This document shows positions 1 to 64,000 of a DNA stretch of 64,000 bases, one piece after another; the first letter of the stretch is position 1; each line of letters starts with the position of its first letter. Made by a program: the position numbers and the translations under genes. Origin of the DNA: Salinispirillum sp. LH 10-3-1 (GTDB lineage: Bacteria > Pseudomonadota > Gammaproteobacteria > Pseudomonadales > Natronospirillaceae); the NCBI RefSeq assembly GCF_030643825.1, contig NZ_CP101717.1, positions 372,001 through 436,000 of the forward strand. The letters are read 5' to 3'. Below the pieces are notes generated by a model. The model was not told the DNA's origin and did no database searches. It saw only the letters and a list, made by a program, of their open reading frames with translations.

Positions 1-170
1 TCGGCGTGGGCGAAGAGTTGGTCTACTCGGCGGACGACAAAATTGCCGGGAGCAATTTTGGACGCCAGAAGGGCGGGCCGTAGGCCGAGCCCTAGGGATG
101 GGGCGAGCATTTCGGTTTGCTTGGCCTGCGTGAGCAGGCCTTGTGTAGCCAAGTAATTTTGCTCAGGCAT
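1..170 (-). CDS. Partial second HsdS-like reading frame (runs off window)
   Basis: An open frame begins with ATG at 170, inside the last codons of hsdS (8-nt overlap, so translational coupling is likely), and stays open for 56 codons to the window edge. Its first ~44 residues match nothing I recognise. Residues 45-56 read VVRRVDQLFAHA, almost the same as the conserved linker VRQVDQLFAHAD near the C-terminus of the adjacent HsdS. At DNA level about 27 bases at 1-27 repeat exactly at 390-416 in the same orientation. This looks like the start of a truncated or alternative specificity subunit, or a duplicated hsdS tail. A 9-bp-arm palindrome sits immediately next to the linker sequence. It could equally be decayed DNA with a chance open frame. 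Confidence 0.45.
   Translation of the reverse strand, partial: MPEQNYLATQGLLTQAKQTEMLAPSLGLGLRPALLASKIAPGNFVVRRVDQLFAHA
38..60. repeat. Small palindrome next to repeated hsdS linker
   Basis: CAAAATTGC at 38-46 and GCAATTTTG at 52-60 form a perfect 9-bp inverted repeat around a 5-base loop. It lies at the point where the sequence stops resembling the hsdS linker (1-27). A REP-like insertion at the junction is possible; there is no T tract, so it is not a standard terminator. Confidence 0.5.
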
Positions 171-1578
171 CGGCTTTGCTTTTTCGCGTACGGTTAGTGG
201 GCTTGATATTGGCGCGTTCGGCTTTGATGCGCGCCAGCAAGGCCTCCGCACTGTTCTCGCCACTGATCAGTTCCGGGTTGTCCTTGCGCCACTGCTCAGT
301 CAGTTCGCCCCGGAAGGCTTTGGCCAAGATCGACTGGGTGAGGTTGTTGACCCGGGCCAGGGCGTTGTTGGCCTGTTGTTCGATGCGGTCGGCGTGGGCG
401 AAGAGTTGGTCTACTTGTCGGACAATTTCTGTTTGTTCAGTTCGGCTCGGTACAGTAACCGGACACTTTGCAAATGCCTTATGAGTTAGGTCAGGCTGAC
501 TTGAGCGGCCAGACTCTCGTTTAACATACTCCTGACATATTGGAGAGCGGAGGAAATAAATAAGATAACGCTGGAGAAGTAGATCTTTTTGGAAGTTCAG
601 GCGAAAAGAATTGTTGTGCATTATCCCTTTGAATCCTGTCAGAACCAATCCAACCGTCCCTGTTCGTGAAAGGATTATATCCTCCGGCTCGGCGATAATT
701 GATTTTTCGTTTACCACTGCATAGTGGACGTCATCTGTGAAATTGTTCTCATAGTTTACAGTTCTGAGGATTGGAAGATTGCTTTCTCCCGGCTCCATAC
801 GCCTAGTACTTTTTGCAATTTGTAGCCCTTGCTGAAAAGTTGAAACATTGCCCATTGCGGTAAGTAACCAGTTCTCCGGGACAGGCTGCTGGTCTTCATC
901 GTGAATACAGTGGGTTCTGCTCAATGGCTCTTCATGGGGCACGTTGGAATCGTGTCTTTTCCGCCACTCCTCTGTCAACCGTCCACTCACTGCTGCAGCC
1001 AGGACGGACTGGCGGAAGCGTTTGAGGATTTTCGGGATGCGTTTGAGGCGGGCTTTGGTGTTTTCTACTTGGGCCAGCAGGGTGTCGAGTTTGTCGGCGA
1101 TGACTTTTTGTTCGGCGAGTGGGGGAAGGGCAAACTCCAAACCTTTCAGAGCCTCCAGCCGTATTCCCTTCACCGTTGTACCTGTGCCCATCTGCTCTAT
1201 TTGTCGTGCGACCGAGCGGTACCAATAAACAAGAAAATTTCGATGAATTTCAGTTGGCAGAAAGAGGGCTTTGAGGTCTTGGTTGATTGCCGAGTCGAAC
1301 TCCGCGACGACTATTTTCCCCAAGCTCATTCTTGTCGCAATGATTGGAGTGCCAGCGGGGATGACATTGGTACTGCTGCTATCTACAGCCGTCTGTGAGA
1401 TATGGTCGGCTGTATCCTGGAGAACATGCTTGTTCATGTCCTTGACGCTCATCCACGGTATATCGCCCTGATAGTACTCAGGCTTAGACTTACTCGGCGT
1501 ACCGCCGCCAACGATTCGCAAGATTACGTTTTCTAGCGGCACAGTAAGCCAGAGCGGGGGGGTAACAGAGCCGGTCAT
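163..1578 (-). CDS. hsdS: Type I restriction-modification specificity subunit HsdS
   Basis: Selects the DNA target of the type I complex and holds two HsdM and two HsdR subunits. At 471 aa it has the usual full-length two-half layout: target-recognition domain 1 (about 1-155), a central coiled-coil conserved region (about 155-205, beginning LPPLAEQKVIADKLD and ending RLTEEWR), TRD2 (about 205-380), and a second helical conserved region ending RGELTEQWR. The two helical repeats ending in LTE(E/Q)WR are the family hallmark. The ATG overlaps the hsdM stop in an ATGA junction, so the genes are one operon. The TRD2 stretch (about 440-880) is visibly richer in A+T than hsdM, as expected for a horizontally exchanged recognition cassette. 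A further HsdS-like frame overlaps its 3' end. The recognition sequence cannot be read from the protein. Confidence 0.95.
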   Translation of the reverse strand: MTGSVTPPLWLTVPLENVILRIVGGGTPSKSKPEYYQGDIPWMSVKDMNKHVLQDTADHISQTAVDSSSTNVIPAGTPIIATRMSLGKIVVAEFDSAINQDLKALFLPTEIHRNFLVYWYRSVARQIEQMGTGTTVKGIRLEALKGLEFALPPLAEQKVIADKLDTLLAQVENTKARLKRIPKILKRFRQSVLAAAVSGRLTEEWRKRHDSNVPHEEPLSRTHCIHDEDQQPVPENWLLTAMGNVSTFQQGLQIAKSTRRMEPGESNLPILRTVNYENNFTDDVHYAVVNEKSIIAEPEDIILSRTGTVGLVLTGFKGIMHNNSFRLNFQKDLLLQRYLIYFLRSPICQEYVKRESGRSSQPDLTHKAFAKCPVTVPSRTEQTEIVRQVDQLFAHADRIEQQANNALARVNNLTQSILAKAFRGELTEQWRKDNPELISGENSAEALLARIKAERANIKPTNRTRKSKADA

Positions 1579-3224
1579 TTCTCTACACCGCCCATCACTT
1601 CCCCCAAAAGCACCCGAGCCCCATCAGCCTCCTCGTCAGCCCCCAACTCCCGCATCAAGGCATCCAGCTCGCCCAACGCCTGCACCAGCTCCCCCATCGC
1701 CTCACCCGCTAACACACTCGGCTCCGGCAAATTGGCGGCATCCACGCTGTCGCTGTCTTTTAACCATGAAATATCCAGCGAGTCGCCCTTGTGTTCGGCA
1801 ATCCATTGGCGACTGAAGACGCGCCAGCGGCTGTGCATGATGCGCTCGTCCACACCCTGATTTTCGTCGGTGGCTTTGGTTTCTTCGGGTAGGTCTATCT
1901 TGTCCGAGTGAAAGCTGTATTCGCCTTCGGTGCGTTTGTTCAGGGCTGGATGCCCGCCTTCGCGGGCATGACTAGCGAAAAAAACCTTTTCAAAAGGTTC
2001 AAGATGCTGCTCACCAAAGGGAGTGCGTTTGCCGAAGCTGGGCATATTGGTACGCAGGTCATAGACCCAGACGTTTTCGGTGCAGTTTTCTTCCTGGTGT
2101 TTGTCGGTGGCGCTGCCTTTTGTAAAAAACAGGACGTTGGTTTTCACACCCTGGGCGTAGAAGATGCCGGTGGGCAGGCGCAGTATGGTGTGCAGGTTGC
2201 ACTTGTGCATCAGGTCGCGGCGTACGTCGGTGCCGATGCCGGCTTCGAACAGGACGTTGTCTGGTAGTACTACGGCAGCACGGCCGCCGGGTTTGAGGTT
2301 GCGGTAGATGTGCTGCAAGAAGGCCAGTTGTTTGTTGCTTGTCTTGTAGGTCAGGTCGTCTCGGGTGATGCTGGCGTCGCCGCCTTTGCTGGTGCCAAAG
2401 GGTGGGTTGGCGAGGATGACGTCGGCTTTTTCCAGCCCGGCACCAGCCTGGCCGAGGGCGTTGCCGAGTTGCACGACGCCTTCTTCGCCGCCTTCCATGC
2501 CGTGTAACAGGCAGTTCATCAGTGCCAGGCGGCGGGTGCCGGGCACCAGTTCGATGCCGGTGTAGGCCTGGGTGGTCTGGAAGGTTTTGTCCCGGTCGCT
2601 CAGTTCGTACAGGTCGTCGGTCTGGCTTTTGATGTATTCATGGGCGGCGATCAGAAATCCCGCCGTGCCGGCGGCTGGGTCCTGGATGCGTTCGCCGGGT
2701 TGAGGTTTGAGGCAGCGCACCATGGTGTTGATCAGGGCGCGTGGGGTGAAGTATTGCCCCGCGCCGGATTTGGTTTCGTTGGCGTTTTTCTCCAGCAGGC
2801 CTTCGTATAAATCGCCTAGGCCGTCTTTCTGGGCGCTGAACCAGTCGATATGGTCGAGTGTTTTGATCATTTGTTCCAAATGACGCGGTTCACGCAAACG
2901 GGTTTGTGCGTCGGCGTAAATGGCGCTGATCAGCGGGTCGTTGTGTACCGCTCTGCCTGCGGCGTCGCGGCCGGTGGAAAGGCTAAGCAGAATGCGTTTG
3001 TAGTCGTTCAGCAGGTTGATACCGGATTTGCCGTTCAAATCTGTCCAACGGCAGCCTTCCGGTAATGGGTGTTTTTTCAGGGTGCCGGCTTCGGTGTTTT
3101 CATGAACCATTTTGATGAACAGCAACAACACCAGTTCGGTGACGTAGTCCGAGTAGTTGATGCCGTCGTCACGCAGTACGTCGCAGAGGTTCCAGAGCTT
3201 TTGTACGATGTCGTTGTTGGTCAT
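1575..3224 (-). CDS. hsdM: Type I restriction-modification methyltransferase subunit HsdM
   Basis: N6-adenine methyltransferase of the type I complex; with HsdS it protects the host target. Visible parts are the N-terminal helical HsdM domain (about 1-140), the SAM-binding motif DPAAGTAGF (182-190), and the catalytic NPPF (273-276) followed by GTSKGG. Length (549 aa) is normal for the longer HsdM class. AGGAA sits at RBS distance upstream of the ATG, which overlaps the fic stop as ATGA. Residues about 415-430 (around ASHAREGGHPA) are encoded by a palindromic REP-like element inserted in frame where relatives carry an unrelated short loop before RTEGEYSF; the frame is kept, so the protein is probably functional. 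Confidence 0.95.
   Translation of the reverse strand: MTNNDIVQKLWNLCDVLRDDGINYSDYVTELVLLLFIKMVHENTEAGTLKKHPLPEGCRWTDLNGKSGINLLNDYKRILLSLSTGRDAAGRAVHNDPLISAIYADAQTRLREPRHLEQMIKTLDHIDWFSAQKDGLGDLYEGLLEKNANETKSGAGQYFTPRALINTMVRCLKPQPGERIQDPAAGTAGFLIAAHEYIKSQTDDLYELSDRDKTFQTTQAYTGIELVPGTRRLALMNCLLHGMEGGEEGVVQLGNALGQAGAGLEKADVILANPPFGTSKGGDASITRDDLTYKTSNKQLAFLQHIYRNLKPGGRAAVVLPDNVLFEAGIGTDVRRDLMHKCNLHTILRLPTGIFYAQGVKTNVLFFTKGSATDKHQEENCTENVWVYDLRTNMPSFGKRTPFGEQHLEPFEKVFFASHAREGGHPALNKRTEGEYSFHSDKIDLPEETKATDENQGVDERIMHSRWRVFSRQWIAEHKGDSLDISWLKDSDSVDAANLPEPSVLAGEAMGELVQALGELDALMRELGADEEADGARVLLGEVMGGVEK
1945..1973. repeat. REP-like palindrome inside hsdM
   Basis: ATGCCCGC (1950-1957) and GCGGGCAT (1962-1969) form an 8-bp perfect hairpin with a CTTC loop, flanked by GGCTGG and GAC. 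Translated on the plus strand it gives the peptide WMPAFAGMT, and on the minus strand SHAREGGHPA. Both are familiar translation products of a palindromic repeat scattered through many proteobacterial genomes. Here it sits in frame within hsdM. Confidence 0.75.
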
Positions 3225-4384
3225 GCTTGTTCCTGATTCAGAATATTAATATAGGCGCTATAGGCAAAGATGCGATTACGTTTTTGTCCGGTGAGTTCAC
3301 GCACCATTGCAAACTCCGGTTGTGCTAATTTGTCCATTACCTTGCCTGCGGTGGCAGGTGTGATGCCGCTGTGTTTTACCAAGGTGTTGATGTTCGCGAT
3401 GGGGTATTCAAACAAAACGTCCAACACGCGTTGAGCAGATGCGGCCATTCTGCCGAGGCTGACAAGCTGGCTGCGATGGGTTTGGCGCAGTTGGTTCAGT
3501 TGTTGTGCGGTATTTACGGCCTGATTGGCCGTGTCTGCCACGGCATCGACAAAAAACAGCAACCAACTTTCCCAGTCTCCACTTAAACGAACCTGCTGTA
3601 GTTTGTCGTAGTATACTTGGCGATGTTTTTTGAAGAACACGGATAAATACAATAACGGTTCGTTGAGTATTTTTGCTTCGACCAAGATGAGCGGAATCAG
3701 TAAGCGTCCCAGACGGCCATTGCCGTCCATGAAAGGGTGAATGGTTTCAAACTGTACGTGAGCCAGAGCCGATTTGATCAATGGGTCGGTGGCTTCAGGC
3801 ACATCGTTTAAGAAGCGTTCCAAAGCCGACCAACATTGAGCCAGCTCATTGGCTGGCGTTGGCACAAAGGTGGCTTCATCGGCACGATGGCCACCAATCC
3901 ACACTTGATTTTTACGGAACTCTCCCGGGCCTTTACTGATGCCCCGGCCAGAGGTCATGAGTGCCTTATGCAACTCTGTCAGTAATCGAAAGGTGATGAG
4001 GTGGCCTTCTCTGATTCGCTGCACGCCCAGCTCTAATGCATTAACGTAACATGACACTTCCTGCACATCATCCATTGGTACGCCGGGCATGCCCTCCATT
4101 TCATAAAGCATTAGATCACTTAAGGAAGATTGTGTGCCTTCAATTTGTGAAGACATGACGGCTTCTTTGCGCACGTAGCTGTATAAGAACAGGCGTGCAT
4201 CAGGTAGGAGTGTACTGATAGCGTCCAGACGGCCGAGTGCCAACATAGCCTGATTGATACGGCTCTGTAGTTTGTTGTCTATCTGCAAGGCTGGGATGGG
4301 CGGCAAAGAGGCCGGAATGAACGCTTGACAGTTCACTCCGCCTGCGATGCTGTGGACATAATGCCCCGTTGTTCCTCGTTCCAT
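3221..4384 (-). CDS. Fic-family adenylyltransferase inside the hsd operon
   Basis: Fic proteins usually transfer AMP from ATP to a Ser/Thr/Tyr of a target protein. The complete active-site motif HPFMDGNGRLGR (about 216-227) is present, preceded by an N-terminal Fic_N-type helical domain. SSQIEGTQ (about 78-85) fits the (S/T)xxxE(G/N) inhibitory helix in the N-terminal part, making it a self-inhibited class II Fic. The C-terminal ~100 residues look like a winged helix. The preferred start is ATG 4384, behind AGAGAGG; a GTG six bases upstream is the alternative. The stop overlaps the hsdM start by 4 nt, so Fic is translated with the modification subunit. The target is unknown: it could modulate the RM complex, act as a backup toxin, or be an unrelated passenger. 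Confidence 0.9.
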   Translation of the reverse strand: MERGTTGHYVHSIAGGVNCQAFIPASLPPIPALQIDNKLQSRINQAMLALGRLDAISTLLPDARLFLYSYVRKEAVMSSQIEGTQSSLSDLMLYEMEGMPGVPMDDVQEVSCYVNALELGVQRIREGHLITFRLLTELHKALMTSGRGISKGPGEFRKNQVWIGGHRADEATFVPTPANELAQCWSALERFLNDVPEATDPLIKSALAHVQFETIHPFMDGNGRLGRLLIPLILVEAKILNEPLLYLSVFFKKHRQVYYDKLQQVRLSGDWESWLLFFVDAVADTANQAVNTAQQLNQLRQTHRSQLVSLGRMAASAQRVLDVLFEYPIANINTLVKHSGITPATAGKVMDKLAQPEFAMVRELTGQKRNRIFAYSAYINILNQEQA

Positions 4385-4491
4385 CGACACCTCTCTGTTG
4401 GGGCTCGGTTAAAATAACCTTTCATTATATTTTAGATTAAGGCTAAAGATAAAATAAGGTGCAAGGGTAATTTAACTTGATCGGGGTATCG

Positions 4492-7400
4492 TTATCCAGC
4501 ATTTGGCCACATGGCTTCGTTCAGTTCTTCAAGCACGGTATCCAGTTGTTCTCCCAACACCTTGTCCATCTGCTTAGCGCCACCGTCGTCGGCAAAACGA
4601 TGGTTGACGAAGCCGCGGTCTATGATGACTTCGTGCACCAGTTGCTTGGCAAGGCGGTCTAACCAGCGGCGTTGGTTGGGGTTCCATGGATGCTGGGTGA
4701 GGATACGGTCCATGGCGTTGGCAACGCGTTGTTCAAAAGGTATCAGCGGTTCCCCTAGGGCGGCCTGTCGAATGTGTCCGATGATGCTGGCGGCGATATC
4801 TTTATTGGTTTGGTTACGCACGGCGCTCTTTAAGAGGGCTTCTGAGTAACCGTGGTTGTCGAGCAGCAGTTTAACTTCGCGCAGTTGTTCGCGGGTGAGG
4901 TCGCGTGGCTTGTTGACGACCACGGCAAGCGCCGCAGAGCGATTCAGTTGCTCTTTAATAAACCGGTTAAAGGCATCCAAGTAGTCTTCAGGCCGTTCAT
5001 CTTGACCAAAGGTTTGCTTACGGTCACGTATTTCGTCTTCGTGCTCGGAGATCAAAGGCATGTGTTCACTGCCCACGAGCTGTTTCACTTTAGACAGTTG
5101 ATGCAATAGGCCATTGTGTTGGTGAAGAAAGGCGGATGCTTGGCGTGGGCCGAGTTGGCGGAGGTGCTGGTGCAAGGATTTCGCGGGAACGCCCCAGGTC
5201 TGTTCCAGCTCGCTAAGCGCCTGTTTGAGTTCGGGCTTACTTTCTGCTTTGTTGTCCGCTTTGCGCAGTACGCGCATCAGCTTTTGGCTGAGCTGGCTGA
5301 GTACCACATCGGCTTGGCTTTCGCCCTGCTGCTCGCCGGGGCTGTTTAGGGCTTTTTCCAGCTTTTGCTCGTTGGTGAGTTCGCTGACCAGTTGCTCAAG
5401 CGTGATCTTGGGGTCGCGCACGAGCGGTTGCATGGTGTTTACATCTTGCAGGGCGGCATAGATGTCCACCGGGTCGTAGATATTGAACACCGTTTTTCCG
5501 ATTTCGTCGCAACGGCGGGTGGCGCGGCCGATCATTTGTTCATACAGAATGCGCGAGCGTACGCGGCGCATAAATACCAAGTGGCAGATGCGCGGTACGT
5601 CAATGCCGGTGGTGAGTAGGTCGACGGTAATGGCAATGCTGGGGTAGCGCTCGTTCTTGTAACGCCGAATGAGCTGTTCGACTTTGTCGCTTTGGCCGGT
5701 GATTTTGGCTACAGCTGCTTCGTTGTAGTTGCCGTTGTAGGTATCTTTGAACGCTTCGTCGAGCAGGCGTTTAACCATGTCGGCATGCAAATCCGTGGCA
5801 CAGAAAATCAGGGTTTTTTCTTCACCCAGGGGGTCGAGTTCTTGCGCCAGTTGTTCGCAGATGACGCGGTTGAAGTTTTCGTTAATGACGCGCCGATTGA
5901 AGTTTTCCACGTCAAACTTCAATTCGTCTTCGAGTTCTGTGGTGTCGACTTCACCCGTCTGGGTGTTGATAACCTGTACGGCCTTACCTTTCTCAAACGT
6001 TATGCCGTTTTGCGTGAGCAGGGTTTCGTAGCGGATTGGCGGCTCGTGGTCAATCAGCCAGTCGTCGGCAACCGCTTCACGGTATGAATAGGTGAAGACG
6101 GGTTTACCAAAAATGTCGCTGGTGTGCTTGGCGGGCGTAGCGGTCAGGCCGATCTTTATGGCGTCAAAATAGTCCAACACTCGGCGGTAGCTGGACAGGT
6201 ATTGACTAGAGTCGCGTGTGGCTAATTCGCCGTCCGTCATTTCTTGATCTAGGGTGTAACCGCGGTGCGCTTCGTCGATGATGATGCAATCGAACTGATC
6301 AATTGGCGGTGGGGCGTCGCTCATGAAGATGCGTTTCACCATGGCTTGCACGGTAGCGACCTGAATGCGCGTTTCTGCGGCAGCGGCCATGTCACCCAGT
6401 TCGGCGACGTTATAAATGGCGCTGAGCGCGTGGTTTTGCTCCAGAGGTGCTTCATTGAAGGCGTCGATGGCTTGTTGGCCAAGTGCGGTTCGGTCGACCA
6501 AAAACAAGATGCGCTGAAAGCGCTCCGCTTTCAGGAAACGGTACATTAAGCCAATGATGGTGCGGGTTTTGCCCGTGCCGGTAGCCATCGCCAATAGTGC
6601 GGTGCGTACTCCTAGTGTTAAGGCCTGTTCGGTGGCTTTAATGGCGTTCTGTTGGTAGTCACGCAGTTTCAGGTAGCCAAAGGGCTCATCTTTGAGCTGT
6701 TGTTCGGCGCTGGCTTTATCTCTTAATAGAAGGTCTAGCAAACCATTAGGGGTGTGGAACTGTGGTAGTGCCCGGCGCAGGTTGCTGGGTTCTCTCACAT
6801 CTCGAAACCACGTACCCGATTGTTCCGCGAGCTGCGGGATGTAGGGTCTGCCGTTACAGGAATACACGAACGGTATATGAAAATGACCGCTTTCGTCGGT
6901 AGGCCAAGCGATGGTTCTGCTGGTGAGTTCCCAAGCGCCAATTAACGGCGCGTCGATTTTGAACCCTTTGCTGTAACGCTCGGCTTGATGGATTTTCCCG
7001 GCTACGTTGGTGTTTTCTTTCTTGGCTTCCACTACTGCGATGGGTGTTAGTCCGGCAAACAATACGTAGTCGGCCCGGCCGTTCTGGTTTGCATAGCGGG
7101 TGGGCCATTCGGCTATAGCACGGTTAACGCCTTTCTCTGGGCGAGCACCTTTTTGAAAGGTGATTTCTTGGCTGTCTGCTTCCCAGCCTGCTTCGACCAG
7201 TTGTTGGTCGATCAAGATGCGAGTGAGTTCTTCGTTCAGTACGAGCGTGTCGCTGGCGGCTTTGACTTTGTGAGCGACCTGCTGGCGCTGTTGGTTGACG
7301 GCGGCTTCGCCTTGATCTGTCAGGGCTTTTTGCAGGGTCTTAATTTTGTCTTCATAGGTTTGTCGCTGTTGTTCTAACGCTTGTTCGTGTTTTTGGGCTT

Positions 7401-8016
7401 GTTCAGCCAGAGCCCGAGACTCTTCATCCATCGCGAGTGCCAAGGTTTCGTACTCGGCTTTTTCTTGTTCGATCAGATGGTTGAGTTGTTGGCTGCCGTC
7501 TAGCGCTATGTTGGTTTGCTGCAGTTCATGGCGTAGTTTTTCAATATCGTTCTGCAGCTTACGTAATTCGGTACTGGGGTCAGCGGGGGGTGCGAATGGG
7601 CCAGGCTTGAATTGGGCGCTCGGCTGTCCAAAAGAACGATGGAACCAGATGGCCAAAGCGCGAGCCACTTTCAATCCGTCCATCGCTTCTTTGTGCTGGG
7701 TGCGGAACTGGTGCGTTGCTTTGTTACCTTCAATGCGAAGAATGTGGAACAGTTCTTTAATCTGCGGCTCAAGCTGTATTTCGCGGTTCAGGCGATAAAG
7801 GAGATCTGCTTGGCTGGTCTGGTCGTCAAACTCAACACCGGATAATGCAGCTAAGTGCTGTGCTAGGGCTTCCCCTAATTGACGAAGTTTGATCAGCGTG
7901 GTGTTGGGATCGCTGGAGAAAGCTTGTTCGGCGGCGGTAGCCAGCTCAACGAACAAGGCATCGTGTTCGACAAGGAAACTAAAGTTTGAGGTTACTGCTT
8001 GATCACCTTGACTCAC
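4492..8016 (-). CDS. hsdR: Type I restriction endonuclease subunit HsdR
   Basis: ATP-dependent DNA translocase and nuclease of the type I complex, about 1174 aa. Domains in order: an N-terminal helical DUF4145-like domain (about 1-130); a long Gln/Glu-rich coiled coil (about 148-245); the HSDR_N nuclease with D316 and E330-A-K332 forming the PD-(D/E)xK site; SF2 helicase domains with Walker A GTGKT (480-484) and DEAH box (581-584); and an EcoEI-type C-terminal region that docks on HsdM/HsdS. I place the start at GTG 8016, six bases after AAGGAG; an upstream GTG at 8037 lacks such a site. fic begins 107 bases after the stop in the same direction, so the four genes are probably co-transcribed. 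All catalytic motifs are intact. Confidence 0.95.
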   Translation of the reverse strand: MSQGDQAVTSNFSFLVEHDALFVELATAAEQAFSSDPNTTLIKLRQLGEALAQHLAALSGVEFDDQTSQADLLYRLNREIQLEPQIKELFHILRIEGNKATHQFRTQHKEAMDGLKVARALAIWFHRSFGQPSAQFKPGPFAPPADPSTELRKLQNDIEKLRHELQQTNIALDGSQQLNHLIEQEKAEYETLALAMDEESRALAEQAQKHEQALEQQRQTYEDKIKTLQKALTDQGEAAVNQQRQQVAHKVKAASDTLVLNEELTRILIDQQLVEAGWEADSQEITFQKGARPEKGVNRAIAEWPTRYANQNGRADYVLFAGLTPIAVVEAKKENTNVAGKIHQAERYSKGFKIDAPLIGAWELTSRTIAWPTDESGHFHIPFVYSCNGRPYIPQLAEQSGTWFRDVREPSNLRRALPQFHTPNGLLDLLLRDKASAEQQLKDEPFGYLKLRDYQQNAIKATEQALTLGVRTALLAMATGTGKTRTIIGLMYRFLKAERFQRILFLVDRTALGQQAIDAFNEAPLEQNHALSAIYNVAELGDMAAAAETRIQVATVQAMVKRIFMSDAPPPIDQFDCIIIDEAHRGYTLDQEMTDGELATRDSSQYLSSYRRVLDYFDAIKIGLTATPAKHTSDIFGKPVFTYSYREAVADDWLIDHEPPIRYETLLTQNGITFEKGKAVQVINTQTGEVDTTELEDELKFDVENFNRRVINENFNRVICEQLAQELDPLGEEKTLIFCATDLHADMVKRLLDEAFKDTYNGNYNEAAVAKITGQSDKVEQLIRRYKNERYPSIAITVDLLTTGIDVPRICHLVFMRRVRSRILYEQMIGRATRRCDEIGKTVFNIYDPVDIYAALQDVNTMQPLVRDPKITLEQLVSELTNEQKLEKALNSPGEQQGESQADVVLSQLSQKLMRVLRKADNKAESKPELKQALSELEQTWGVPAKSLHQHLRQLGPRQASAFLHQHNGLLHQLSKVKQLVGSEHMPLISEHEDEIRDRKQTFGQDERPEDYLDAFNRFIKEQLNRSAALAVVVNKPRDLTREQLREVKLLLDNHGYSEALLKSAVRNQTNKDIAASIIGHIRQAALGEPLIPFEQRVANAMDRILTQHPWNPNQRRWLDRLAKQLVHEVIIDRGFVNHRFADDGGAKQMDKVLGEQLDTVLEELNEAMWPNAG

Positions 8017-8150
8017 CGATAGCTCCTTTACAGTCACCTTTCAATTCGAAACGCTTATGTACTTTACGCATCACCTGAGCAATGGGCAAACAATTGTTGG
8101 GCCGGTTGGTGGTCTAGGCGTTTCGTTATATGGATAGTCGGATCACATAA
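8017..8150. other. hsdR upstream region
   Basis: The leftward hsd promoter should lie here, but I see no convincing -35/-10 pair. CGAAACGC (8047-8054) and GCGTTTCG (8118-8125) are an 8-bp inverted repeat with a 63-base spacer, possibly an operator or chance. Confidence 0.3.
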
Positions 8151-8297
8151 GGCATGTCGACCATGGGCATCAACATCGCCGCGGACAAAAAGCTGTCCGC
8201 GCAGTGGGAACACACGATAGCTGTTACGGCCGATGGTTATGAGGTTTTGACGCTGCGTGATGAGGAGCGCGAATTGCTCGCCGCAGCAGGTGGCTGA
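8151..8297 (+). pseudogene. map: Remnant of methionine aminopeptidase C-terminus
   Basis: This frame follows an in-frame TAA at 8148-8150, has an ATG at 8154 and ends with TGA at 8295-8297. After about ten unmatched residues it reads DKKLSAQWEHTIAVT and DGYEVLTLR, which is the conserved C-terminal end of type I methionine aminopeptidases. The other ~200 residues, including all metal ligands, are missing, so it cannot be an active enzyme. It lies exactly between the hsd operon and the next chromosomal gene, consistent with an older map paralogue being mostly deleted when the restriction island arrived or rearranged. It may not be expressed. Confidence 0.7.
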
Positions 8298-8386
8298 AGC
8301 ACCACCCACATTGTTTTTGTCCCATCTGTATCTTCATGTCACAGTCTGCGATGATGTCTTTCAACGAAAAGTGAGGTGTCGGCAAC

Positions 8387-9349
8387 ATGTTGAATGCTTT
8401 GTGGGTAATGCTGGGCATTCTGTTGCTGACCGGTGGCGGTGAAGCGCTGATCCGGGGTTCCTTGGCAGCCGCGAAGCGTTTGGGGGTTTCGCCATTATTG
8501 AGCGGGCTGCTGATCGTCGGTTTTGGTACGTCGGCACCGGAGCTTGTGGTGTCGATAGATGCGGCCATCAGTGGGCGGCCAGACATCGCAGTGGGCAATG
8601 TCGTCGGCAGTAATATTGGCAATTCTCTGTTGATACTCGGGCTGTGTGCTTTGATCACTCCGCTGGCGGTTAAGCCGCTGGTGTTGCGGCGCGATGGACT
8701 CATGGTGGTGGTCGCGAGCGCCCTGTTCTTGATACTGTTGGGTGGCAGTGCACTGGTCCAGTTAGATGCTGCTATTCTGTTGTTTGCGTTACTGCTGTAT
8801 CTCGTTTTGGCCTATCGGACGGAACGTTCTGGTGCTGCGCCGTCTGCCGAGCTTCACCTGGCTGAAAGTGAGGAGGTGACGGCACTGCCCACGCAAGCGT
8901 GGCAGATCATCGGAGCAATCTTGTTTGGCTTGGCACTGTTGATAGTAGGGTCGCAAGTGTTGTTGCGCGGTGCGACCGGAATTGCGACGTCATTCGGTGT
9001 GTCAGAGGCCGTTATCGGGCTGACGCTGGTGGCCATTGGCACGTCATTGCCTGAACTTTCCATCTCGGTCATCGCCGCTTTCCGGCGTCATGCTGACGTT
9101 GCCATCGGCAACATATTGGGCAGCAACATCTTCAACGTGCTGGGGATTCTCGGCATTTCCGCGCTGCTTCAACCACTGCCTATTCATCCACGCATCTTAC
9201 AATTTGACCAATGGGTGTTGATGGGTACGGCGCTGTTGTTGTTTGTGTTCCTATATACAGGTCGACGTTTGAGTCGCACAGAGGGCGGCATACTGCTGTT
9301 CGGTTATGGGGCCTATTTGACGGTCAGTTTTACCTTGTTTGGCGCATAA
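8387..9349 (+). CDS. CaCA-family calcium/sodium antiporter (YrbG-like)
   Basis: Inner-membrane exchanger of the Ca2+:cation antiporter superfamily. The 320-aa protein has about ten hydrophobic segments arranged as two inverted halves, each with an alpha-repeat signature: GFGTSAPELVVS in the first and AIGTSLPELSIS in the second. Their acidic residues bind the cation. An acidic loop (residues ~145-165) separates the halves. The length equals that of E. coli YrbG. The start is ATG 8387, with GAGG upstream. It stands alone, 30 bp from the next gene, and probably exports Ca2+ using the Na+ or H+ gradient; the exact ion pair cannot be told from sequence. Confidence 0.88.
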   Translation: MLNALWVMLGILLLTGGGEALIRGSLAAAKRLGVSPLLSGLLIVGFGTSAPELVVSIDAAISGRPDIAVGNVVGSNIGNSLLILGLCALITPLAVKPLVLRRDGLMVVVASALFLILLGGSALVQLDAAILLFALLLYLVLAYRTERSGAAPSAELHLAESEEVTALPTQAWQIIGAILFGLALLIVGSQVLLRGATGIATSFGVSEAVIGLTLVAIGTSLPELSISVIAAFRRHADVAIGNILGSNIFNVLGILGISALLQPLPIHPRILQFDQWVLMGTALLLFVFLYTGRRLSRTEGGILLFGYGAYLTVSFTLFGA

Positions 9350-9379
9350 CCAATAATTTTAGAAACCAAGGAGGCTCGC

Positions 9380-9814
9380 ATGAGCAATAAAGGAAAAATC
9401 CTGCTGGTCGTGGGTGCTGCAGGCAGTGCAATCGCAGCACTTGCTCACATCGGGTGTATTGTATTCGGTGCCGAATGGTATCGGTTCTTCGGCGCCGGCG
9501 AAGAAATGGCGCAGATGGCCGAGCGTGGCGAGTGGTATCCGGCGGCTGTTACGTCGGTGCTGGTAGTGGTGTTGAGCCTGTGGGCGTTGTATGGCTTGTC
9601 GGGGGCGGGTGTTATTCGGCGTTTGCCGCTCCTTCGGTTGGGCTTGGTGACCATCAGCGCGGTTTACCTCCTTCGGGGTGTGGCCTTTGTCGGCATCATG
9701 CCCATGTTTCCAGAAAACAGTCTGACGTTCTGGCTGGTCAGTTCAGCCATTTGCTTGAGCCTCGGCTTGCTTTACGCGGTGGGCACCTATCGGGCGTGGC
9801 CACAACTAAAGTAG
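9380..9814 (+). CDS. Small four-helix membrane protein, unknown family
   Basis: A 144-aa protein with four predicted membrane helices (about 8-28, 54-74, 84-104 and 116-136) and short charged loops, including an acidic amphipathic segment around GEEMAQMAERGEW. I do not recognise a named family. The start is supported by AAGGAGG nine bases upstream. It lies in line with the DUF3291 gene that follows after 33 bp, so the two may be co-transcribed. No catalytic residues or metal-binding motifs are evident. Confidence 0.8.
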   Translation: MSNKGKILLVVGAAGSAIAALAHIGCIVFGAEWYRFFGAGEEMAQMAERGEWYPAAVTSVLVVVLSLWALYGLSGAGVIRRLPLLRLGLVTISAVYLLRGVAFVGIMPMFPENSLTFWLVSSAICLSLGLLYAVGTYRAWPQLK

Positions 9815-9847
9815 ACATACGATAGTATTTCGCGAAGGAGATATGTA

Positions 9848-10303
9848 ATGCCCCATCAGCTTGCCCAACTGAATATTGCGCACCTACTTGCCCCAATGGA
9901 CTCTCCTCAGTTGGCGGACTTTGCTGCTAACCTTGACCGCATTAATGCCTTGGCAGAGAGCTCGCCGGGTTTTGTCTGGCGGTTACAAACCGACGAGGGC
10001 AATGCGACCGAGATCGATTTCTTTGGGCCGGATTACATTGTGAATATGTCGGTGTGGGAGGACCTAGACGCGTTGCACAACTATGTTTATCGCTCTGCCC
10101 ATACGGAGATTCTGCGCCGCAAGAAGGAGTGGTTCCATACCATGAGTGAGGCACACATGGTGCTGTGGTGGGTGCCTGAAGGTCATCGACCAACGCTGGA
10201 AGAAGCGGCGCAAAAACTCAATGTATTGCGCGAGCAAGGGCCCAGTGTTGATGCTTTCACTTTCAAGCAATCATTTCCAGCATCTATAGCTCAACGTGAG
10301 TGA
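9848..10303 (+). CDS. DUF3291 domain protein
   Basis: A 151-aa soluble protein matching the DUF3291 pattern: an N-terminal AQLNIAH strand, a PGFVWRLQ segment and VWEDLDALHNYVYRSAH, ending in the aromatic HMVLWWVPEGHRPTLEEA. This is a dimeric alpha/beta ferredoxin-like fold related to antibiotic-biosynthesis monooxygenases, but no reaction is established. An AAGGAG RBS precedes the ATG. The gene that follows begins 16 bp after the stop, so they form a small operon. Confidence 0.85.
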   Translation: MPHQLAQLNIAHLLAPMDSPQLADFAANLDRINALAESSPGFVWRLQTDEGNATEIDFFGPDYIVNMSVWEDLDALHNYVYRSAHTEILRRKKEWFHTMSEAHMVLWWVPEGHRPTLEEAAQKLNVLREQGPSVDAFTFKQSFPASIAQRE

Positions 10304-10319
10304 CAAAGAGGGCATCAGC

Positions 10320-10952
10320 ATGACCATTCCAAACCCCGCTGTAGATGAGTATTTAGCCGAAGGCTGTGGCCGTTGCGACAAAGTGGGTACGCCCGAATGT
10401 AAGGTCAACTCGTGGCGTGAAGGCTTGGTCGCATTGCGCAATGTAGTGCTGGATACCCCGTTGGTCGAAGACCGGAAATGGGGCGCGCCCTGTTACACGC
10501 TGGACGGTCAGAACGTGGTGATGATCGGTGCATTCAACACTAATTTTGTGCTGAGTTTTATGAAGGGCGCGTTGCTGAAAGACGAGCATGGCTTGTTGGT
10601 CGCGCCCGGCGAAAATACCCAGTCTGGCCGAGTGATTCGCTTTACTGATACGCAGCGGGTAATTGAGCTGGCGCCCGTGCTGAAAGCCTACATTCTGGAA
10701 GCGATTGAGATTGAAAAAGCGGGCCTGCGTGTTGAGTTAAGAAAACACGAAGACTACGAAGTTCCATTAGAACTGCGCCAAGCGATGGACCAAGACGAAG
10801 ACCTCAAAGAGGCCTTCTTCGCGTTAACACCCGGTCGGCAGCGCAGTTATATCCTGCACATTAGCAGCGCCAAACAAGCCAAAACCCGCGAAGCGCGGAT
10901 TGAAAAATGCCGTGATAAGATTTTTGACGGCAAGGGGTTTAACGAGTACTAG
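10320..10952 (+). CDS. YdeI/OmdA-like DUF1801 protein
   Basis: A 210-aa protein with an N-terminal DUF1801 (YdhG-like) domain, recognisable from WREGLVALRNVVLDTPLVE, KWGAPCYT and FVLSFMKGALLKD, and a C-terminal helical YdeI tail containing AFFALTPGRQRSYILHIS and KTREARIEKC. Such proteins have been loosely linked to envelope stress and iron handling, but the biochemical role is unknown. ATG 10320 has GAGGG seven bases upstream and is preferred to a GTG at 10296 that would overlap the preceding gene. Confidence 0.85.
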   Translation: MTIPNPAVDEYLAEGCGRCDKVGTPECKVNSWREGLVALRNVVLDTPLVEDRKWGAPCYTLDGQNVVMIGAFNTNFVLSFMKGALLKDEHGLLVAPGENTQSGRVIRFTDTQRVIELAPVLKAYILEAIEIEKAGLRVELRKHEDYEVPLELRQAMDQDEDLKEAFFALTPGRQRSYILHISSAKQAKTREARIEKCRDKIFDGKGFNEY

Positions 10953-10975
10953 ATGGGCCTGAGCCGGGGGCTTTC

Positions 10976-11108
10976 GGGGTATGCCTCCGGCGCTCCACGG
11001 CAGGCCGGGAGTGACCGAGAAAAATGTTTGGGCATTTTTCTCGCCCTGCGGGCGCCAAATGGCGGTGTCAATTGCTGTCGCATTTGATCGCGCCTTGAGG
11101 CATACCCC
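10976..11108. repeat. Nested palindromic element between genes
   Basis: A 12-bp perfect inverted repeat, GGGGTATGCCTC (10976-10987) and GAGGCATACCCC (11097-11108), encloses an 11-bp perfect hairpin, CGAGAAAAATG (11016-11026) with CATTTTTCTCG (11033-11043). The 133-bp unit fills the space between the convergent DUF1801 gene and argS. It could act as a bidirectional terminator or be a MITE-like intergenic repeat. It does not share sequence with the cloverleaf elements at 37.2-37.4 kb. Confidence 0.7.
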
Positions 11109-11156
11109 TACGCCTTCTCATGCGTTCACTAGTAGGCACACTCCAAATAGATGATC

Positions 11157-12896
11157 TTACATCCGCTCCATCACTTCAATGCCCAGCAAATCCAAGCCTT
11201 GCTTCATCAAACGCGCTACCACCATAGACTGCATCAAACGGCTGGCGCGCACGTCGGGTGCGATGCCATCCTTCAAGATAGGGCAAGCTTCGTAGAACGA
11301 CATAAAGCGGCTGGCTAGGTCGTACAAATAGCCGCACAACACGTGTGGCGTGGCTTCACGCATCACTTGATCCAGCGCTTCCTCAAAGCGCAACACGGCT
11401 AAGCCCAAGGCTTTTTCTGCGTCTTCGCTAACCACAATGGGCGCGCTGAAGTCTTCAGCCAATTCGGCCCGGCGGACAATGCTGCGAATGCGCGTGTAGG
11501 CGTATTGCAAGTAAGGTGCTGTGGCGCCCTCAAAGCTCAGCATGGCGTCCCAGTTGAATACGTAGTCGCTGGTGCGGTGCTTCGACAGGTCGGCAAATTT
11601 TACCGCGCCAATACCTACTTTGCGGGCCACTTCATCGATCTCGTCCGCCGTCAGCTCGCTGGTTTTCTCCGCGATGACCTTACGCGCACGGGTTACGGCT
11701 TCATCCAGCAATTCCGACAGTTTTACCGTACCGCCGGTACGGGTTTTGAACGGTTTGCCGTCGCTGCCCATCATGGTGCCGAACGGGCAGTGTTCGTAAG
11801 TGCTTTCCTCGCGCAGGAAACCGGCTTTGCGTGCCACCAGTTCCACTTGCTTGAAGTGCAAGCCTTGGCGGGCATCGGTGAAGATGATGATGCGGTCGGC
11901 ACCCAGCGTTACGCTGCGGTATTCGCACGCCGCCAAATCCGTGGTGGAATACAGGAAGCCCCCGCCGCGCTTTTGTACGATGAACACCGATGGGTTATCG
12001 TCTTTGTCGGCCAGTTCCTGCAAAAACACCACCTGCGCACCGTCGCTTTCTTCGGCCAGGTTTTGTTCTTGTAGGCGCTTAATAACGCCTGGCAGCATGT
12101 CGTTGTAGGCGCTTTCGCCGCGCAAATCGGCGCGGGTCAGACTGACGTTCAGCTTCTCATAAACTTCTTCGCTGTGTTTCACCGAGGCGTTGATGAACAG
12201 TTGCCACAGTTTTAAAACGTGTGCATCGCCACTTTGCAGGCGCACAACGTAATCGCGCGATTTGTCGGCAAAGGCTTCGTCGTCATCGAAGTGTTTTTTC
12301 GCCGCACGATAGAAATCTTCCAAGTCGGCCAAGGCCACGCCTTCAAGGTCGACCCCCGCGGCCAGTTGATCTTCCAGGTGCGCAATCAACATACCGAACT
12401 GCGTGCCCCAGTCGCCAATGTGGTTGTGGCGAATGACTTTGTCGCCCCAGAATTCCAACGAACGCGCAACTGCGTCACCAATGATGGTGGAGCGCAGGTG
12501 GCCGACGTGCATTTCTTTCGCCAAGTTGGGTGCGGAATAGTCCACCACCACGGTATTGGGCGTGGTGTTGCGGCTCACACCCAAACGCACGTCGTTCGCG
12601 GCAAGCATCAACTGCTCGGCCAGCCATTCCGGCTTCAGCTTCACATTGATGAAGCCGGGGCCAGCGATCTCGGTACTGGCGGCTACGTCGTTGAGATCCA
12701 ACGCGTCGATGATCTGCTGCGCGAGTTCGCGCGGGTTCTTTTTCAGCGCCTTGGCGGCGGCCATTGCACCGTTGATCTGATAATCGCCAAATTCAGGGCG
12801 GGTGCTCTGGGTCACCGCCGGGTTGGTGTCGGCCGGAATACCAACCTGTTGCATGGCCGCGCGGGTGCGCTCGGCGAGTAATTCTCTGATGTTCAT
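11157..12896 (-). CDS. argS: Arginyl-tRNA synthetase
   Basis: Charges tRNA-Arg with arginine in the cytoplasm; essential. The 579-aa protein has the class I layout: an N-terminal additional domain recognising the tRNA (about 1-105), the HIGH-type motif HVGHLRST (about 134-141), the Rossmann catalytic domain, and the C-terminal anticodon-binding DALR domain starting near [14 protein letters not shown] and ending [10 protein letters not shown]. As in most ArgS, a canonical KMSKS is absent. Length is normal and the ATG has GGAAG upstream. It is transcribed alone, leftward, away from the SDR gene. Confidence 0.97.
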
Positions 12897-13009
12897 AGTG
12901 GCTTCCGCAGATCGAATTCGTAATGGGGCGCGATTCTACCACCAACCGAGAGGCGCGGCGACACAGACGCTCTTGAAGCGGAGGAGCAATGCGTTAATTG
13001 ATAGGCGCG

Positions 13010-13729
13010 TTAATTGATGGATGCGTTATAAATCACCGGCATTTTGCCCTGCCATTGCAGCCACATATCGTCTTGCGTTATCAGTTCGGCCATGAAATGC
13101 GCAACGTTAATGCGGCTGGTCTTACCGGGGTTAAACAAGGCGCTTCGGGTAGGCGATGGATGTAAGTTATAAGGGGTGACGGTGTCTTGATCGACCAGTG
13201 TATCGGGCCGCACTGCTGCCCATTGAATCAAACTGCTATTTAGCGTGCGCAATACATCCGATGCCTGTTCGTTGTCGGCATGGGGTGGCAGCAGGCAACG
13301 AATCAGGCCAATCAGACAGCGTTCGCGAAAGGATATGCGCTCTTGCCGGTCACGGTTCTGATTTCCCGCGGTATTCATTAACACAAAACGCGTAGATGCG
13401 TCTGAGGCATTGGCAACTATGGCTTGGCACAAGCGCGACGTGGCCTCGGTGACCAGCCGACGCGGGGCGCCATAGATACCCTTCAATGTGAGGTTGTGAC
13501 CGAGACAAGATGCCACTGCTCGACAACCATGAACGTGCTGCGCTAACTCGGTGGCGCTGAAGTCCAGCACGCTGCCTTGAATCAGCGTCAAATTGTCATG
13601 CTGCGTAATCGCCTCGGGCAGGCCATCGGGTCTACGCACGATCGCCCGAACTGGCTCGCCTCGGTGCAGCAGTTCTTGTACCAATAACCGCCCAGTGGCG
13701 CCAGTGGCACCTATGACCAATACCGTCAT
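13010..13729 (-). CDS. NAD(P)H-binding atypical SDR
   Basis: A 239-aa Rossmann protein beginning with the nucleotide-binding glycine motif GATGATGRLL (residues 7-16) and an Arg-rich segment (VRAIVRR) typical of NADP preference. It resembles atypical short-chain dehydrogenases of the NmrA/SDR_a5 type. The YxxxK catalytic pair is not evident, so it may be a redox sensor or a nonclassical reductase. A GAGGG RBS lies ahead of the ATG. It is divergent from hutC with about 200 bp between them. Confidence 0.8.
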   Translation of the reverse strand: MTVLVIGATGATGRLLVQELLHRGEPVRAIVRRPDGLPEAITQHDNLTLIQGSVLDFSATELAQHVHGCRAVASCLGHNLTLKGIYGAPRRLVTEATSRLCQAIVANASDASTRFVLMNTAGNQNRDRQERISFRERCLIGLIRCLLPPHADNEQASDVLRTLNSSLIQWAAVRPDTLVDQDTVTPYNLHPSPTRSALFNPGKTSRINVAHFMAELITQDDMWLQWQGKMPVIYNASIN

Positions 13730-13890
13730 GTTGTTAACCCTCGAGCGTTTTCCTGAAATTCATGTCTACAGATTAGTGCGCAGAGTGAGCGGCAACCAGA
13801 TACTAAAGTAGGGTTATTGTGGTTCTATTCGTAGAAGCAAATAGAGCGTCTGTTATTTTTGGCGGTATTGGGTCTACCTAACCACCCCAA

Positions 13891-13902
13891 TTGTATATAC
13901 TT
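13891..13902. promoter_or_regulatory. HutC operator upstream of hutC
   Basis: TTGTATATACTT lies 32 bp before the hutC start and matches the TGTA-N2-TACA HutC site with one mismatch. Its TATACT could itself be the -10 box, so HutC binding would repress its own gene. Confidence 0.65.
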
Positions 13903-13933
13903 TCGCTCAGACGCCTGATTAGAGAGAGTTGCT

Positions 13934-14638
13934 GTGGCCACCCCGCGCTATCAAGTCATTAAACAATACCTACTCGACCGTATTGAATCCGGCGAATATG
14001 CACCGCATCATCAGATCCCGCCGGAAGAACAGTTGGCGAAGCAATTTGACGTCAGCCGGATGACGGCCAACAAAGCCATCCGGGATTTGGTGCAAGAAGG
14101 CCGACTGACTCGTCAGGCGGGTTTGGGTACTTTTGTGACCGACCAGAAAGCCGAATCGCCTTTGTTGGAAGTGACCAACATTGCTGAAGAAGTGCGCCAA
14201 CGACAGCACGTATACAGCAATCAGGTGTTGGTGTGTGAGGCCGTGCCGGCAGATGACGAAACGGCATTGCGCTTAAGCGTTCGACTTGGTGCGGAGGTAT
14301 TCCACACCATATTGCTGCACGAAGAAAACGGCGTACCGGTGCAGCTGGAAGAGCGTTTCGTTAACCCCCGTTGGGTGCCGAATTATTTAACCACCGATTT
14401 CTCAAAACACACCCCCAACGAAGTGCTGGTGGCCAGTTGCCCCATCACTGATTTAGAGCACATTGTTGAGGCCGTATTGCCTGATGCGCGTGCCGCCGAG
14501 TGGCTGCGCATAGCAGAGCAAGAACCCTGCCTACAAATGACTCGACGTACGTGGTCAGACGATCACCTGATCAGCTACGCACGGCTACTGCACCCCGGTA
14601 CGCGCTATAAATTGCGTTCTGCCGTACGTCGGGGCTAA
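13934..14638 (+). CDS. hutC: Histidine utilisation repressor HutC
   Basis: GntR/HutC-family repressor that senses urocanate and controls histidine degradation. The 234-aa protein has an N-terminal winged helix (about 1-70, including PPEEQLAKQFDVSRMTANKA) and a C-terminal UTRA effector domain with the typical LHEENGVPVQLEERFVNP segment. The start is GTG 13934, six bases after a GAGAGAG site. A HutC-like operator lies just upstream, with a perfect copy before hutI, 4.2 kb away. Unusually, four unrelated genes lie between the regulator and the catabolic operon. Confidence 0.93.
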   Translation: MATPRYQVIKQYLLDRIESGEYAPHHQIPPEEQLAKQFDVSRMTANKAIRDLVQEGRLTRQAGLGTFVTDQKAESPLLEVTNIAEEVRQRQHVYSNQVLVCEAVPADDETALRLSVRLGAEVFHTILLHEENGVPVQLEERFVNPRWVPNYLTTDFSKHTPNEVLVASCPITDLEHIVEAVLPDARAAEWLRIAEQEPCLQMTRRTWSDDHLISYARLLHPGTRYKLRSAVRRG

Positions 14639-14755
14639 TTCAAACTACACTTTAGCGAGTGCGGCGTTTGGCTATATAACCCTGAGGGTCTTTTGCAGTC
14701 ACAAAAGGGAACTCGGCGGCAACCAGAAGGTGAATAAACCAGAAAGGAGTAACCT

Positions 14756-15142
14756 ATGAGTTTCAAACCCAAGAGTGCCAGCATCGTTTACTATGTCAGC
14801 GATATTCTGCGTACGGAAAAATTCTACAACGAAACCTTTGATCTTGGCTTAGAGCGGATGGAGGGTGCTGAGCCCTTTTGGCTACAAGGGCATTTGGAGA
14901 GTGGCCTCGACCTGATCTTTTTCGAAATGGAAGGCGTGCGCGGTGATACGCCGGCCATTGTGTTTGAAGTCGATGACGGTGGAATCGACGACATTGTTGC
15001 CGAACTGGCGGCGGCCGGTGTCACCATTGTGACCCCAGTGTCGGAGGCGCCTGGCGGTTGGAGTGCGGATTTCCTAGACCCGGATGGTTTTGGCCTCGGG
15101 CTCTGGCAGTCGGGTGAGCTACCGCGTTCGCTTAAGTCTTAG
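14756..15142 (+). CDS. VOC/glyoxalase-fold protein
   Basis: A 128-aa vicinal-oxygen-chelate protein with one pair of beta-alpha-beta-beta-beta modules. ASIVYYVSDILRTEKFYNETF opens the first, and GGWSADFLDPDGFGLGLWQ closes the second with the usual D-PDG turn. A metal-ligand Glu is plausible in FEVDDG, but His ligands are sparse, so a binding or resistance role is as likely as catalysis. The RBS AGAAAGGAG precedes the ATG. Confidence 0.85.
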   Translation: MSFKPKSASIVYYVSDILRTEKFYNETFDLGLERMEGAEPFWLQGHLESGLDLIFFEMEGVRGDTPAIVFEVDDGGIDDIVAELAAAGVTIVTPVSEAPGGWSADFLDPDGFGLGLWQSGELPRSLKS

Positions 15143-15231
15143 TAATGCTCGTGCAGTAAACAGGGTGGTGGGTGTGCAGGCACCAGTGCCTCGGTCTGCG
15201 GTTAGGTTGAGCATCAACTACCTGACGACAT

Positions 15232-15268
15232 AGTACGACATTGTACTTGTATGGTACGAAGTCGCACT
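15232..15268. promoter_or_regulatory. Inverted repeats upstream of the Acg-like/MarR operon
   Basis: AGTAC-GACATT-GTACT (15232-15247) is a 16-bp interrupted palindrome. A related GGTACGAAGTCGCACT follows at 15253-15268. The pair lies 40-75 bp before the flavoprotein gene whose operon ends in a MarR regulator, making it a candidate MarR operator overlapping the promoter. Confidence 0.5.
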
Positions 15269-15307
15269 ATATGATGGGTGCTCCTTAACCAATGAGGCGC
15301 ACCCATC

Positions 15308-16471
15308 GTGAATCATTCATCATCGACTAAACTCTCGCGGCGGCATTTCATATCCTTGGTCGGCGGCGGCACTATTGTTGCTGCTGGCGGTGGATTGGGC
15401 TTGTTCGCCGGTACTCGTACACCGCATGCTGCTCTGGCACCGTGGGCGCAGGCGGGGACGTATGATGAGCCGCGCCGATACGCTCTATCGCATGCCATAC
15501 TGGCGCCTAACCCGCACAACCTTCAGCCATGGCTGGTCGACTTGAGTGAAGAGGGCATCGTCACGTTATTGCCTGACCCCAGTCGTCGGCTGCCTGCTAC
15601 CGACCCTTTCGATCGTCAATTAACCATTGGTCTTGGATGCTTCTTAGAGCAAATGACCATTGCCGCATCAGCCCGTGGGTATCGCGTTGAAATCGCCCTG
15701 TTTCCTGAAGGCTCATCCGCCGACCTGCTCGGAGACCGGCCGGTGGCAAGGGCTCGATTCGTTTTTGATAACAGTGCGCTGGATCCACTCTTTGCACAGA
15801 TTCCACATCGTCGCTCGACCAAAGAGCCTTTCGATATTTCACGTCCTGTCGCCATAGAATCTATTGGAAATCTTGATCCGTCCGTTCAAGGTATTCGCTA
15901 TGCAGGCACTGTCGATCCGTCTCGTGTCTCGGAACTCAAGCAGTTGACATGGGATGCATGGATGATTGAGTACACAACCCCGGCGGCGATTGGGGAAAGT
16001 GTGGACTTGATGCGTTTGGGCAAAGCAGAAATTAACGCTAATCCGGATGGCATTGATGTTGGCGGAATGCCTTTAGACGGGCTGATTGCGTTGGGTTTGG
16101 TGACCCGCAAAGACCTCGCTACGCCGGGCACCATAAGTTATAAGGCCGGGATAGACATTTACCAACCCATGCTGGCCGCAACGCCCGCTTTTGTTTGGTT
16201 AACCAGCGCCGATAATACCCGTAGCACCCAAATTGCCGCCGGGCGAGCGTGGTTGAGGCTCAACCTGATGACAACAGAACGAGGTCTCGCGTTGCACCCG
16301 GTGAGCCAGTGTCTGCAAGAGTATCCGGAAATGGCAGAGCACTATGAAACGGCACATCGAGAATTAGCACGGACAGGAGAAACCGTTCAGATGCTCGGCC
16401 GATTAGGGTATGCTGCACCCGTGCCGCAAACCCCGCGCTGGAGCCTAGATGACAAGATCAAACCTACCTGA
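15308..16471 (+). CDS. Tat-exported Acg-type nitroreductase-fold flavoprotein
   Basis: A 387-aa protein with a twin-arginine signal (SRRHFISL at about residues 10-17, then a glycine-rich hydrophobic stretch), so it is probably exported folded with its cofactor. The mature part resembles the Acg family of FMN-binding, nitroreductase-like proteins: a conserved SHAILAPNPHNLQPW near the N-terminus and a HRRSTKEPF segment midway. The substrate is unknown; some relatives sequester FMN rather than reduce a substrate. The start is set by the Tat motif, though it lacks an obvious SD. The gene overlaps the downstream marR by 23 nt. Confidence 0.85.
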   Translation: MNHSSSTKLSRRHFISLVGGGTIVAAGGGLGLFAGTRTPHAALAPWAQAGTYDEPRRYALSHAILAPNPHNLQPWLVDLSEEGIVTLLPDPSRRLPATDPFDRQLTIGLGCFLEQMTIAASARGYRVEIALFPEGSSADLLGDRPVARARFVFDNSALDPLFAQIPHRRSTKEPFDISRPVAIESIGNLDPSVQGIRYAGTVDPSRVSELKQLTWDAWMIEYTTPAAIGESVDLMRLGKAEINANPDGIDVGGMPLDGLIALGLVTRKDLATPGTISYKAGIDIYQPMLAATPAFVWLTSADNTRSTQIAAGRAWLRLNLMTTERGLALHPVSQCLQEYPEMAEHYETAHRELARTGETVQMLGRLGYAAPVPQTPRWSLDDKIKPT

Positions 16472-16922
16472 TGAAACCGCCGCCGAAGGGCGAGTGATGT
16501 TTGAGTTGCTCAATGAAGTCGGCATTATTGCGCAACTCAGCCGATCCTTATTGGAGTCTCGACTGGAAGACGGTCTGACCATTCATCATTTCACGGCGTT
16601 AAATCATCTGGTGCGGTTAGGTGATGGGCGAACGCCGATGGACATGGCGCGCGCTTTTCAAGTACCTAAAACCAGTATGTCGCATACCCTCGCCGGACTG
16701 GAAAAACGCGCACTGATTCAATTAGTGCCCAACCCGGCAGACGGTCGAGGCAAGCTGGTCCTGCTGACCGACGAAGGGCGAGCGTTACGCGAACGCGCAA
16801 TACACAGCATCACACCGGATATTGCGCAGATGATCCCGCAGTTCGGCCAGGAAGAAGCGCAGAGCATCTTACCAACCTTACGCAAACTGCGTGCTTTACT
16901 GGACAATGCGCGTGAGCTTTAG
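16449..16922 (+). CDS. MarR-family transcriptional regulator
   Basis: A 157-aa winged-helix repressor. The DNA-binding part runs from about residue 45 (LTIHHFTALNHLVR) through the recognition helix PKTSMSHTLAGLEKRALI and the wing, with NPADGRGKLVLLTDEGR, a textbook MarR wing. Helical dimerisation segments flank it. It starts inside the 3' end of the upstream flavoprotein gene, so the two are translationally coupled; it probably controls that operon through the palindromes at 15232-15268. Its ligand cannot be inferred. Confidence 0.92.
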   Translation: MTRSNLPDETAAEGRVMFELLNEVGIIAQLSRSLLESRLEDGLTIHHFTALNHLVRLGDGRTPMDMARAFQVPKTSMSHTLAGLEKRALIQLVPNPADGRGKLVLLTDEGRALRERAIHSITPDIAQMIPQFGQEEAQSILPTLRKLRALLDNAREL

Positions 16923-17959
16923 AAGCCCAAGCACTTATCCATAACCAAATCAGCATACTCAGAGTACGAGTACACTCTATCAGCTCCGTTCAACGTCACC
17001 GTGATGTTGCCGTCTGCAAAGACCACGTCTGCTGTCTTATTTTCAGCATCGGTAAGCAGTAAGCTCCCTGAAATGATTTCGCGTGTCATCACCATATCCA
17101 TGTCTTCGTCGTCGAACCATTCCTGCGAGTGTATGTCGTCCAACGTCTTCGCATGAATTAGCCCATAATTACAGATGGGGCTGCTCTTGGTGCGTCGGAA
17201 CACGGCGCCCACGTAGCCGTTGTAGCTCTCTTCTATCTCATACTCTCCTGAATCAGGATTGGTAGTGTGGACATACCGGAATTCGAGGGGTTCGCCAGGC
17301 TTGCCCATCTGGCTATGAAACACCGTGCCATGGGAAGCGAATTGAGTCAGGTCATACAGTTTCACCCGCCCTTGTACGTCGTCTTCGGCATCGTCATGAC
17401 GCTCTACAATGACTTCGATGTCACCGTCGTAAAAGCGCTGATGAGAGAAGAAATCAGTGCGGGCGATAAAGGGTTTGTTGTTTTCGCCCGAAATTTCGTA
17501 GCCATAGTACGTGATGCCGTCGGAATTTTGGGCGTAGCCTATTTCGCGATAGCCGTGCATTTCGCTATCGCCAAAGATGGCATCGTTACCGTAGTTCAGG
17601 CAGTTTTTTAACCAGGATTTACCAATGTCGAACAGCACCTCAGAGCCGGCATAAGACGTTGGGCGATTGTGTGTGATCCTCTGCGAATCAACAGAACCAG
17701 AGTCGCAGGTTGTGAATTCAGGCTCAATATTGGGCAGAGCAATTAGGGTGTGCAAGCCTGCGTAGGTACGGTCATAAAGCGAGGTTGGCATCAGCAGCAG
17801 GACATCTTCATGGCTGGAGAACGTGCCAGCTTTCAAGGGCAGAAGTGGTTCGAGTGCCACATCACTTTTGTTGTCTGAGGGCAGGCAACCGCTCAAAACG
17901 AGAGCGCTGCCAAACAAAACGATAGCCGGGAAAACGCGAACATTGCGGGTGCTAGTCAT
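16919..17959 (-). CDS. Hypothetical lipoprotein
   Basis: A 346-aa protein with a lipoprotein signal: basic N-terminus, hydrophobic core and lipobox LSGC at about residues 22-25, so it is anchored in the membrane after cleavage. The mature chain is acidic, rich in Asp/Glu, Tyr and beta-prone stretches. I recognise no domain. An AAGGAGCTC RBS lies upstream of the ATG. It converges on marR with a 4-nt overlap of stop codons and is one of the genes separating hutC from hutI. Confidence 0.75.
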   Translation of the reverse strand: MTSTRNVRVFPAIVLFGSALVLSGCLPSDNKSDVALEPLLPLKAGTFSSHEDVLLLMPTSLYDRTYAGLHTLIALPNIEPEFTTCDSGSVDSQRITHNRPTSYAGSEVLFDIGKSWLKNCLNYGNDAIFGDSEMHGYREIGYAQNSDGITYYGYEISGENNKPFIARTDFFSHQRFYDGDIEVIVERHDDAEDDVQGRVKLYDLTQFASHGTVFHSQMGKPGEPLEFRYVHTTNPDSGEYEIEESYNGYVGAVFRRTKSSPICNYGLIHAKTLDDIHSQEWFDDEDMDMVMTREIISGSLLLTDAENKTADVVFADGNITVTLNGADRVYSYSEYADLVMDKCLGF

Positions 17960-18137
17960 ACTGAGCTCCTTTCACTGATGTTGGTCGATGTGACTTCCTG
18001 AGCGCAATCTATTTGAAACAATCAGTCCTTAGCAAATTTGCCTATTCGGTTTTGTGAGGTTGATCACTTTTCATCTGTAAAATTCGATTTACATAGGTTT
18101 GCACACCATAACTTGACTTCAATAGCCGTATGATCAA

Positions 18138-18149
18138 TTGTATATACAA
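18138..18149. promoter_or_regulatory. HutC operator of the hutIGUH operon
   Basis: TTGTATATACAA is a perfect 12-bp palindrome containing TGTA-N2-TACA, 25 bases before the hutI ATG. A TTGACT at 18113-18118 could be a -35 element. The position fits repression by HutC. Confidence 0.8.
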
Positions 18150-18173
18150 ATGGCTATTCATTGAGTGCAAGCG

Positions 18174-19391
18174 ATGCAAGCAACCAACAAACCATTACGT
18201 CTATGGACTGACCTCACCCTCTTTGATGGGGTGCGGATACATGCACAGCCGATGGCGGTGGTGGTGGAAGGCGAGCGCATCGCGTGGGTCGGGCCAATGT
18301 CGGCACTGTCCTCAGCGCATCAAGCGAGTGCAGAGCGTGTGAGGGCAGGTGGTGTGATGACCCCAGGCTTGATCGATTGCCATACGCATTTGGTGTTCGG
18401 CGGCGACCGAGCGGATGAATTTGCGCAGCGCTTGGAGGGCGTGAGTTATGCCGACATTGCCGCCAACGGCGGTGGCATTCTCAGTACGGTAAAGGCAACG
18501 TGTGCGGCCAGTGAAGACGACTTATGCGCAAGTGCACAAGGGCGGCTTAACGCACTGATGGCCGATGGCGTAACGACCATAGAAATAAAGTCGGGCTATG
18601 GTTTAACCGTAAACGACGAATTGAAGATGCTGCGCGTAGCGCGTCGTTTAGCCGAACAAAACCCCGTTCATATCCGCACAACATTGCTCGGTGCGCACGC
18701 ATTACCGCCAGAATATGTCGGGCAGGCCGATGCGTACGTTGATCTTATCTGCAACGAAATGATTCCTCGTGCAGCCGCCGAAGGGTTGGCTGATGCCGTG
18801 GATGTATTCTGTGAAGGTATTGGCTTTTCCATTACACAGTGCGAACGCGTGTTTCAAGCAGCGCAGCAGCACGGCTTGCCGGTGAAGGCGCACGCCGAGC
18901 AGTTGTCGAATTTGGGCGGCTCTGCTTTGGCGGCGCGTTATCAGGCGCTGTCGGCAGACCACATTGAATGGCTGGATGAGGCCGGTGTTGAGGCTATGGC
19001 AAAGGCGGGTACGGTGGCTACCTTGCTGCCGGGCGCTTTTTTTACCCTGCGCGATACGCGGGTGCCGCCCATAGATTTGCTACGCCAGTACGGCGTGCCC
19101 ATTGCGGTAGCGACCGACGGAAATCCCGGTTCTTCACCCATTTTCCAGCTCACTCTGATGCTAAATATGGCCTGTACGCTGTTTCGTTTAACGCCCTTGG
19201 AAGCACTGCAGGGGGTAACGAAACATGCCGCTCGGGCGTTGGGTATGGCCGACCACGCAGGTTTGATTACCGCTGGCCAAACGGCTGATTTTTGCTTATG
19301 GAATATGCGCAGTCCGCTAGAATTAGCCAGTACCGTGCAGCCCGGTCGGTTGCAGCAACGGGTTTTCAGTGGAGTCCCTACTCATGGTTAA
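18174..19391 (+). CDS. hutI: Imidazolonepropionase
   Basis: Third step of histidine degradation: hydrolyses 4-imidazolone-5-propionate to N-formimino-L-glutamate. It is a cytoplasmic amidohydrolase of about 405 aa. The metal-binding HxH sits in [19 protein letters not shown], with a downstream KSGYGL segment, a histidine in [11 protein letters not shown] and a catalytic Asp in [10 protein letters not shown], all diagnostic of HutI. I choose ATG 18174 over the GTG at 18165; neither has a strong RBS. It is the first gene of hutI-hutG-hutU-hutH and follows a HutC operator. hutG starts within its last codons. Confidence 0.95.
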
Positions 19392-20370
19392 TGCAGAACG
19401 CGATAGAGTCAGTGTAACGGTCGATCGTGGCCCGTTAATGAATGTGTGGCGCGGGCGTGTGGACACTGAACCGCACAGCGAGCGCTGGCATCAAATTGTG
19501 CAACCCTTGAAGTCCGACAGTGAGCCAGGCTTAGCGGTCATCGGTTTCGCCAGTGATGTAGGCGTTAAACGCAATCAAGGGCGAATTGGCGCGCAAGGCG
19601 GGCCGGAAGTGTTGCGTAAGGTGCTGGGTAATTTGCCGGTACACCACAGCAGCCCGCTCTACGAGGTAGGCGATGTGGAATGCCTGAACGAAGACCTTGG
19701 TGGGGCACAGAAGCGGCTGGCCCACACCATCGCGCGTACCTTGCAGTACGGTCACTTTCCCGTCGTGTTGGGCGGCGGGCATGAAGTGGCCTTTGGCTCT
19801 TGGCAAGGCTTGGCACAGTTCATAGATGATCTGGACGGTGCATCGACATCACCACGCATCGGTATCATTAATTTTGATGCGCACTTTGATCTGCGCTCGT
19901 TTGAAGCGCAGGCATCGTCTGGTACGCCCTTTACCCAAATCGCCGCGCAGTGTGCAGAACGTGGCTGGCCTTTCCAGTACGCGTGCCTGGGTGTTTCGCG
20001 TGCCGCCAATACCCGAGTGCTGTTTGAGCGCGCCGCCGAATTGGGTGTGTGGGTACGTGAAGACCACGCAATGGTCGTGACGCAATTGCCAGAGATCACC
20101 CAGCAGTTGGATGCCTTTGTGGCGCAGTGCGACCACCTTTATTTGACCATTGATCTGGACGCCTTTCCCGCCAGCGTTGCTCCCGGTGTCAGTGCGCCCG
20201 CGCCGCGTGGCATTGGGCTGGACGTAGTGGAGTCTTTGATCGGCCGTATCCGCGACAGTGGCAAATTGCGCCTGCTGGATGTGGCGGAGCTGAACCCGCA
20301 TTTTGATGTGGATTATCACACCGCCCGGCTGGCGGCGCGCTTGATTCATTGGGCGACGTTGAACCAGTAG
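19384..20370 (+). CDS. hutG: Formimidoylglutamase
   Basis: Hydrolyses N-formimino-L-glutamate to glutamate and formamide, one of the two known ends of the hut pathway. The 328-aa arginase-fold protein carries the dinuclear Mn site: [19 protein letters not shown] and TIDLDAFP, the three ureohydrolase signatures. With hutG present and no hutF visible, the four-enzyme pathway is indicated. The start is ATG 19384, with GGAG upstream; a GTG at 19369 is in frame but worse placed. It overlaps hutI by 8 nt. Confidence 0.94.
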
Positions 20371-20385
20371 CCGGCCAGCCCATCC

Positions 20386-20447
20386 GTAGGAGCGCAGCCC
20401 TCTGCGCGATTTTCCGTAGGAGTTCGGCCAGAGGGCTGGCCTCCTAC
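20386..20447. repeat. REP-like double hairpin between hutG and hutU
   Basis: Two GTAGGAG-headed hairpins in tandem. The first is GTAGGAG-CGCAG-CCCT-CTGCG (from 20386). The second, at 20416-20447, pairs GTAGGA with TCCTAC and GGCCAG with CTGGCC around an AGGG loop. AGCCCTCTG in the first also pairs with CAGAGGGCT in the second. The GTAG foot is a hallmark of proteobacterial REP sequences mobilised by RAYT transposases. Lying inside an operon, it may stabilise upstream mRNA or attenuate. Confidence 0.75.
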
Positions 20448-20466
20448 ATTATTTGAGGACACAACC

Positions 20467-22155
20467 ATGACAACCAACCGCCACGATGCCACCCGCCGCA
20501 TCACCGCGCCGACCGGCAGCACGCTGACCTGCAAAAGCTGGCTCACCGAAGCGCCCATGCGCATGTTGATGAACAACCTGGACCCCGCCGTGGCCGAGCG
20601 CCCGGAAGACTTGGTGGTGTACGGCGGTATTGGCCGGGCGGCACGTAATTGGGCGTGTTACGACAAAATTGTGGAAGTGCTGCAGCGCTTGGAAGACGAC
20701 GAAACCTTGCTGATTCAGTCGGGCAAGCCGGTCGGGGTGTTCAAAACCCACGCCGACGCGCCGCGTGTGCTGTTGGCGAATTCCAATCTTGTGCCGCATT
20801 GGGCGAACTGGGAACACTTCAATGAGCTCGACCGCAAAGGCCTGATGATGTACGGCCAGATGACGGCCGGTTCGTGGATCTACATTGGCTCGCAAGGCAT
20901 CGTACAGGGCACCTACGAAACCTTTGTCGAAGCCGGGCGGCAGCATTACGGTGGTGACTTAAAAGGCCGCTGGATTCTCACCGCAGGTCTTGGTGGTATG
21001 GGTGGTGCACAGCCTTTGGCAGCTACGTTAGCGGGCGCTTGCTCACTGAATATTGAGTGCCAGCAAAGCCGCATCGACTTTCGTCTGCGGACGCGCTACT
21101 TGGATGAACAAGCCTCGGACCTGGACGATGCCTTGGCGCGCATCGCCCAATACACCGCAGCGGGTGAGGCCATGTCCATCGGCTTGTGCGGCAATGCGGC
21201 GGACATCTTGCCGGAACTGGTGCGCCGTGGCGTACGCCCCGATATGGTGACCGACCAAACCAGCGCACACGATCCGCTGCATGGCTATTTGCCTGCCGGT
21301 TGGACATGGGATGAGTACGTGCAACGCAGCGAAACCGAGCCCGACGTCGTGGTGAAAGCCGCCAAGCAGTCGATGGCGGTGCACGTACAAGCTATGCTGG
21401 CGTTCCAACAGCAGGGCATTCCGACCTTCGACTACGGCAACAACATCCGCCAAATGGCGCAAGAAGAGGGCGTGACCAACGCCTTCGATTTCCCCGGTTT
21501 TGTGCCAGCCTATATTCGCCCGTTGTTTTGTCAGGGCATCGGGCCGTTCCGCTGGGCCGCACTGTCGGGTGACCCGGAAGACATATACAAAACCGACGCC
21601 AAGGTGAAGGAGCTGCTGCCGGACAACCAGCACCTGCATCATTGGCTCGACATGGCGCGCGAACGCATCAGCTTCCAAGGTTTGCCCGCCCGTATTTGCT
21701 GGGTGGGCCTGAAAGACCGCGTACGCTTGGGCCAAGCCTTTAACGAAATGGTAAAAAACGGCGAGTTGAAAGCGCCTGTGGTGATTGGGCGTGACCATCT
21801 CGATTCCGGTTCGGTCGCCAGTCCGAACCGTGAAACCGAAAGCATGCAAGACGGTTCGGACGCCGTATCCGATTGGCCATTACTGAACGCCTTATTGAAC
21901 ACCGCAGGCGGCGCTACCTGGGTGTCACTGCACCACGGTGGTGGGGTCGGTATGGGCTTTTCGCAGCATTCAGGTGTAGTCATTGTGGCCGACGGAACCG
22001 ACTCAGCGCACGCCCGTTTGGGCCGCGTGTTGCGCAATGACCCCGGCACCGGCGTCATGCGCCATGCCGATGCGGGTTATGACCTCGCCATTGACTGCGC
22101 GCACGAACATGACTTGGATCTGCCCATGATCCCTGCAGCAAAGGGAGTGAAGTAA
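20467..22155 (+). CDS. hutU: Urocanate hydratase
   Basis: Adds water to urocanate to give 4-imidazolone-5-propionate, using tightly bound NAD+ as an electrophile. Length (562 aa) is normal. Recognisable blocks are [52 protein letters not shown], and [17 protein letters not shown] with the conserved catalytic region and [21 protein letters not shown] upstream is a modest RBS. The stop overlaps the hutH start by one base (TAATG), ensuring coupled translation. A REP-like hairpin separates it from hutG. Confidence 0.97.
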
Positions 22156-23690
22156 TGACGCACTTACTGATTCAGCCAGGTGAAATGACCTTGGCGCAAC
22201 TGCGCACCGTTTGGCAAACGCCGGTGCAGGTCAGTTTGCCGGCCAGCGCGAACGCCGCCATCGAGGCATCGGTCGCTTGCGTCAATACCGTCGTGGCGGA
22301 AGACCGCACCGTCTATGGCATCAACACCGGCTTTGGTCTGTTGGCACAAACACGCATTCACCATGACGACTTGGAAAATCTGCAACGCTCGCTGGTGTTG
22401 TCACACGCCACTGGAGTGGGCACTTACATCGACGACGCGCTGGTGCGCTTGATCATGGTGCTCAAGGTCAACAGCTTGGCGCGGGGGTATTCGGGTATTC
22501 GGCGTGAGGTGCTGGATGCCCTGATGACGCTGATCAATAAAGAAATTTACCCCGCCATTCCACTGAAAGGTTCGGTCGGTGCTTCGGGTGACCTCGCCCC
22601 GCTGGCACACATGAGTGCTGTGCTATTGGGTGAAGGCCAGGCGCGGTATCGCGGGGAATGGTTGAGTGCAGAAGACGCCTTGCGTGTCGCCGGTTTGCAG
22701 CCCCTCGCGTTAGCGCCGAAAGAAGGCTTGGCCTTATTGAACGGCACGCAGGTGTCCACCGCGTATGCGCTGCAAGGGTTGTTTCAAGCCGAAGACCTTT
22801 ATGCCGCCGCGACCGTATGCGGTGCGTTAACCGTGGAAGCTACTCTGAGTTCGCGCAGTCCGTTTGATGCCCGCATACACGCCATTCGCGGCCAGCAAGG
22901 GCAGATCGACGCGGCCGCAGCGTATCGTGAGCTATTGGGTGACAGCAGCGGCGTCAGTGCCACCCACGTGGCCTGTGGCAAGGTGCAAGACCCGTATTCC
23001 CTACGTTGTCAGCCGCAAGTCATGGGTGCTTGCTTAACGCAAATGCGTCAAGCCGCCGACGTACTGGCAGTGGAAGCCAACGCGGTGTCCGACAATCCCT
23101 TGGTGTTTGCCGACAGCGGCGATGTGATTTCCGGCGGGAATTTTCATGCCGAGCCGGTCGCCATGGCAGCGGACAATCTGGCGTTGGCGATCGCTGAAAT
23201 CGGCAGTCTGGCCGAACGGCGCATTTCGTTGATGATGGACACCCACATGTCGCAGTTGCCACCGTTTTTGGTGCAAAACGGCGGGGTGAATTCCGGCTTT
23301 ATGATCGCGCAGGTCACGGCGGCCGCGTTGGCGAGTGAAAACAAAGCGCTGGCGCATCCGCACAGTGTGGACAGCTTACCGACCTCGGCTAATCAGGAAG
23401 ACCATGTGTCTATGGCGCCGGCGGCCGGTAAACGCTTGTGGGAAATGGCCGAAAATACGCGCAACGTGATTGCCATTGAATGGCTGGCGGCGTGCCAAGG
23501 GTTGGACCTGCGCGGTGGTGATTTAAAAACCACGCCGGTGCTGGAAGCGGCGCGTACGCTGCTGCGCCAAGACGTCTCCTACTACGATAAAGACCGCTTT
23601 TTTGCGCCGGATATCGCGGCCGCATCCAGCTTATTGGCCGGGCGTGCGTTGAGCGAGCTATGCCCTTTGCCGGTACTGCCGTCTGATTGA
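22155..23690 (+). CDS. hutH: Histidine ammonia-lyase
   Basis: First enzyme of histidine catabolism: eliminates ammonia from L-histidine to give urocanate, the inducer sensed by HutC. The 511-aa protein contains [14 protein letters not shown], whose Ala-Ser-Gly triad cyclises into the MIO electrophile, and YGINTGFG near the N-terminus, both diagnostic. AAGGGAG within the end of hutU provides its RBS. It is last in the operon, so urocanate production follows synthesis of the enzymes that remove it. Confidence 0.97.
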
Positions 23691-23708
23691 CGGCTTTACA
23701 ACTCTGGG

Positions 23709-23737
23709 GTCAGTCCGTAGCATTCTTACAGACTGAC
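23709..23737 (+). terminator. Hairpin between hutH and pyrC
   Basis: GTCAGTC (23709-23715) pairs with GACTGAC (23731-23737) across a 15-base loop. There is no T tract, so it is a weak terminator candidate or a pyrC leader structure. Confidence 0.35.
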
Positions 23738-23751
23738 TCCCGAGGCCCACC

Positions 23752-24801
23752 ATGAAGATCACACCCTCCGTTACCGAATTCACTATTACACGTCCCGACG
23801 ACTGGCACATTCACCTGCGCGACGGCGCGGCTTTGATCGATACCGTGCGAGACGTCAGCCGTTACATGGGCCGCACCATTGTCATGCCGAATCTGGTGCC
23901 GCCGGTACGAAATGCCCATGAAGCCCAAGCCTATTACGACCGGATCATGGCGCAGCGGCCGCAGCCGCATTTTACGCCGCTTATGGTGTTGTATTTGACC
24001 GAACAAACCACCCCCGACGATATTCGTGCGGCCAAAGCCGCTGGTTTGGTGGTGGCGGCTAAGTTGTATCCGGCTGGAGCGACCACCAATTCGGATTCCG
24101 GCGTGCGCGATGTGAAAAGCATTTATCCGGTGCTGGAAGCCATGCAAGAAGTCGGTATGTTGTTGCTCGTACACGGTGAAGTGACGGACAGCAGCATTGA
24201 TATTTTTGACCGGGAACAGGTGTTCATCGATACGGTTTTGACGGATTTGGTGAGCGCCTTTCCAGACCTGAAAGTCGTATTGGAGCACATTACTACTGCG
24301 AACGCGGTGGACTTTGTCAGCACGGCCAATGCAAATGTGGCGGCTACGATCACGGCCCATCACCTGTTGTACAACCGGAATCACATGCTGGCAGGTGGCA
24401 TTCGCCCACACTACTACTGTTTGCCCATTTTGAAACGCTCTACGCATCAAGAAGCGCTGATTAAAGCCGCGACCAGTGGCCATTCGCGGTTCTTTCTCGG
24501 TACAGATTCCGCACCGCACGCGAAAGATAAAAAAGAAGCCGCCTGTGGCTGTGCCGGTGCGTACACCGCGCACGCCGCCATCGAGCTTTATGCCGAGGCC
24601 TTTGAAGCGGCGGGTGCATTGGACAAGCTGGAAGGCTTTGCCAGCCATTTCGGACCGGACTTTTACGGCCTACCGCGCAACACCGACCAGATTACGCTAC
24701 GCCGCGAGGCGTGGAAGGTGCCCGCAGACTACCCCATGGGTGAAGATCGCGTAGTGCCTATCTGTGCCGGTGAAGACATTGCCTGGCGAGTGCTTCCTTA
24801 A
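23752..24801 (+). CDS. pyrC: Dihydroorotase
   Basis: Third step of pyrimidine synthesis: interconverts N-carbamoyl-aspartate and dihydroorotate. The 349-aa class II enzyme has the metal motif [10 protein letters not shown] near residue 20, the lysine that is carboxylated to bridge the zinc pair in [17 protein letters not shown], and metal-binding histidines in LVHGEV and LEHITT, with the catalytic Asp in FLGTDSAPH. Length and motifs match the proteobacterial homodimeric form. It follows hutH by 61 bp but has no functional link to it. Confidence 0.97.
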
Positions 24802-24852
24802 ACCGCTTTCATGAGGGCGCAGCCCGCATTAGCTGCGTCCTAAGTGTCAATC

Positions 24853-24881
24853 TTTCGTCAAAAACCGTCTCGTGCTATACT
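24853..24881 (+). promoter_or_regulatory. Putative sigma-70 promoter of the BCCT gene
   Basis: TTTCGT (24853-24858), a 17-base spacer and TATACT (24876-24881) lie about 130 bp ahead of the transporter. The -10 is strong and the -35 weak. The long leader has no recognised riboswitch. Confidence 0.45.
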
Positions 24882-25011
24882 CTTTCAACACTAAGTAAAA
24901 ACGTTTGCGTCTGTGCTGGTAAATATCGGCTTTTTGAAAAGAGAGTCAGTATTTATGAGCACGTTGCCTAGCACGCATTCTCTATAAAATACTATGGAGT
25001 GAAAGAAAAGC

Positions 25012-26646
25012 ATGACCGACAACACGGACATCATGAAGCCAGACGGTGAGGTCACGCCCATTGATACAGACTATCAAATTGGGCAAGACAACATCGCACT
25101 CAAGGTGGGCCCGTTCGGGCTCGACATCCACAACCGCGTCTTTCTAATCTCCGGTTTAGCCATCGTCGCCTTTGTTATTCTAACGCTGGCGTTTCAGTCT
25201 CAGGTAGCACCCCTGTTCGCCAGCACGCGAGATTGGCTGACGGGTAATCTGGATTGGTTCTTCCTTACCGCCGGTAACATTTTCGTGCTGGTTTGCCTGT
25301 ATCTGATCGTATCACCGTACGGCAAAGTGCGTATTGGCGGTACGGAAGCCACACCGGATTACAGCTATCTCGGCTGGTTCTCTATGTTGTTTGCTGCCGG
25401 TATGGGCATCGGACTGATGTTCTATGGCGTGTCAGAGCCACTGTCGCACTACGGCGCAGCTTACGGCGGCACCAGCGTTGGGGCCGATGGCCTGCGTACT
25501 GACTGGGCACCTTTGGGCGGTGCGGTGGGTGACACCTTGGCCGCTGAAAGACTGGGTATGGCCGCCACCATTTACCATTGGGGCCTGCACCCATGGGCGA
25601 TCTATGCTGTATTGGCCTTGGGCTTGGCACTGTTCTCATTCAATAAGGGATTACCACTGACGGTACGCTCAGTGTTCTACCCACTGTTGGGTGAGCGTGT
25701 GTGGGGCTGGCCTGGTCATATCATTGATATTCTGGCGGTGTTCGCGACCATGTTTGGTCTGGCCACATCACTCGGTCTGGGTGCGTCGCAAGCGGCGGCA
25801 GGTCTGAATTACTTGTTTGGCGTACCGGCGGGTGTGACCACACAGGTGCTGTTGGTCATCGGTATTACCGCCATTGCACTCGTGTCTGTGTTGGCGGGTT
25901 TGGATGCCGGTGTTAAGCGTTTGTCGCAAATCAATATGACGTTGGCGACCATACTGCTGCTGTTTGTCATCATCGTGGGTCCGACACTCGCCATCGTGAC
26001 CGGTTTCTTCGGTAATCTGTTCGCCTACGTGCAGAACTTACCTGGCCTCTCAAACCCCGTTGGCCGTGAAGACGCTAACTTTGCCCAAGGTTGGACGGCG
26101 TTTTACTGGGCGTGGTGGATTTCTTGGTCTCCTTTCGTCGGCATGTTCATTGCGCGCGTATCGCGTGGCCGTACGGTGCGTGAATTCATGATCAGCGTCT
26201 TGCTCATTCCTTCAGCTGCCTGCGTGTTGTGGATGACGGCCTTCGGTAGCACGGCAATCAGCCAAGTGGTGAATGACGGTTATCAAGCGGCTGCGAATGC
26301 TGACTTGGAATTGCAGTTGTTTGCGATGCTGGATGTATTGCCATTGGCGCAGATCACTTCGTTCATTGCCATTATTTTGGTCATCGTGTTCTTTGTGACG
26401 TCTTCCGACTCAGGCTCGTTGGTGATTGATACCATTGCCGCCGGTGGTAAGGTCGATGCACCGACACCGCAGCGGGTGTTCTGGTGCACGTTTGAAGGCC
26501 TGGTGGCCATTGCGTTGCTGTTGGGCGGCGGGCTGGTGGCCTTGCAGGCCATGGCTGTCTCGACAGGTTTGCCGTTCACGGTTGTGCTGTTGGCATCCTG
26601 TGTGGCGCTCTTTAAAGGGCTGGCAACCGAGCCACGCGGTAAGTAA
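25012..26646 (+). CDS. BCCT-family betaine/choline/carnitine transporter
   Basis: Sodium- or proton-coupled uptake of a quaternary ammonium osmolyte (betaine, choline, carnitine or ectoine) across the inner membrane. The 544-aa protein has about twelve helices. The family signature is intact: WTAFYWAWWISWSPFVGMFIARVSRGRTVREF spans the substrate-binding aromatic box, and GMGIGLMFYGVSEPL is also diagnostic. The C-terminus is short, without the long cytoplasmic regulatory tail of BetT. An RBS GGAGTG lies upstream. A strong terminator follows, so the downstream cNMP/CBS gene has its own start, though the pairing suggests a functional link. Confidence 0.93.
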   Translation: MTDNTDIMKPDGEVTPIDTDYQIGQDNIALKVGPFGLDIHNRVFLISGLAIVAFVILTLAFQSQVAPLFASTRDWLTGNLDWFFLTAGNIFVLVCLYLIVSPYGKVRIGGTEATPDYSYLGWFSMLFAAGMGIGLMFYGVSEPLSHYGAAYGGTSVGADGLRTDWAPLGGAVGDTLAAERLGMAATIYHWGLHPWAIYAVLALGLALFSFNKGLPLTVRSVFYPLLGERVWGWPGHIIDILAVFATMFGLATSLGLGASQAAAGLNYLFGVPAGVTTQVLLVIGITAIALVSVLAGLDAGVKRLSQINMTLATILLLFVIIVGPTLAIVTGFFGNLFAYVQNLPGLSNPVGREDANFAQGWTAFYWAWWISWSPFVGMFIARVSRGRTVREFMISVLLIPSAACVLWMTAFGSTAISQVVNDGYQAAANADLELQLFAMLDVLPLAQITSFIAIILVIVFFVTSSDSGSLVIDTIAAGGKVDAPTPQRVFWCTFEGLVAIALLLGGGLVALQAMAVSTGLPFTVVLLASCVALFKGLATEPRGK

Positions 26647-26659
26647 ACCGCTACACTGA

Positions 26660-26716
26660 AAACGGGGCCGGTGATGCAGTCTGCTGGATTGTGTCACCAG
26701 CCCCGTTTTTTTATTT
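26660..26716 (+). terminator. Rho-independent terminator after BCCT gene
   Basis: AACGGGGCCGGTGA (26661-26674) pairs with TCACCAGCCCCGTT (one mismatch) across a ~19-base loop and runs directly into seven T residues. Confidence 0.9.
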
Positions 26717-26746
26717 TTTGGCGTTTTCGTTTGGAGAGGTTGGGAT

Positions 26747-28624
26747 ATGCAGGTCGAGCAACTTGAAATCAGGGAGCACCTTCGTCGTTTCGCACCTTTT
26801 CAGTCCATGGAAGAAGCGGTGCTGGACCGCGTAGCCAGCGCAGTCGAGGTGGCTTATTTCAAGGCCGACACTGAAATACTGGCCTTTGGTACAGAGATTC
26901 ATGACCTCTTCTTTATCCGCAGTGGTGCGGTGGAAATCTATCGCCGCAGTGGTGAGCTTTACAACCGCTTGGCGGAGGGCGACATCTTTGGTCAATTGGG
27001 CCTGTTGATGAACAAGCGGGTGCGCTTTCCGGCGAAAGCCATGGAAGACACCCTGCTGTATTGCATTCCCGACACGGTGTTTACCGAGCTGTTTGAGTCT
27101 GACGAGCAATTTGCCGACTTCGTTGAAGTGGAAGACCGGTCGCGTTTACGTCAGGCCGTTTCTGAACACAAAGAGTCGAATGAACTGCTGACCTCACCGA
27201 TCAAACAGTTGATCAGCCGGGAGCTGGTGACCTTGCCGAGCACAGCCACCGTGCGAGAAGCCGCCGAACGCATGACCAGCGAACGCGTGTCGTCGTTGGT
27301 CATCGTTACAGCGCAAGAAGACCAACCTGCAGACGCCACCATGGCGGGCATCATCACCGACCGGGATCTGCGCAAACGGGTGATGGCGCAAGGTCTGCCG
27401 TTCGAAACGCCCGTGGCTGAGATCATGTCGACCGATTTAGTGACCGTGCGCGGTGACCAATTTGTCTTCGATGCCATGCTGACCATGTTGCGTTACAACG
27501 TGCACCATTTGCCGGTGATGCAGAACCGTCGACCCATCGGCGTGGTGGGCGTATCCGATATTGTGCAGTACGAATCACAAAACAGCTTGTTTGTGGTGCG
27601 CAGTATTTTCCATCGTCAGTCGGTTGCCGAACTGCAGGAACTGACCAAAGAAGTGCAAGGCAGCTTCAAACGGATGGTCAACGAAGACGCCAATTCACGC
27701 ATGATCGGCAGCGCCATGGCGGGCATCGGGCGTACGTTTACGCAGCAACTGCTGACCTTGGCGGAGGCCGAGTTGGGGCCGCCACCGGTGCCCTATTGCC
27801 TGCTGGCTTTGGGTTCCATGGCGCGTGATGAGCAGTTGATTGTGACTGACCAAGACAACGCGTTGATTTTGCACGATGACTTCGATCCTAAGCAGCACGA
27901 CGACTACTTCAAACGTTTGGCAGCGTTCGTCAGTGACGGACTCGCAGCGTGCGGCTACAGCTACTGCACGGGCGGCATTATGGCCACCAACAAAAAATGG
28001 CGGCAGCCGTTAGCCGTTTGGCAGTCGTATTTCACGCACTGGATTGAACGACCGAATTTGGAGTCTCTGCTGCACAGCTCCATCTTTTTTGACGTGGACG
28101 GCGTAGCGGGCGATACGTCCATGGCTAACGCGCTGAAGGAGTTGATTGCCAACAAGGCACCGCAAAATCCTCGCTTCTTAGCCGCCATGGCGCACAACGC
28201 ACTGGGACGAACGCCGCCGCTCGGCTTTTTTAAAGACTTCGTGATGGAAAAAGACGGCAAGCATAACGACTCCATCGACCTCAAACGACGGGGTACTGCG
28301 CCGCTAGCCGACCTAATTCGTGTGCATGCGTTAGCCTGTGGTTCGCAGGCGCAGAACTCCTTTCAGCGTCTGGAAGACATTGTAGCGGGCGGCTGGTTAA
28401 CGCCTGGAATTGGTGCGGATTTGCGTGACGCCATGGAGTTTATTTCACGCGTGCGAATTCGCCACCAAAAGCTCATGTTGGAGCAGGGCGAGGAGCCGGA
28501 TAATTATGTGCAGCCGGAAAACTTGTCGCCTTTTGAGCGGCGAAACCTTAAAGACGCGTTTCAGATTCTCAGCAATGCGCAGAAGTTTCTGAAATTCCGC
28601 TATCACCCCAATCGGGCGCGTTGA
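26747..28624 (+). CDS. cNMP-binding / CBS / DUF294 nucleotidyltransferase
   Basis: A 625-aa cytoplasmic signalling protein with four parts: a cyclic-nucleotide-binding domain (about 10-125), a CBS pair (about 155-275), a DUF294 nucleotidyltransferase domain with GSMARDEQ (356-363) and Asp 368/370, and the C-terminal DUF294_C helical domain (about 470-620). The GS-x11-DxD arrangement matches nucleotidyltransferases such as GlnD, so it may modify a target protein or small molecule in response to nucleotides. Homologues usually sit beside sodium-solute symporters; here it follows a BCCT carrier. The exonuclease gene starts two bases after its stop. Confidence 0.88.
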   Translation: MQVEQLEIREHLRRFAPFQSMEEAVLDRVASAVEVAYFKADTEILAFGTEIHDLFFIRSGAVEIYRRSGELYNRLAEGDIFGQLGLLMNKRVRFPAKAMEDTLLYCIPDTVFTELFESDEQFADFVEVEDRSRLRQAVSEHKESNELLTSPIKQLISRELVTLPSTATVREAAERMTSERVSSLVIVTAQEDQPADATMAGIITDRDLRKRVMAQGLPFETPVAEIMSTDLVTVRGDQFVFDAMLTMLRYNVHHLPVMQNRRPIGVVGVSDIVQYESQNSLFVVRSIFHRQSVAELQELTKEVQGSFKRMVNEDANSRMIGSAMAGIGRTFTQQLLTLAEAELGPPPVPYCLLALGSMARDEQLIVTDQDNALILHDDFDPKQHDDYFKRLAAFVSDGLAACGYSYCTGGIMATNKKWRQPLAVWQSYFTHWIERPNLESLLHSSIFFDVDGVAGDTSMANALKELIANKAPQNPRFLAAMAHNALGRTPPLGFFKDFVMEKDGKHNDSIDLKRRGTAPLADLIRVHALACGSQAQNSFQRLEDIVAGGWLTPGIGADLRDAMEFISRVRIRHQKLMLEQGEEPDNYVQPENLSPFERRNLKDAFQILSNAQKFLKFRYHPNRAR

Positions 28625-28625
28625 G

Positions 28626-29357
28626 ATGCTGCATCTGGATAGGAAACCGGCCACCGCGCCTGCAATCCCTGATTGGGCAGAGCGTTTCTCGGAATTACAC
28701 GACCACACGCACCATGAGCGGGTGCGCGCGTTTTATGGTGCCGGAGTGGTGTCTGGGGATACGCCCTTGGCCGAAGTGCCCTTTGTCGCACTCGACTTTG
28801 AAACGACCGGATTGAATCCCGAGCGTGATGGCATTGTCAGCATCGGCTTGGTGCCTATGACTTTGGCGCGCATTCAATGCAGCGCGGCGCGACATTGGGT
28901 GGTCAACCCGCGCCGTGTACTGCAGGATGAATCGGTGGTAATTCACGGTATTACGCATTCGGATATTGCCGAAGCGCCGGACTTGATGGACATCTTAGAT
29001 GAACTCCTAGCCGCACTCGCCGGACGTATTGTGGTGGTGCACCACCATCGCATCGAACGGCAGTTTCTGGATGCGGCGCTTAAAGTACGCATCAACGAGG
29101 GCATTCAGTTTCCAGTGGTCGATACCATGGAATTGGAAGGGCGTTTGCATCGCCAGCGCCCACCGAGCTTATGGGACAAGCTGTTGCGCCGACCTCCGCC
29201 TTCTATTCGGTTGGCCGACAGTCGGCAACGCTACAATTTGCCTTACTATCAACCGCATCATGCCCTAACCGACGCGCTCGCTAGTGCTGAATTGCTGCAA
29301 GCGCAAATTGCCCACCATTATTCGCCAGACACGCCAATAAAAGCATTGTGGTGCTAA
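28626..29357 (+). CDS. DnaQ-like 3'-5' exonuclease
   Basis: A 243-aa DEDDh exonuclease. Exo I is FVALDFETTGLNPE (Asp 57, Glu 59), Exo II lies in the VVHHHRIERQFLD segment and Exo III is HHALTDALASAELL with the general-base His and final Asp. An ~50-residue N-terminal extension carries no known domain. It starts immediately after the DUF294 protein and is surely co-translated with it. This pairing recurs in gammaproteobacteria, which argues for a common task rather than for replication proofreading. The substrate (DNA, RNA or dinucleotide) is unknown. Confidence 0.9.
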   Translation: MLHLDRKPATAPAIPDWAERFSELHDHTHHERVRAFYGAGVVSGDTPLAEVPFVALDFETTGLNPERDGIVSIGLVPMTLARIQCSAARHWVVNPRRVLQDESVVIHGITHSDIAEAPDLMDILDELLAALAGRIVVVHHHRIERQFLDAALKVRINEGIQFPVVDTMELEGRLHRQRPPSLWDKLLRRPPPSIRLADSRQRYNLPYYQPHHALTDALASAELLQAQIAHHYSPDTPIKALWC

Positions 29358-29629
29358 GGCGCTGTGGACTAAGTCACAGGATGCATCGGTGCTTCCGGGT
29401 GCTTGATGGTGTTCATTGACTGTGTATCAGGATACTACCCATGCAAGCCTAAAATCTAGGTCAGCCCCCGTCGCCAAATTTACAGTTTGTATAAAAAAAC
29501 GGCTGCTCAGGCGTGCCATACTGGTCGCTGTATTCGTTCGTTACGCCTCGTGGCGTATTCATTCTCGCTTCATTCGACGGCTGCCCGACACCGGCTTGTC
29601 TCATGCAGCCAGCAAACAAGGAGACCCCT

Positions 29630-30067
29630 GTGGTCTGGTTTCTGCTACTGCACATAGCGGCGTTGTTAGTCTGGGCCGCGGCCCTGCTTTACCTGCCCAT
29701 TATGATCGGCGCGTCGCCTGAGAGGCCGCCCGATATCGACCAAAAGCCCAAGCCCTACGACTCAGTAGGCAGATTCCTGTTTACGCAAGTGGCAACGCCA
29801 GCGGCACTGGTCGCCATTATCGCCGGGACCGTGGTCTTTTTGCTTAACCGCACGGTCGATACGTGGCTGATCATCAAGTTATCGTTGGTGACAGCGCTGG
29901 TGATGGCACACGCCGTGGCGGGTATTTTGGTACTGCGCGAAGAACGCTTGGGGAAGCAACGCCATATTCGAATTTTGAGTCTGGCTTTGCTGGTGGTGTT
30001 GTGCGTGTTGATGACCGCCATTGTCTGGGTCGTATTGGCTAAACCCGCTATGGAGTGGTTGCCATGA
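29630..30067 (+). CDS. CopD/HemJ-like small membrane protein
   Basis: A 145-aa protein with four membrane helices (about 2-22, 50-70, 77-97 and 115-135). FLLLHIAALLVWAAALLYLP near the start resembles the heme/copper-facing helix of HemJ and CopD-like proteins. The start is GTG 29630, six bases after AAGGAG; a longer frame from 29513 has no RBS and adds unlikely sequence. It lies just before the oxidase operon and converges on the DUF2231 gene, so a role in heme or copper supply for the oxidase is plausible but unproven. Confidence 0.7.
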   Translation: MVWFLLLHIAALLVWAAALLYLPIMIGASPERPPDIDQKPKPYDSVGRFLFTQVATPAALVAIIAGTVVFLLNRTVDTWLIIKLSLVTALVMAHAVAGILVLREERLGKQRHIRILSLALLVVLCVLMTAIVWVVLAKPAMEWLP

Positions 30068-30096
30068 AATACGCCCAGCTCAAGCATCTCGCAGTA

Positions 30097-30597
30097 CTAT
30101 TCCGGCGCGGCCTGCTTGCTGCCCGGCAGACTGGTGATGCGCGCCGCGTCAATGTCGACACCCACGGCGTACTCATAAACCAGCTTGCCGCCCAGAAAAC
30201 CGGTGATGGCGATCAACCCGGCGGTGATCAACGACAGATACAGTCCCATGGGCCACACCGCAGCCGCTGGCTCACTGACCCGCAACAGCCAGTTGAGCGA
30301 TGCGAGCGACAACAGCATGATCGCCAGAATGGCATGGCACCACGCGGTGATCAGTCGACGAATTCGGGGCACAACAAGCAGGTCGATGAGACCAACCGTG
30401 CCGGAAACTGCGCCGCCCAAAGCGCCAATACCGACCAGCCACAGGCTGGCACGGGCCCAGAAAAAATCACCTGTCCACAAGTAGGCCAGGTCCGTACCCA
30501 CCAGACCCAACAAGGCAGCGACCGGAAAATGAATGAGCACCGGATGAATGGGGTGGCCTCTGATGGCCATCCGACTGGCAATGGGTTGTACGGGCAT
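30097..30597 (-). CDS. DUF2231 membrane protein
   Basis: A 166-aa four-helix membrane protein with the family opening GHPIHPVLIHFPVA. The conserved His pair next to the first helix suggests metal or heme contact, and DUF2231 genes are often found with cytochrome oxidase loci. The preferred start is ATG 30597, behind GGAGG; the next ATG, eight codons upstream, has no RBS. It is transcribed opposite to the oxidase operon, with starts about 25 bp apart, so promoters must lie inside neighbouring coding sequence. Confidence 0.82.
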   Translation of the reverse strand: MPVQPIASRMAIRGHPIHPVLIHFPVAALLGLVGTDLAYLWTGDFFWARASLWLVGIGALGGAVSGTVGLIDLLVVPRIRRLITAWCHAILAIMLLSLASLNWLLRVSEPAAAVWPMGLYLSLITAGLIAITGFLGGKLVYEYAVGVDIDAARITSLPGSKQAAPE

Positions 30598-30621
30598 ATT
30601 GCCTCCGTTGGCAGATTTCAA

Positions 30622-31350
30622 TTGACGAGGTTATTCAGGTCATGCCGCACCACACTAGCAGGCATGGGAGCGGTGGTCATTTCTTTACAGTTAACGGCCT
30701 GCAGCGGCCCTTTCTCAGCGTTAGACCCCGCTGGACCTGCGGCGCGTGACGTGGCGGGTCTGTGGTGGGCGATGTTCGGGTTTTCGACGTTGGTGTTGAT
30801 CGCGGTGACGGCGCTATGGATCTATGCCATACGTCGCCCTGCCTCGCATGCGGATGAGCAGTCAGCAAGGGCATTGCAGAACCGCTGGATCATTTGGGGT
30901 GGGCTTGCCTTGCCGCTAGGGAGCATTGCCTTGCTGCTGGCGTTTGGCATTCCCATCGGTCACCGTATGCTGCCCTTACCCTCGGCAGACGGCGACGTAT
31001 TACAGATAGAAGTGACCGGCCATCAATGGCGCTGGGAAGTGCACTACCCGGAACAGGACATTGACCTAGCCAACGAAGTGCACATTCCGGTCAATACGCC
31101 GGTTGATGTCGTGTTGCGCAGTAACGACGTGATTCATTCGTTTTGGGTGCCGCGCCTCGGCGGCAAGATGGACATGATTCCCGGGCGTACTAATGTGCTG
31201 CGTTTGCAGGCTGATGAACCCGGTGAGTATCGGGGCAGTTGTGCCGAGTTTTGTGGCGTGGGTCACGCGCACATGCAATTCACGGTGACCGCACATACCG
31301 AAGAAGACTTCGCTCGTTGGCAGCAACAAGCTCAGGAGAGCGCAGAATGA
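30622..31350 (+). CDS. coxB: Cytochrome c oxidase subunit II
   Basis: Carries the CuA centre that accepts electrons from cytochrome c. The N-terminus has a lipoprotein-type signal ending LTAC, two transmembrane helices, and a periplasmic cupredoxin domain with the full CuA set: a histidine in VIHSFWVP, then CAEFCGVGHAHMQF, giving the two cysteines, His and Met. No cytochrome c domain is fused, so it is an aa3-like rather than caa3 subunit. The start is uncertain: TTG 30622 gives a proper basic signal peptide, and ATG 30664 is the alternative. A longer open frame reaching back to 30055 overlaps the DUF2231 gene and is not real. The stop overlaps coxA as ATGA. Confidence 0.88.
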   Translation: MTRLFRSCRTTLAGMGAVVISLQLTACSGPFSALDPAGPAARDVAGLWWAMFGFSTLVLIAVTALWIYAIRRPASHADEQSARALQNRWIIWGGLALPLGSIALLLAFGIPIGHRMLPLPSADGDVLQIEVTGHQWRWEVHYPEQDIDLANEVHIPVNTPVDVVLRSNDVIHSFWVPRLGGKMDMIPGRTNVLRLQADEPGEYRGSCAEFCGVGHAHMQFTVTAHTEEDFARWQQQAQESAE

Positions 31351-33863
31351 CGGGCACGGTAGAGACGTCTAAATTTGTTCGAGAACTGAACCGGGTATGG
31401 GCGAATTTGCCGGGCTGGGGCAGCTTGTCGGCGGTCAATCACAGTACCATTGGCCTGCGCTTTATGGTCACGGGGATGGTGTTCTTTCTGATCGGCGGCA
31501 TCCTGGCGATGCTGGTGCGCACTCAGTTGGCGTTGCCGGAGCAAGACCTGATCAGTGCCGAACTGTACAACCAAGCCTTCACCATGCACGGCACGGTGAT
31601 GATGTTTCTATTTGCCATTCCGGTGTTGGAAGGCTTGGCGATTTATCTGATTCCGAAGATGATCGGCGCGCGTGATCTGGTGTTCCCGCGCATCAGTGCG
31701 TTGGGTTATTACTGCTATTTGTTCGGCGGCATCATCATACTGTCCAGCCTGTTTCTCGGCATTGCACCGGACTCGGGTTGGTTCATGTACACACCACTGA
31801 GCAGCAGTGTGTTTTCGCCTGGGCCGGGCTCTGATTTCTGGTTGCTCGGCATCACCTTTGTCGAAATCTCCGCTATGGCGGCGGGCATTGAACTCACCGT
31901 GTCCATTTTGCGCACCCGCGCACCTGGCATGACATTGAGCCGGATGCCGATCTTCTGTTGGTACATTTTGGCCATGGCACTGATGATCGTGTTCGGCTTT
32001 CCGCCGTTGATTCTTGCCAGCATTCTGTTGGAACTCGAACGCGCGGCTGGTATGCCGTTCTTCGATGTCGCTGCCGGTGGCGACCCGCTGCTGTGGCAGC
32101 ACCTGTTCTGGCTGTTCGGACACCCGGAGGTCTACATCATCTTCCTGCCTGCGGCGGGTATCGTATCGACGCTGATTCCGGTGTTCTCCGGGCGTCCGCT
32201 GGTGGGTTATCGCTGGATCGTACTGTCGATCATTCTTACTGGCTTCATCAGTTTCGGGCTCTGGGTGCACCACATGTTTACCGTGGGCATTCCGCAGTTG
32301 GCGCAGGCGTTTTTCTCGGTCGCCAGTATGATGGTGGCAGTGCCTACGGCGATTCAGGTGTTCGCGTGGCTGGCGACTTTGTGGATGGGCAAGGTGGTGT
32401 TCCGCTTGCCAATGCTGTGGATCATGGGCTTTTTGGTCATCTTCGTGTGCGGTGGTTTGACTGGCGTGATGTTGGCGTTGGTGCCGTTCAATTGGCAGGT
32501 ACACGATACGCACTTCGTCGTCGCGCACATGCATTATGTGCTGGTCGGTGGCATGTTCTTCCCGTTGATGGCGGGGCTGTATTATTGGCTACCGCTGGTC
32601 TCCGGGCGTATGCTGTCGGAACGCATGGGGCGGTGGGGTTTCTGGCTGACCTTCATCGGGTTTAATACCACCTTCCTGCTGATGCACCTGACCGGTCTGC
32701 TCGGCATGCCGCGCCGGGTCTATACCTATGAAGCGGGCTTGGGCTGGGACTGGCTGAATCTGCTGTCATCCATTGGCGGGTTCATTATGGCGGCCGGTGT
32801 GGCCATGGTGCTGCTGGATCTACTGCTGCACTACCGTTTTGGGCGTAAGGCAACCAGTAATCCTTGGCAGGCGGATACACTGGAATGGGCGCTGGATAAA
32901 CCACCTGCGCCGTACAATTTCGTGTCTTTACCACGCATCCAGTCTCGCAGTCCGCTGTGGGACGATCCGGAACTGGGTGAGCGCTTGCAAGCCGGTGAGG
33001 GCAGCTTAGTCAGTATCGAGCACGGCCGCCGCGAGACCTGGGGCACCGATGCCGTGACCGGTGAACCCAGCGAAATCTGCCATTTGCCGACCAACTCTTG
33101 GTGGCCGTTAATGGCTGCGGGAGCCTTGGCACTGGTGTGTGTCAGTCTTCTCATGCGCTGGTATCCGGTGGCGATTCTGGGCGCTGTATTGGCCGCGTTG
33201 CCGCTGTTTCGCTGGAGCTGGGAAAACGGTGGGCACCCGAGTGCCGCGCCGCTGACCCCGAACGACGTCGAAGACGAGCTGCCGCTGGAATCGAGAACAC
33301 TAGACGGACCGGGACGCTGGGGCATGATCATCACCTTACTGGCCGACGGCGCGCTGTATCTGTCGCTGCTGTTCGGTTGGTTTTACCTGTGGACGGCCGC
33401 ACCGCAATGGTCGGCACCGGATGACGGGCCATTAAGCATTTGGGGCCTGGTACTCAGCGGTGCTTTGCTGACGCTGGCCAGCCTGCGCTTTCGGCAGCAG
33501 GCACGTCGACTGGCACGAGGCGACGAGATTGGCGTGCAGTCGGGGCTTTGGCAAGCCACTGCACTGGGCGCTTTACATGTGCTCTCGTTGATCGCTGTGC
33601 TCTGGGTGGCACCTTTGGCCATTACGGACAACGCTTACGATGCGGTGCTCTTTTTCATGTTGCTGTTTCTGCTGTTTCACAGCGCTCTGGCGGTCATTAT
33701 TACGGCCTTGCAGGCGTGGCGCATAAAGCTTGGTTATGTGAGTGCTCGCTTGCCGTATGAACCACAAGTGGTATGGCCGTTCTGGTTATACACCACCGGT
33801 ATCTTCTGGGTAAGCGTGGCGCTGTTTGTGTTTCTGCCTATGGCGTGGGGCGCCTCGACATGA
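31347..33863 (+). CDS. coxA: Cytochrome c oxidase subunit I-III fusion
   Basis: An 838-aa fused catalytic subunit. Residues ~1-560 are the 12-helix heme-copper core: heme-a ligand His 81 (TMHGTVMMF), CuB His 259 with Tyr 263 (FGHPEVYI), His 308/309 (WVHHMF), and His 394/396 (VVAHMHYV). Residues ~650-838 form a subunit III-like helical bundle that starts around residue 655 and ends near VFLPMAWG. It reduces O2 to water at the inner membrane. The usual K-channel lysine in PTGxKxFxW is Gln here (PTAIQVFAW), and the NN pair of the D-channel loop is absent, while the entry Asp in IGARDLVFPR is kept. ATG 31347 overlaps coxB and is preceded by GGAG. Confidence 0.93.
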   Translation: MTGTVETSKFVRELNRVWANLPGWGSLSAVNHSTIGLRFMVTGMVFFLIGGILAMLVRTQLALPEQDLISAELYNQAFTMHGTVMMFLFAIPVLEGLAIYLIPKMIGARDLVFPRISALGYYCYLFGGIIILSSLFLGIAPDSGWFMYTPLSSSVFSPGPGSDFWLLGITFVEISAMAAGIELTVSILRTRAPGMTLSRMPIFCWYILAMALMIVFGFPPLILASILLELERAAGMPFFDVAAGGDPLLWQHLFWLFGHPEVYIIFLPAAGIVSTLIPVFSGRPLVGYRWIVLSIILTGFISFGLWVHHMFTVGIPQLAQAFFSVASMMVAVPTAIQVFAWLATLWMGKVVFRLPMLWIMGFLVIFVCGGLTGVMLALVPFNWQVHDTHFVVAHMHYVLVGGMFFPLMAGLYYWLPLVSGRMLSERMGRWGFWLTFIGFNTTFLLMHLTGLLGMPRRVYTYEAGLGWDWLNLLSSIGGFIMAAGVAMVLLDLLLHYRFGRKATSNPWQADTLEWALDKPPAPYNFVSLPRIQSRSPLWDDPELGERLQAGEGSLVSIEHGRRETWGTDAVTGEPSEICHLPTNSWWPLMAAGALALVCVSLLMRWYPVAILGAVLAALPLFRWSWENGGHPSAAPLTPNDVEDELPLESRTLDGPGRWGMIITLLADGALYLSLLFGWFYLWTAAPQWSAPDDGPLSIWGLVLSGALLTLASLRFRQQARRLARGDEIGVQSGLWQATALGALHVLSLIAVLWVAPLAITDNAYDAVLFFMLLFLLFHSALAVIITALQAWRIKLGYVSARLPYEPQVVWPFWLYTTGIFWVSVALFVFLPMAWGAST

Positions 33864-34243
33864 AACAGTTCCTTATGAAACAGACCTTTATGAAGCTGTC
33901 GACCGGCCACCCGGCGCAACTGGTGATCGGGCTGACGGTCTGGTGTGTATGGTTTGTTGCGGTCTATGGTGGGCTATCCGTGGCTTGCGAGCTGGCGGCG
34001 CCTGAGCCGAACCGGGGCGCGTTCAATACCATCAGTTTGACGCTGATCGTGCTCACTGTGCTTACCGTCCTATGGCTGGCGTGGGGCGCCTGGACGTGCT
34101 GGCAAAGCACCACGGACGAGGTCGACTCTACCGAACGACAAACCCCATTCATTGCCCGTGTTTCGGCAGGTTTATACGCCGTTGCTGCCCTCGCTGCGCT
34201 CATCGTTGTTTGGCCATTGCTCATGCTGCCGCCATGCCTTTAG
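33860..34243 (+). CDS. Small oxidase-operon membrane protein
   Basis: A 127-aa protein with about three hydrophobic helices (residues ~20-42, 56-78 and 100-122). The ATG overlaps the coxA-C stop as ATGA, and its end overlaps ctaG by 10 nt, so it is co-translated with the oxidase. I do not recognise a family; position and size suggest an accessory subunit (a subunit IV equivalent) or an assembly helper. Two further in-frame ATG codons follow within ten residues. Confidence 0.75.
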   Translation: MKQFLMKQTFMKLSTGHPAQLVIGLTVWCVWFVAVYGGLSVACELAAPEPNRGAFNTISLTLIVLTVLTVLWLAWGAWTCWQSTTDEVDSTERQTPFIARVSAGLYAVAALAALIVVWPLLMLPPCL

Positions 34244-35097
34244 GGTCGCCGTCCGGTCAGTCTATGGTTGGCATAGTGGCCTTGATGGCTGTCCTCTGGT
34301 GCTTGCCCGTTACGGCGTGGGCGCATGACCCCATTACCAGCGAGGGCGCGGCACGCTGGGTCGGCGTTGTGAATGTGCTGTGGCTGGGTGCCTTGTGGGT
34401 GTTTTATATCGTCGGGCAGCGTCGTCATGCACCGCCAGTGTGGCGCGCCGTGTTGTTTCACTTCACGTGCGCGCTCGCGCTGATCACGCTCATGGGGCCA
34501 TTGGATGGCTGGGCGGAAACCAGCACCGCGGCTCACATGGTGCAACACATGTTGGTCATGGTGGTGATCGGGCCGTTATGGGTGCTGTCTCGACCCTTTC
34601 CACAATGGTTCCATGCGGGCTTGAAGAATAAAGCCGGTTGGCACCGCGTGACCCGAATCAGCCAGTACCCAATGACCATGGCGTATTTGCACGCCGCCGC
34701 TATTTGGTTTTGGCACTTACCCAAACCCTACATGCTGGCGGTCGAGCAGCCGTGGTGGCACTGGGTAGAGCATCTGTGTTTTTTACTGACGGCGGTGGGG
34801 TTTTGGTGGGCCGTGCTGCTCGGCGGGCGGCGCAACCGACCTTTGGCGTTGCTCGCGGTGCTGTTTACCCTGATGCACACCGGCTTTCTCGGTGCCGTGC
34901 TCACCTTCGCCAATGACGTGCTCTATGGTGAGGCGCGCAGCATTCAAGACCAGCAGTTAGCAGGCCTGATCATGTGGGTTGGCGGTGGCATTCCCTATTT
35001 GATCGCCGCAGGCTGGATAGGCCACCAGTGGTTGCGCGACCTTGAACGCCGGATGCAGCGAATCAAGGTCGCGAACGGGCCACTAAGAACTCGCTAG
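34234..35097 (+). CDS. ctaG: Cytochrome c oxidase assembly protein CtaG (caa3 type)
   Basis: A multispanning membrane protein of the CtaG_caa3 family (about 287 aa) that helps insert copper into the oxidase. It has a cleavable-looking first helix ending AWAHD, then about six helices. The histidine- and Met-containing block [21 protein letters not shown] and [18 protein letters not shown] are typical of the family. ATG 34234 is taken; ATG 34264 is possible. This version replaces the Cox11-type copper chaperone. It overlaps the convergent aguA by 15 bp. Confidence 0.88.
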
Positions 35098-36192
35098 AGG
35101 CTGCTGCTGGGTGATGCAGTGAATGTTGCCGCCGCCCAGCAGGATCTCCCGACCTGGCACTTGCACGATTTCATGGTCTGGTAGCAGCTCACGCAACAAC
35201 TGCGCGGCCACTTCGTCCATGGGGTCGTCGAACTTAGGCATGATGACGCCGCCGTTCACAAACAAGAAATTGATGTAGCTGCCAGCCAGTCGCTGCCCGG
35301 CGCTGCGCGCCATGCCGTCGGCGACCGGATCAACACCTAAGGCTTCTTCTGCGGTAATGAACAGCGGACCGGGTACGGGGATTTTGTGTACTTTCAGAGC
35401 GCGGCCTTGGGCGTCGGTCTGGTTGATCAGGTGGTCGTAAGCCGCTTTGGAGCGCGCGTATTGTGGGTCTTGCTCGTCGTCCGTCCACGCTAAGGCGATC
35501 TCACCGGGGCGAATAAAGCAGGCCACGTTGTCGATGTGGTCGTTGGTCTCGTCTTCGTAGATGCCTTCGGCAATCCACAGGACTTTTTCCACGTTTAGAT
35601 AGTCGCACAGGCGTTGTTCGATATCCGTGCGTGACAAATCCGGGTTGCGGTTGGGGTGTAACAAACAGGCTTCGGTGACCAGTACCGTGCCTTCGCCATC
35701 CACATGAATGGAACCGCCTTCTAGGATGAAATCGGTGCGGTAACGGTCTTTGCCTTCCATTTGCAGCACTTTGCGCGCCACTTGGTCGTCGCGGTCCCAC
35801 GGAAAATAGAGCCCGCTGTGCAAACCACCCCACGCATTGAACACCCAGTCTACACCGCGCAACTCACCAGCTGCGTTGCGTACAAAGGTCGGCCCAACGT
35901 CACGCATCCACGCGTCGTTGCTGCTGATTTCAAGTACGCGAATGCCTTCATCGGCGGCGAATTGCAAACAAGCGTTCTCATATTGCGCCGCCGATACCCC
36001 AATCGAAACGGGCTGAAAACGGGCAATGGCACGTGCTACATCTACAAAGGTCTGCTGCGCGGGCTTGGCACCCAACCGCCAGTTGTCAGGGCGCTCCGGC
36101 CACAACATCCAAGTTTGCTGTTGCGGCGCCCACTCGGCTGGCATCGTAAAACCGTCAGCACGCGGTGTAGTAGTTAGGGTCCGGCTGGTCAT
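35083..36192 (-). CDS. aguA: Agmatine deiminase
   Basis: Converts agmatine to N-carbamoylputrescine and ammonia. The 369-aa protein is of the guanidino-modifying pentein family: the substrate-binding [12 protein letters not shown], the [12 protein letters not shown] block, the TNDHIDN catalytic His/Asp segment, and the nucleophilic Cys near the C-terminus in [11 protein letters not shown]. All are intact. aguB lies 12 bp upstream in the same direction, so the pair forms an operon that feeds putrescine into the spu cluster further right. Confidence 0.97.
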
Positions 36193-36204
36193 CGAAGACT
36201 CCGC

Positions 36205-37077
36205 TTAAAAGGTTTTACCGTCTTTGGTGAGTATTGCGTCATAGAGATCCGGACGGCGGTCACGGAAGACACCCCAGCTGTGGCGTTTAGTTGCCAGTGC
36301 TTCGAGATCAAAAGTATGCACCAACACGCCTTCTTCAGTGCGGTTCAGTTCTTTCACTTTAGTGCCCGACTCATCAGCGATGAAAGACGAGCCGTAGAAG
36401 GTTTGTGATTGCTCACCTTCGTATTCGGTGCCAATGCGGTTACTGACGATCACCGGCATCAAGTTGGCCGCCGCGTGGCCACACTGGGTGTTTTGCCAAT
36501 GCGCAGCGGAATCCAATGAGCTGTCGTGCGGTTCGCTGCCAATGGCGGTTGGGTAGAACAGCAGTTCAGCGCCCATGAGTGCCATGCAACGTGCGGTTTC
36601 AGGGAACCACTGATCCCAGCAAATGCCAACGCCGATTTTGGCGTACGCGGTATCCCATACTTGGAAACCAGTGTCGCCAGGAGTGAAATAGAATTTTTCG
36701 GAATAGCCGGGGCCATCTGGAATGTGCGTCTTCCGGTAAATACCCATGACGGAGCCATCGGCGTCGATCATAACAACGGTGTTGTAATAGGCGTTATTGG
36801 CGCGCTCGTAAATGCTGATGGGCAACACGACCTTCAGTTCAGCCGCGACTTTGGCAAAATGCAGTACGGCGGGGTTTTCTTCCACGGGTGTGGCGAATGC
36901 GAGGTACTCGTATTTCTGCTTTTGGCAGAAATAGCAGCGTTCAAACAGCTCTTGCAGCAAAATGATTTGCGCCCCTTGGGCGTGTGCTTCGCGGACTTTC
37001 ACTTCAGCGTTACGGATGTTTTCGTCGACATCCCAGCCGCAAGCCATTTGGGTGGCGGCTACGGTTACGTTTCTCAT
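36205..37077 (-). CDS. aguB: N-carbamoylputrescine amidase
   Basis: Hydrolyses N-carbamoylputrescine to putrescine, CO2 and ammonia. The 290-aa nitrilase-superfamily protein has the Glu-Lys-Cys triad: Glu in LLQELFERCYF (residue ~43), Lys in YRKTHIPDGPGYSEK (residue ~118), and Cys in GVGICWDQWFPE (residue ~155). YSEKFYFTPGDTGF is typical of the plant/bacterial AguB group. It is first in the aguB-aguA pair. The upstream spacer contains two large palindromic repeats. Confidence 0.97.
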   Translation of the reverse strand: MRNVTVAATQMACGWDVDENIRNAEVKVREAHAQGAQIILLQELFERCYFCQKQKYEYLAFATPVEENPAVLHFAKVAAELKVVLPISIYERANNAYYNTVVMIDADGSVMGIYRKTHIPDGPGYSEKFYFTPGDTGFQVWDTAYAKIGVGICWDQWFPETARCMALMGAELLFYPTAIGSEPHDSSLDSAAHWQNTQCGHAAANLMPVIVSNRIGTEYEGEQSQTFYGSSFIADESGTKVKELNRTEEGVLVHTFDLEALATKRHSWGVFRDRRPDLYDAILTKDGKTF

Positions 37078-37150
37078 AATAACCTCTTTAATTGTTGGCG
37101 CGCATGATGCCAGAAGCGTGCGCCATTGCTAGCTAAATTCGGCCCTAGTT

Positions 37151-37245
37151 GGTGGAGGGTGTTTGTCGGGGACGCCGTGAAAGCGTCCCTGCTGGCTCAT
37201 TGCCGCCATCCATGGCGGCAAATGCCCCGCCAAACACCCTCCACC
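37151..37245. repeat. Cloverleaf palindromic repeat, copy 1
   Basis: Outer arms GGTGGAGGGTGTTTG (37151-37165) and CAAACACCCTCCACC (37231-37245) are a perfect 15-bp inverted repeat. Inside are two hairpins: GGGACGC with GCGTCCC (37169-37189), and TTGCCGCCAT with ATGGCGGCAA (37200-37221). It shares its core with copy 2 in reverse orientation. Confidence 0.85.
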
Positions 37246-37338
37246 GCCAAGGGCGATAATTCATCATCACGTCTATCTGGGGCGCTTCGCGCCCTGCTAC
37301 CTATATCATTATCGTTGAGCTGTCGGCGGGCTGTGCGG
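37246..37338. other. Spacer between the two cloverleaf repeats
   Basis: No gene is seen. A short hairpin, GGGGCGC-TTC-GCGCCC, occupies about 37279-37294; otherwise unremarkable. Confidence 0.5.
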
Positions 37339-37437
37339 GGTAGTAGGTGCCTGTTTAGGGGCGTCTGCCGCCAAGGAAGGCGGCAGCGAGCCCCCATGGA
37401 TGGGTTCACGGCGTCCCCAAAACAGGCACCTACTACC
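37339..37437. repeat. Cloverleaf palindromic repeat, copy 2
   Basis: Outer arms GGTAGTAGGTGCCTGTTT (37339-37356) and AAACAGGCACCTACTACC (37420-37437) are a perfect 18-bp inverted repeat. An internal CTGCCGCC/GGCGGCAG hairpin spans 37365-37388. Read on the minus strand its core GGGGACGCCGTGAA, GGCTC, TGCCGCC and GGCGGCA follow the same order as copy 1, so the two are inverted members of one family with different outer arms. Confidence 0.85.
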
Positions 37438-37461
37438 TCGTGCGGTACGCCCGCAACACAA

Positions 37462-38823
37462 TCAAAGATAGGGTAGCAGTAATTCCAATTCCATGGGGGT
37501 AATTTGCCGCTCAAAGAGCCGCACTTCGGACCATTTGCAGATGCTATACATCTCAATGAAATCCTTACCAAACCAATGCAGCACCCGCTGATCGTTCTTC
37601 ATCGCGCGCAACGCATCGCGTGCATTGTCAGCGAGTTCTGGGTGGTTCTGATCGTATGCGTTGCCTTCTGTCGGAGGTGGCGGATCGATCTTGTGCATTA
37701 AACCTTCTGCCGCACCAGCCAATACCACGGCTACCGCAAGATACGGGTTTGCATCAGCACCACTCATGCGGTGCTCAATACGGTGCGCCTCCGTGTTGCC
37801 CGACGGAATACGCAACGCCAAAGTACGGTTGTCGTAGCCCCACGTCTTACTCGTTGGCGCTAGGAAATCAGGGCTCAAACGGCGGTAGCTGTTGATGCTT
37901 GGGCACAACAAGGCTTGCGTCGCGTCGGCCATAGAAATAATACCGCCCATTGCCCAACGCATGTATTTGTTGTTCAACACATCTTCCGTACCGAAAATGT
38001 TGTTGCCGTCTTTATCCATCAGGCTCAAATGGATGTGCATCCCGCTGCCCGCGTGCTCGATGTAAGGCTTGGCCATAAAGGTCGCCTCCATCTCCCACTT
38101 CTTCGCCACCTGTGTGATCACTCGCTTCAAGAGTACTGCGTGATCAGCGGCTTCCAACGGGTCGTTGCAGTAGTTGAGGTTAACTTCAAACTGGCCCGGC
38201 GCGTATTCGGTGATGACCGTATCAGCGGGAATGTTCTGCGCGTGGGCAGTGTCGATGACATCACGAATGAAGAAATCGTAGTCGTCCAGATCATCCATTG
38301 AATAGACCTGCTTGGAGCTCATGCGACGACCGCTGGTGGGTGACACAGGTGGCTGCAAATGGCCGTCTGCATCACGCTCTTTGTCCATTAGGTAGAATTC
38401 CATTTCTACTGCAATGCCGGGGGTATAACCCAGCTTATTGAAGGTTTCCATTACCCGACGCAGTACCTGGCGCGGGTCGATCTTGAACGGCGTCTCGCCA
38501 TCGGTTTCGTACATGCTGAACAGCGCTTGAGCGCGATCTGGGCCAATCCAAGGAACGGGCGCCAGTGTGCCGGGCACGGGAAGGCACAGGTAGTCTGGGT
38601 CGCCTGCGTCGGCGCCTAGGCCGGTTTCTTCTACCGTGGTGCCGGTGGCGTCGAGTGCCATAACGGAACCGGGCAGGTTAAACCCTTCTTCGAACACCTT
38701 TTCCAAGAGATCGATTTCAATGCGCTTGCCTCGAATCACTCCGTTCAAGTCCCCGATCAACAACTCGATGGTTTGCACATCCGGGTTTTGCTCTAAAAAT
38801 GCTGCTACTTCTGCGTTTGCCAT
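37462..38823 (-). CDS. spuI: Glutamylpolyamine synthetase, SpuI-like
   Basis: A glutamine-synthetase-family enzyme of about 453 aa that ligates glutamate to putrescine or another polyamine rather than to ammonia. The ATP and metal motifs are kept: AVEMEFYLMD, YAPGQFEVNLNY, MAKPYIEHAGSGMHIHLSL and IPSGNTEAHRIEHR. The regulatory adenylylation loop of true GlnA is absent. ATG 38823, with GGAAG upstream, is chosen; a TTG five codons earlier is possible. It is co-oriented with the aldehyde dehydrogenase that ends 30 bp upstream, on the strand opposite the main spu operon. The exact amine substrate is not readable. Confidence 0.9.
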   Translation of the reverse strand: MANAEVAAFLEQNPDVQTIELLIGDLNGVIRGKRIEIDLLEKVFEEGFNLPGSVMALDATGTTVEETGLGADAGDPDYLCLPVPGTLAPVPWIGPDRAQALFSMYETDGETPFKIDPRQVLRRVMETFNKLGYTPGIAVEMEFYLMDKERDADGHLQPPVSPTSGRRMSSKQVYSMDDLDDYDFFIRDVIDTAHAQNIPADTVITEYAPGQFEVNLNYCNDPLEAADHAVLLKRVITQVAKKWEMEATFMAKPYIEHAGSGMHIHLSLMDKDGNNIFGTEDVLNNKYMRWAMGGIISMADATQALLCPSINSYRRLSPDFLAPTSKTWGYDNRTLALRIPSGNTEAHRIEHRMSGADANPYLAVAVVLAGAAEGLMHKIDPPPPTEGNAYDQNHPELADNARDALRAMKNDQRVLHWFGKDFIEMYSICKWSEVRLFERQITPMELELLLPYL

Positions 38824-38853
38824 GATCTTATCTTCCAATTCTAAGAGCGGCCT

Positions 38854-40302
38854 CTAAAGACCACCCATACACATATATTTGATGTCGAGGTATTCGTCGA
38901 TGCCGTAGTGTGAGCCTTCACGCCCCAATCCAGACTCTTTCATACCACCAAAGGGTGCTACTTCTGTGGAAATAATGCCTTCGTTGATGCCGACCATCCC
39001 GTATTCCAGTGCCTCGGCAACGCGCCATACGCGGCCGATGTCACGGCTGTAAAAATACGCCGCCAGACCAAAGGGCGTGTCGTTCGCCATCTGAATCGCT
39101 TCTTCTTCTGTCTCAAAGCGGAAGAGCGGGGATACCGGACCAAAAATCTCTTCTTGAGCGACCGCCATGTCGGGTGTGACGTTGGTCAATACCGTAGGCT
39201 GATAGAAATTGCCGCCTAATTCGTGGCGCGCACCACCCATGACCACGGTTGCACCCTTGCTGCGTGCGTCTTCTACGAGGCGCTCAACTTTCTGCACACC
39301 GGCTTCGTTGATCAGCGGACCTTGGGTAGTGCCTTCATCGGCACCGTTACCGACTTTTAAGCCAGCGACGGCTTTCGCCAATGCGTCGGCAAAGCGGTCA
39401 TAAACGCCAGACTGCACCAAAAAGCGGTTAGTGCAAACGCAGGTTTGACCGGTATTGCGGTATTTAGATGCCAAGGCTCCAGCCACTGCAGCGTCAATGT
39501 CGGCGTCATCAAAAACGATAAAGGGAGCGTTGCCACCCAGCTCCATGGAAACACGTTTCACCGTGCCAGCGGCTTGCTTCATCAGCAGTTTTCCGACAGG
39601 CGTGGAGCCGGTGAAGGATACTTTGCGCACCCGTGGGTGTTCGCTCAATACAGTACCGACGTCTTTGCCGTTGGCGGCGGTTACGACATTGAACACGCCG
39701 GCAGGAATGCCTGCCTGACGCGCCAGTTCGGCCAAAGCCAACGCGGTTAATGGGGTGGCTTCCGCTGGTTTGACGACCACGGTGCACCCAGCCGCGAGTG
39801 CAGGGGCGCATTTACGAGTAATCATGGCCAATGGGAAGTTCCATGGCGTGATTGCGGAGCACACGCCGACCGGTTGGCGAGATACCAGCAACCGACGTCC
39901 GTTGGCGTTGGTCGGAATGACATCGCCGTAAACACGGCGCGCTTCTTCGGCAAACCATTCAATAAAGGAACCACCGTAGGCCACCTCACCTTTGGACTCG
40001 GCCAGAGGTTTGCCGCATTCCTGCGTCATTAACAGGGCCAGGGCGTCTTGATGGCTGTTGATCAGGTCAAACCAGCGCTTCAACAAAGTTGCACGCTCCT
40101 TGGCGGTGGTCTGACGCCAAGTGAGAAAGGCGGTGTGTGCTGCTTCTACTGCACGTTCGGCGTCGCCAGCGCTGCAGTCAGCGACCTGCGCGATGGTTTC
40201 TCCGGTCGCTGGGTTACGGACTGCAAAGGTTTTTCCTGTATCGGCTTGCTGCCATTCACCGTTGATAAAGGCGTGGTCAAAAAGAAGCGTTGCAGTTGTC
40301 AC
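38854..40302 (-). CDS. NAD(P)-dependent aldehyde dehydrogenase, GabD/PuuC-like
   Basis: Oxidises an aldehyde of the polyamine/GABA route, most likely succinate semialdehyde to succinate. The 482-aa protein has the ALDH set: a nucleotide-binding [21 protein letters not shown], the general-base Glu in [16 protein letters not shown], the nucleophilic Cys in [10 protein letters not shown] and the EEIFGPV block. Residues such as RRVYGDVIP fit the succinate-semialdehyde group, though 4-aminobutyraldehyde remains possible. GTG 40302 follows GGGGG and aligns with the family start; an upstream ATG at 40368 adds an unlikely leader. It is the first gene before spuI. Confidence 0.9.
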
Positions 40303-40649
40303 GTTGAACCCCCGAGGTGAAAAGACGTGCTGTGTGGGCAGTAGGCTTTGCAGCCATACGGTGATCACAGAGCAGCTCGATACACCTTGTCAGTATGTTT
40401 ATTGTTGGTTTCACTCTTTAAGCGTGCTGCCAAATGAACAGAATAATGGACAGCACAGCACACAAAAGCGGCATTTCAGGCCGTCAGGTGTTTAATATAA
40501 TTAACATTAAGCCGATTTTGAACACTTTTGTTAAAAATATTTTATACCCGCGGCATTTGTCGGTGCTATTTAAGGTGGCGCGAAATTGCCTCGCAATTGT
40601 TGTGCCTTTGCTTAGAATTGGTGCCTTAATCCCAACGCAGGTACCCAGC
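40303..40649. other. Divergent intergenic region, aldehyde dehydrogenase / nitronate monooxygenase
   Basis: 347 bp without a gene, clearly richer in A+T between 40480 and 40560. It should hold both divergent promoters. It contains AATATAATTAAC (40494-40505), the complement of a motif upstream of spuA. For the rightward gene TTGAAC (40518-40523) and TATACC (40543-40548) are possible -35/-10 elements with a poor 19-base spacer. Confidence 0.55.
40494..40505 (-). promoter_or_regulatory. Shared AT-rich motif, aldehyde dehydrogenase side
   Basis: Reads GTTAATTATATT on the minus strand, identical to 41958-41969 on the plus strand, so each copy faces its own polyamine gene. Candidate site for a common polyamine regulator. 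Confidence 0.45.
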
Positions 40650-41690
40650 ATGACTTTGCAGCAAACTCTGGGCAGTCGGTGGCCGTTGATTCAGGCACCG
40701 ATGGCTGGCGTGCAGGGGAGTGCGCTCGCCATTGCAGTGTCTAACGCAGGCGGGTTGGGGTCGCTTCCTTGCGCCATGCTCAGTGCGGATGCTTTGCGTG
40801 CTGAGTTGCAGCGCATTCAGGCGGAGACGCCAGAACCCTATAATGTGAACTTCTTTTGCCATCGCCAACCCAAAGCCGATGACGCAGCGGAGCAGCGTTG
40901 GCGGTTGGCATTGGCGCCTTACTATAAAGAGTATGGTATTGACCCGGATAGCATAGAGGCGGGTGCTGGGCGGCAGTCTTTCGATGAAGCCATGGCCGAT
41001 GTGCTCAGTGAATTCGAACCGCCCGTAGTGAGTTTTCATTTTGGCCTGCCGGAAGAGCCATTGTTGCGCCGCGTTAAAGCCTGGGGAGCGACCGTTCTGT
41101 CATCAGCAACCACCGTCGACGAGGCGCGTTGGCTGGAGGCCCATGGGGTGGATGTCATCATTGCGCAAGGCGTGGAGGCTGGCGGGCATCGCGGTATGTT
41201 TCTCAACGATGACCTTACGCAGCAAATGGGTACCTTTGCCTTGCTGCCGCAAGTTGTCGCTAGCGTGCAGGTGCCCGTTATTGCGGCAGGAGGTATCGCT
41301 GATGTTAGCGGCATAAAAGCGGCCTTGGCGTTAGGTGCGCAAGGTGTGCAAGTGGGCACTGCGTACATGCTGTGCCCGGAAGCCACGACCAGTGCTGTGC
41401 ATCGTTCGGCCTTGGTCGGTCCGTCGGCTGGTCATACGGCATTAACGAACATCTTCTCTGGTCGTCCAGCGCGTGGCATTGTGAATCGCTTGATGCAAGA
41501 GATGGGCTGTATCAGTGCTGTCCCGCCAGACTTTCCGCTCGCTGCTTCAGCGTTAGCGCCTCTGCGGGCGGCGTGCGAGCGTCGCGGCAAAGGCGATTTC
41601 TCGCCGTTATGGGCCGGACAAAATGCCAGTGGCTGCAGGGCATTGCCAGCTGCCGAGTTGACCCGAGAGTTAGTTGCTGCCTTTTCGTAA
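40650..41690 (+). CDS. Nitronate monooxygenase / 2-nitropropane dioxygenase family
   Basis: An FMN-dependent TIM-barrel protein of about 346 aa that oxidises alkyl nitronates. Recognisable segments are IQAPMAGVQGSALAIAVSNAGGLGSL, the flavin-binding VIIAQGVEAGGHRG and PVIAAGGIADVSGIKAALALGAQGVQVGTAYM, which bind the FMN phosphate. It starts at ATG 40650; the longer open frame from 40434 crosses the promoter region and is not coding. It stands between the two halves of the polyamine cluster without an obvious pathway link, though detoxification of nitro compounds is the usual proposal. Confidence 0.9.
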   Translation: MTLQQTLGSRWPLIQAPMAGVQGSALAIAVSNAGGLGSLPCAMLSADALRAELQRIQAETPEPYNVNFFCHRQPKADDAAEQRWRLALAPYYKEYGIDPDSIEAGAGRQSFDEAMADVLSEFEPPVVSFHFGLPEEPLLRRVKAWGATVLSSATTVDEARWLEAHGVDVIIAQGVEAGGHRGMFLNDDLTQQMGTFALLPQVVASVQVPVIAAGGIADVSGIKAALALGAQGVQVGTAYMLCPEATTSAVHRSALVGPSAGHTALTNIFSGRPARGIVNRLMQEMGCISAVPPDFPLAASALAPLRAACERRGKGDFSPLWAGQNASGCRALPAAELTRELVAAFS

Positions 41691-42044
41691 GTCATTGGCT
41701 GGAAGTCCATAAATGTCGGTGCTGCTGCGTGACCTTTCGACGTTTGCCTTCTATGCTAATCAGCAGAGCTTTTTTTTGGTGCAGCCTTTGCAGGACTAGA
41801 GTGCAATTGTGTCGCAGTGGTGGTTTTGCAGTCCGCATGCCCGCTGCACAGTCGGAAAGATGTGTGTGAAGGTTCACTTTGGTGCGGAAGGGCACGGAAT
41901 CGGGGCGCATTATGGCCGTTCGATATACTTTACAAAATCGACCTTTCAGCCTCTTGTGTTAATTATATTTTATGTTAATGTTGTAAAAAACAAACACTCA
42001 GCGTGCTGTTAAGCAGCAAAATAAGTGCTGAAAAATGTAGGTGC
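41691..42044. other. Intergenic region upstream of spuA
   Basis: 354 bp with no gene. The last ~100 bp are A+T-rich and should hold the spu promoter. It contains GTTAATTATATT at 41958-41969. A run of eight T at about 41770 has no convincing stem before it. Nothing else is recognised. Confidence 0.5.
41958..41969 (+). promoter_or_regulatory. Shared AT-rich motif, spu operon side
   Basis: GTTAATTATATT, 76 bp before the spuA start, identical to the motif on the opposite strand before the aldehyde dehydrogenase/spuI pair. Confidence 0.45.
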
Positions 42045-42800
42045 ATGATGCAGGAAAAAGCTCAAAAACCTTTGGTAGGTGTAGTTGCTGATGTGAAATT
42101 CATCGCCCCGCATCCGTTTCATACGGTCGGTGACAAATACCTTCGCGCGTTGGTTCAGGCAGCCGATGTGGTCCCTGTTCTGATTCCTGCGCTGACCGAT
42201 ATTGTTGCCGTGAAAAGCTGGCTTAGCCGCCTCGATGGTGTGTTTTTGCCCGGTGGCTACTCTATGGTTCACCCTGGTCACTACGAAGGTGAGTTGATCG
42301 ATGGCACGCTGTACGACGAAGCGCGTGATGAATTGTCGTTGACCATAATCCGAGCGGCGCTGGATTTGGGTAAGCCCTTGTTTGGGGTGTGCCGTGGCCT
42401 ACAAGAAATGAACGTCGCCTTGGGCGGTTCATTGCATCAAAATTTGCATCTCACCGGTCAATATATTGAACATCGCGAAGATAAGTCGCTGACCGTTGAA
42501 GAGCAGTATGCCGATGCGCACGTGGTGCGCTGTCACGCCGATGGTCAGTTGGCGCGCATTACCGGTTTGGAAGAATATCGGGTCAACTCCCTGCACACGC
42601 AAGGGATTGATCGTCTAGCACCTGGGGTAACCGCGGAAGCCGTCGCCGAAGACGGACTGGTGGAAGCCTTCAGTGTTGACGGTGCCACCGCATTTGCTAT
42701 GGCAGTGCAGTGGCACCCGGAATGGCGTGTAATGGATAATCAACCTAACAAAAAACTGTTTGAGGCATTCGGGGCCGCCTGTCGTCGTGCTATGAAATAA
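42045..42800 (+). CDS. spuA: Gamma-glutamyl-GABA hydrolase, SpuA/PuuD-like
   Basis: A class I glutamine-amidotransferase-like hydrolase (~251 aa) releasing GABA from gamma-glutamyl-GABA at the end of the glutamylated putrescine route. The catalytic Cys is in FGVCRGLQEMNVALGG and the His/Glu pair in MAVQWHPEW; HHPxH-type N-terminal residues are seen in FIAPHPFHTVGDKY. The start is taken at the first of two adjacent ATG codons (42045). It is first in an operon whose order matches spuABCDEFGH of Pseudomonas aeruginosa. Confidence 0.93.
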   Translation: MMQEKAQKPLVGVVADVKFIAPHPFHTVGDKYLRALVQAADVVPVLIPALTDIVAVKSWLSRLDGVFLPGGYSMVHPGHYEGELIDGTLYDEARDELSLTIIRAALDLGKPLFGVCRGLQEMNVALGGSLHQNLHLTGQYIEHREDKSLTVEEQYADAHVVRCHADGQLARITGLEEYRVNSLHTQGIDRLAPGVTAEAVAEDGLVEAFSVDGATAFAMAVQWHPEWRVMDNQPNKKLFEAFGAACRRAMK

Positions 42801-42826
42801 CGACGGCGCCACCCCATTGAAACACT

Positions 42827-44179
42827 ATGGAAAAGCTCACTAAGTGGCTGAAAGAACACAACATCACTGAAATCGAGTGCATTACTCCGGATCAAACCGG
42901 TATCGCGCGCGGTAAGATCATGCCAACCGATAAGTTCATCGCAGAAAAGGGCATTCGCCTGCCTGAGTCTGTGTTGCTACAAACGGCAACGGGTGACTAC
43001 CCTGACGACGACATTTACTACAGTCTGTTAGATCCCGCCGACATTGATATGCATTTGCGGCCCGATGACGGCGCATTATTTCTTGTGCCCTGGGCCCTGG
43101 AGCCTACAGCTCAGGTGATTCACGATTGCTACGACAATATGGGCAACGCCATTAATTTGTCGCCGCGTAATCTGTTGAAGCGCGTGCTGGAACTGTACGC
43201 CGACAAAGGCTGGAAGCCCATCGTAGCGCCAGAGATGGAGTTCTATCTGACCGCGCGTTGTACTGACCCCGATTTACCGTTGTCGCCCCCGATCGGTCGT
43301 TCCGGACGCACCGAGAGTGGTCGTCAATCATTCAGTATTGATGCTGCGAACGAATACGATCCGATCATTGAAGACATCTATGACTGGTGCGAAGCGCAGA
43401 AACTGGACATCGATACGCTGATCCATGAAGAAGGTACCGCGCAGTTGGAATTCAATTTCCGTCATGGTGATGCCTTGAAGTTGGCTGACCAGGTGTTTGT
43501 CTTCAAGCGCACCGTGCGTGAGGCCGCGCTAAAGCACAATATCAGCGCGACCTTTATGGCGAAGCCCATCACCAACGAGCCAGGCAGTGCGATGCACATT
43601 CATCAGTCTATTGTGGATGCGAAGACGGGTAAAAACCTGTTCTCCAACCCCGATGGTACAGCATCGAAACTGTTCTATAACTTCATCGCGGGCTTGCAGA
43701 CCTATATCCCGCAAGCCATGCCGATGTTTGCACCGAACGTTAACAGCTACCGTCGTTATCTGCCGGGTGCTGCGGGTAACAGCCCGGTGAACATTGAGTG
43801 GGGCGAAGAGAATCGTACCGTCGGCCTGCGCGTACCTGCGTCGAGCCCAGAAGGTCGCCGGGTAGAAAACCGTCTGCCAGGCTCGGACACCAATCCGTAC
43901 ATCGCCTTAGCCGGTAACCTCGTATGCGGTTACCTAGGTATGATCGAAGATCTGAAGCCGCGTAAACCGGTATCTGGTCGCTTGGGTGACCAAGCTGATG
44001 ACCATGTGCCGTTCAATCTTGAGGTCGCTTTGGACATGATGTCGGAGTGTACTGAACTGCGCGAAATATTGGGCAGCGACTTCGTCGATGGTTTCGTGGC
44101 AACTCGTTGGGCGGAATATGAAGGCTTTAAGAAAGTCATCAGTTCGTGGGAGCGTGAATACCTGCTGTCATCCGTTTAA
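42827..44179 (+). CDS. spuB: Glutamylpolyamine synthetase, SpuB/PuuA-like
   Basis: A 450-aa glutamine-synthetase-fold ligase that joins glutamate to putrescine using ATP. It shows VAPEMEFYLTA, the metal-binding EEGTAQLEFNF, KPITNEPGSAMHIHQS and VPASSPEGRRVENRLPG in family order. It lies 26 bp after spuA and belongs to the same operon. Together with spuI there are two such enzymes in the window, possibly for different polyamines. The following oxidase (PuuB) expected in a full glutamylation route is not in the window. Confidence 0.93.
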   Translation: MEKLTKWLKEHNITEIECITPDQTGIARGKIMPTDKFIAEKGIRLPESVLLQTATGDYPDDDIYYSLLDPADIDMHLRPDDGALFLVPWALEPTAQVIHDCYDNMGNAINLSPRNLLKRVLELYADKGWKPIVAPEMEFYLTARCTDPDLPLSPPIGRSGRTESGRQSFSIDAANEYDPIIEDIYDWCEAQKLDIDTLIHEEGTAQLEFNFRHGDALKLADQVFVFKRTVREAALKHNISATFMAKPITNEPGSAMHIHQSIVDAKTGKNLFSNPDGTASKLFYNFIAGLQTYIPQAMPMFAPNVNSYRRYLPGAAGNSPVNIEWGEENRTVGLRVPASSPEGRRVENRLPGSDTNPYIALAGNLVCGYLGMIEDLKPRKPVSGRLGDQADDHVPFNLEVALDMMSECTELREILGSDFVDGFVATRWAEYEGFKKVISSWEREYLLSSV

Positions 44180-44208
44180 TCGAACGCACCTAAAATAAGA
44201 ATAAGAGG

Positions 44209-44227
44209 TGAGGCCGTCACGGCCTCA
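44209..44227 (+). other. Hairpin ahead of the spuC ribosome-binding site
   Basis: TGAGGCCGT and ACGGCCTCA around a single C form a tight hairpin in the 61-bp spuB-spuC gap, four bases before GGAGG. It could modulate spuC translation or protect the upstream mRNA. Confidence 0.5.
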
Positions 44228-44240
44228 TCCGGAGGTAGTA

Positions 44241-45605
44241 ATGGCTGCACTTCAACAAACACAAGCTTGGCAAGCCGCCAATGCTCAGCATCACTTTCAT
44301 CCGTTCTCGGATAACGGTGCTATTCGAGCCGAGGGCGCACGGGTGATTACTCGTGCCGAAGGCTGTCACCTGTGGGACAGTAACGGTAAGCAATATCTGG
44401 ATGCTTTCGCAGGTCTATGGTGTGTCAATTTGGGCTATGGTCGCCAAGAGTTGATTGATGCAGCAACCCGGCAGATGCAAGAGCTGCCGTACTACAACCT
44501 GTTCTTTAAAACGACAACAACGCCGGTTATTGAACTGGCCCGTGAAATCGCTGAAATCGCCCCCGCACACATGAATCAGGTATTTTTTACCGGTTCCGGC
44601 AGCGAAGCCAACGATACCGTATTCCGTATGGTAAGACGGTATTGGGATGTGAAAGGCGAGCCCGAGCGCAAAGTCATTATTGGCCGGCGCAATGGCTATC
44701 ATGGTTCTACCGTGGCTGGGGCCAGCTTGGGTGGTATGTCTGGCATGCATAAACAAGGCGACTTGCCGATCCCCGGTGTCGAGCATGTCGATCAGCCTTA
44801 TTGGTTTGGTGAGGGCGGTGATCAATCGCCTGAAGCCTTTGGTGTGCAAGCGGCGCGTAGCCTCGAAACCAAGATTAAAGAACTCGGCGCGCATCGCGTA
44901 GCGGCTTTTATTGCCGAGCCGATTCAAGGCGCTGGCGGCATTATAATTCCGCCGGCGTCGTATTGGCCGGAAATTAAACGCATTGTGAAACAATACGGCA
45001 TTTTGCTGGTGGTCGACGAAGTCATCTGTGGCTTTGGGCGCACTGGCGAATGGTTTGGCTCCGATTACTATGATTTGCAGCCGGATCTGATGCCCATTGC
45101 CAAAGGCCTATCGAGTGGCTACCTGCCCATCGGTGGGGTGGTGATGGCGGATCATTTTGCCAATACCCTTGCCTCTGAAGGAGGCGATTTCAACCATGGC
45201 TTTACCTATTCCGGCCACCCGGTGTGTGCTGCCGTCGCGCTCGAGAATATCCGTATTCTGCGCCGCGAGGGTATCGTTACCCGCGTGAAGGAAGACATAG
45301 GGCCGAAATTCCAGCAGGCATTGCAGACCTTGGCGGACCATCCTTTGGTCGGTGAGGTGCGCGGCGTCGGGATGCTGGGTGCAATAGAGTTAGTAAGCAA
45401 TAAGGACACGCGTGAGCGTTTTCCTGACGAAGGCAGTACGGGCACTCAGTGTCGCGATCTTGCGTTGCAAGAAGGCTTGGTACTGCGCGCCACCGGCGAC
45501 ACCATGTTGATGTCACCCCCGCTGATTCTTAGTGAACAGCATTTGGACGAATTAATTACAAAAACAATGAGTGCACTGGACAAAACCTTGCATACAATTA
45601 AGTAA
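44241..45605 (+). CDS. spuC: Putrescine/polyamine aminotransferase SpuC-like
   Basis: A PLP-dependent class III aminotransferase of 454 aa that moves the amino group of putrescine to pyruvate, giving 4-aminobutyraldehyde. GSEANDTVFRMVRRYW, the PLP-contacting VDEVICGFGRTGEWFG, and the Schiff-base lysine in MPIAKGLSSGYLPIGG are visible. ATG 44241 with GGAGG five bases upstream defines the start. With spuB it gives two parallel entries into putrescine degradation, by glutamylation and by transamination. Confidence 0.94.
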   Translation: MAALQQTQAWQAANAQHHFHPFSDNGAIRAEGARVITRAEGCHLWDSNGKQYLDAFAGLWCVNLGYGRQELIDAATRQMQELPYYNLFFKTTTTPVIELAREIAEIAPAHMNQVFFTGSGSEANDTVFRMVRRYWDVKGEPERKVIIGRRNGYHGSTVAGASLGGMSGMHKQGDLPIPGVEHVDQPYWFGEGGDQSPEAFGVQAARSLETKIKELGAHRVAAFIAEPIQGAGGIIIPPASYWPEIKRIVKQYGILLVVDEVICGFGRTGEWFGSDYYDLQPDLMPIAKGLSSGYLPIGGVVMADHFANTLASEGGDFNHGFTYSGHPVCAAVALENIRILRREGIVTRVKEDIGPKFQQALQTLADHPLVGEVRGVGMLGAIELVSNKDTRERFPDEGSTGTQCRDLALQEGLVLRATGDTMLMSPPLILSEQHLDELITKTMSALDKTLHTIK

Positions 45606-45709
45606 CCGCGTCACAAGGGAGCGCAACAGCGTCTTGAAACTCGGTGCTATGCAAGCGTGATAGAAAGTAAACAAAATGAACACTCACGACCTGTAGGGGA
45701 AGAGAAAAA

Positions 45710-46798
45710 ATGAAACCTTCAATGAAGAAGACGCTGTTAGGCGTGACCATGGCGGCTGTGATCAGCAGCCCGGTCGTCGCCAATGAGGTTCGGATCTATA
45801 ACTGGTCCGACTATATCGCGGAAGACACGATCGAGAAGTTTGAAGCGGCCACGGGCATTCGTGTTATTTATGACATGTTTGATTCGAACGAAGTATTGGA
45901 AGCCAAGGTGCTGGCCGGTAACAGTGGTTACGATGTGGTCGTGCCGACTGCCAACTACATGGCTCGCCAGATCGCCGCCGGTGCTTACCAAAAGCTCGAC
46001 AAGTCGCTGATTCCAAACTACAGCAACCTCGACATGGGCCTGATGGACACTCTGCGTGCCTACGACCGTAACCTGGAATACGGTGTGCCTTGGCAGTGGG
46101 GTACCACTGGTCTTGGATACAACGTCGACAAGATTCAAGAAATTTTGGGTGACGACGCACCTTGGGAAAGCTGGGACCTGTTGTTCAACCCTGAGTACGC
46201 TTCTAAGCTGGCGCAGTGTGGCATAGCGGTATTGGATTCTTCCGGTGAAGTATTGCCGTTGGCTATGTTCTATCTGGGTCTGGACCCGAACAGCATCAAT
46301 GCTGCGGATTACCAGAAAGCTGAAGAATTAATGTTGAGCATTCGCCCTTACATCACTTACTTCCACAGCTCACGCTACATCACTGACTTGGCGAACGGCG
46401 ACATCTGCTTGGCCATGGGTTGGTCTGGTGACGTGTTCATCGCACAAGCCCGTGCTGAAGAAGCCGGCCGTGGCGTAGAGATCGCGTACGTGATTCCTGA
46501 AGAAGGTACGGCCATCTGGTCAGACATGATGGTTATCCCTGCCGATGCACGCAACGTAGCTAATGCGCATGCGTGGATCAACTTCGCACTGGATGCTCAG
46601 ATCGGCGCCGACATCACCAACTACGTTTGGTACGGCAGCCCGAACCTGGCATCACGTGAGTTCATCGACCCTGACATCTTGGACGATCCCGGCATCTTCC
46701 CTGATGATGATGCTGAACTGTTCACGTTCGAAGTATTGCCACCGAGCGTAGATCGTATCCGTACTCGCTCATGGACACGTATTAAGTCCAGCCGGTAA
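45710..46798 (+). CDS. spuD: Putrescine-binding periplasmic protein
   Basis: The 362-aa solute receptor for the polyamine ABC importer, PotF/SpuD type. A signal peptide (KKTLLGVTMAAVISSPVVA) ends near residue 25. Mature protein begins EVRIYNWSDYIAEDTIEKF, where the Trp/Ser/Asp residues of the polyamine-binding pocket lie, and WGTTGLGYN and CLAMGWSGDVF are further contacts. Pseudomonas aeruginosa has two such receptors, spuD and spuE, in this position; here only one is present, so the substrate range may be narrower or merged. A GC-rich hairpin follows. Confidence 0.95.
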   Translation: MKPSMKKTLLGVTMAAVISSPVVANEVRIYNWSDYIAEDTIEKFEAATGIRVIYDMFDSNEVLEAKVLAGNSGYDVVVPTANYMARQIAAGAYQKLDKSLIPNYSNLDMGLMDTLRAYDRNLEYGVPWQWGTTGLGYNVDKIQEILGDDAPWESWDLLFNPEYASKLAQCGIAVLDSSGEVLPLAMFYLGLDPNSINAADYQKAEELMLSIRPYITYFHSSRYITDLANGDICLAMGWSGDVFIAQARAEEAGRGVEIAYVIPEEGTAIWSDMMVIPADARNVANAHAWINFALDAQIGADITNYVWYGSPNLASREFIDPDILDDPGIFPDDDAELFTFEVLPPSVDRIRTRSWTRIKSSR

Positions 46799-46818
46799 AC
46801 GCGACGTTTGACTCTGAG

Positions 46819-46836
46819 GGGGCCGCCTCCGGCCCC
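46819..46836 (+). terminator. Intercistronic hairpin between receptor and ATPase genes
   Basis: GGGGCCG (46819-46825) pairs with CGGCCCC (46830-46836). No T run follows. In ABC operons such structures after the receptor gene commonly raise its mRNA level over the downstream genes, by attenuation or 3' protection. Confidence 0.6.
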
Positions 46837-46930
46837 GATTCTCTCTATAAAATGGCAGGCCTGACCGTATCGCGGCGCAGGTCCTGCCACTGTGCTGAAC
46901 ACATTACAGTTGGATAAGGGGTTAGCCCGC

Positions 46931-48070
46931 ATGACTAAATCTGCCGGTGCCATGAAAAAACAGAACGCCGCGACCCGCAGCACAGAGTCTTTGCTGCAGA
47001 TTCAGGGTATCAGTAAATACTATGATGAGATGCTGGCCGTCGATGACGTCAGTGTTGATATCCGCAAAGGCGAAATCTTTGCTTTGCTGGGTGCCTCAGG
47101 CTCCGGTAAATCGACCTTATTACGAATGCTGGCCGGGTTTGAAATTCCCTCGGCGGGCAAGATTATATTGGACGGGCAGGACATCACCAACCTGCCACCG
47201 TATTTGCGTCCCATCAATATGATGTTCCAATCCTATGCCCTGTTCCCGCACATGACGGTTGAACAAAACCTGGCCTTTGGTTTGAAACAAGACCGTTTGC
47301 CGAAAGCGGAAATCACCGACCGCATCGCACGCATGTTGAAGTTGGTGCACATGGAAAAATACGCCAAGCGTAAGCCTCATCAACTCTCAGGTGGTCAGCG
47401 GCAGCGTGTGGCACTGGCACGCAGCTTGGCAAAACAGCCTAAGATGCTGCTGTTGGATGAGCCGATGGGCGCGTTGGATAAAAAGCTGCGCACGCAGATG
47501 CAACTGGAAGTGGTTGATATTTTGGAAAGTGTTGGTGTGACCTGCGTGATGGTCACACACGACCAAGAAGAAGCCATGACCATGGCTGATCGGATCGCCA
47601 TTATGGACGAAGGCATGATTGCGCAAATCGGTAGCCCGGTCGATATCTACGAAAGTCCAAAGAATCGTATGGTGGCGGAATTTGTTGGCTCGGTGAACAT
47701 TTTCGAAGGCCAGATTGAAGCGGATGAGCAGGATCATATGATTTTGCGTAGCCCGGACCTGACCGCACCGATTTTTATTGGTCACGGTGTCAGCTCGGGG
47801 GTTGATGAAAAAGAGATGCTGTTTGCTGTGCGTCCGGAGAAAACCTGGTTGAGTTTAGACAAGCCGGAAGGTGAGTTTAACTGGTCGGAAGGTACAGTTT
47901 ACGACATCGCCTATCTCGGTGGGCACAGCCAGTACTACGTTGAATTGCCTTCAGGCAAGGTGGTGCAGTGTTTCTTGGCGAATACCGAACGGCGGACTGA
48001 TCGCCCGACATGGGACGATAAAGTCTATGTCCATTGGCGCGACGACAGCGGGGTGGTGCTGAGATCATGA
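46931..48070 (+). CDS. spuF: Polyamine ABC transporter ATPase
   Basis: The 379-aa ATP-hydrolysing subunit (PotG type) on the cytoplasmic face. Walker A is GASGSGKST, Q-loop MMFQSYALFPH, signature LSGGQRQRVALARSLA, Walker B MLLLDEPMGALD and H-loop VMVTHDQEEAM. A C-terminal TOBE regulatory domain begins about residue 255. ATG 46931 has AAGGGG upstream; a GTG at 46892 would lengthen it by 13 residues. The stop overlaps the next gene as ATGA. Confidence 0.95.
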   Translation: MTKSAGAMKKQNAATRSTESLLQIQGISKYYDEMLAVDDVSVDIRKGEIFALLGASGSGKSTLLRMLAGFEIPSAGKIILDGQDITNLPPYLRPINMMFQSYALFPHMTVEQNLAFGLKQDRLPKAEITDRIARMLKLVHMEKYAKRKPHQLSGGQRQRVALARSLAKQPKMLLLDEPMGALDKKLRTQMQLEVVDILESVGVTCVMVTHDQEEAMTMADRIAIMDEGMIAQIGSPVDIYESPKNRMVAEFVGSVNIFEGQIEADEQDHMILRSPDLTAPIFIGHGVSSGVDEKEMLFAVRPEKTWLSLDKPEGEFNWSEGTVYDIAYLGGHSQYYVELPSGKVVQCFLANTERRTDRPTWDDKVYVHWRDDSGVVLRS

Positions 48071-48984
48071 ACATTAACCTGAAATCACGTTGGGATTTAG
48101 CCCGCGTGCCAGGGTCGCGTTGGGCTATTATTGGTGGCCCCTATCTCTGGCTGGGCGTGTTCTTTTTACTGCCTTTTATTATTGTCGCCAAGATATCGTT
48201 CGCGGAAGCGCAGATATCCATACCGCCGTATTCTGCTATGGTGGAATGGGTGGGCGATACGCTGACCATCAACCTCAGTCGGGGCAGCTACGTTTGGCTG
48301 TTCAGCGACACGCTATACATTAATGCCTATTGGAACAGCATCAAGGTGGCGTTCTTCAGTACGCTGTTCTGCCTGCTGATCGGCTATCCGATGGCCTACG
48401 CCATTGCGAAAGCGCCGTCGTACCAACAGCCTACCTTGTTGTTGCTGGTACTGTTGCCGAGTTGGACGTCGTTCCTGATTCGCGTTTACGCGTGGATGGG
48501 CTTGTTGAGTAACAATGGGTACATCAATCAGCTTTTGATGGGCCTGGGGCTCACCGACAGCTCGATCCAAATGATGAACACCAACTTCGCGGTCTACATC
48601 GGGGTGGTGTATTCGTACCTGCCCTTCATGGTGTTGCCGCTGTACGCCAACCTGTCTAAGCACGATGGCACGCTGTTGGAAGCGGCCAGTGACTTGGGGG
48701 CGCGGAAAATCGTCAGCTTTTTCCGCATCACCGTGCCGCTGTCAAAGAACGGCATCATTGCCGGTTCTATGTTGGTGTTTATCCCGGTGGTCGGTGAATA
48801 CGTCATCCCCGAACTGTTGGGCGGTACGCAAACCACGATGATCGGTAAGGTATTGTGGCAAGAGTTCTTTGACAACCGCGACTGGCCAGTGGCGTCAGCC
48901 TTGGCGGCGATCATGATTATGATACTGATTATCCCGATCAGTATCTTCCAGCGGTACCAACAAAAAGAACTGGAGGCACGCTGA
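48067..48984 (+). CDS. spuG: Polyamine ABC transporter permease SpuG/PotH
   Basis: A 305-aa inner-membrane permease with six helices. The EAA loop that docks on the ATPase reads EAASDLGARKIVSFFRITVPLSKNG (about residues 204-228). It pairs with the next gene product to form the channel. ATG 48067 overlaps spuF; the downstream gene begins in its stop codon (TGATG). Confidence 0.95.
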   Translation: MNINLKSRWDLARVPGSRWAIIGGPYLWLGVFFLLPFIIVAKISFAEAQISIPPYSAMVEWVGDTLTINLSRGSYVWLFSDTLYINAYWNSIKVAFFSTLFCLLIGYPMAYAIAKAPSYQQPTLLLLVLLPSWTSFLIRVYAWMGLLSNNGYINQLLMGLGLTDSSIQMMNTNFAVYIGVVYSYLPFMVLPLYANLSKHDGTLLEAASDLGARKIVSFFRITVPLSKNGIIAGSMLVFIPVVGEYVIPELLGGTQTTMIGKVLWQEFFDNRDWPVASALAAIMIMILIIPISIFQRYQQKELEAR

Positions 48985-49814
48985 TGAAGTCGTTCAATGT
49001 TTCTCGCTTCTTTTTCTGGTTTGGTATTCTGTTTCTGTATCTGCCGATGGCGATACTGGTGATCTACTCTTTCAACTCCAGCCGCTTGGTAACGGTATGG
49101 GCGGGCTGGTCGACCCAGTGGTATGGCGAACTGTTTCGCGACCGCCAATTGATGAACGCCGTGGGGCGCTCACTGCAGGTGGCGTTCTTTTCGGCCAGTG
49201 CCGCTACCGTGTTGGGTACGCTGGCCTCGATAGTGGTGGTGCGGGTACGGCGCTTCCGTGGGCGTGGTCTGTTTAACAGCATGATCACCGCACCCTTAGT
49301 CATGCCGGACGTTATCATTGGTTTGTCGTTGTTGCTGTTGTTCGTGTCGTTACAGCAATGGATCGGCTGGCCAGCCAATCGCGGGTTGACCACTATCTGG
49401 ATAGCGCACACCACCTTCAGTATGGCCTACGCCACGGTGGTGATCTCCTCGCGCTTGCGCGAGATGGATACCAGTATTGAAGAGGCGGCGCAAGACCTCG
49501 GCGCAACACCATTGCGCAGCTTTATCTTTATTACGCTGCCGCTGATCGCCCCCGCCTTGATCTCTGCCTGGTTGCTGGCTTTTACCCTGTCGTTGGACGA
49601 CGTGGTCATTGCCTCGTTCGTCACTGGTCCAGGTGCGACGACTTTGCCAATCGAGATACTGTCATCGGTTCGGCGTGGCGTTACACCGAAGATCAACGCG
49701 TTGGCTACGCTGATCATTCTTGCAGTATCTTTTGTCGCCTTTACCAGCTGGTATTTAACGCGGCGGTACGACATGAAACGTCGCGCCGAACAGCGCATGG
49801 CAATGGAAGGCTAG
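48984..49814 (+). CDS. spuH: Polyamine ABC transporter permease SpuH/PotI
   Basis: The second permease, 276 aa with six helices and the EAA motif EEAAQDLGATPLRSFIFITLPL around residues 165-186. GGAGG lies upstream, and translation is coupled to spuG by TGATG. It is the last gene of the spu operon; a perfect 12-bp hairpin follows. Confidence 0.95.
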   Translation: MKSFNVSRFFFWFGILFLYLPMAILVIYSFNSSRLVTVWAGWSTQWYGELFRDRQLMNAVGRSLQVAFFSASAATVLGTLASIVVVRVRRFRGRGLFNSMITAPLVMPDVIIGLSLLLLFVSLQQWIGWPANRGLTTIWIAHTTFSMAYATVVISSRLREMDTSIEEAAQDLGATPLRSFIFITLPLIAPALISAWLLAFTLSLDDVVIASFVTGPGATTLPIEILSSVRRGVTPKINALATLIILAVSFVAFTSWYLTRRYDMKRRAEQRMAMEG

Positions 49815-49835
49815 CAGGGCGTATTGCACCCATCA

Positions 49836-49879
49836 CTCAATCACGGATAATGCAGAGCCTTGTATTGTCCGTGATTGAG
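49836..49879 (+). terminator. Hairpin after the spu operon
   Basis: CTCAATCACGGA (49836-49847) and TCCGTGATTGAG (49868-49879) are a perfect 12-bp inverted repeat around 20 bases. There is no U tract, and the channel ATG lies only 11 bases beyond, so it may be an operator or translational control element of the channel gene instead. Confidence 0.6.
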
Positions 49880-49889
49880 ACGCCTGAAT

Positions 49890-50711
49890 ATGACCACCAC
49901 TGCTCGTGAACTGCGCGGCCGCTTCGAAGCGTTGCGCGCCAACAAATTCTTCGAAAGCTTTGTCATTGCGGTCATCGTAGTCTCCGCCTTACTCATCGGG
50001 GCCAAAACCTACGATGAAGCCAGTCGCTTTGAACAAGTCATGCGCTGGTTTGACCTCTTCATTACCTTGTTTTTCCTCGCTGAAATTCTGATTCGCATGG
50101 TGGCGGAAGAACGTATATTGCGGTTTTTTCGCAACGGCTGGAACATCTTCGATACCGTCATCGTGGTGGCGAGCCTGATCCCGGTGGATGACTCGGAAAT
50201 GGTGTTGTTGGCGCGTCTGTTACGTATCTTCCGGGTGCTTCGCCTGGTGTCGATCATTCCTGAATTGCGCATTTTGATGGGCGCGCTGATCAAGTCCGTA
50301 CCGCGCATGGGCTACGTATTACTGCTGATGTTTATTATCTTCTACATCTACGCCGCCATTGGGAGCTTTCTGTTCGCCGAGGTGGATGAGTTCTTATGGG
50401 GCAATATTTCGGTCGCCATGCTGACCTTGTTTCGCGTTGCGACCTTTGAAAGCTGGACTTCGGTGATGTATGGCACCATGGAGCTGTATGGGTGGAGTTG
50501 GATTTACTACCTGACGTTTATCTTTCTGACCGCCTTTGTTTTTCTCAATATGATGATCGGCATCGTACTGGAAGTGATGCAGAAGGAAAGCGCTGCCATG
50601 GAGCTCGAAAGCGGTGAAGGCGAGGCGGCGGATGTGAAATGGTTACGCGAGCAAATGGTGAGTCTGCAAGCACAGTTAGCGCGTATGGAAAACAAGCTGG
50701 ACCAGAAGTAG
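49890..50711 (+). CDS. Voltage-gated sodium-type ion channel (NaVBac-like)
   Basis: A 273-aa single-domain six-helix channel that should assemble as a tetramer. S4 carries four arginines at three-residue spacing (R109, R112, R115 and R118), the voltage sensor. The pore loop reads TLFRVATFESWTSV (residues ~179-192); the E-S-W core is the bacterial sodium-channel filter, with Phe where most have Leu. S6 (about 204-232) runs into an acidic neck and a C-terminal coiled coil (about 248-272). ATG 49890 is used. It lies directly after the polyamine importer; no link is established, though polyamines block many cation channels. Ion selectivity needs measurement. Confidence 0.87.
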   Translation: MTTTARELRGRFEALRANKFFESFVIAVIVVSALLIGAKTYDEASRFEQVMRWFDLFITLFFLAEILIRMVAEERILRFFRNGWNIFDTVIVVASLIPVDDSEMVLLARLLRIFRVLRLVSIIPELRILMGALIKSVPRMGYVLLLMFIIFYIYAAIGSFLFAEVDEFLWGNISVAMLTLFRVATFESWTSVMYGTMELYGWSWIYYLTFIFLTAFVFLNMMIGIVLEVMQKESAAMELESGEGEAADVKWLREQMVSLQAQLARMENKLDQK

Positions 50712-50804
50712 CACGCAACAGGCCACTATGTCGGTTGCGGTTCATTGGTATCTGTGGGTTGAACAGCTATAGTGAACAGAGCACCAATGGAGTGAGTAGA
50801 TACT

Positions 50805-51743
50805 ATGACGGATGACAGGCAGCAAATCCAGGAGGTCAATGTACAGGCTGCGTTAGCGCTGCTGGACAGTACACGTACTCTGGTTGCCATTCACGACGAC
50901 CATGATCGATTGGTCTACGCTAATGACGCTTATCGCGGTGCGTTTTATGTGGCCGCTGATGAAGCCGTCGATTGGTACGACATGATGCGAGACAATTTTA
51001 AGCATCAACGTGGGCCCATTATTGATTCGGACGATATAGAGTCTTGGCTGGAGTATGCACGGACGCGTCGTCGGCGTGAGCACTATCGTGAGTTTGAGGT
51101 GGATCTTATTGATGGTCGCTGGATTCGAATGACCGAAACGGTCTTGGCCGGCGTCGGTATGTTGTCTATCGGCATTGAGGTCACCGCGGCCAAGCAAACA
51201 GAGAGTTCCCTAAAAGATCAGTTTGGCCGGGCGTTACGGGAGGCTGAGACCGACCAATTAACGGGATTGGGTAATCGTCGGTTATTGGAGCGCCTTGAAC
51301 GTGTGATTTTGCACGACGAACACCTGCATGAGCTGTCGGCCATTATGATTGATATCGACCACTTCAAACCCTACAACGATACTCTCGGTCATCCGGAAGG
51401 CGATGTCTGTTTGCAACGGGTGGCAGAAGTGTTGGCGGAATCGCTGCGCACCGAGCACGACAATGCGATGCGCTATGGCGGTGAAGAGTTTCTGGTGTTA
51501 TTGCCGGGAACCAGCTTGGCTGTTGCTAACGAAGTCGGGGAACGTATTCGCCGCACGGTCGAGGCACAGGCCATTCCTCACCCTACCAGTGAATTCGGTG
51601 TCATTACCGTGAGCGTTGGGGTAGCGCATGTCTCAACTGAGGCGCCGGAATGTGTCAATGATGTGGTCAGTTTGGCGGATAAAGCGTTGTATGTCGCGAA
51701 GGAAGCCGGGCGTAATCGTGTGGAGGTAGGGGTCGTTGAATAA
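50805..51743 (+). CDS. PAS-GGDEF diguanylate cyclase
   Basis: Makes cyclic-di-GMP from two GTP. The 312-aa soluble protein has an N-terminal PAS-like sensor (about 10-130) and a GGDEF domain (about 145-305) with DIDHFKPYNDTLGHPEGD and an intact active site YGGEEF. The position expected for the RxxD inhibitory site reads TEHD, with the Arg one residue early, so product inhibition is probably weak. No transmembrane segment is present, so the signal is cytoplasmic. GGAG lies upstream of the ATG. Confidence 0.92.
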   Translation: MTDDRQQIQEVNVQAALALLDSTRTLVAIHDDHDRLVYANDAYRGAFYVAADEAVDWYDMMRDNFKHQRGPIIDSDDIESWLEYARTRRRREHYREFEVDLIDGRWIRMTETVLAGVGMLSIGIEVTAAKQTESSLKDQFGRALREAETDQLTGLGNRRLLERLERVILHDEHLHELSAIMIDIDHFKPYNDTLGHPEGDVCLQRVAEVLAESLRTEHDNAMRYGGEEFLVLLPGTSLAVANEVGERIRRTVEAQAIPHPTSEFGVITVSVGVAHVSTEAPECVNDVVSLADKALYVAKEAGRNRVEVGVVE

Positions 51744-51759
51744 GCAAGGTTGGCGCACG

Positions 51760-52224
51760 ATGCGGCGTTGGTGTCTGGCAGTGTTTTTGGTTTGTGCATC
51801 AGCCAGCAGTTACGCCGATGTCGATTGGCGCGAAGTTAGCTTGAGTATTGGTTCACGCGCATTGATCGCTGAAGTGGCGGCGACTCCTGATGAACGTTCG
51901 TTAGGCCTGATGAACCGTGAATTTATGGCGGAAGATCGCGGTATGGTGTTTGTGTTTGAACAGCCCGGCTACCATTGTTTTTGGATGCGTAACACGTTGA
52001 TTCCGTTAACGGTGATCTTCCTTGATGCACAGCAACGCATATTCCAAACCAACGATATGCAGCCCCTGTCCGAGCAAGTGCATTGCGCCAATCAGCCAGC
52101 GCATTTTGCCTTAGAAGTGAATCAAGGCTGGCTGCAGCGACAGGGCTTACAATTGCAGTTGCGTCGTCCTGGCGGACTGTATGTGGAGTCCACCCCTCCA
52201 CTGGCGAGCTTTTTGGCACCTTAA
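51760..52224 (+). CDS. Exported DUF192 protein
   Basis: A ~154-aa protein with a signal peptide (RRWCLAVFLVCASASSYA) and a DUF192 beta-barrel domain marked by EVAATPDERSLGLMNRE, MVFVF, the FWMRNTLIPLTVIFLD block and a final GLQ segment. The function of DUF192 is not established. The start is ATG 51760 with AAGG upstream; a TTG at 51736 overlaps the cyclase end. Confidence 0.88.
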   Translation: MRRWCLAVFLVCASASSYADVDWREVSLSIGSRALIAEVAATPDERSLGLMNREFMAEDRGMVFVFEQPGYHCFWMRNTLIPLTVIFLDAQQRIFQTNDMQPLSEQVHCANQPAHFALEVNQGWLQRQGLQLQLRRPGGLYVESTPPLASFLAP

Positions 52225-52273
52225 CAGGTCAGCCCTCAGCCAACATTCTCGCCTTGCTAGCACAAATAGGCGC

Positions 52274-53218
52274 TCAGTTGTTTGGCGAAAATGGCATGCG
52301 AAAGAAACGCTCAAATTCGCGGCGCTCTGTTTGTATTGTTGGCAGGTGGGCCCACGCAAAGGACACTTCGGCACCGGGGCCGCGTTGACTCAAGCGGTAA
52401 CAATCCAGCGCACTCACACAGCCAATCTTTGGATAGCCACCGATGGTCTGGCGGTCTTGCAATAAAATAATAGGCTGCCCATCGGGCGGGATCTGTACAC
52501 TGCCCAAGGCAATGCCTTCCGAGATGAGCCCCTGTGCCGGTGGCGATACAGCCGGGCCTTGTAGGCGATAGCCCATGCGGTCGAGCTGATCGGTGAGGCG
52601 GTAGGGGGCGGAACAAAGCTGGTGCTGCGCTGACGCCGAGAATTGCTCGTATTGATACCCCGCAACCACCCGCAAGGTTAAAGGTGCCGCATAGTCAGGA
52701 ATGAACTGCGGGGGCACCTGATGCAATACCTTGCGTGACATAGGGCGGTAAGGCAATACATCACTGCTCTGCAGCGCGGCGCCGTTGATTCCTCCAATGC
52801 CTTCGCGTACCACCACGGACCGACTGCCAAAACGCTGCGGTGTCATAAAGCCTTCTGACACAGCTAAGTAAGCGCGCAAGCCAGAGGCTGCGCCCTGTTG
52901 TGGGTGCTGAAACGAGAGCTCGTCGTCCGGACCAACATGCAGAGAACACCAGTGTCGGTGTGGTTGTCCATTGAGGCGAAGGCCCAAGTCGGCTCCGGTT
53001 ACTGCGATGGTGGTGGGCTGCGTAAAGGTGACACTGAACAGGCCGATGGTGACTTCTACCGTGGCCGCTGTCGCCGGATTGCCAAGCAGCCGATTGGCCC
53101 AGTGGTGTGCATGCAGGTCAGCGGCACCACCGGCTGTTAACCCGTACTTGCCACCGAGCACGCGCCCGGTGTCTTGAAGTAAGGCCAGGGCACCAGCTTG
53201 TTGGACCAGCAGACTCAT
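52274..53218 (-). CDS. pxpC: 5-oxoprolinase subunit C
   Basis: Part of the ATP-dependent PxpABC enzyme that opens 5-oxoproline, a glutamine/glutathione breakdown product, to glutamate. The 314-aa biotin-dependent-carboxyltransferase-like protein starts with the typical LALLQDTGRVLGGKYGLTAGG, contains NPATAATVEVTIG and the C-terminal WGRP-type signature is represented by ILLQDRQTIGGYPKIG. Its start overlaps pxpB by 4 nt. Confidence 0.94.
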   Translation of the reverse strand: MSLLVQQAGALALLQDTGRVLGGKYGLTAGGAADLHAHHWANRLLGNPATAATVEVTIGLFSVTFTQPTTIAVTGADLGLRLNGQPHRHWCSLHVGPDDELSFQHPQQGAASGLRAYLAVSEGFMTPQRFGSRSVVVREGIGGINGAALQSSDVLPYRPMSRKVLHQVPPQFIPDYAAPLTLRVVAGYQYEQFSASAQHQLCSAPYRLTDQLDRMGYRLQGPAVSPPAQGLISEGIALGSVQIPPDGQPIILLQDRQTIGGYPKIGCVSALDCYRLSQRGPGAEVSFAWAHLPTIQTERREFERFFRMPFSPNN

Positions 53219-53904
53219 GGTACTCCGCCTTGAGCCAGGAACTCAGCTTCGGTGATCGCCATAAAACGAACGCGGTCGCCGACTTGCAGGGTTGCTGCCA
53301 TCGAGTCTGGTGCCTCATGATCAAACAGTTTTTTTGCCGTACGCCCGACGATTTGCCAGCCGCCGGGTGAGCAGCGCGGGTAGACGGCGGTCTGTCGGTC
53401 GGCAATCGCCACACTGCCTGCGGGTACTTGCGTGCGTGGGGTAGCTTTGCGCGGCGTGGCAAGGGCCGGGTCGACTTCGCCCAAAAAGCCGAAGCCGGGG
53501 GCGAAGCCCAAGGCATACACTTGATAGACCGGCCGGGTATGCCGCTCGATCACTTCGCTGACACTGAGTCCACGAGCGTTGGCCAATGAGAGCAGGTCGA
53601 GCCCTACTTGGGGGTCATACCAAACGGGAATGTCGATGTGCCGCCCGGGCACCGTGACAAGGCTGCCATCGGTCAGTTGCGCGTGCAATCGGTGTATGCG
53701 CTCAACAAGGGATGCCTCATCGATACACAGCACGTCGTAGGTAACCAACAGCGTGGTGTACGACGGCGTGAGGTCCACCACGGCCGGAACCAATTCTGTT
53801 TCAATCAGTTGCGTCAACGCCATGATGTGCGGTGTTAACTGGGCGTCAACACGATTACCGAAGGTCAGCATTACCGCATTCTCAGCAACGGAAGCCGCCT
53901 TCAC
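53215..53904 (-). CDS. pxpB: 5-oxoprolinase subunit B
   Basis: A 229-aa KipI-like subunit of the 5-oxoprolinase complex. Family markers are the VPVWYD-like IPVWYDPQVGLDL, the YALGFAPGFGFLGEVD block, PRKATPRTQVPAGSVAIADRQTAVYPRCSPGGWQIVGRT and the closing phosphate-site region. It sits between pxpA and pxpC with 4-nt overlaps on each side. Confidence 0.95.
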   Translation of the reverse strand: MKAASVAENAVMLTFGNRVDAQLTPHIMALTQLIETELVPAVVDLTPSYTTLLVTYDVLCIDEASLVERIHRLHAQLTDGSLVTVPGRHIDIPVWYDPQVGLDLLSLANARGLSVSEVIERHTRPVYQVYALGFAPGFGFLGEVDPALATPRKATPRTQVPAGSVAIADRQTAVYPRCSPGGWQIVGRTAKKLFDHEAPDSMAATLQVGDRVRFMAITEAEFLAQGGVP

Positions 53905-54638
53905 TCACCGACCCCCAGCGCCTGTCGAATGGCGGCTACTGCAGCGAGTGCCTCGGCATTGTCACCGTGCACGCAGAGACTGTCGGCGGGTAAATCCAGC
54001 CAGCGCCCGCTGGCCGACTCAATACCCTGCTTGTGGGTAAAGCTCAGCGCTTGTGCGACTATGTCTTCCGGGTCGTGCAGTACCGCACCCTGCTCGCGTC
54101 GTGAGAGCAAGCGACCGGTATCGTCATAAGCACGATCGGCAAAAGCTTCCAGGATCAGCGTTATGCCGACTTCCTGGGCCATGGCGCGATGGGATGCATG
54201 ATCACAGGTCACTGGAATCATCAGTGGGCATTGGTCATCGTAGGTGGCAATCGCGAGCATAACCGTATGCAGCAGCTCAGGGTCGGCCATCATGTCATTG
54301 TTCAATGCGCCGTGCGGTTTAATGTGATCGACGGTGATGCCGTGGATACGAGCCAAGCCCTGCAGCGCGCCGACCTGATACCATATAAGGGTTTTGACTT
54401 CTTCAGCGGACAACGCCATTGAGCGCCGACCGAAACCGACTAAATCCGGGTACGCCGGATGAGCCCCCACGCTGATCTTGTGCTGTGCTGCCAGCGCAAG
54501 GGTACGATGCATAGTGACTGGGTCTGAGGCATGAAAGCCACAAGCGATGTTGGCTTGATCGATGTATGGCATGACATCAGCGTCCTGGCCCATGGTCCAA
54601 GCGCCAAAGCTTTCACCTAAATCACAGTTCAGTTTCAC
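53901..54638 (-). CDS. pxpA: 5-oxoprolinase subunit A (LamB/YcsF)
   Basis: A ~245-aa LamB/YcsF-fold protein that binds the oxoproline substrate. The opening NCDLGESFGAW, ANIACGFHASDP and VKPHGALNNDM-like DHIKPHGALNND are diagnostic. GTG 54638 follows GGGGAG at eight bases and gives the family N-terminus; the frame extends to an ATG at 54671. First gene of the leftward pxpABC operon, downstream of a solute-binding protein on the same strand. Confidence 0.94.
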   Translation of the reverse strand: MKLNCDLGESFGAWTMGQDADVMPYIDQANIACGFHASDPVTMHRTLALAAQHKISVGAHPAYPDLVGFGRRSMALSAEEVKTLIWYQVGALQGLARIHGITVDHIKPHGALNNDMMADPELLHTVMLAIATYDDQCPLMIPVTCDHASHRAMAQEVGITLILEAFADRAYDDTGRLLSRREQGAVLHDPEDIVAQALSFTHKQGIESASGRWLDLPADSLCVHGDNAEALAAVAAIRQALGVGE

Positions 54639-54700
54639 GATCGATTCTCCCCGCAATGGAGTAGGCATCATACCGTATTGGGCGTCGGGATGCCTGCTGA

Positions 54701-55465
54701 TCAGAGGTGTGGAAGGTTAAACAACTGCTGTAAAAAGCCCGCTTCGCGCAGTCGATCCAGCGCTTGACGCAGAGGCTCAGCATAAGGTTGATAGGGGCTG
54801 AGATGTGATAGGTAGAGGTGGCCGACTTGCGTACGTGTAATCACGCTGGAATGAAATTGGTCGGCTGTGATGCCTAAACGTTGGGCGGCATTGTAAACTG
54901 CTTGGTCGGTGGTCACGATGGCGTCTACCCTGCCGCGCTGCAATAACTGCAGGGCATGCGCGCCGTCTTCAGCAGGGATTTTTATCGCATCAAATTCGGC
55001 GAAGACTTCGCCGTAATAGGTGCCGCGAATAAAGCCTACTCTCCGCCCGACGAAATCGTCCAACTCGGGGGTGCCCTGAGCGGGCACGGCCAATACCGTC
55101 AACAGGGTGAACGACTCAATGATGATGCCCAGGCTGATGGCGTCGGGATTGAGGGTGGGGTCGGCAAACAAATAAGCAAAGTCAGCGGTGCCATCGGCAA
55201 TCCCGTTAATGGCCCGCAAGTGCGGTCGGAGTTCGACGCGGGCTTCAAGCTCCGCTTCAAGTAATAGCCTATCGGTAAGAGTGACCAACAATCCAGCCGG
55301 TTGACCGTCATCGTCGTAGCCCCAAGGCCACACATCGGCAATGGCAAAGAATGGCAATTCAGACGAGCGGTCAGTGGTGGCATCGGCCGTCGAATTCAAG
55401 GAGAAGGTCAGTAGCGCAGCCAATAAACAGAGCACGCGCGTGCTGTTGATTTTGCACAAGCACAT
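54701..55465 (-). CDS. Family 3 periplasmic solute-binding protein
   Basis: A 254-aa exported protein: signal peptide to about residue 30, then a two-lobe type II fold (FFAIADVWPWGYDDDGQPAGL, GTADFAYLFADP, VGRRVGFIRGTYYGE, GRVDAIVTTDQAVY). The classical amino-acid-binding Arg/Asp pair is hard to place, so the ligand is open. No permease or ATPase is adjacent, so it may be an orphan receptor or feed a transporter elsewhere. It lies 62 bp upstream of pxpA on the same strand, and oxoproline or a related acid is a guess only. Confidence 0.8.
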   Translation of the reverse strand: MCLCKINSTRVLCLLAALLTFSLNSTADATTDRSSELPFFAIADVWPWGYDDDGQPAGLLVTLTDRLLLEAELEARVELRPHLRAINGIADGTADFAYLFADPTLNPDAISLGIIIESFTLLTVLAVPAQGTPELDDFVGRRVGFIRGTYYGEVFAEFDAIKIPAEDGAHALQLLQRGRVDAIVTTDQAVYNAAQRLGITADQFHSSVITRTQVGHLYLSHLSPYQPYAEPLRQALDRLREAGFLQQLFNLPHL

Positions 55466-55689
55466 CAGATGTCGGAGCCTTTTTTGTCGTTATTGTCGAA
55501 CACCTCATAGTCGAATATACGCCACTAAGTGGCGTCCTGCCACTATTAACCTATGCTGGCGTGTTCTCTATGGGTAAACTGAGCCTGCTGGGCGGCGCCG
55601 TTTACCGGTGAGACGCCTGAGCGCAAAAGTGCTAAGGTGCGTGTGGTCCAGATTACAATCATCAACATCATCCCAGTCACGGTTCTCAT

Positions 55690-56607
55690 ATGCTGCCATC
55701 ATTCGACACTCTGCCTCCGTGGCTCACCTACTGGGTCGATTTGTTGCGCTCAGCGGGGAAGAACTGGCTGGAAACCAAGGCGTTCATTCACGCGGCGGCC
55801 CTGGCTTTTTTTACCGTGTTTTCTATAGCGCCGGTCTTAATTGTCGTCGTCACCATCACTGGCATGGTACTGGGGGAATCGGCGGCCGAAGGTCGTTTGA
55901 TGGAATATGTTTCGGCGTTGATCGGTGCGGACGCGGGCCAGTTGGTGGAAGATGCCGTGATGAATGCTCAGCTGGATCGCGGTGGCCTTGCACCCACGCT
56001 GATCGGTTTGGTGGCTATTGTGGTTGGTGCTACCACGGTGTTCGCACAGATGCAGCAATCTCTGAACGCCATCTGGGATGTGGTCCCTAAGCCGAATCGC
56101 AGCGGCGTTCTGTTGTATCTGAAACAGCGTCTGCTTTCGTTGACGGTGGTGTTGTCGATTGGCTTTTTGCTCTTGGTGTCGCTGGTGTTGAGTGTCGCTG
56201 TGCAGGCGGTACTGTCTTATGCGGACCAATGGGTTTCGCTGTCGCCACGCGCGGTGATCGGGGCTGACCTCATTGGCTCGGTCTTGGTGATCAGTTTGTT
56301 GTTTGCGGCCATTTTCAAGGTGTTGCCGGATGTACGTCTGCGCTGGTTCGACGTGTTACCGGCGGGGCTTTTGACCGCCGTCTTATTCATCCTGGGGCGT
56401 TATCTGATGGCGCGCTACCTGACGAATACCGCCATTGCCTCGGCTTACGGCGCGGCCGGTTCCTTGGTGCTGCTGTTGATGTGGGTGCATTACTCGGCCT
56501 TGATTCTGCTGTTCGGTGCGGCCTTTTCGCGCGCGCAGCTTGAAGCGCGCGGTCGGGTTATTCGTCCCACGCACGGCGCTGCGTTGGTAACGCGTCAGTT
56601 GCTGTAA
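55690..56607 (+). CDS. YihY/BrkB family membrane protein
   Basis: A 305-aa inner-membrane protein with six helices, of the YihY (BrkB) family once mislabelled as RNase BN. AFIHAAALAFFTVFSIAPVLI, a long hydrophilic loop between helices 1 and 2, and the terminal AYGAAGSLVLLLMWVHYSALILLFGAAF block are characteristic. The role is unsettled; a transport function has been suggested. It is isolated between opposed genes. Confidence 0.9.
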   Translation: MLPSFDTLPPWLTYWVDLLRSAGKNWLETKAFIHAAALAFFTVFSIAPVLIVVVTITGMVLGESAAEGRLMEYVSALIGADAGQLVEDAVMNAQLDRGGLAPTLIGLVAIVVGATTVFAQMQQSLNAIWDVVPKPNRSGVLLYLKQRLLSLTVVLSIGFLLLVSLVLSVAVQAVLSYADQWVSLSPRAVIGADLIGSVLVISLLFAAIFKVLPDVRLRWFDVLPAGLLTAVLFILGRYLMARYLTNTAIASAYGAAGSLVLLLMWVHYSALILLFGAAFSRAQLEARGRVIRPTHGAALVTRQLL

Positions 56608-56627
56608 TCTTTTATGAGTAGCCTACA

Positions 56628-56682
56628 GGGAGCATCTAAAAACCTCAGAGGCTTGAGAAAAGGGGTTTTTTATATGCTCCCT
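56628..56682. terminator. Bidirectional terminator between YihY and LysR genes
   Basis: GGGAGCAT pairs with ATGCTCCC, and inside this AAAAACC pairs with GGTTTTT, in the 73-bp space between convergent genes. Confidence 0.75.
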
Positions 56683-57568
56683 ACAGATTCATGCGGTCGG
56701 ACAGAAAGTCTATGAAGGTACGCACCTTCGCCGACAAATAGCGCCGACTGGTATACACCGCGTAGAGGCGGCTTTCTTGCGGGCAGTAAGCGGGTAGGAT
56801 GCGCAGTAGATTGCCTAACTCGATTTCCCGGTCTGCCAAGCCGCCGGGAATGATGGTAATGCCCATGCCGTTGAGCGCCGAGGCGAGCAGCAGCGATTCA
56901 TTGTTCGATTGCAGTACCGGTTTTAGAGCCACCGTCACCTCGCCGTCCGGCCCGGTCAGCGTCAGTTCCGCATTTTTCACCAGTGAATAGCTCAGCATAT
57001 CGTGCGTGGCCAGTTCACTGGGGTGCGTTGGAGAGCCGCGCTGAGTCAAATAGCTCGGTGCAGCCACCAAGTGGAATTGAATCGGCATCAAAGGGCGAGC
57101 AATCAGGTGCGGTTGTAGGGTGCGACTGGCTCGCAGTGCCAGATCAAAGCCTTCTTCGACGATGTCAACGAAGCGCCCACTGATGTCGATGTCGAACAGC
57201 ACGTCCGGATACAGCGCACGAAACTCTCGCAGCAAGCCAGTGAAGTAGTCGGTGGCGAGCCACATGGGGGCGGTCATGCGGATGGTGCCGCGCGGTGTAA
57301 CCGTTGCCCGACTGATGGTGGCTTCCACTTCATCCAGCTCTTCCAGCATGGTACGGCAGCGTTCTAGATAGATCTGTCCTGGCTCCGTCACGCTGAGGTT
57401 GCGGCTGTTGCGGTTCAAAAGGCGCGCCCCTAAGCGGCTTTCCAGGTTCATCACGTGCTTGCTGACCATGGCCTTAGACATGTTCAGCTGTTCGGCCGCT
57501 TGCGCAAAGCTGTGGTTGTCCACCACGGCCACCAATACCCGCATGCTGTGCAACGTATCCATACTCAT
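56681..57568 (-). CDS. LysR-type regulator
   Basis: A 295-aa LysR regulator with an N-terminal winged helix (residues ~4-62, AEQLNMSKAMVSKHVMNLESRLGARLLNRN) and a two-lobe effector domain. It is divergent from an NAD(P)H-dependent FMN reductase with 122 bp between, in which two short palindromes lie. It most likely controls that gene, probably in response to an oxidant or quinone; this is inferred from context. Confidence 0.93.
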   Translation of the reverse strand: MSMDTLHSMRVLVAVVDNHSFAQAAEQLNMSKAMVSKHVMNLESRLGARLLNRNSRNLSVTEPGQIYLERCRTMLEELDEVEATISRATVTPRGTIRMTAPMWLATDYFTGLLREFRALYPDVLFDIDISGRFVDIVEEGFDLALRASRTLQPHLIARPLMPIQFHLVAAPSYLTQRGSPTHPSELATHDMLSYSLVKNAELTLTGPDGEVTVALKPVLQSNNESLLLASALNGMGITIIPGGLADREIELGNLLRILPAYCPQESRLYAVYTSRRYLSAKVRTFIDFLSDRMNL

Positions 57569-57570
57569 GG

Positions 57571-57656
57571 TTTCTCAATAAGAAATGAATCGTCAATATT
57601 AATGCAGTTGATTGCCTGTGAGTAGTCTTCATACTGTGCTCACGAAACTAATTTCG
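57571..57656. promoter_or_regulatory. Two palindromes between LysR and FMN reductase
   Basis: TTTCT-CAATA-AGAAA (57571-57585) and CGAAA-CTAA-TTTCG (57643-57656) are both interrupted palindromes with a T-N11-A-like form. Candidate LysR-binding sites in the divergent promoter. Confidence 0.5.
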
Positions 57657-57690
57657 AATGGCCAATCGGGCCTTTCCACAGGAGAATACT

Positions 57691-58245
57691 ATGCTGAACA
57701 TCGCCGTTGTCACTGGCAGTACACGTCCCGGTCGTAACAACATCGCCGTTGCTAACTGGGTGTTGGAAAACGCCAGCAAGCGTACAGATGCCAATTTTGA
57801 ACTGGTGGACATTGCTGACTTCAACCTACCCGTGCTGGATGAAGGCATGCCTGCAGCATACGCCCAATACAGCCAAGAGCACACCAAGAAATGGTCTGCT
57901 GCCATTGCTAAATACGACGGTTACATTTTTGTCACCGCTGAGTACAACCACAGCATCACCGGTGCATTGAAAAACGCGTTGGATTACCTGAACCAGGAAT
58001 TCAACAACAAAGCCGCGGGCTTTGTGGGTTACGGTTCAGCGGGCGGTGTGCGTGCCGTGGAGCACATGCGTCAAATCGCTTCTGAACTGCAGTTGGCGCA
58101 CGTGCGCAACCAGGTTCAACTGTCATTGTTCACCGACTTCGAAAACTTCAGCGTGTTCAAACCCGCTGCCCAGCACGTTGATTCTTTGAACGCGATGTTG
58201 GACCAGTTGGTACCTTGGACGACCGCTATGAAAACACTGCGCTAG
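57691..58245 (+). CDS. NAD(P)H-dependent FMN reductase
   Basis: A 184-aa flavodoxin-fold reductase. The FMN phosphate loop is TGSTRPGRNN (about residues 8-17), and YNHSITGALKNALDYLN (about residues 90-106) is the canonical FMN-ring site of the family, followed by GYGSAGGVRAVEHMR. AGGAG lies upstream of ATG 57691. It is expected to reduce quinones, azo compounds or nitro groups as a soluble dimer. A terminator follows. Confidence 0.93.
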   Translation: MLNIAVVTGSTRPGRNNIAVANWVLENASKRTDANFELVDIADFNLPVLDEGMPAAYAQYSQEHTKKWSAAIAKYDGYIFVTAEYNHSITGALKNALDYLNQEFNNKAAGFVGYGSAGGVRAVEHMRQIASELQLAHVRNQVQLSLFTDFENFSVFKPAAQHVDSLNAMLDQLVPWTTAMKTLR

Positions 58246-58265
58246 TATCTGCTGGTGTGGTTTAG

Positions 58266-58289
58266 AAAGGCGCTACGGCGCCTTTTTTT
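58266..58289 (+). terminator. Rho-independent terminator
   Basis: AAAGGCGC (58266-58273), TACG loop and GCGCCTTT, continuing into seven T. Confidence 0.92.
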
Positions 58290-58404
58290 ATGAGTTTTAA
58301 AGCTTAGCAAGGGATCTAAGACTCAAGTGGGATTGATCCGCCCATGCCGCGCCTCTATAGTCGGTCTACTTAACCGTCCGGCTATAAAAAGAAGAGGATC
58401 CATC

Positions 58405-58683
58405 ATGCAGTGCCCCCATTGTCATCGCCCCATTCCCCTGTTCAGTGTTGAACGCATTTTCTCGTCATGGGTGGCGAAGCAATGTAAGCAGTGCGACAAA
58501 CATTATCGCGCTCAAATTCCTGCGGCTGTGGCGATGGTGGTGGGTATTCCCTTAGTGGGCATGATTTGGCTGGCACCGGAACATTGGGGCATTGCGTATT
58601 ATCTGCCCATTGGTCTGGGTTTTGGTTTGCTGTGCAATATGTTCAGTCGTTTGGTGCCGGTGGAGTCCAAAGACGTGATCTGA
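58405..58683 (+). CDS. Small zinc-ribbon membrane protein
   Basis: A 92-aa protein beginning with CPHC and, 30 residues later, CKQC, a likely zinc ribbon, then two membrane helices (about 43-60 and 66-86). ATG 58405 follows GAGG. The family is unknown; such small ribbon-plus-helix proteins often associate with membrane complexes. Confidence 0.75.
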   Translation: MQCPHCHRPIPLFSVERIFSSWVAKQCKQCDKHYRAQIPAAVAMVVGIPLVGMIWLAPEHWGIAYYLPIGLGFGLLCNMFSRLVPVESKDVI

Positions 58684-58787
58684 GAAATGCCTGCTAGCCC
58701 GATTCATGGCGGGACTGGATGTCATTACCCCTATTTTTCCTAAGAGTGCATTAACAACCGGCGGCTGTGTCGGTGCACGGATGTGAC

Positions 58788-58829
58788 TTACGATGGCGAT
58801 GCATTAATTTCTTCTACCCGTCATCGTAA
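58788..58829. other. Inverted repeat ahead of hypothetical gene
   Basis: TTACGATG (58788-58795) pairs with CATCGTAA (58822-58829), and the right arm overlaps the AAGGAA ribosome-binding site, so it could mask translation. Confidence 0.4.
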
Positions 58830-58840
58830 GGAATCATCCA

Positions 58841-59644
58841 ATGAAGATCGCTCGCCGCACCAGTTCACGCCCTAAGCGGATTATGTGTGTGGCACCGCTG
58901 TTGATTCTGGCGTGTGCTACCTATGGCCATACTGTGTCTCTTAATGTTGAGCTGGCGCGTGTGAACGAGCAACCCGTCGCTGCCGGCACGCTGGTTTATC
59001 GGGGCAGCACCTACCCCCTTGATGCCCTCGACGAAGCCCCGTTGTTTCATTACGAACGTCATGTGTTAACCGTTGGTCGGGATAGGGTCGCCACACACCG
59101 CACGTATGACCGGGCAGGCACGCTGATGCAGTCGGAAGCCGTTTGGACATCATCGGCGTATGATGTGCGGCAAGTAGCCATTACGGACTACCAAGGCATT
59201 GTCAGTGGCACTGCCACGGTAGATTCTGCGGCGGGCACGCTGACATTCAATGTGCTGGAAAACGGCCGTGAACGGCAAAAAACCGAGCGGCTTTCGTTGC
59301 CCTTAGTCTCAGGGCCTTCATTGTTTGGCTACATTCATCACCATTGGGACGAGGTGGTCAGCAGCGATAAGCAATCTGTGCGCTTTATCGTGTTGCAGGA
59401 CATGGCGACCTACGGCTTCACCATTCGAGCCGAAGGGGTGACGGAGGGGCTGATGGTGTTCAGCGTGACCCCGACCAGCTTATTGGTGCGGTTAGTCGTG
59501 CCGTCCATGCACCTGATGTTTGATGCGCAAACTCGGCAACTGGTGCGTTTCGAAGGTCGCGTGCCTCCAAAGGACAACCGTACCGACAAGTTGAAAGCCT
59601 TGGACGCACGGGTTGAATACGAGACATTGCTGCCCCTCGATTAA
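58841..59644 (+). CDS. Hypothetical exported protein
   Basis: A 267-aa protein with a basic N-terminus and hydrophobic stretch to about residue 30, then a beta-rich soluble part. The repeating YRGSTYPLD, TRQLVRFEG and KDNRTDK segments suggest a barrel that could bind a lipid or carry a periplasmic task, but I recognise no domain. RBS AAGGAA. It converges on a LysR gene. Confidence 0.75.
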   Translation: MKIARRTSSRPKRIMCVAPLLILACATYGHTVSLNVELARVNEQPVAAGTLVYRGSTYPLDALDEAPLFHYERHVLTVGRDRVATHRTYDRAGTLMQSEAVWTSSAYDVRQVAITDYQGIVSGTATVDSAAGTLTFNVLENGRERQKTERLSLPLVSGPSLFGYIHHHWDEVVSSDKQSVRFIVLQDMATYGFTIRAEGVTEGLMVFSVTPTSLLVRLVVPSMHLMFDAQTRQLVRFEGRVPPKDNRTDKLKALDARVEYETLLPLD

Positions 59645-59668
59645 TAAGACAGCATCAAGCAGATAGGA

Positions 59669-60622
59669 TCAGTAAGGGAGCCAAGGGTCTTCTTGCGCGT
59701 CTTGATAGATTGCCACGAGGAAGTCCAAAAACGCACGGGTATTGGCGGGCACAAACTGCCGAGTAGGAATGGCCGCGTACAGATGCAAGGCACCGGCGTG
59801 CCATTCGGGCAGCACAGGCTGTAAGCGGCCGTCGGCCAAAGCGCCTTGCGCCATAAAGGAGGGCAGGCCGGTAATGCCGAGCCCGGCAACCGCAGCGTTG
59901 AACAATAAATCCAGATGCCCGGTTGCGAGCAGCGCCTGCTGTGTTGGAATAGGCACGGTCGTCGGCTCTTGCGATTCGGGCAGCTCTTGGAGTATCGCAG
60001 ACTGACGGTAAAGCGTCAGCTCTTTGCGCACGGCGTTGACCGCGGGCAGTAAGCCATTGTGACGTTGCAAGTCAGCCGGAGTGGCGGGTGTGCCGTGACG
60101 CGCCAGGTAACCGGGGGAGGCACACAGCACAAACGTGGCTTTGCCCAACGGGCGGGCGATGAACTCACCTTTGGTCAGCGGTTGTGGCAGCGAGATAATG
60201 GACAGGTCAAACTGGTCATTCAGCGTGGTCACCGTAGGTCGGGTGGTGACGGCAAGCTGCACGGCTGGAAACTGCTGATAAAACGCGGGCAGGTATTTAA
60301 CCAATTCATGCGCCGCGAAAGCGGGTGGGCAGAGCACACGCACAGTACCGGAGGGTGCTTGGTGTGACTCGGTGACCATGGCATCGGCTTCGTCCAGATC
60401 GGCCAGTATCTGTCGCGCCCGTTGCACGTAGCGTTCGCCAATGTCAGTCAGTGCTAAACGCCGCGTCGTACGGTTCAGCAAGCGAGCGCCGAGCGCGGTT
60501 TCCAGTTCAGAAACAGCCTTGGTGACGATGGGTGGAGCTATGTTTAACGTGCGGGCCGCACCAGCGAAACTACCCGCCGCCACTACCTCTACGTAGATAC
60601 GCAGAGAACGCAGTTGATCCAT
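59669..60622 (-). CDS. LysR-type regulator
   Basis: A 317-aa LysR regulator: winged helix at residues ~5-62 (AARTLNIAPPIVTKAVSELETALGARLLNRTTRRL) and a PBP-like ligand domain to the end. ATG 60622 with AAGGA nine bases upstream is preferred to the 24-codon-longer frame. No divergent target other than the small Cys-rich gene is adjacent, so the regulon is unknown. Confidence 0.92.
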   Translation of the reverse strand: MDQLRSLRIYVEVVAAGSFAGAARTLNIAPPIVTKAVSELETALGARLLNRTTRRLALTDIGERYVQRARQILADLDEADAMVTESHQAPSGTVRVLCPPAFAAHELVKYLPAFYQQFPAVQLAVTTRPTVTTLNDQFDLSIISLPQPLTKGEFIARPLGKATFVLCASPGYLARHGTPATPADLQRHNGLLPAVNAVRKELTLYRQSAILQELPESQEPTTVPIPTQQALLATGHLDLLFNAAVAGLGITGLPSFMAQGALADGRLQPVLPEWHAGALHLYAAIPTRQFVPANTRAFLDFLVAIYQDAQEDPWLPY

Positions 60623-60716
60623 AACATCGTTTCCTTGGCTGTGATCGGACGAGGCTAGCATGGCATAGTAAGAGCACGTCAGCCACAATACCATGAACTC
60701 AGACTATGGAGTCCTT

Positions 60717-60938
60717 ATGGAACCCTTGCCCAATCTTCATTGTCCCGTGTGTGGCGAACCGAACGCTTGTGCTCCGGCGGCCTCGGGCAGCTTCGACACG
60801 CCATGCTGGTGCACCGAGGTTGTCATTGACCCGGATGCATTGGCGAAAATACCTGAGCATCTGCGCCAACAAGCGTGCCTATGCAAGCGCTGTGCGACCA
60901 AAGAGAGCGCTAACGTGGACACCCGGCCAGATCAGTAA
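60717..60938 (+). CDS. Cysteine-rich CWC-type small protein
   Basis: A 73-aa protein with CPVCGEPNAC, CWCTE and ACLCKRC, the pattern of the cysteine-rich CWC family, probably a metal-binding protein. ATG 60717 follows TGGAG; an upstream ATG at 60693 lacks an RBS. Its 3' end overlaps the convergent transglycosylase gene by 29 bp. Confidence 0.82.
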   Translation: MEPLPNLHCPVCGEPNACAPAASGSFDTPCWCTEVVIDPDALAKIPEHLRQQACLCKRCATKESANVDTRPDQ

Positions 60939-62052
60939 CCGCGGCACAGGCAAATTCTTTGGCAATGCTCACGTCCGTGACGTAATACAGTGAGGCGAAG
61001 CCAAACTGGTCGCGCCCGAGGTTGTGGTAGACCATCCCCAAGGCAATATCCTCGGCGGTGAAGCGCTCATGATGGCGGACAAAATATTGGGCAGCACCAC
61101 TGAGTGCTTCATCCGTCATCAGGCGCTGAATGCGCCGCACTCCGCCATGATAGGCTTGAATCAATAACAGGCTGTAAAGCGTATCGGCTTTGTCTTCCGG
61201 CAGGTGCCCAAAGGTTGCGTCAAAGGTCGGGTACAGATTACGGTGGTTTTGTTCCAGTAAACGAAGAGCGCAATCGATCTGCGCCATACGATGGAAATAA
61301 AAGCGCTCGGCCAGTTCGCAATCGCTCAAGGCAGCGGGTGACAACTGCATGATGCCGCGCGCGCCAGCGGCGGAATGCGACTCGCGCAAGCCACCACTTT
61401 CAATAATGGTTTTGCCCGCCAGTGTACTCAGCACTTCCGGTGGCATGCTGATGCGTCCGCGCTCGACCCAGTATTCATATGTTTGGCGAATGGCGTCGTG
61501 CAGGCTAATAGGCTCAGCCTCGGTGCCCAATGCCAAGCCGTCCCATGTACCCCAGAGCCGGGCTGATTCGTCGCTGCCCGTGTAGCGCGCCAGTGATTCT
61601 TGCAAGCGTGCATCGGGTTGGTTGCAATTTAAGGCGAAGGGGTAGCCCGCACGGCCATCTTCGCCCGCTGACCAGTTATCTACTCGTGCGTTGCTGGCCC
61701 ATTGTTGGCGTTGATCGTTCAGGCGGGCTTGTGTTTCGACGCGGTCTTCGCTGTTAATGATGTAGCCGAGAAAGGCAGCGCGGCGATCAAAGAATACATG
61801 ACGATTAGGATTTTCACAGAAAGCTTCGCCATTCAATACCCAGCGGCGGATGGTTAACAGGTTGCTGTGCATACCCTGGCTGACCCAGTACGGGCTTTGC
61901 CTGATAACGTCCTGCCAGTCATTCAATGGCGCCGGAGCCGGTGCGTCCGGCTCGGCGGAGTTTGTTTGCGCCGCAGTGTTACTCGAGAGCAGTGCCCAAA
62001 GGCAGAGCACGGCAAGGAATCCTGCTAGCAGAGGATGACGTCGCATAGTCAT
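60910..62052 (-). CDS. Lytic transglycosylase SLT-domain protein
   Basis: A 380-aa exported protein. A signal peptide covers about residues 1-29 (ending NTAAQ), followed by an unrecognised segment. The SLT fold lies around residues 210-345, with the catalytic-Glu segment TIIESGGLRESHSAAGARGIMQLSP near residues 219-243. It should cleave glycan strands of peptidoglycan with 1,6-anhydro product, in the periplasm. The C-terminal region resembles family tails with Tyr/His repeats. The start could also be the third codon. Confidence 0.85.
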   Translation of the reverse strand: MTMRRHPLLAGFLAVLCLWALLSSNTAAQTNSAEPDAPAPAPLNDWQDVIRQSPYWVSQGMHSNLLTIRRWVLNGEAFCENPNRHVFFDRRAAFLGYIINSEDRVETQARLNDQRQQWASNARVDNWSAGEDGRAGYPFALNCNQPDARLQESLARYTGSDESARLWGTWDGLALGTEAEPISLHDAIRQTYEYWVERGRISMPPEVLSTLAGKTIIESGGLRESHSAAGARGIMQLSPAALSDCELAERFYFHRMAQIDCALRLLEQNHRNLYPTFDATFGHLPEDKADTLYSLLLIQAYHGGVRRIQRLMTDEALSGAAQYFVRHHERFTAEDIALGMVYHNLGRDQFGFASLYYVTDVSIAKEFACAAVTDLAGCPR

Positions 62053-62166
62053 TGGCCGTGAATTAAAGTAGTAAGAGCAAGGGTCATTACCTATAGTCTT
62101 TCATGATTGGGTGCTGATATTAAACCCCCTTTGCTGCTTAACGACATTAGGGAGCGAGAACTGGCC

Positions 62167-62424
62167 ATGGCGCACGCGTTTCATCTGAACTGTGAACTGC
62201 ATGATTACTTGGAAATCGCCTGTACCTTTGAGTATCAGGTCATACTGAGCTTGCGTAATGGCGAACAATTAGTTGGACGTTGCGTGACGACCAGCGCACA
62301 AAACGGTGAAGAGTTTTTATTGTTTCGCTGTGCCGGCGAACTGCGGCGCATTGCCTTACAAGATCTGGGCAGTATGCGTGTGCAGACATCCAAAGCATTG
62401 TTTGGTAGCGTGACATTTCATTGA
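62167..62424 (+). CDS. rof: Rho-binding antiterminator Rof-like
   Basis: An 85-aa protein aligning with E. coli Rof (YaeO): DYLEIACTFEYQVILSLRNGE corresponds to its conserved NLELACQH/LTLELKDGE core, and FLLFRCAGELRRIALQDLGSM to VEYLVVEAAGETRELRLDKI. Rof binds Rho and reduces termination. ATG 62167 is taken; the longer frame to 62107 adds unrelated residues. Its RBS AGGGAG is rather distant. Confidence 0.82.
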   Translation: MAHAFHLNCELHDYLEIACTFEYQVILSLRNGEQLVGRCVTTSAQNGEEFLLFRCAGELRRIALQDLGSMRVQTSKALFGSVTFH

Positions 62425-62452
62425 GACACAATAATGATAGGGAAAGACAACG

Positions 62453-62872
62453 ATGCACACTCATTTGATTTTTTGGCCCGTGCTGGCGCAAGTACTGCTG
62501 ACCATCAGCATGTTCGGACTGTTGGGCTGGCGGAAAGCGCAGGCTTTAAAAGCCGGTGGTATTGATCTGAAGGCGGTGAAACTGAACAACAACGCATGGC
62601 CGGACAGCGTGGTGCAGGTAGGCAACAACATCAACAACCAGTTTGAAACGCCGGTGTTGTTTTACATTTTAGCCGTGGCGTTGTTCATGCTGGGTGCGGT
62701 AGACACCGTGGTGATTGCGCTGGCATGGCTGTATGTCGGTTTGCGAGTAGCACATGCGGTGATTCATGTGACGACGAATCGCGTGCCTATGCGCATGAAG
62801 GTGTTTACTGCAGGTATGCTGGTGTTGATTATCTTAGCGGGCATGCTGGGCTGGCAGCTTACCTTGCTCTAA
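62453..62872 (+). CDS. MAPEG family membrane protein
   Basis: A 139-aa protein with four helices, of the membrane-associated eicosanoid and glutathione metabolism family. The conserved NNQFETPVLFYIL (residues ~61-73) is the family motif near the glutathione site, and RVAHAVIHVTTNRVPMR follows. Substrate unknown. It lies 28 bp after rof and ends at a strong hairpin. Confidence 0.92.
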   Translation: MHTHLIFWPVLAQVLLTISMFGLLGWRKAQALKAGGIDLKAVKLNNNAWPDSVVQVGNNINNQFETPVLFYILAVALFMLGAVDTVVIALAWLYVGLRVAHAVIHVTTNRVPMRMKVFTAGMLVLIILAGMLGWQLTLL

Positions 62873-62874
62873 CC

Positions 62875-62916
62875 GAATTAAGGGCGCCCAACATGACTGC
62901 TGGGCGCCCTTAATTC
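62875..62916. terminator. Bidirectional terminator between MAPEG gene and gcvP
   Basis: GAATTAAGGGCGCCCA (62875-62890) pairs perfectly over 16 bp with TGGGCGCCCTTAATTC (62901-62916) around a 10-base loop, between convergent genes. Confidence 0.9.
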
Positions 62917-62929
62917 TAGCGTACACCGC

Positions 62930-64000
<1,071 letters not shown>

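Follow-up and report, generated by a model that had tools for sequence, protein, structure and literature searches.

The window analyzed here, a 64,000-nucleotide stretch of the Salinispirillum sp. LH 10-3-1 genome (NZ_CP101717.1, positions 372,001 to 436,000), carries a cytochrome c oxidase gene cluster whose catalytic subunit is a fusion of subunits I and III. The genes and their conserved neighbors are as follows (positions are those of the window).

29603..30067, + strand: UPF0093/CopD-family membrane protein, conserved neighbor in 68 of 70 close loci (start set by eye)
30097..30597, - strand: DUF2231 membrane protein, conserved neighbor in 68 of 70 close loci (start set by eye)
30622..31350, + strand: CoxB (subunit II), with a CuA motif and a second transmembrane helix lacking the II-E101 Glu, by profile and sequence (start uncertain)
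31347..33863, + strand: CoxA-CoxC fusion (subunits I and III), catalytic subunit, an open reading frame of 838 amino acids with profile and structure matches
33860..34243, + strand: small membrane protein (open reading frame) overlapping the CoxA-CoxC stop, COX4-like by position only
34240..35097, + strand: Caa3_CtaG assembly factor (Pfam), the sole match in the genome

In profile searches the fusion scored 727 bits against TIGR02891 (CtaD_CoxA; cutoff, 671) and matched PF00115. Using R. sphaeroides subunit I (Rs) as the reference for residue positions, we found all of the heme and CuB ligands that the earlier note had reported: the six metal-ligand histidines (102, 284, 333, 334, 419, and 421) and Tyr288 of the HPEVY motif, which together with the profile score place the protein in heme-copper oxidase family A. 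The Arg pair at 481/482 is also retained. The type A2 signature, a Tyr in a YS motif in place of Glu278 (E286), is absent; the fusion reads WLFGHPEVY and has the Glu. The CoxC half had no Pfam match and is assigned as subunit III from the predicted structure: an AlphaFold2 model (pLDDT, 80.3; pTM, 0.87) aligned over 819 columns with the Thermus caa3 I+III fusion (2yev_A; TMq, 0.83). The fusion represents subunit I+III in a distinct family A branch of cytochrome c oxidases, here called the Gln branch.

The clustering of a COX1-COX3 fusion with CoxB is the arrangement of COX operon type a, and the gene cluster as such is already known. The small membrane protein had no family match but is present in 69 of 70 full-length close loci. 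A search for repeats in the operon was unproductive, and a promoter scan found one promoter-like site (2.7 in shuffled sequences). Terminator-like sites numbered 16, compared to 6.9 (standard deviation, 2.5) in shuffles.

The K-channel

Two codons of the fusion mark altered K-channel positions.

32169..32171, + strand: Thr275, at K-channel entrance residue Rs H300 (alignment)
32355..32357, + strand: Gln337, at the K-channel Lys (Rs K362)

The replacement of the K-channel Lys by Gln, the central claim of the earlier note, is real. Gln occupies this position in all 80 nearest loci, which were picked by peptides not including the K362 site, and chance or sequencing error is thereby ruled out. Of the type A1 K-channel set (Sousa 2011; P. 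denitrificans Lys354, Thr351, Ser291, and Tyr280), three of four residues are present, the Lys being Gln. We compared 39 Lys-type sequences with 108 Gln-type sequences (80 similarity-picked loci, 19 fetched by the Gln pattern, 8 plasmid sequences, and the window gene, with L002 dropped as the same gene as the window's; 102 are distinct over the last 300 residues). The Gln set is defined by Gln at 362, which is therefore present by construction. Thr359, Ser299, and Tyr288 of the K pathway are kept in 103, 107, and 107 of the 108, respectively. Because Gln does not drift at 362 and these three partners stay, the site evidently still matters.

The entrance to the channel is altered as well. Residue 300 is Thr in 104 of 108 Gln-type sequences and His, Glu, Gln, or Asp in 37 of 39 Lys-type sequences. 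II-E101, the Glu that family A oxidases have in subunit II at the channel entrance, is absent from the window CoxB, whose second transmembrane helix has no acidic residue, and none of the 103 Gln-type subunits II that we located (all but those of L030, L138, L143, L144, and L160) has an acidic residue in the core of this helix. Of the 103, 48 have an acidic residue among the 12 residues preceding the helix, which might serve as a substitute mouth. By contrast with the Gln-type subunits II, those of L001, L003, and L168 have the LE-type Glu. No Lys or Arg that might compensate is enriched at positions neighboring 362 (Rs 280 to 300 and 345 to 380); the closest clade-conserved basic residue is an Arg or Lys at Rs 374, 12 residues on (105/108 Gln-type sequences), where 30 of 39 Lys-type sequences have Ser. 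The suggestion that proton routing differs from that of A1 oxidases, and that pumping may be altered, thus gains support from a conserved Lys loss that goes hand in hand with the disappearance of the subunit II Glu and the usual residue 300.

The D-channel

Alignment placed the following D-channel positions in the fusion (all + strand).

31629..31631: Glu95, clade-specific carboxylate near Rs 117 (placed within one residue)
31641..31643: Ile99, at Rs N121 (Asn gate)
31674..31676: Asp110, Rs D132, the D-channel entrance, retained
31695..31697: Ser117, at Rs N139 (Asn gate)
31863..31865: Glu173, at Rs G198, clade-specific carboxylate
31890..31892: Glu182, at Rs N207, clade-specific carboxylate
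32127..32129: Glu261, Rs E286, retained

The Asn pair after FPR is missing, as the earlier note observed, N139-N140 being S117-A118. Its broader description of a protein lacking D-channel residues holds for the Asn gate but not for D132 and E286, which are present; the channel is remodeled. Of the eight residues in the type A1 D-channel set (Sousa 2011; Asp124, Asn199, Asn113, Asn131, Tyr35, Ser134, Ser193, and Glu278), only Asp124 and Glu278 are found, with Phe at the Tyr35 position as located by the NHxxxG motif. Across the Gln branch, the gate is replaced mostly by I/V/M/L at N121 (108/108 Gln-type sequences; N in 39/39 Lys-type sequences), S/T at N139, and Glu at N207, and Glu is new at 117 (106 of 108 Gln-type and 0 of 39 Lys-type sequences) and at 198. 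D132 is Asn in five sequences, four of which keep the glutamates, and N139 is kept in five (L163, L164, L173, L205, and L206), including two of the six complete Gln genes of the genome survey described below; L173 also lacks Glu117 and Glu207.

Bovine N98 and N80 are the counterparts of Rs N139 and N121. In canonical enzymes, Ser or Thr at N139 abolishes pumping but not oxygen reduction, as do bovine N98D/T/S, according to the accessible part of PMC12901375, and N98T/S lower the Asn-gate barrier in the simulations described in the accessible part of PMC10194837. These measurements come from other enzymes, and the Gln branch may have a different gate.

Distribution of the Gln branch

The Gln-type sequences form one clade (42 sequences; support, 100/99) in a 73-sequence tree sampled partly by Gln or Lys pattern and thinned at 88% identity, with fragments L111 and L152 excluded. 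Replacement of the K-channel Lys by Gln marks a broad clade and is not special to the Salinispirillum genome. Since the co-occurring channel changes trace to one branch, the residue counts above are not independent events. The characteristic residues recur across named alpha-, beta-, and gammaproteobacteria, in open frames and within a conserved gene cluster.

In an unselected survey of 120 Pseudomonadota genomes, we recovered 127 TIGR02891 matches and aligned 124, leaving out two canonical genes of the Salinispirillum genome and one fragment (G117). Residue 362 was Lys in 86, Leu or Met in 29, Gln in six complete genes and in one gene split into two pieces (L295 and L296), and Val in one poor match. 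All six complete Gln genes carry Glu at 117, 198, and 207, against none of the 115 Lys/Leu/Met genes (counted without L295, L296, and the poor match L297); all 115 have Asn at both 121 and 207. A few Gln-type copies are broken (Nitrincola L028 and G050).

Assembly genes and other oxidases

The earlier note remarked that CtaG stands without CtaA, CtaB, and Cox11. This is true of the window but misleading for the genome, which has one CtaA, one Cox11, and two UbiA/CtaB-family matches, all outside the window; we reject the idea that heme A and CuB assembly genes are missing. The only CtaA and Cox11 matches lie at ∼3.44 Mb with a UbiA-family (CtaB-like) gene and Surf1, adjoining a canonical aa3 oxidase that has the K-channel Lys. 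Another TIGR02891 match is present in 31 of 32 Gln-type genomes examined, and a strict Lys pattern was also matched in all seven Gln-type genomes of the survey (67 of 150 genomes overall). Thioalkalivibrio thiocyanoxidans has, in its draft genome, no TIGR02891 match other than the Gln type, which thus need not be auxiliary. There, CtaA and a UbiA-family gene lie in the same cluster, an indirect pointer to heme A; the Gln-branch enzyme is very probably of the heme A type.

Proton uptake and pumping

The reading we favor, to which we give about an even chance, is that the K pathway would no longer deliver protons, that all substrate protons, including those of the reductive phase, would enter by the glutamate-lined D route to E286, and that pumping would be weak or absent, given that the Asn gate, which retains pumped protons, is gone and that canonical enzymes are decoupled by Ser or Thr at 139. 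In genomes that also encode a Lys-type oxidase, the Gln type would then act as an extra electron sink.

We think it unlikely that the K pathway works without its Lys, with Gln337, Thr334, Ser274, Tyr263, and bound water conducting protons from another mouth at the basic Rs 374 or the acidic residue ahead of the second subunit II helix. The conserved Gln, its retained partners, and the two candidate mouths fit such a route, and families B and C have alternative K-channels without Lys (accessible part of PMC3084760); however, the known entrance positions are altered, K319M (bovine numbering) blocks heme a3 reduction in canonical enzymes (PMC12901375, same portion), and the new D-route carboxylates would be left unexplained. 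Normal pumping at no energetic cost, with the D-route glutamates forming a different but effective gate or the H pathway carrying the pumped protons, seems to us quite improbable. E286 and the Arg pair are kept, one draft genome has the Gln type as its sole family A match, and proponents of the H pathway hold that it is conserved in all three families and carries the pumped protons (PMC12901375, likewise), but the decoupling by Ser or Thr at 139 reported there speaks against it. Neutral drift in a redundant paralogue, which the frequent second oxidase and the broken copies might suggest, is very improbable, as drift would not preserve Gln, E198, and E207 in open frames and a conserved cluster across three proteobacterial classes.

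Returning to the glutamate-lined D route, a stronger version holds that this widespread family A branch has a single uptake channel for all substrate protons and no pumping at all, conserving energy by charge separation only; we regard this as tentative and somewhat doubtful. In a bolder form, the glutamate ladder may carry Na+ in members whose names suggest a salt- and alkali-loving habit. The Na+ oxidase demonstrated in Thioalkalivibrio versutus belongs to the cbb3 type (accessible part of PMC8874543) and so lends no direct support to Na+ pumping by the Gln branch.

The Gln-branch enzyme may therefore reduce oxygen to water while pumping few or no protons. Point mutants have so far supplied most of the arguments on how substrate and pumped protons are divided between the D and K channels and on whether pumping needs an Asn gate; an enzyme that naturally lacks the K-channel Lys and the Asn gate, and is conserved across proteobacterial classes, offers a ready test of both ideas. 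If the non-pumping reading is true, evolution has fixed an Asn-gate change of the very type by which laboratory mutants become decoupled. Energy yields in many soil, marine, and soda-lake bacteria may be overstated when every ctaD is annotated as a full proton pump.

Comparison with known oxidases

Our literature search, with subscription reviews largely outside it, found no description of these channel changes in the Gln branch. We weighed the ccaa3 oxidase coxMNOP from P. pseudoalcaligenes KF707 as a characterized relative and set it aside; its subunit I, at 66 kDa in the accessible description, is too small for the fusion. The Gln-branch cluster (CoxB, the fusion, the small protein, and often Caa3_CtaG) is like the proteobacterial COX operon types a and a-II (Degli Esposti 2014, PMC4013037), the likeness being a COX1-3 fusion clustered with CoxB and further subunit or assembly genes; the accessible part of that paper makes no mention of K-channel Lys loss or D-channel glutamates. 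By our own assignment, the Rhizobium and Mesorhizobium members whose subunit 3 is annotated separately are a-II-like.

With the type A1 aa3 oxidases of P. denitrificans and R. sphaeroides (residues from the accessible part of PMC3084760), the fusion shares the fold, heme and CuB ligands, cross-link Tyr, D132, and E286, but it lacks K362, N121, N139, N207, S142, S201, and the helix I Tyr (Phe instead). At the Asn gate it has the same residue type as the decoupled N139D/T/S mutants of canonical aa3 (PMC12901375 and PMC10194837, as above), whereas the Gln-branch change is natural, comes with further changes, and occurs without the K-channel Lys. Structurally, the fusion is matched best, along almost its entire length, by the Thermus thermophilus caa3 I+III fusion, which is only 32% identical. 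The K-channel of the Thermus enzyme is canonical, and a counterpart of Glu286 is absent there. Loss of the K-channel as such is not new. The Leu/Met-362 A2-type oxidases of our survey also lack the K-channel Lys but, unlike the Gln branch, retain all three gate Asn residues and show the YS motif together with Ala at 286.

The fused oxidase and its gene cluster

The CoxA-CoxC (subunit I+III) fusion encoded at 31347-33863 has 838 residues and reaches 727 bits with the TIGR02891 CtaD_CoxA model (cut-off, 671 bits). PF00115 matches residues 35 to 480, and the Pfam search found no match in the C-terminal third. The gene lies in the following neighborhood:

upstream, overlapping the fusion gene: coxB
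31347-33863, forward strand: the fusion
downstream, overlapping both the fusion gene and the Caa3_CtaG gene: a gene for a small membrane protein
29603-30597, neighboring the oxidase: a gene of the CopD family and, on the opposite strand, a DUF2231 gene
35083-37077, minus strand, downstream: agmatine deiminase-like and N-carbamoylputrescine amidase-like genes (named by eye from the ORF list only)

Near the 70 full-length close loci we found CoxB (70), the small protein (69), CopD (68), DUF2231 (68), and CtaG (39); CtaG is therefore not a fixed partner of this oxidase type. The opposite orientation of the DUF2231 gene recurs in two annotated records. Between 29300 and 35300, terminator-like sites number 16, more than twice the 6.9 (SD, 2.5) of shuffled sequence, with many inside genes.

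Channel residues

Residue numbers follow the Rhodobacter sphaeroides (Rs) chain, by alignment. The six histidine ligands are all kept, as is Tyr288, and Gln337 stands at the position of Rs Lys362, so the earlier note was right both that the heme and CuB ligands are retained and that the K-channel lysine has become Gln. Its claim that D-channel residues are missing holds for the Asn gate (Asn121 to Ile99, Asn139 to Ser117, Asn207 to Glu182) but not for the D-pathway residues Asp132 and Glu286, which are retained. Of the type A1 channel residues listed by Sousa and colleagues (eight D-channel, four K-channel, in the available part of PMC3084760), two and three, respectively, are left. No acidic residue was found in the second membrane helix of the window's subunit II; the same genome's other family-A oxidases, L001 and L003, have an LE-type glutamate in this helix.

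Gln at position 362 is a clade trait

Gln occupies position 362 in 80/80 of the nearest loci (63 to 89% identity; the best 80 of 593 relatives, retrieved with search peptides that exclude this site). Because both DNA patterns used are strict, their counts are lower bounds: PT[AG]xQxFxW matched in at least 20 of 398 Pseudomonadota genomes, and the corresponding Lys pattern in at least 67 of 150. The reversed Gln pattern matched once, in a different genome (G304). GHPEVY or GHPDVY is also present in 19 of the 20 frames with the Gln pattern, the other (L102) being a piece of a split gene in genome G050 (C1:2868419-2869932, two overlapping frames). Another broken Gln-type gene, in Nitrincola sp. 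A-D6 (L028), has three in-frame stops.

A maximum-likelihood tree of 73 sequences places the 42 Gln sequences in a single clade (100/99); sampling was partly by pattern, and the tree gives no frequency estimate. Next to this clade stands a Burkholderia multivorans plasmid enzyme, L165 (support, 100/99). Residue 362 requires at fewest three changes on this tree and two on a rapidly built tree that omits the five longest sequences. L165 itself has a long subunit I with Ala362 and Trp286 (AHPWVY), and thus lacks both the K lysine and the D glutamate.

An unselected search of 120 Pseudomonadota genomes with TIGR02891 gave 127 matches, and 124 of these were aligned. Residue 362 is Lys in 86, Leu/Met in 29, Gln in 6 complete genes and in a further one split into two pieces, and Val in one poor match. 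All 29 Leu/Met sequences of the 124 (L266-L294) have a YS motif, Ala286, and an intact Asn triad; they form a second group lacking the K lysine, A2-type oxidases with Val/Phe at 359. Positions 121, 139, and 207 are Asn in 115/115 Lys/Leu/Met sequences; in the six complete Gln sequences 121 is hydrophobic (6/6), 207 is Glu (6/6), and 139 is Ser (four) or Asn (two). E117, E198, and E207 occur in 6/6 of the latter versus 0/115 of the former, including the Leu/Met group, and the added glutamates thus track the Gln branch and not loss of the K lysine as such.

A larger Gln set (108 sequences, 102 distinct) has E117 in 106, E198 in 107, and E207 in 106, compared with 0/39 Lys sequences, and Ser/Thr at 139 in 100. 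Asp132 is Asn in five (L163, L164, L173, L205, and L206), all of which keep N139 and E198; four also keep E117 and E207, L173 having neither. In L163 and L173, subunit 3 is annotated separately. Subunit II was located for 103 of the 108: the core of its second membrane helix contains an acidic residue in 0/103, and the twelve residues ahead of the helix contain one in 48.

Other oxidases and assembly genes

The genome has four PF00115 matches:

match 1: the fusion, Gln type
match 2: L001, canonical aa3 subunit with Lys
match 3: L003, second Lys-type oxidase, whose CoxB (3043-4377) has two CxxCH heme c motifs
match 4: L004, CcoN-like (named by eye)

CtaA and Cox11 each have one genome match, near the canonical aa3 genes, which also have Surf1 and a UbiA-family (CtaB-like) gene beside them; both UbiA-family matches in the genome lie outside the window. 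The earlier note's remark that CtaA, CtaB, and Cox11 are lacking holds for the window but gives a misleading picture of the genome. The sole Caa3_CtaG match is beside the fusion.

The strict Lys pattern is also present in 7/7 Gln-type survey genomes (G000, G023, G050, G051, G071, G091, and G095), and 31 of 32 Gln-type genomes checked (of 80) have at least one further TIGR02891 match, as judged by the profile; those in G423 and G428 score just 579 to 586 bits, and some in G412 and G420 are broken or partial. In the draft genome of Thioalkalivibrio thiocyanoxidans ARh2, the Gln-type gene is the only TIGR02891 match, its cluster includes CtaG, CtaA, and a UbiA-family gene, and a search for Cox11 gave no match. 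This gene content points, short of proof, to the Gln type being a heme-A enzyme assisted by Caa3_CtaG. Between CtaG and CtaA in T. thiocyanoxidans (L022, 9025-9765), a reading frame contains the COX2 transmembrane domain alone, with a canonical VEIVW motif; it seems to be what is left of a canonical oxidase that has disappeared.

Proposed proton routing

Compared with canonical enzymes, the K lysine and the residues normally found at the entrance have been lost in the Gln branch, and three glutamates near the D route are new. From these changes, together with Ser/Thr at 139 and a hydrophobic residue at 121, we infer that all substrate protons would enter by a rebuilt D route and, with less support, that proton pumping would be weak or absent. 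Bovine N98 and N80 correspond to Rs N139 and N121. In canonical enzymes, according to the portion of PMC12901375 available, the K pathway is required in the reductive phase, K319M (bovine numbering) prevents the reduction of heme a3, and N98D, N98T, and N98S abolish pumping while retaining O2 reduction; simulations, in the part of PMC10194837 available, explain the N98 effect by a reduced barrier of the Asn gate to back-flow. The pumping prediction is carried over from these mutants of other enzymes and applies to sequences in which N139 is replaced.

The main rival is that a K route without lysine still conducts in the Gln branch. Since Gln362 shows no drift and Thr359, Ser299, and Tyr288 are retained, the K site is no ruin. 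A basic residue at 374 (R/K in 105/108) might form the mouth of such a route, as might the acidic residues that precede the helix of subunit II (48/103). All of the channel changes trace to one branch, and their co-occurrence therefore counts as a single event.

Comparison with known oxidases

K-channel variants elsewhere in family A are already discussed in the available text of PMC8239418. Searches of a literature set that lacks important reviews turned up no account of this Gln branch and its D-channel glutamates. The gene cluster corresponds to COX operon type a of Degli Esposti, as described in the accessible part of PMC4013037. Although Pfam gives no match in the C-terminal third of the fusion, Foldseek aligned its AlphaFold2 model (mean pLDDT, 80.3; pTM, 0.87) over 819 columns (TMq, 0.83; 32% identity) with 2yev_A, the fused subunit I+III of Thermus caa3.
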